This document shows positions 1-12,842 of a stretch of DNA of 12,842 nt, in pieces. The stretch covers positions 2,492 to 15,333 of the forward strand of contig JAPLPI010000163.1 of the NCBI GenBank assembly GCA_026400305.1. The letters run 5' to 3'. Position 1 is the first letter of the stretch. Each line of letters opens with the position of its first letter. The translations under genes were made by a program, and so were the position numbers. The notes beneath the pieces are model-generated. The model had not been told where the DNA came from, made no database searches, and was given only the letters and a program-made list of their open reading frames with translations. Source of the stretch: Alphaproteobacteria bacterium. GTDB taxonomy: Bacteria; Pseudomonadota; Alphaproteobacteria; Micropepsales; Micropepsaceae.

Positions 1-672
1 TCATATTCCGCCGACCTGGACACCCATAAGATGCGCGATGCGGGGCTGGACTATCTGCGCACGCTGGAGCACATGGCGTACAACCAGATCAACGACCATG
101 ACGTGCGCAGCCGCGTCGCCCCGTCCAAGACCGTGGCCGAGCAGATCCCGCGCGACATGGTGATGCGCCTGATGATCACCGAGCATGTGGATCCGCTGCA
201 CATGAAGTTTGTGGGCATCGAGCAATGCGTGCACGAGGTTCTGATCACCGTCGCCGCCAACCGCGACAAGTCTTATGCCTATGCCCGCTCCAGCGCGGGG
301 GCGCTGGGCCTGCCCCAGTTCATGGAATCGAGCTACCATATGGTGCGCGACAACTACCCGGCCGCCCAGCTGGAGCCAGACTTCAACCGCGGCATGACCA
401 ACCTGCACAATGCGGTGCTGGCCTCGGCGCTGCTGCTGGACCTGGAGCTGACCGAAATGCCCAAGTCGATGCTGAAGCAGGTCACCGAATCCAGCGCCCA
501 TTTTGCCGCCTTCCTGGCCGCCGGGTACAACCGCAACCCGGTCAAGGTGGTGAAGACGTACCTGAAGACCCGCAGCATCACCGGCGGCAGCGCCCCGTTC
601 GAGAACAAGATGTATGTGCGCATCCAGGCCTGGGTCGGCGACTTCCTGAGCCGGGAATACAGCCGGACCTGA
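1..672 (+). CDS. Lytic transglycosylase-like (SLT/GH23 fold) protein, 5' partial
   Basis: The reading frame is open from base 1, so the N-terminus lies outside the window; it ends at TGA 670-672. The core SSAGALGLPQF matches the conserved SxxGAxGLxQF block of SLT/GH23 lytic transglycosylases, which cleave peptidoglycan between MurNAc and GlcNAc. The later AAGYNRNP resembles the AYNAGP block of the same fold. In characterised members a catalytic Glu lies about 12 residues before the Gly of the SAGA block. Here that position is Arg, within AANRDKSY, and the nearest acidic residue is the next Asp. The protein may therefore be an inactive or binding relative, or a subfamily using a shifted acid. 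A secreted location is expected from the family, but the signal region is not in view. Fold assignment is fairly confident; activity is uncertain. Confidence 0.7.
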   Translation, partial: SYSADLDTHKMRDAGLDYLRTLEHMAYNQINDHDVRSRVAPSKTVAEQIPRDMVMRLMITEHVDPLHMKFVGIEQCVHEVLITVAANRDKSYAYARSSAGALGLPQFMESSYHMVRDNYPAAQLEPDFNRGMTNLHNAVLASALLLDLELTEMPKSMLKQVTESSAHFAAFLAAGYNRNPVKVVKTYLKTRSITGGSAPFENKMYVRIQAWVGDFLSREYSRT

Positions 673-755
673 TCCCCTGCCCGGCTGGCGGAATGCCGCC
701 TGAAATGTCTGTTTCCCTGCTATGAAGGCGCAGGGATTCGAAGGCTTTTCATACC

Positions 756-1988
756 ATGAACACCAAGGCGCCGCGCGCGGGTTTCACGCGCTACCAGGTG
801 TTTGTCGTCGCCGCGCTGGCCTTTTTGCAATTCACCCTGATCCTGGACTTCATGATCATCTCGCCGCTGGGCGCGATGATGATGCCGGACCTGCATATGA
901 GCCCGCAGCAGTTCGGGCTGGCGGTCAGTTCCTATGCCTTTGCCGCCGGGGTGTCGGGCATCGTGGCGGCGGGCTTTGCCGACCGCTTCGACCGCAAGCG
1001 ATTGCTGCTGTTCTTCTATGCCGGCTTCATGCTGGGCACGCTGCTGTGCGCGCTGGCCACCACCTACCCCCTGCTGCTGCTGGCGCGGATCGTCACCGGG
1101 CTGTTTGGCGGGGTGATCGGGTCCATCGTACTGGCCATCGCCACCGACCTGTTCGACTTCCAGATGCGCGGCCGGGTGATGGGCTATATCCAGACCGCGT
1201 TCGCCGCCAGCCAGGTGCTGGGCCTGCCCGCCGGGCTGTATTTCGCCAATCACTGGAGCTGGCATGCGCCGTTCCTGGCGATCATCGCGGTGGCCGTGCC
1301 AGCCGGGCTGATCATCGCGTTCGGCCTGAAGCCGGTGAACGGGCACCTGGGGCTGAAACAGGAACGCAGCCCCTTCATGCACCTGGCCCACACGGTGAGC
1401 GACCGCCGGTACTGGCTGGCGTTCCTGCTGACCATGCTGCTGCCCACCGGCGGCTACATGCTGATGCCATTCGGCACCGCGTTCATGGTCCATGACATCG
1501 GGCTGGCGATGACGGTACTGCCGACCATCTATCTGATCACGGGGCTGAGCACCGTGATCGTGGGGCCGCTGGTAGGAAAAGCCGCCGACCGGTTCGGCAA
1601 GTTCAACACGTTTCTGTTCGGCAGCATCGTCACCGTCATCATGGTGCTGGTCTGGACCAGACTGGGGCACGAGCCGCTGTGGGTGGTCATCCTGATCAAC
1701 GTGCTGCTGTTCGCGGGCATCTTCTCGCGCATGATCCCGGCCCAGGCGCTGGTATCGGAAATTCCCGAAGTGACCAAGCGCGGCGCGTTCAACGCCATCA
1801 GCGCGTCGCTGCAGCAGCTGGCGGGCGGGGTGTCGGCGGCGGTGGCGGGCGCGGTGATCGTGGAGGCGGCGGACGGCACCATCCTGCACTTCAACTGGCT
1901 AGGCTATATCGTGATGTGTACCACCCTGGCGTCGCTGGCGCTGATGTATTTCATGCACAAGCAGGTGCCCGAGCCGGCGTCGCGTTAG
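756..1988 (+). CDS. MFS transporter, DHA1/drug-efflux type
   Basis: This 410-residue protein has about 12 hydrophobic segments, the usual size for a major facilitator permease of the inner membrane. TM1 carries an Asp (D31 in LILDFMIISP), common in DHA1 proton-drug antiporters. Motif A, GFADRFDRKR, lies at residues 73-82 between TM2 and TM3, and a second-half counterpart (GKAADRFGK) lies near residue 275. DHA1 members usually export drugs, sugars or metabolites using the proton gradient; the substrate cannot be read here. The start ATG 756 follows a weak AAGG about 11 nt upstream, and no better start retains the TM1 lead-in. It lies 83 nt after the transglycosylase-like gene on the same strand, with no clear terminator between them. 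Family is sure, substrate unknown. Confidence 0.92.
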   Translation: MNTKAPRAGFTRYQVFVVAALAFLQFTLILDFMIISPLGAMMMPDLHMSPQQFGLAVSSYAFAAGVSGIVAAGFADRFDRKRLLLFFYAGFMLGTLLCALATTYPLLLLARIVTGLFGGVIGSIVLAIATDLFDFQMRGRVMGYIQTAFAASQVLGLPAGLYFANHWSWHAPFLAIIAVAVPAGLIIAFGLKPVNGHLGLKQERSPFMHLAHTVSDRRYWLAFLLTMLLPTGGYMLMPFGTAFMVHDIGLAMTVLPTIYLITGLSTVIVGPLVGKAADRFGKFNTFLFGSIVTVIMVLVWTRLGHEPLWVVILINVLLFAGIFSRMIPAQALVSEIPEVTKRGAFNAISASLQQLAGGVSAAVAGAVIVEAADGTILHFNWLGYIVMCTTLASLALMYFMHKQVPEPASR

Positions 1989-2143
1989 GCCTTGTAGGGC
2001 CCGCGGCGCCATGCCTTCATGCGCCTTATTGCCTGATTGATAGAGCCAATAACCATTCCCGACGACATCTATACCTAGCCGGATAGTTCGCCAGACACGC
2101 TGGACAACCTAGTACCGCTGCGGCAGCGCCGATTTCGGGACGG

Positions 2144-2404
2144 CTAGCGCAGGTAGGGTTCGACCTTGCCCTTGTACTTGACTGTCATAGCGTTGCCGTT
2201 GCGGTCGACGGTCTTGCCCACGGCCAGGCGCACCCAGCCCTCGCTGAGGCAATACTCCTCGACATTGTTGCGGTCGACGCCGTTGAACTTCACTCCCACG
2301 CCGCGCTCCAGCAGCTCGGGATTGTGATGGGGGCTGGACGGGTTGGTCGACAGGCGGTCGGGCAAGGTGTCAGCGGGCTTTTCGCCGGTATTCTCGTCGG
2401 TCAT
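2144..2404 (-). CDS. DUF3297 family protein
   Basis: This 86-residue soluble protein has the block LLERGVGVKFNGVDRNNVEEY followed by SEGWVRLAVGKTVDRNGN and a KGKVEPYLR tail. That is the characteristic sequence of the DUF3297 family, widespread in Proteobacteria and of unknown function; some databases label members glutathione peroxidase without clear support. Length matches the family. There is no signal peptide or membrane segment, so it is probably cytoplasmic. The start ATG (complement of 2402-2404) gives the expected short, charged N-terminal lead, although no strong Shine-Dalgarno precedes it. It is divergent from the DUF1993 gene, with 169 nt between the two starts where both promoters must lie. 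Confidence 0.9.
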   Translation of the reverse strand: MTDENTGEKPADTLPDRLSTNPSSPHHNPELLERGVGVKFNGVDRNNVEEYCLSEGWVRLAVGKTVDRNGNAMTVKYKGKVEPYLR

Positions 2405-2573
2405 GGCACGGTCTTTTTGAAAGGCCTCGCTTCCTAGGCCGGAAATCCGCTTTCCTCAAGTCCCGGCCCCAAGCCCCTTGCGCCGGCGGGGTTGAAAACA
2501 GGACGGTTTGCCCTTCAATTCGGGTGGCCGGTCCCCACATACGGGCCACAGATAACCACCAAGGGAAGACATT

Positions 2574-3065
2574 ATGGCCTATGACATTTACGACGCCTCC
2601 ATTCCGCCGCTGATCCACATGCTGGGCGGGCTTTCCAACGTCCTGTCAAAGGGCGAGGCCCATGACGGCATCGATCCCAACGAGGCGCGGCTTGCCCCCG
2701 ACATGCTGCCCCTGAAGGCCCAGGTCTTCATCGCCACCGACATGGCAAAGGGTTGCGGCGCGCGCCTGACCGGCGCCGAGCCGCCCAAGTATGAAGACAC
2801 CGAGACCAGCTTTTCCGAACTGAGGGCACGCGTGGCCAAGACCATCGCCTTCCTCAAGACCCTGGACCGCAAGGCCTTTGCCGGCGCGGAAGACAAGCAC
2901 ATCGTGCTGAAATTCCCCACCAACACCTTCGAGTTCAACGGCGCCGACTACCTGGGCAAGTTCGTGCTGCCCAACGTGTATTTCCATATCACCACCGCCT
3001 ACGGCATCCTGCGCAATGCCGGCGTCACCCTGAGCAAGGGCGACTATCTGAGCGGCGAGAAGTAA
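2574..3065 (+). CDS. DUF1993 family protein
   Basis: A 163-residue protein with the DUF1993 pattern: an N-terminal segment (IYDASIPPLIHMLGGLSNVL), a central FSELRARVAKTIAFLKTLD helix, and a C-terminal block with LPNVYFHITTAYGILRNAGV. DUF1993 proteins are small, mostly helical and thought to resemble the DinB/YfiT four-helix fold; no activity is established. The His in YFHITTAYGILR and other conserved polar residues could form a metal or ligand site, which is inference. The start ATG 2574 has a good Shine-Dalgarno, AAGGGAAG at 2561-2568, 5 nt upstream. The gene ends at TAA just before a strong intrinsic terminator and so probably forms a single-gene transcript. Confidence 0.9.
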   Translation: MAYDIYDASIPPLIHMLGGLSNVLSKGEAHDGIDPNEARLAPDMLPLKAQVFIATDMAKGCGARLTGAEPPKYEDTETSFSELRARVAKTIAFLKTLDRKAFAGAEDKHIVLKFPTNTFEFNGADYLGKFVLPNVYFHITTAYGILRNAGVTLSKGDYLSGEK

Positions 3066-3069
3066 CGAA

Positions 3070-3103
3070 AAGGGCCCGGTGAAAACACCGGGCCCTTCTT
3101 TTT
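3070..3103. terminator. Bidirectional intrinsic terminator
   Basis: A perfect 12-bp stem (3070-3081 with 3086-3097) encloses an AAAA loop and is followed by CTTTTT on the plus strand. It begins 5 nt after the DUF1993 stop. The A-tract on its left gives a short T-run on the other strand, and the convergent minus-strand gene ends at 3116, so it can serve both genes. Confidence 0.93.
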
Positions 3104-3115
3104 CAGGCAAGCAAT

Positions 3116-3301
3116 CTAGTTACGATAGGGATTGTTGGGGCGCCGACCCTCGTAGTTCGGCACGCCGTCATTGTCTCGGTCGCGGTCGCTGTGGCCGCGA
3201 CCGTAATAGCCGTAGCGGTCCCCGTGATCGTAATAGCGCGGCGCGAAGGCCGAGATCGCTAGGGCGGTCAGGCCAATGGCGATGAATGCTGATTTTCTCA
3301 T
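3116..3301 (-). CDS. Small secreted protein with DxDxDG-type acidic motif
   Basis: A 61-residue protein. Residues 1-20 (MRKSAFIAIGLTALAISAFA) form a clear Sec signal peptide with an AFA cleavage site. The mature part is about 41 residues, rich in Tyr, Gly, Arg and Asp. It ends in SDRDRDNDGVPNYEGRRPNNP, which resembles the short DxDxDGxxN/D calcium-loop repeats of thrombospondin-type-3 and similar small periplasmic proteins. Calcium binding is inferred, not shown. The start is set by a Shine-Dalgarno GGAG a few nt upstream of ATG 3301; a longer in-frame extension upstream would put the signal sequence inside the protein and is rejected. It converges on the DUF1993 gene and shares its terminator. 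Function unknown. Confidence 0.72.
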   Translation of the reverse strand: MRKSAFIAIGLTALAISAFAPRYYDHGDRYGYYGRGHSDRDRDNDGVPNYEGRRPNNPYRN

Positions 3302-3426
3302 GGCAATCTCCAAATTGTGACCCTCTGGAACCAATAACGTTCAGCCGGGCTTTTTGGATGCTGCGGCCTGCCAGCAAGAAAAAACGGGAACCGGACGGCG
3401 GATTGGCCGTTTGAGCGGCCTCACGC

Positions 3427-3450
3427 AAAAAAGCCCGGCTTGCGCCGGGC
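3427..3450 (-). terminator. Intrinsic terminator of the four-Cys periplasmic gene
   Basis: A GCCCGGC/GCCGGGC stem (3433-3439 with 3444-3450) has a 4-nt loop. Read on the minus strand it is followed by a run of six T (complement of 3427-3432). It lies 24 nt beyond the stop of the minus-strand gene at 3475. Confidence 0.88.
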
Positions 3451-3474
3451 CTTTCTTGATTGCGGCAACGGGGA

Positions 3475-3819
3475 TCAGCGAACAGGCTGGGCCGGCCTGG
3501 ACTGGGCCTGGCGATCGGTCCTGTCGAACTTGCCCAGGGTGCAGGTCTGCATGGACTGCAGCACCTGGAAGCTCTGCTCGTTCTCGCAGACCTTGTTGTC
3601 GCCGGTATGCAGCTGCCAGGCGAAGCCGTAGTATTTCAGGTCCGGGCAGTTGCCATGCAGGTGGTTCACCAGGGTGCGGCCGTCCTTCATCTTGAACACC
3701 ATCGTCTTGCCGTCCTTGGACGTGCTGGAGACGATCTCGCGTGTGTCGACGCACATATTCTCGGCGTAAGCGGGCGCGGCCAGGGTGAGCAGCGCCGAAG
3801 CGATCACAAAAAACTTCAT
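3475..3819 (-). CDS. Periplasmic four-cysteine protein (DUF6491-like)
   Basis: A 114-residue exported protein. Residues 1-19 ([19 protein letters not shown]) are a signal peptide with an AYA cleavage site. The mature part has four cysteines, in [28 protein letters not shown] and MQTCTLGKF, which could form two disulfides in the periplasm. The layout (Cys-xxx-Arg-Glu-Ile, a [14 protein letters not shown] strand pair, then Asn-x-Cys-Pro-x-Leu) resembles DUF6491 proteins, whose function is unknown; I make this match from memory of the pattern. The start at 3819 is fixed by a strong GGAGG about 5 nt upstream. The same frame extends far upstream across thrS, but that part is antisense noise. The C-terminal tail after GKFDRTDRQ is Gln/Pro/Arg-rich and probably disordered. 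It is divergent from thrS. Confidence 0.85.
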
Positions 3820-3865
3820 GACTTCCTCCATATGCCCCGCCGGGTGATTGTCTGCCGTCCGCGGC

Positions 3866-3895
3866 GTGACGCAAGCTCTACTATAATTGTAATAT
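3866..3895 (+). promoter_or_regulatory. Candidate thrS promoter
   Basis: GTGACG (3866-3871) and TAATAT (3890-3895) are separated by 18 nt; each matches four of six consensus positions of a housekeeping promoter. They lie in an AT-rich patch that stands out in this GC-rich DNA and would give a leader of roughly 75 nt before thrS. A perfect TATAAT at 3882-3887 is also present but has no -35 at normal spacing. Inference only. Confidence 0.3.
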
Positions 3896-3965
3896 ACGAA
3901 AAGGGTCCATACTTGACGCAAGGCTCGACTGGGGCCAAAGGTCCAAATCCGTTGAATAATCCCAT

Positions 3966-3972
3966 GGAGAAG
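3966..3972 (+). promoter_or_regulatory. Ribosome binding site that sets the thrS start
   Basis: GGAGAAG ends 3 nt before GTG 3976, with the GGAG core 6 nt from it. It overlaps the alternative ATG at 3964, which itself has only an AT-rich, non-Shine-Dalgarno sequence in front. This favours GTG 3976 as the start of thrS. Confidence 0.7.
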
Positions 3973-3975
3973 CCC

Positions 3976-5916
3976 GTGTCCGCAGTGCCTGAACAGGTCA
4001 CCGTAACCTTGCCCGATGGCAAGGCCTTGACCTTTCCCAGGGGCGTAACAGGCGGGGAAATCGCCGCAGCCATCGGACCGGGCCTGGCCAAGGCCGCCCT
4101 GATCATCACCCTGGACGGCAAGGAATGGGACCTGTTCCGGCCCATCGAGCAGGACGCCAAGATCCGGATCATCACCCGCAAGGACCATGAGTCGCTGGAG
4201 CTGATCCGTCACGACATGGCGCATGTGCTGGCCATGGCGGTGCAGGCGCTGTATCCGGGCACCCAGGTGACCATCGGCCCGGCCATCGAGGACGGCTTCT
4301 ATTATGACTTCGCGCGCGCCGAGCCCTTCACGCCCGACGATCTGCCAAAAATCGAAGAGGAGATGCGCAAGATCATCAAGGCGGGCCTGCCCACCCGCCG
4401 CGAGGTGTGGCCGCGCGACAAGGCGATCGCCCATTTCAAGGGCATCGGCGAAAGTTTCAAGGCGGAGCTGATCGCCTCCATCCCCTCGGACGAAGACGTC
4501 TCGATCTACTGGCACGGCACCTGGCACGACCTGTGCCGCGGCCCGCATTTTCGTACGACCGCCGAGATCGGCGATGCCTTCAAGCTGACCAAGATCTCCG
4601 GCGCCTATTGGCGGGGCGATGCCAAGAACGCGCAGCTGCAGCGCATCTACGGCACTGCCTGGCGCGACAAGAAGGAACTGGATGCCTACCTGACGCGAAT
4701 GGAAGAAGCCGAGAAGCGCGACCACCGCAAGATCGGCAAGGAGATGGACCTGTTCCATATCCAGGAAGTCGCCACCGGGCAGATCTTCTGGCACGCCAAC
4801 GGCTATACCCTGTACCGGGCGCTGGAAAACTATATCCGCCGCCAGCTGGTGCGCGCCGATTACATCGAAGTGAAGACGCCGCTCCTGCTGGACCGCAAGC
4901 TGTGGGAAGCCAGCGGCCATTGGGAAAACTACCGCGAGCACATGTTCCTAGCGGAAGTAGAAGACGAGAACCGCACCCTGGTGGTCAAGCCGATGAACTG
5001 CCCGGCGCATGTGCAGATATTCAACGAAGGGCTCAAGTCCTATCGCGAGTTGCCCATCCGCATGGCGGAGTTCGGCTCCTGCCACCGCTATGAACCGTCG
5101 GGTTCGCTGCACGGCATCATGCGGGTGCGCGGCTTCGTGCAGGACGACGCTCACATCTTCTGTACCCATGAGCAGATCACGCCCGAGACCACCTCGTTCT
5201 GCAAGCTGCTGCAGGCCTGTTACAAGGACCTGGGCTTTGAAGAGGTCCGGGTGAAGCTGGCGACCCGCCCTGAGAACCGCATCGGCAGTGATGCGGTGTG
5301 GGACCAGGCGGAGAAGGCGCTAGCCGAAGCCACCACGGCAGCCGGCCTTGAGTATCTCATCAACCCGGGCGAAGGCGCCTTCTACGGTCCCAAGCTTGAA
5401 TTCGTCTTGCGCGACTCCATCGGCCGCGACTGGCAGTGCGGCACGCTGCAGGTGGACTTCAATACCGCCGAGCGCCTTGGTGCTGGCTATATCGCCGCCG
5501 ACGGCGCGCGGCATGCGCCTGTCATGCTTCACCGCGCCATCGTCGGCTCGCTGGAGCGCTTCATCGGCGTGTTGATCGAACACCATGCAGGAAAGTTCCC
5601 GCTGTGGCTGGCGCCGGTGCAGGTAGCCGTCGCCACCGTGGTGGCGGACGCCGACGCCTATGCACAGGAAGTTGTGGCGGCGCTGAAGGCCAACGGCTTG
5701 CGGGTCATACTCGACACCGAAAACCAGACCGTCAACTACAAGGTGCGCCAGCACAGCCTGGCCAAAACCCCCAATCTGATGGTTTTGGGTCGCAGGGAGG
5801 CCGAAAACCGCACCATTACCCTGCGAAAACTGGGGGGTGAGGGGCAGGAAAGCCTTGCGCTGGAGGCGGCGATTTCTATGCTATCTGCCGAAGCCGTGCC
5901 GCCTGACCTTCGTTGA
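3976..5916 (+). CDS. thrS: Threonine--tRNA ligase
   Basis: Class II aminoacyl-tRNA synthetase that charges tRNA-Thr in the cytoplasm; 646 residues from GTG 3976, normal family length. Domains in order: TGS (about 1-65), the N2 editing domain with HDMAH (H79, H83) and CRGPH (C187, H191), the class II catalytic core, and a C-terminal anticodon-binding domain (from about residue 540). The zinc ligands of the active site are all present: Cys342 in MNCPAH, His393 in QDDAHIF and His519 in MLHRAI. Their spacings of 51 and 126 equal those of the E. coli enzyme (334/385/511). Motif 2 is visible around [13 protein letters not shown]. An upstream in-frame ATG at 3964 would add four residues but lacks a Shine-Dalgarno. 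infC follows 119 nt later on the same strand, the classic thrS-infC order. No defect was seen. Confidence 0.98.
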
Positions 5917-5943
5917 GCGGCCACGAGAGACCCAACCGCGCCA

Positions 5944-6039
5944 ATGATCCGAAAAGTGTTTCGCGAGGCCGGCAAAATCCCTCGCGAAGCCGTCGTTTTT
6001 TGTCGCCGGTCCGGTCGTAACAACAGGAGAGAGTCATAG
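5944..6039 (+). CDS. Possible 31-residue leader peptide before infC
   Basis: An ATG-started frame of 31 codons ends with TAG 6037-6039, overlapping the AUA start of infC (6036-6038) by two bases. The peptide is basic and Arg-rich ([19 protein letters not shown] then [12 protein letters not shown]). Its coding bases include the whole thrS-infC hairpin and the infC Shine-Dalgarno. Only a GAGAG about 14 nt upstream could act as a ribosome site, too far for efficient initiation. The stop/start overlap would suit translational coupling, but a frame this short can arise by chance. Weakly supported. Confidence 0.2.
5960..6001 (+). terminator. Hairpin plus T-run between thrS and infC (terminator or attenuator)
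   Basis: A perfect 9-bp stem (TTCGCGAGG 5960-5968 with CCTCGCGAA 5980-5988) encloses an 11-nt loop; six T follow at 5996-6001, seven bases after the stem. Loop bases CGGC (5970-5973) could also pair with GCCG (5989-5992). Alternatively GGCCGGC (5967-5973) could pair with the GCCGGTC around 6005-6011, giving a competing fold. It may end most thrS transcripts, or modulate read-through into infC. Confidence 0.45.
6025..6029 (+). promoter_or_regulatory. Shine-Dalgarno that sets the AUA start of infC
   Basis: AGGAG ends 6 nt before ATA 6036, ideal spacing. It lies just after an in-frame TAA at 6018-6020, so it cannot serve a start further upstream in the infC frame. Confidence 0.85.
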
Positions 6040-6581
6040 TTCCCAGACGTTTTCAGGGTAATGCCCCGCCGCCAGCCAAGGATGGACCGCGCATCAACGA
6101 TGAAATCACCGCCAAGACAATTTTCCTGATCGGCGACGACAGCCACAAGTATGGCGAGATCGGTCTGGATGAGGCGTTGGCGCTGGGCGAGGAAAAAGGC
6201 TTCGACGTTGTGGAGGTCTCTCCGGACAACAAGCCGCCCGTCTGCAAGCTGATGGACTATGGCAAGTTCAAGTACGAACAGCAGAAGAAGGCTAACGAGG
6301 CCCGCAAGAAGCAGAAGGTCATCGAGATCAAGGAGATCAAGATGCGCCCCACCATCGACGATCACGATTACGACGTGAAGATGCGCGCGATGAAGCGCTT
6401 CTTCGACGAAGGCGACAAGGTCAAAGTCACCTTGCGCTTCCGCGGCCGCGAAATGGCCCACCAGCATCTGGGCATGGAGCTTCTGACCCGCGTGCAGAAG
6501 GACACCGAAGTCTTCGCGAAGCTGGAGCAGTATCCAAAGATGGAAGGTCGCCAAATGATGATGGTCCTCGCGCCGCGCTGA
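6036..6581 (+). CDS. infC: Translation initiation factor IF-3, with AUA start codon
   Basis: IF3 binds the 30S subunit, blocks premature 50S joining and proofreads the start codon and initiator tRNA. From ATA 6036 the product is 181 residues, a normal IF3 length. The N-domain contains [14 protein letters not shown] and [23 protein letters not shown] charged helix ([20 protein letters not shown]) links to the C-domain with [33 protein letters not shown] and [11 protein letters not shown]. The start is forced: TAA 6018-6020 closes the frame upstream, and no ATG or GTG occurs before the conserved N-domain. The first TTG (6177) would delete about 47 residues. The AUA has an ideally spaced AGGAG. 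Non-AUG starts are known for infC (AUU in E. coli), where they allow IF3 to repress its own synthesis; the same is inferred here. A strong terminator follows, and rpmI-rplT are not next. Confidence 0.95.
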
Positions 6582-6611
6582 CGCGCGGGCTCGGACCATC
6601 AACCGCGAATA

Positions 6612-6642
6612 AAAAAGCGCCCTTACGGGCGCTTTTTGTTTT
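6612..6642. terminator. Intrinsic terminator after infC, probably bidirectional
   Basis: An 11-bp AAAAAGCGCCC/GGGCGCTTTTT stem (6612-6622 with 6627-6637) has a TTAC loop, then GTTTT. It lies 30 nt after the infC stop. The A-tract makes a T-run on the minus strand, so it could also end transcripts of the minus-strand cluster that stops at 6767. Between 6643 and 6766 I see no gene. Confidence 0.92.
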
Positions 6643-6766
6643 GGGGTCCACGGCGGCCGCTTCAGATTGGAGAGGTTGCGCCGCCAATCCGGACGCTCGC
6701 CCAAGTTCGCAGCGGTCTTCGCTCAAATCAATCCACCGGATCGACTTGCCCGACTTCGCCCGTAGC

Positions 6767-7318
6767 TCAGACCCAATCAATGCTCTTATAAGCCACCCGG
6801 CCATTGCGCAGCAGGAAGACCAAGCGGCCTTTCTCGCGCGGCGCGGCATTGGCGCTCATAAAGCCGCTCCCTGGCGCCAGCGGGAAGACCACCGCGCGGC
6901 AGCGGTCAACATTCTCGAAGCAGGAGCGCAGCACCGGATCTATCTAGTCTAACTCAACGGTCGTCTTGGGCATGAAATATTCCTGCAGGCCCATGCCCGA
7001 CAGGGCCTGCGTCTTGTAATGGTTGGCATCCAGGCCAAGCTTCACCAGCTCGGGCTGGGAGGTCTGGCCTATTTTCACCTTCTCGAACGGCCCCTGCACC
7101 GCAGACAGCGCGGCGATGCGTTCATTAGCGGTAATTGCCGCGTCGCGCGACCAGAGCGCCGCGGCGCCGATGGCCACAACCAGCACAAAGAATGCGGCCA
7201 GCACCAGCGGCAGCATGTGATGGTCGTCGCGCCAGCGGATCAGGTTTCTTATGGCATCAACTTTGACTGCGGAATCTCGCCGCAAGCCTTGCGCCCGCGC
7301 GCGCCTGCCGCCAATCAA
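6767..7318 (-). pseudogene. Small membrane-anchored protein split by an in-frame TAG
   Basis: Unrecognised gene. One frame runs from about 7318 (TTG) or 7216 (ATG) to TGA 6767-6769, with a single TAG at 6944-6946. Before the TAG there is a membrane helix (MLPLVLAAFFVLVVAIGAAA) and a region including ALSAVQGPFEKVKIGQTSQ, GMGLQEYFMPKTT and VELD. After it come 58 more codons: DPVLRSCFENVDRCRAVV, FPLAPGSGFMSANAAP and REKGRLVFLLRNGRVAYKS. These have G/C-biased third positions, a Cys pair and a regular beta-like pattern, as a genuine C-terminal domain would. The codons around the TAG (TTA GAC TAG ATA GAT) are unusually AT-rich. Neither start has a clear Shine-Dalgarno. It lies 23 nt downstream of the dehydratase gene and is probably cotranscribed. 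It could instead be a working truncated protein of 91-124 residues, a read-through gene, or a sequence error. Confidence 0.6.
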
Positions 7319-7341
7319 ACTATGCGCGATTGGTAAACGGC

Positions 7342-8301
7342 TTAACGAAGGTTGACGGAGAAATCGGCATTGCCGCCCGACAGGACCAGCGCCACGGTCC
7401 GGCCGCGGACAGCGATTTTTCCGGCCAGAACTGCGGCCAGCGCTGCCGCGCCACCCGGCTCCACCAGAAGCTTCAACTCCCGGGCGGCAAAATGCATGGC
7501 GTCGTCCAGTTCGGCATCACTGACCGCAATGCCGGGCGCCAACAGGCCCCTGGCCAGTTCGAACACGATCTCACCCGGTATGAGCGCCATCAGGGCATCA
7601 GCGATAGACAGAGCCCCGCCCGGCGCCTTCACGCGCGCGCCCGCTTCCAACGAACGCTTCATGCCGTCGAAATTTTCCGGCTCCACGCTGTGAACCTGTG
7701 CCATCACGCCAGAACCTTTCAGGCCCAGCGCCACGCCGCTGACCAGCCCGCCGCCGCTGCAGGGCGTCAGCACCTCGTCCAGGCTCACGCCGAAGCGGGC
7801 GGCATCTTCGGCGATCTCAAGCCCAGCCGTCCCCTGCCCCGCAATTATGCCGGCATCGTCGAACGGCTTGACCAGTACCGCCTGGCGCTCGGCACATATC
7901 TTTGCGGCAATGGCTTCGCGGTCGTCGCGCAGCCGGTCATAGGTCACGATAGTCGCGCCATAGGCACGCGTGCCCTCGATCTTGGGACGCGGCGCATCGG
8001 CCGGCATCACGATCACCGCCGGCATGCCGAACAATTGTGCCGCCGCCGCCACGCCCTGGGCGTGGTTGCCGGAGGAAAAGGCCACCACGCCATTGGCGAT
8101 GGCACTTTGCGGAATCATGGCCAGCCGATTGCAGGCACCGCGAAACTTGAATGAACCGGTGCGCTGCAGGTTTTCCAGCTTGAGGAAGATGCGCCCGCCA
8201 GCCGCTGCGTTCAGAGCGGTGGATTCCACCAGCGGGGTGCGTACCGCATGGGGCGCGATACGGGCGGCGGCGTCTTTGACGTCTTCGAAGGTCGGGACCA
8301 T
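7342..8301 (-). CDS. PLP-dependent threonine/serine dehydratase (catabolic type)
   Basis: A 319-residue fold-type II PLP enzyme that deaminates L-threonine to 2-oxobutanoate and/or L-serine to pyruvate. Visible motifs: the PLP lysine K52 in TGSFKFRGA, SSGNHAQG at 76-83 for substrate and cofactor contact, the phosphate-binding CSGGGLVSG near 181-189, and LVEPGGAAALAA and VLSGGN towards the end. It stops after the catalytic domain and lacks the ACT-like regulatory domain of biosynthetic IlvA, so feedback control by isoleucine is unlikely. Serine racemase and threo-3-hydroxyaspartate dehydratase share this architecture and cannot be excluded. ATG 8301 is 9 nt after the stop of the ArnT-like gene with no strong Shine-Dalgarno, suggesting translational coupling. 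The link to that gene may be only co-transcription. Confidence 0.92.
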   Translation of the reverse strand: MVPTFEDVKDAAARIAPHAVRTPLVESTALNAAAGGRIFLKLENLQRTGSFKFRGACNRLAMIPQSAIANGVVAFSSGNHAQGVAAAAQLFGMPAVIVMPADAPRPKIEGTRAYGATIVTYDRLRDDREAIAAKICAERQAVLVKPFDDAGIIAGQGTAGLEIAEDAARFGVSLDEVLTPCSGGGLVSGVALGLKGSGVMAQVHSVEPENFDGMKRSLEAGARVKAPGGALSIADALMALIPGEIVFELARGLLAPGIAVSDAELDDAMHFAARELKLLVEPGGAAALAAVLAGKIAVRGRTVALVLSGGNADFSVNLR

Positions 8302-8310
8302 GACGGAAAG

Positions 8311-10095
8311 CTAATGCAGATCGCGCAACTGGGCGACCCGGTACAAGGTCACATGCACCTTACGCGCCCGCGAATAGTTGAAGCCGGAAACTTCGCCTAT
8401 GCGTGACGCATCGGCCTGCAACTCGGCCAGCCGGGCCAGGAAATCGCCCACCGCCTCGTCCTCCACCAGCGCCAAACCGCCGGATTTCGCCCCCGCTTCG
8501 GCGGCGCCCGCCCCGTTGGTCAGCACCACATCCTTACCCAGCGCGAAGACCAGGCTGGGCTCCTGATAACCGGCCAGCGCCGGTGCCGGATCGCCTGGCT
8601 TGTAGGCGGCATCCGCCAGCGGCTTGAGGCGCTCGGTGATCCAGAGCTGATCCAGCCGCGGGCCGACATAGGCGGTCAGCGCCGGGACGAAGACCAGCAT
8701 CGCCAGCAAGGACAGCATCACCGCCAGCGCCGATTTACGCAGCAGCGCCAGCACCAGCGCCGCCAGTGCCAAGCATGCGCCCATACCCGCCGCCGCAAGA
8801 CCTGGCCACTGCATTTCGCCGCCGAAATAATGCGGCGCCAGCAACAGCGCGGCCGTCAGCAGCCCTGCGCCGATCACATATTGTGCGATGGCAATCCAGC
8901 GCGCCGCCGTCAGGAAGCGCACCGGCCGCTGATCCAGCACGAACATCGCACCCAGGATCACCAACGCCGGATAGGACGACAGGACATAATGCGGCAGCTT
9001 GGTGGGCACCGCTTCCACCACAAGCCACCAGGCGCCGGCCCAGGCCAGAAGAAAACGGATGCCCGGCTCGTCGCGTCGCGCAACGCCCAGTGCGATACCG
9101 GGCGCCACGCACAAGATCGCGGGAAAGAACGTCACCGCCGACAACAGAAGGTAATAGCCCGGCAGCATGCCGTGGCTTTCCTGTCCGCCTGCCAGCTTGC
9201 TGGCGAAATCATTTCCCAGCGACTGTTCCAAGAATTCGCCCCGGCTCTGGATGGTGATGGCGATCAGCCAGGGCAGGATCAGTAGCAGCAGCAGGATCAC
9301 GCCGCGCACCGGGCGTGTGTTCTTCACCCAGTCCAGCGCGCCCGGTTCGCGCGACTTGCGCCGCAGCCACAGGTCCCAACCGCCCAGCCCGATGATGGTG
9401 ACCAGCGCCACGCCGGGCACCACGGGAAACTTGACCAGGATGCCGGCGGCCGCGGCCGCCCATCCCAACAGGATAATTTTGTTTGACGGCGCAGCCACGT
9501 CCAGATCTCGCGCGGCGCGGTACAGCCGCAGCAGCACGCCCTGCACCGCCAGCACGCAAGCCAGCAGCACCGCATCGGTGGTGGCGATTGTGGCTTCCGC
9601 CGTCAGCAACACCGAGCCCAGCATCAACAGGCCCGCCAGCAGCGCGCCCTCCGCACCGGTCACGGCGGCGGCAACCCATACGGTCAACCACGCCGCCGCG
9701 ATGGCGCCCAGCAGCGAAGGCAAGCGATAGGTCCAGATGTGATGGTCCTGGCCCAACCCTCCCAGAAAGGGGGCCGCCAGCTTGGTGGCGGCGGTCTGCA
9801 GCCAGTAGATCCCCACCGGCTTTTTGTAGCGGGGGACATGGCCGAAGCGGATATCCACCCAGTTGCCGCTTTCCAACATCTGGCGGGAGGACTGGGCAAA
9901 GCGGCTTTCGTCCCGATCCAGGGCCGGCAGGCTCAGGATGCCCGGCAGCCACAGCAGCAGGCCCAGGATGGCCAGCAGGGTCTTTGGGCGGCGCGCCAGT
10001 ACCGCAAGCCAGCGGGGCGGCGTGAGCGGGTCTCCAAAAACATCGGTTTCCGCCGAGATTTCAACCGAATTTTCCGTGAATTCCGAGTCGGTCAT
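8311..10095 (-). CDS. ArnT/PMT-like membrane glycosyltransferase (GT83 type)
   Basis: A 594-residue, largely hydrophobic inner-membrane protein with about 12 helices. After a soluble N-terminus (about 40 residues) and TM1, the first periplasmic loop has LDRDESRFAQ at 59-68, then YKKPVGIYWLQ at 90-100. This is the diagnostic signature of ArnT and related transferases that move a sugar from a polyprenyl phosphate to lipid A or another envelope acceptor; the Asp/Glu pair is the likely catalytic acidic site. A short soluble C-terminal domain follows the last helices (from about 500), as in ArnT, though its sequence is not clearly conserved. The donor sugar is not readable. No Shine-Dalgarno precedes ATG 10095. 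It heads a minus-strand operon with the dehydratase and diverges from the GT2-LABN pair, which could supply its lipid-linked donor. Confidence 0.9.
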   Translation of the reverse strand: MTDSEFTENSVEISAETDVFGDPLTPPRWLAVLARRPKTLLAILGLLLWLPGILSLPALDRDESRFAQSSRQMLESGNWVDIRFGHVPRYKKPVGIYWLQTAATKLAAPFLGGLGQDHHIWTYRLPSLLGAIAAAWLTVWVAAAVTGAEGALLAGLLMLGSVLLTAEATIATTDAVLLACVLAVQGVLLRLYRAARDLDVAAPSNKIILLGWAAAAAGILVKFPVVPGVALVTIIGLGGWDLWLRRKSREPGALDWVKNTRPVRGVILLLLLILPWLIAITIQSRGEFLEQSLGNDFASKLAGGQESHGMLPGYYLLLSAVTFFPAILCVAPGIALGVARRDEPGIRFLLAWAGAWWLVVEAVPTKLPHYVLSSYPALVILGAMFVLDQRPVRFLTAARWIAIAQYVIGAGLLTAALLLAPHYFGGEMQWPGLAAAGMGACLALAALVLALLRKSALAVMLSLLAMLVFVPALTAYVGPRLDQLWITERLKPLADAAYKPGDPAPALAGYQEPSLVFALGKDVVLTNGAGAAEAGAKSGGLALVEDEAVGDFLARLAELQADASRIGEVSGFNYSRARKVHVTLYRVAQLRDLH

Positions 10096-10104
10096 GCCGG
10101 GGAA

Positions 10105-10133
10105 ACTATGTCGGTCCCGCCCCTATGTTGCAA
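10105..10133 (-). promoter_or_regulatory. Candidate promoter of the ArnT-like gene
   Basis: On the minus strand TTGCAA (10133-10128) and CATAGT (10110-10105) are separated by exactly 17 nt; each matches four of six consensus positions. The predicted transcription start near 10098 is only a few bases before ATG 10095, implying a leaderless or nearly leaderless message, consistent with the missing Shine-Dalgarno. Inference. Confidence 0.35.
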
Positions 10134-10189
10134 AGACCGGGGCAGGTATAAGCCCCCTTTCTCAAGGCCAGCGAAGGGGCTTCTAAGGC

Positions 10190-10906
10190 ATGTCGGTCGC
10201 GGTTTCCGCTGTGATCCCGGTGAAGGACGAGGCGGGCAATGTCGGCCCGCTGGCCCGCGAGATCGCCGCCGGGCATGCCGGCGAGGCCCATGAAATCAAC
10301 TTTGTCGATGACGGCTCGACCGACGGCACCGCACAGGCGCTGGCGGCCCTGAAGACCGAACTGCCTCAGCTCCGGGTCCTGCGCCATGATCGCAACCTGG
10401 GGCAGTCCAGAGGCATCCACAGCGGCGTGGCCGCGGCAAAGGGCGAGACCATCGTCACCCTGGACGGCGACGGCCAGAACGATCCCGCCGACATCCCCAA
10501 GCTGCTGGCCCTGCTGCGGGCCGATCCGGCGTTGGGCATGGTTTCGGGGGTGCGCGTCAAGCGCAAGGACACCGCCAGCCGCCGCATCGCCTCGCGCCTG
10601 GGCAACCGTTTTCGCAATTTCATGCTGGGCGACGGGGCCAGCGATACCGGCTGCGGGCTGAAGGCGTTCCGCCGCGACGCATTCCTGGCGCTTCCCTATT
10701 TCGATCACATGCACCGCTTCCTGATCGCGCTGGTCCAGCGCGATGGCTGGAAAGTGGGTTACTCGCCGGTGAACCATCGCCCGCGCCTGACCGGCGCATC
10801 CAAATACACCAATTTCGGCCGCATGCTAGTCAGCTTCCACGACCTTCTAGGCGTGCGCTGGCTTCAGCGGCGCCATCGCGGCCGCGCCCATATCGAGGAA
10901 TTGTAA
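10190..10906 (+). CDS. Family 2 glycosyltransferase, DPM1/ArnC-like polyprenyl-phosphate type
   Basis: A 238-residue cytoplasmic GT-A enzyme. The nucleotide-binding strand ends in NFVDDGSTDGT (38-47) after the N-terminal SAVIPVKDEAGNV (6-18). The metal-binding block LDGDGQNDP lies at 91-99, and DTGCGLKAFRR at 152-162 matches the acceptor region of dolichol-phosphate-mannose-synthase-like proteins. It lacks the C-terminal membrane helices of ArnC/GtrB, so it is the soluble DPM1-like kind. Expected reaction: transfer of a sugar from a nucleotide donor to undecaprenyl phosphate on the inner leaflet; the sugar is unknown. ATG 10190 has AAGGGG about 11 nt upstream and AAGG immediately before. The next gene starts 4 nt after its TAA, a tight operon, and the ArnT-like gene diverges 94 nt away. 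Confidence 0.92.
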   Translation: MSVAVSAVIPVKDEAGNVGPLAREIAAGHAGEAHEINFVDDGSTDGTAQALAALKTELPQLRVLRHDRNLGQSRGIHSGVAAAKGETIVTLDGDGQNDPADIPKLLALLRADPALGMVSGVRVKRKDTASRRIASRLGNRFRNFMLGDGASDTGCGLKAFRRDAFLALPYFDHMHRFLIALVQRDGWKVGYSPVNHRPRLTGASKYTNFGRMLVSFHDLLGVRWLQRRHRGRAHIEEL

Positions 10907-10910
10907 GGCG

Positions 10911-11222
10911 ATGAGTTTTCTCAATCATCTTTATGCCAATGCCATGGCGAACCCGTACGACACGCTTTGGACGGCGATCGGCTTTGGCGGCCAGGCGGTG
11001 TTCGGCATCCGCTTTTTGATCCAGTGGTGGTACAGCGAAAAGGCGGGCCACAGCGTCATCCCCCTCGCCTTCTGGTATGCCAGCATCGCCGGCGGCGTCG
11101 TGCTGTTCCTGTACGCGGTGCATATCCAGGCATGGCCGCTCGTACTGGGCCAGGCGCTGCCCCTGCCGATCTATATTCGTAATCTCTACATGATCTATCG
11201 CGACCGCCGCCTGGCGGGCTGA
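10911..11222 (+). CDS. LABN-domain small membrane protein (lipid A biosynthesis N-terminal type)
   Basis: A 103-residue protein with three hydrophobic segments and the LABN signature: GIRFLIQWWYSEK at 32-44, HSVIPLAFWYASIAGG at 47-62, then GQALPLPIYIRNL at 80-92. This domain also occurs fused to the N-terminus of some LpxB proteins and recalls the PQ-loop class of small transporters. Here it stands alone, 4 nt after the GT2 gene. In Arn-type systems small membrane proteins between ArnC and ArnT flip the lipid-linked sugar; a similar translocation role is an attractive inference. ATG 10911 has AAGG very close and GAGGAA about 11 nt upstream, so translation may depend on coupling to the GT2 gene. 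Confidence 0.9.
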   Translation: MSFLNHLYANAMANPYDTLWTAIGFGGQAVFGIRFLIQWWYSEKAGHSVIPLAFWYASIAGGVVLFLYAVHIQAWPLVLGQALPLPIYIRNLYMIYRDRRLAG

Positions 11223-11250
11223 TAGTTTGGTGGGGATTGAAGTAGCTTCG

Positions 11251-11646
11251 ATGCTGCGCGCCTTTCCCATGATCCTGCTGGCGTTCAGCGACCCTGCGGC
11301 CGGCGATGACGTGACCGCGCTGCTAGCGCAGGCGATCAAAATCAAGGTGCTGTCGGGTGATTTGTGGAAGATCACCGCAAGCGATGGCTTTGTGGTGGCG
11401 ACGCTGCTGCTGTTCATCGAGACGGTGAAGGCGACGCGCACCGAACACCGCGAGATCCTCAATCACGGCCTGTCGCTTTTGACGTTCATCGGCGCGCTGG
11501 TGGAGTTCGTCGTGCTGAAGGGCTTTGGCACCTCGACCTTCTTCTTCATCACCGCCATGTGCCTGTTCGACGTGGTGGCCGGCTACACCATCTCGATCAT
11601 CACCGCCCGGCGCGACATGAGCGTGATCCCGCACGAGAACCACTGA
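11251..11646 (+). CDS. Conserved-looking three-helix membrane protein, function unknown
   Basis: I do not recognise a named family. From ATG 11251 the product is 131 residues. An N-terminal hydrophobic stretch ([14 protein letters not shown]) is followed by a soluble part with [19 protein letters not shown]. Three likely membrane helices come next: [30 protein letters not shown] and [20 protein letters not shown]. The tail is polar ([14 protein letters not shown]). Third-position G/C bias and a regular helix layout support coding. The frame extends upstream to GTG 11230 and TTG 11227, but those have no better ribosome site, and GAAG precedes ATG 11251 by about 8 nt. It follows the LABN gene by 28 nt and is probably in the same operon, which hints at an envelope role but proves nothing. 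Confidence 0.72.
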
Positions 11647-11686
11647 GTCGCCAAAAAGCCTTTTTCTGTAATAGCTTGGCTGGGCC

Positions 11687-11715
11687 TTGCGGCCCCCCCC
11701 GGGGGCGTGTATCCA
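11687..11715 (+). promoter_or_regulatory. Candidate tRNA-Ser promoter with C8G5 spacer
   Basis: TTGCGG (11687-11692) and TATCCA (11710-11715) are 17 nt apart, and the start they predict is about 10 nt before the tRNA. Each matches only three of six consensus positions. The spacer contains eight C followed by five G (11693-11705). Weak support. Confidence 0.25.
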
Positions 11716-11730
11716 CCCATTTCCCTGGCA

Positions 11731-11820
11731 GGACAGGTGGCCGAGTGGTTGAAGGCGCACGCCTGGAAAGTGTGTAACGGTGAAAGCCGTTCGAGGGTTC
11801 GAATCCCTCTCTGTCCGCCA
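11731..11820 (+). tRNA. tRNA-Ser (anticodon GGA)
   Basis: A 90-nt class II tRNA. Acceptor stem GGACAGG pairs with TCTGTCC (last pair G-U), with G discriminator and encoded CCA (11818-11820). The anticodon stem CACGC/GTGTG holds the loop CTGGAAA with anticodon GGA at 11765-11767, reading UCC and UCU. A long variable arm with a GAAA-like loop (AACGGTGAAAGCCGTT) and the T-arm GAGGGTTCGAATCCCTC are typical of tRNA-Ser. Confidence 0.98.
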
Positions 11821-11838
11821 ATAATATCAATAGCTTAT

Positions 11839-11854
11839 AAGAAATATTTCTTTT
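11839..11854 (+). terminator. AT-rich palindrome after the tRNA, possible weak terminator
   Basis: AAGAAATATTTCTT (11839-11852) is a perfect 14-nt palindrome with further T after it, 18 nt past the tRNA. As a hairpin it would be weak (A/T pairs and a tight loop), but the T-rich right side could help end tRNA transcripts. Its base composition contrasts with the surrounding GC-rich DNA. Confidence 0.3.
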
Positions 11855-11972
11855 CCACCCCCAAGCCTACCCCCATGGGCCGTTTGGCAGCTCTGATAGC
11901 GGCAGTTGGGCAGCATTACCCATTATCGTAGTCCGCTGAATGCCAGCGCTTTAGGCAGAAAGCTGCCGACCT

Positions 11973-12051
11973 GAATGCCCGCTTTTCTCCAAGGCGTACA
12001 TTCGCCCCCGGTCTACTAAATATCTGCTTTCCGCCAGCAAGCGGACATTCC
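11973..12051. repeat. Degenerate inverted-repeat units (AATGTCCGCTT type)
   Basis: Two imperfect hairpin units lie in tandem. The first (11973-12003) pairs GAATGCCCGC with GCGTACATTC; the second (12019-12051) pairs AATATCTGCTT with AAGCGGACATT. Both are decayed versions of a unit of form AATGTCCGCTT-loop-AAGCGGACATT, and further related fragments (GTCCGCTGAATG at 11931-11942) lie just before. The short peptides these units appear to encode on the minus strand (for example GMSACWRKADI) resemble repeat-derived spurious proteins I recall from alphaproteobacterial genomes. The 250-nt stretch 11821-12070 otherwise holds no gene that I can support. Confidence 0.5.
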
Positions 12052-12070
12052 AGATCCGAGCTGCACAATC

Positions 12071-12823
12071 TTAGTTCGTATCGTTTGGATCGTTGGGGTT
12101 GTGCCCAAAGAAGGGATTCCAACCGTTATTTTGAGGAGGTGGAGCCATATTGCCGCCACCACCATTGTTGCGGAAGCCACCTCCAGGGCCTTGCCCGCCG
12201 CCATTAAAGGCCGGCGGTTGAACTTGGGAGGGGCTCGGCAGTGACGATGCTTGATTTGACTGCCCGAAATTTCCGCCCATCACGCGGCCACCACCCTGAC
12301 CGCCGCCTCTTTGGCCACCGGCATCAAATGATGGCTGCTGCTGAGGAGCGCTGCTCTGTTGCGGCATAGCCTGATATTTCTGGGGCGCAGCTTGGTTCAG
12401 TTGCCAGGCGTTTCCGCGCGTTATGCGGCCACTTCCGAACGCCCCACCACCATGATCGACACTGCTCTGGCCACGTTCACCACGGCCATAAGTGCCACCG
12501 CCTCGTTGGCCACCGTGGCCATACCTACCAGCACCGCCTCTTTGGCCATCATCGCTATGGCCATAGTAGCTACTGCCACCCCAGCCATTGTTGTCACGAT
12601 AACCACGACCATACCCACGACCGCGCCAATTATAGTCTCGGCCACCATAGTATCCCGCATCGTCCCAATCAGAATAATTGTATGAGCCGTAATAGGTGTC
12701 GTAATTTTGGGGGGCATAATAGCCCTGACCATTAAACTCGTATGGGTCGTCTTCCAGTTCGACGCATCCGCCTAACATTGGAACCATAACCGCGGCACAA
12801 AACATCATCGCGATACGGTTCAT
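12071..12823 (-). CDS. Lipoprotein with Gly/Tyr/Arg/Gln/Asn-rich low-complexity body
   Basis: A 250-residue protein. Residues 1-20 (MNRIAMMFCAAVMVPMLGGC) are a lipoprotein signal with lipobox LGGC, so Cys20 would be lipidated and the mature protein held on the envelope. A short acidic segment (VELEDDPYEF) follows. The first half of the body is Tyr/Gly/Asp/Arg-rich with RGG-type repeats (QRGGAGRYGHGGQRGGGTYG); the second half is Gln/Pro/Gly/Asn-rich and ends in GHNPNDPNDTN. No folded domain is evident. The start is ATG 12823, with a strong GGAGG 5 nt upstream; an earlier in-frame ATG at 12835 overlaps that site and is less likely. Codon use is less GC-biased than in the neighbours. Its promoter lies beyond the window. 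Function unknown; surface, adhesive or matrix roles are possible but unproven. Confidence 0.78.
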   Translation of the reverse strand: MNRIAMMFCAAVMVPMLGGCVELEDDPYEFNGQGYYAPQNYDTYYGSYNYSDWDDAGYYGGRDYNWRGRGYGRGYRDNNGWGGSSYYGHSDDGQRGGAGRYGHGGQRGGGTYGRGERGQSSVDHGGGAFGSGRITRGNAWQLNQAAPQKYQAMPQQSSAPQQQPSFDAGGQRGGGQGGGRVMGGNFGQSNQASSLPSPSQVQPPAFNGGGQGPGGGFRNNGGGGNMAPPPQNNGWNPFFGHNPNDPNDTN

Positions 12824-12842
12824 ATTCGCCTCCATTGTCAGG

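Follow-up and report, generated by a model that had tools for sequence, protein, structure and literature searches.

An AUA start codon for infC is conserved in a genus of Micropepsaceae and is common across Alphaproteobacteria, consistent with IF3 self-repression

Butler et al. are said to have shown in 1987 that changing the start codon of Escherichia coli infC from AUU to AUG abolishes autocontrol, and the 1997 paper by Babic et al. on Rhodobacter sphaeroides pifC reportedly discusses an unusual start codon. Initiation factor 3 (IF3) is described as autoregulating infC through a non-canonical start (PMC5472188), and the gene is reported to start at AUU in both E. coli and Bacillus subtilis (PMC1805508). 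An ATT start is also given for infC of Listeria (PMC13068326) and, from peptides, for that of Xanthomonas (PMC5559785). In Streptomyces, infC starts at ATC, and infC starts are reported to be misannotated in most Streptomyces (PMC5472188). For Staphylococcus aureus, an AUA start was mapped by Ribo-Ret ribosome profiling, and the authors proposed autoregulation (PMC13009471). The IF3 gene pifC of R. sphaeroides (Babic et al. 1997) is cited as having been reported to act like IF3 (PMC6199135).

We analyzed a 12,842-nucleotide stretch of DNA from a bacterium of the alphaproteobacterial family Micropepsaceae (the window), located on contig 353 of a 2.28-Mb assembly (438 contigs, 89% complete). Here, infC follows thrS, the frame of which ends at 5916, after an interval of 119 nt (Table 1). 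The true thrS start probably lies inside the listed frame. Downstream of infC, the hairpin at 6612 to 6637 is followed by a T run, and a consensus scan did not report this hairpin.

Table 1. Features of the thrS-infC region, in positions of the window
Feature	Coordinates	Strand	Evidence or remark
thrS frame as listed (threonyl-tRNA synthetase)	3460..5916	+	TIGR00418, 671 bits, residues 250-811 of the listed frame
Leader hairpin in the thrS-infC interval	5958..5990	+	Covariation; model matches in most genus members
TAA in the infC frame, bars upstream starts	6018..6020	+	Five codons 5' of ATA
Shine-Dalgarno sequence AGGAG	6025..6029	+	6 nt 5' of ATA
infC, 181-residue IF3 from ATA, stop codon included	6036..6581	+	TIGR00168, IF3_N, IF3_C
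Start codon ATA	6036..6038	+	ATA at the aligned place in 30/30 genus loci; bases on either side (C, G) invariant
TTG, first canonical codon in the infC frame; rejected start	6177..6179	+	Inside the IF3 N-domain
Hairpin plus T run 3' of infC, probable terminator	6612..6637	+	Fold z-score -5.0

The original prediction was that infC starts at an ATA six nucleotides behind AGGAG, with an in-frame TAA upstream and a 181-residue IF3 as the product, and each of these elements was located exactly as claimed. When read from this ATA, the protein scores 241 bits against the TIGR00168 infC equivalog model (cut-off, 60) and contains a complete IF3_N domain (1-70/70) and an IF3_C domain covering positions 1-85/86. 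It had further been claimed that neither ATG nor GTG occurs ahead of the conserved N-domain; indeed, no canonical start (ATG, GTG, or TTG) is present in the infC frame between TAA 6018 and TTG 6177. A gene caller restricted to these three codons would pick TTG 6177, and IF3 might accordingly begin at this or a later canonical codon, with the upstream part untranslated. However, a start at TTG 6177 would cost 47 residues and leave only IF3_N positions 31-70, with 30 of the 70 positions lost, and the counterpart of this codon, present in one relative (L003), is absent at that place in two others (L004 and L005). We rejected the TTG start because it truncates IF3_N and is not shared by all relatives, and a downstream canonical start in general is highly improbable. 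The fold of positions 5940 to 6080, which served as a test for structure hiding the AUA, was no better than that of shuffled sequences (z, -0.42).

To place this codon in its phylogenetic context, we compared it with infC from the same genus. Of 37 genomes searched, 34 contained an infC match, and 30 loci were saved for analysis. Comparison of infC 5' ends, which the original prediction had proposed as its check, found ATA conserved at this point behind a Shine-Dalgarno (SD) sequence in all 30 loci. The SD match comprised four to six bases at an aligned spacing of 6 to 8 nt before ATA (AGGAG in 17 loci, AAGGAG in 8, AAGG in 4, and GGAG in 1), and the string C-ATA-G was invariant. The SD sequence and some codons after the ATA were also well conserved in the genus, and positions -30 to -19 were highly variable. 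Since its neighbors in the initiation region are highly conserved too, the ATA belongs to a conserved site and is not a lone conserved triplet. Inside the same infC genes, from residue 20 onward, ATA encodes only 2 of 289 isoleucines; elsewhere in the window, the corresponding fractions are 4 of 45 for the thrS frame and 5 of 101 over seven further frames. An in-frame stop lies within 10 codons upstream of the ATA in 17 of the 30 loci, and in 16 the stretch between the in-frame stop and approximately residue 31 lacks any canonical start. Where such codons do occur, in the other 14 loci, they do not fall at one common place. Of two more genomes of the genus, one (G061) has ATA, and the other (G311) has an in-frame ATA at a contig end, where it was not callable.

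These alignments also bear on two other explanations of the ATA. An assembly or base-calling error is conceivable in a metagenome bin, given that the source assembly is fragmented, but the same ATA recurs in 30 separate genomes of the genus, including one assembled as a single contig, and in the nearest genome (G001), which is 96% identical over this stretch. The relatives thus refute a base error, and we rejected this explanation as having a practically negligible chance of being correct. Initiation could instead occur at GUC 6033, the codon preceding the ATA, as in Streptomyces sigR, for which a GTC start is reported (PMC5472188). GTC stands directly 5' of the ATA in 29 of the 30 genus loci. 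However, GUC 6033 is only 3 nt away from AGGAG, the codon before the ATA is ACC in L017 and L116, and outside the genus the codon before ATA or ATC is a stop in at least five loci (L125, L129, L130, L145, and L146). On the grounds of the short SD distance and of the ACC or stop codons in relatives, we rejected GUC 6033 as a very unlikely start. Comparison with relatives therefore strongly supports translation of infC from AUA 6036.

Next, we surveyed infC start codons across the class, in which IF3 was found in 383 of 387 genomes searched. The family sample took one infC, the first listed, from each of 149 of 159 family codes (10 codes had no representative), with the window representing its own family. 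Starts were called by the best SD match before any of seven allowed codons (ATA, ATC, ATT, ATG, GTG, TTG, or CTG); because the caller requires an SD match, starts without one were left uncalled. The 149 families yielded AUA in 73, AUC in 30, AUU in 18, AUG in 5, UUG in 5, GUG in 3, CUG in 1, and no call in 14, so that AUA, AUC, or AUU (AUN below) was found in 121 of the 135 called families and AUG, GUG, UUG, or CUG in 14. A stricter call, with five matched SD bases and a spacing of 5 to 9, retained 102 families (ATA, 61; ATC, 22; ATT, 10; ATG, 3; TTG, 3; GTG, 2; CTG, 1). In a separate set of 80 named loci, which includes three from the window's genus as judged by sequence (L032 to L034) and 11 that are betaproteobacterial judging by their names, we counted ATA in 35, ATT in 24, ATC in 14, CTG in 1, TTG in 1, and no call in 5. 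Eleven of the 12 loci with Rhodobacteraceae-like names were called ATA, and the remaining one (L084) was called TTG with ATA as the second choice. In this alphaproteobacterial sample, infC thus starts with AUA more often than with any other codon. The original prediction had presented AUA as a different codon for the design known from E. coli; this is correct in relation to the E. coli AUU, yet AUA leads this sample and has already been reported for S. aureus infC (PMC13009471).

As a control for the caller, we used rpsL. A search of 30 genomes recovered this gene from 28, all of which have ATG at its start when inspected by eye. The caller returned ATG for 18 of these, no call for 6, ATC for 2, TTG for 1, and ATA for 1, thus naming a wrong codon in 4. 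Although imperfect, it reported an AUN codon for 3 of 28 rpsL genes versus 121 of 149 infC genes. Individual automatic calls are doubtful in L232, L084, L159/L250, L260, and L261. In L232, ATG was called, but an ATA with GGAG lies five codons upstream; this locus counts as ATG in the family totals and was set by hand to ATA on the tree described below. In L084, TTG was called although an ATA occupies the usual place. AUG starts were called automatically in L238, L247, L251, and L262. At the place homologous to the ATA, a CTG behind AAGGAG is found in L122, from a sister genus in the same family (G375), and CTG is also found there in L035, which comes from a reactor bin and encodes a similar protein.

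Codon turnover was followed on a quickly built IF3 tree with 157 rows; of these, 144 carried a start-codon label, namely the 135 called families plus 9 others. The fewest changes needed among AUA, AUC, and AUU were 41 (129 rows), a raw count without a neutral expectation, whereas the fewest between AUG and AUN were 3 (133 rows, in which the four AUG rows set a maximum of four). Separating AUN from all other codons required at least 12 changes. As the tree is drawn from one short protein, all of these change counts are inflated, and they stand without a shuffled or neutral expectation. Although one transition suffices to turn AUA into AUG, AUG starts hardly occur in the class. At the third position, A, C, and U predominate and G is rare, and a sister genus appears to use CUG, a pattern that we attribute to selection in favor of codons rejected by IF3. 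Selection thus probably keeps an IF3-rejected codon rather than AUA itself, leaving the exact codon free to drift. We consider it likely that AUA and not AUU is the default in Alphaproteobacteria, that AUA, AUC, and AUU (and CUG in the sister genus) have turned over often while AUG was nearly excluded, so that nature's own mutagenesis of the codon would show rejection by IF3 to be what is selected, and that the window's genus has added a covarying hairpin of its own. On the comparative evidence, the non-AUG start of infC is real, old, and retained, as self-repression by IF3 would require.

We assign a probability of roughly 0.87 to the reading that infC starts at AUA 6036 and that IF3 represses its own mRNA through this AUA. 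The best reading of the codon is that it would serve the same self-sensing design as the E. coli AUU. This model adds to the observed codon, SD sequence, and conservation three predicted properties, namely initiation with fMet, sensitivity to IF3, and feedback at the AUA. The good SD sequence would recruit the 30S subunit and maintain basal initiation. fMet-tRNA would pair properly with AUA at the first two positions only and would thus form 30S complexes of the kind that IF3 discards, as IF3 would destabilize the fMet-tRNA:AUA complex. When IF3 is low relative to 30S subunits, initiation at AUA would escape and IF3 would be produced; when IF3 is abundant, it would repress its own mRNA, by analogy with the E. 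coli AUU. The window protein retains the E. coli C-domain positions R99, K110, R129, R131, R133, R147, and R168, which we take to be linked to start-codon discrimination. In the N-domain, all 30 genus proteins carry L or F at the equivalent of E. coli R25, a position at which 126 of 147 proteins from the class have R, and all 30 carry K at the equivalent of Q33. The N-domain contacts of IF3 may therefore differ in the window's family, and because these two residues differ from those of E. coli, the strength of discrimination by the window IF3 is uncertain.

Alternatively, AUA could be the start codon but merely hold IF3 low, without feedback, a role that we regard as unlikely. It would accommodate the fact that feedback at infC AUA in the window's lineage is argued by analogy, and S. 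aureus reporters of other genes show that non-canonical starts give about 10% of the AUG yield, with one reaching up to 30% in rich medium (PMC13009471). However, GUG, UUG, or a weak SD sequence could maintain a weak start equally well, and autocontrol of E. coli infC is reported (PMC5472188). Moreover, 93 of the 121 called AUN families combine an SD match of at least five bases with a spacing of 5 to 9, compared with matches of at least five bases in 4 of the 18 rpsL genes called as ATG, a contrast that is modest, since 9 of the 14 non-AUN infC calls have such an SD sequence too.

The covarying element in the thrS-infC interval is a hairpin 45 nt upstream of the AUA. Its arms, CGUUUCGCGAGG and CCUCGCGAAGCG, form 12 bp in the consensus and 11 bp in the window. 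In 30 leaders (L002 to L031), 93% of cells were paired and five of nine pairs had changed on both sides; none of 500 shuffles matched the values for paired cells or for the score, and 4 of 500 matched that for changed pairs. Slid controls were far lower on paired cells and score, and a slide of +3 tied on pairs changed on both sides. A covariation model was built from 25 rows, five of the 30 (L010, L016, L022, L027, and L028) having been excluded as misfits; 4 of its 12 pairs had changed on both sides, which 33 of 500 shuffles reached, and its score exceeded all 500 shuffles. This model matched 22 of 41 genomes (22 of 25 in the genus and 0 of 16 others), and in 17 of the 22 the match lay at the infC leader, including two genomes outside the model (G004 and G007). 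The other matches lay elsewhere (G005, G017, G018, G019, and G023), those in G019 and G023 with E-values equal to those of some leader matches, and six infC-bearing genomes of the genus (G003, G005, G019, G022, G023, and G024) gave no match at the leader. The association of the hairpin with infC is therefore frequent but not strict. At curated thresholds, Rfam reported just a tRNA in the window and no leader element. A role as an intrinsic terminator is in general unlikely, because only a small number of the 30 rows, the window's among them, show a T run behind the hairpin, and we rejected it.

The hairpin, rather than the start codon, might be the main control of infC in the genus, given that it covaries and that 17 of 25 genomes of the genus have it at the infC leader. 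We consider this unlikely. It was not found in the 16 class genomes outside the genus, whereas the AUN start is class-wide, and 40 infC loci outside the genus contained no convincing match (one weak match, E = 0.24). The misfitting rows and the six genomes lacking a leader match also weigh against it. We favor control through the AUA, beside which the hairpin is, as far as sequence comparison goes, an unexplained extra that most but not all members of the genus retain.

Standard gene callers had been expected to miss the AUA, and we therefore opened five alphaproteobacterial database records. Two RefSeq records, those of Falsirhodobacter algicola and an Azospirillum brasilense plasmid, annotate infC from ATA, and a Sinorhizobium meliloti GenBank record annotates it from ATT. 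In contrast, the RefSeq record of an Azospirillum lipoferum plasmid (L281, NC_016588.1) starts infC at a downstream ATG, with AGGAG and ATA lying upstream, and a Shinella record lists no gene at the place of infC. The expectation thus described the last two records but not the two that annotate ATA. The fault matters for annotation, as restricting infC starts to ATG, GTG, or TTG truncates IF3, just as in the A. lipoferum record. In the A. brasilense plasmid (L144, NZ_CP032349.1 610231-612581), the ATA-started infC adjoins rpsU and a cold-shock gene, and this copy is perhaps a second, conditional IF3. Fifteen Azospirillum plasmid records matched IF3, two of which were opened.

The survey yields a class-wide prediction: with AUA, AUC, AUU, or CUG as the start codon, expression of infC should depend on the dose of IF3, and in the few families with an AUG infC it should not. 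The families represented by L238, L247, L251, and L262 would be natural exceptions, predicted to have lost feedback by IF3. In the open-access literature, we found no survey of alphaproteobacterial infC start codons, although one may still exist in print; it is the predominance of AUA across the class that we did not find in print, and the AUA start itself is a further example of a known trick.

Among the known systems, E. coli infC resembles the window in having thrS upstream, an SD sequence before a non-AUG AUN codon, and the same protein as its product, and in the E. coli record that we opened (L282), the ATT start is both annotated and seen. The two differ in the codon, AUU versus AUA, and in gene order, which in the E. 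coli record is thrS-infC-rpmI-rplT, whereas the window has a probable terminator after infC. S. aureus infC shares the gene, the AUA, and an SD sequence with the window; it belongs to another phylum, and its AUA start was shown by experiment, compared with sequence comparison in the window. Streptomyces infC (ATC) and the IF3-repressed sigR (GTC) provide further non-canonical starts under discrimination by IF3, with other codons and in another phylum, and there IF3 dose and mutants were tested on sigR (PMC5472188). R. sphaeroides pifC is, like infC of the window, an alphaproteobacterial IF3 gene. Since AUU in E. coli, AUC in Streptomyces, and AUA in S. aureus were already known, the AUA start in the window is not new in kind.
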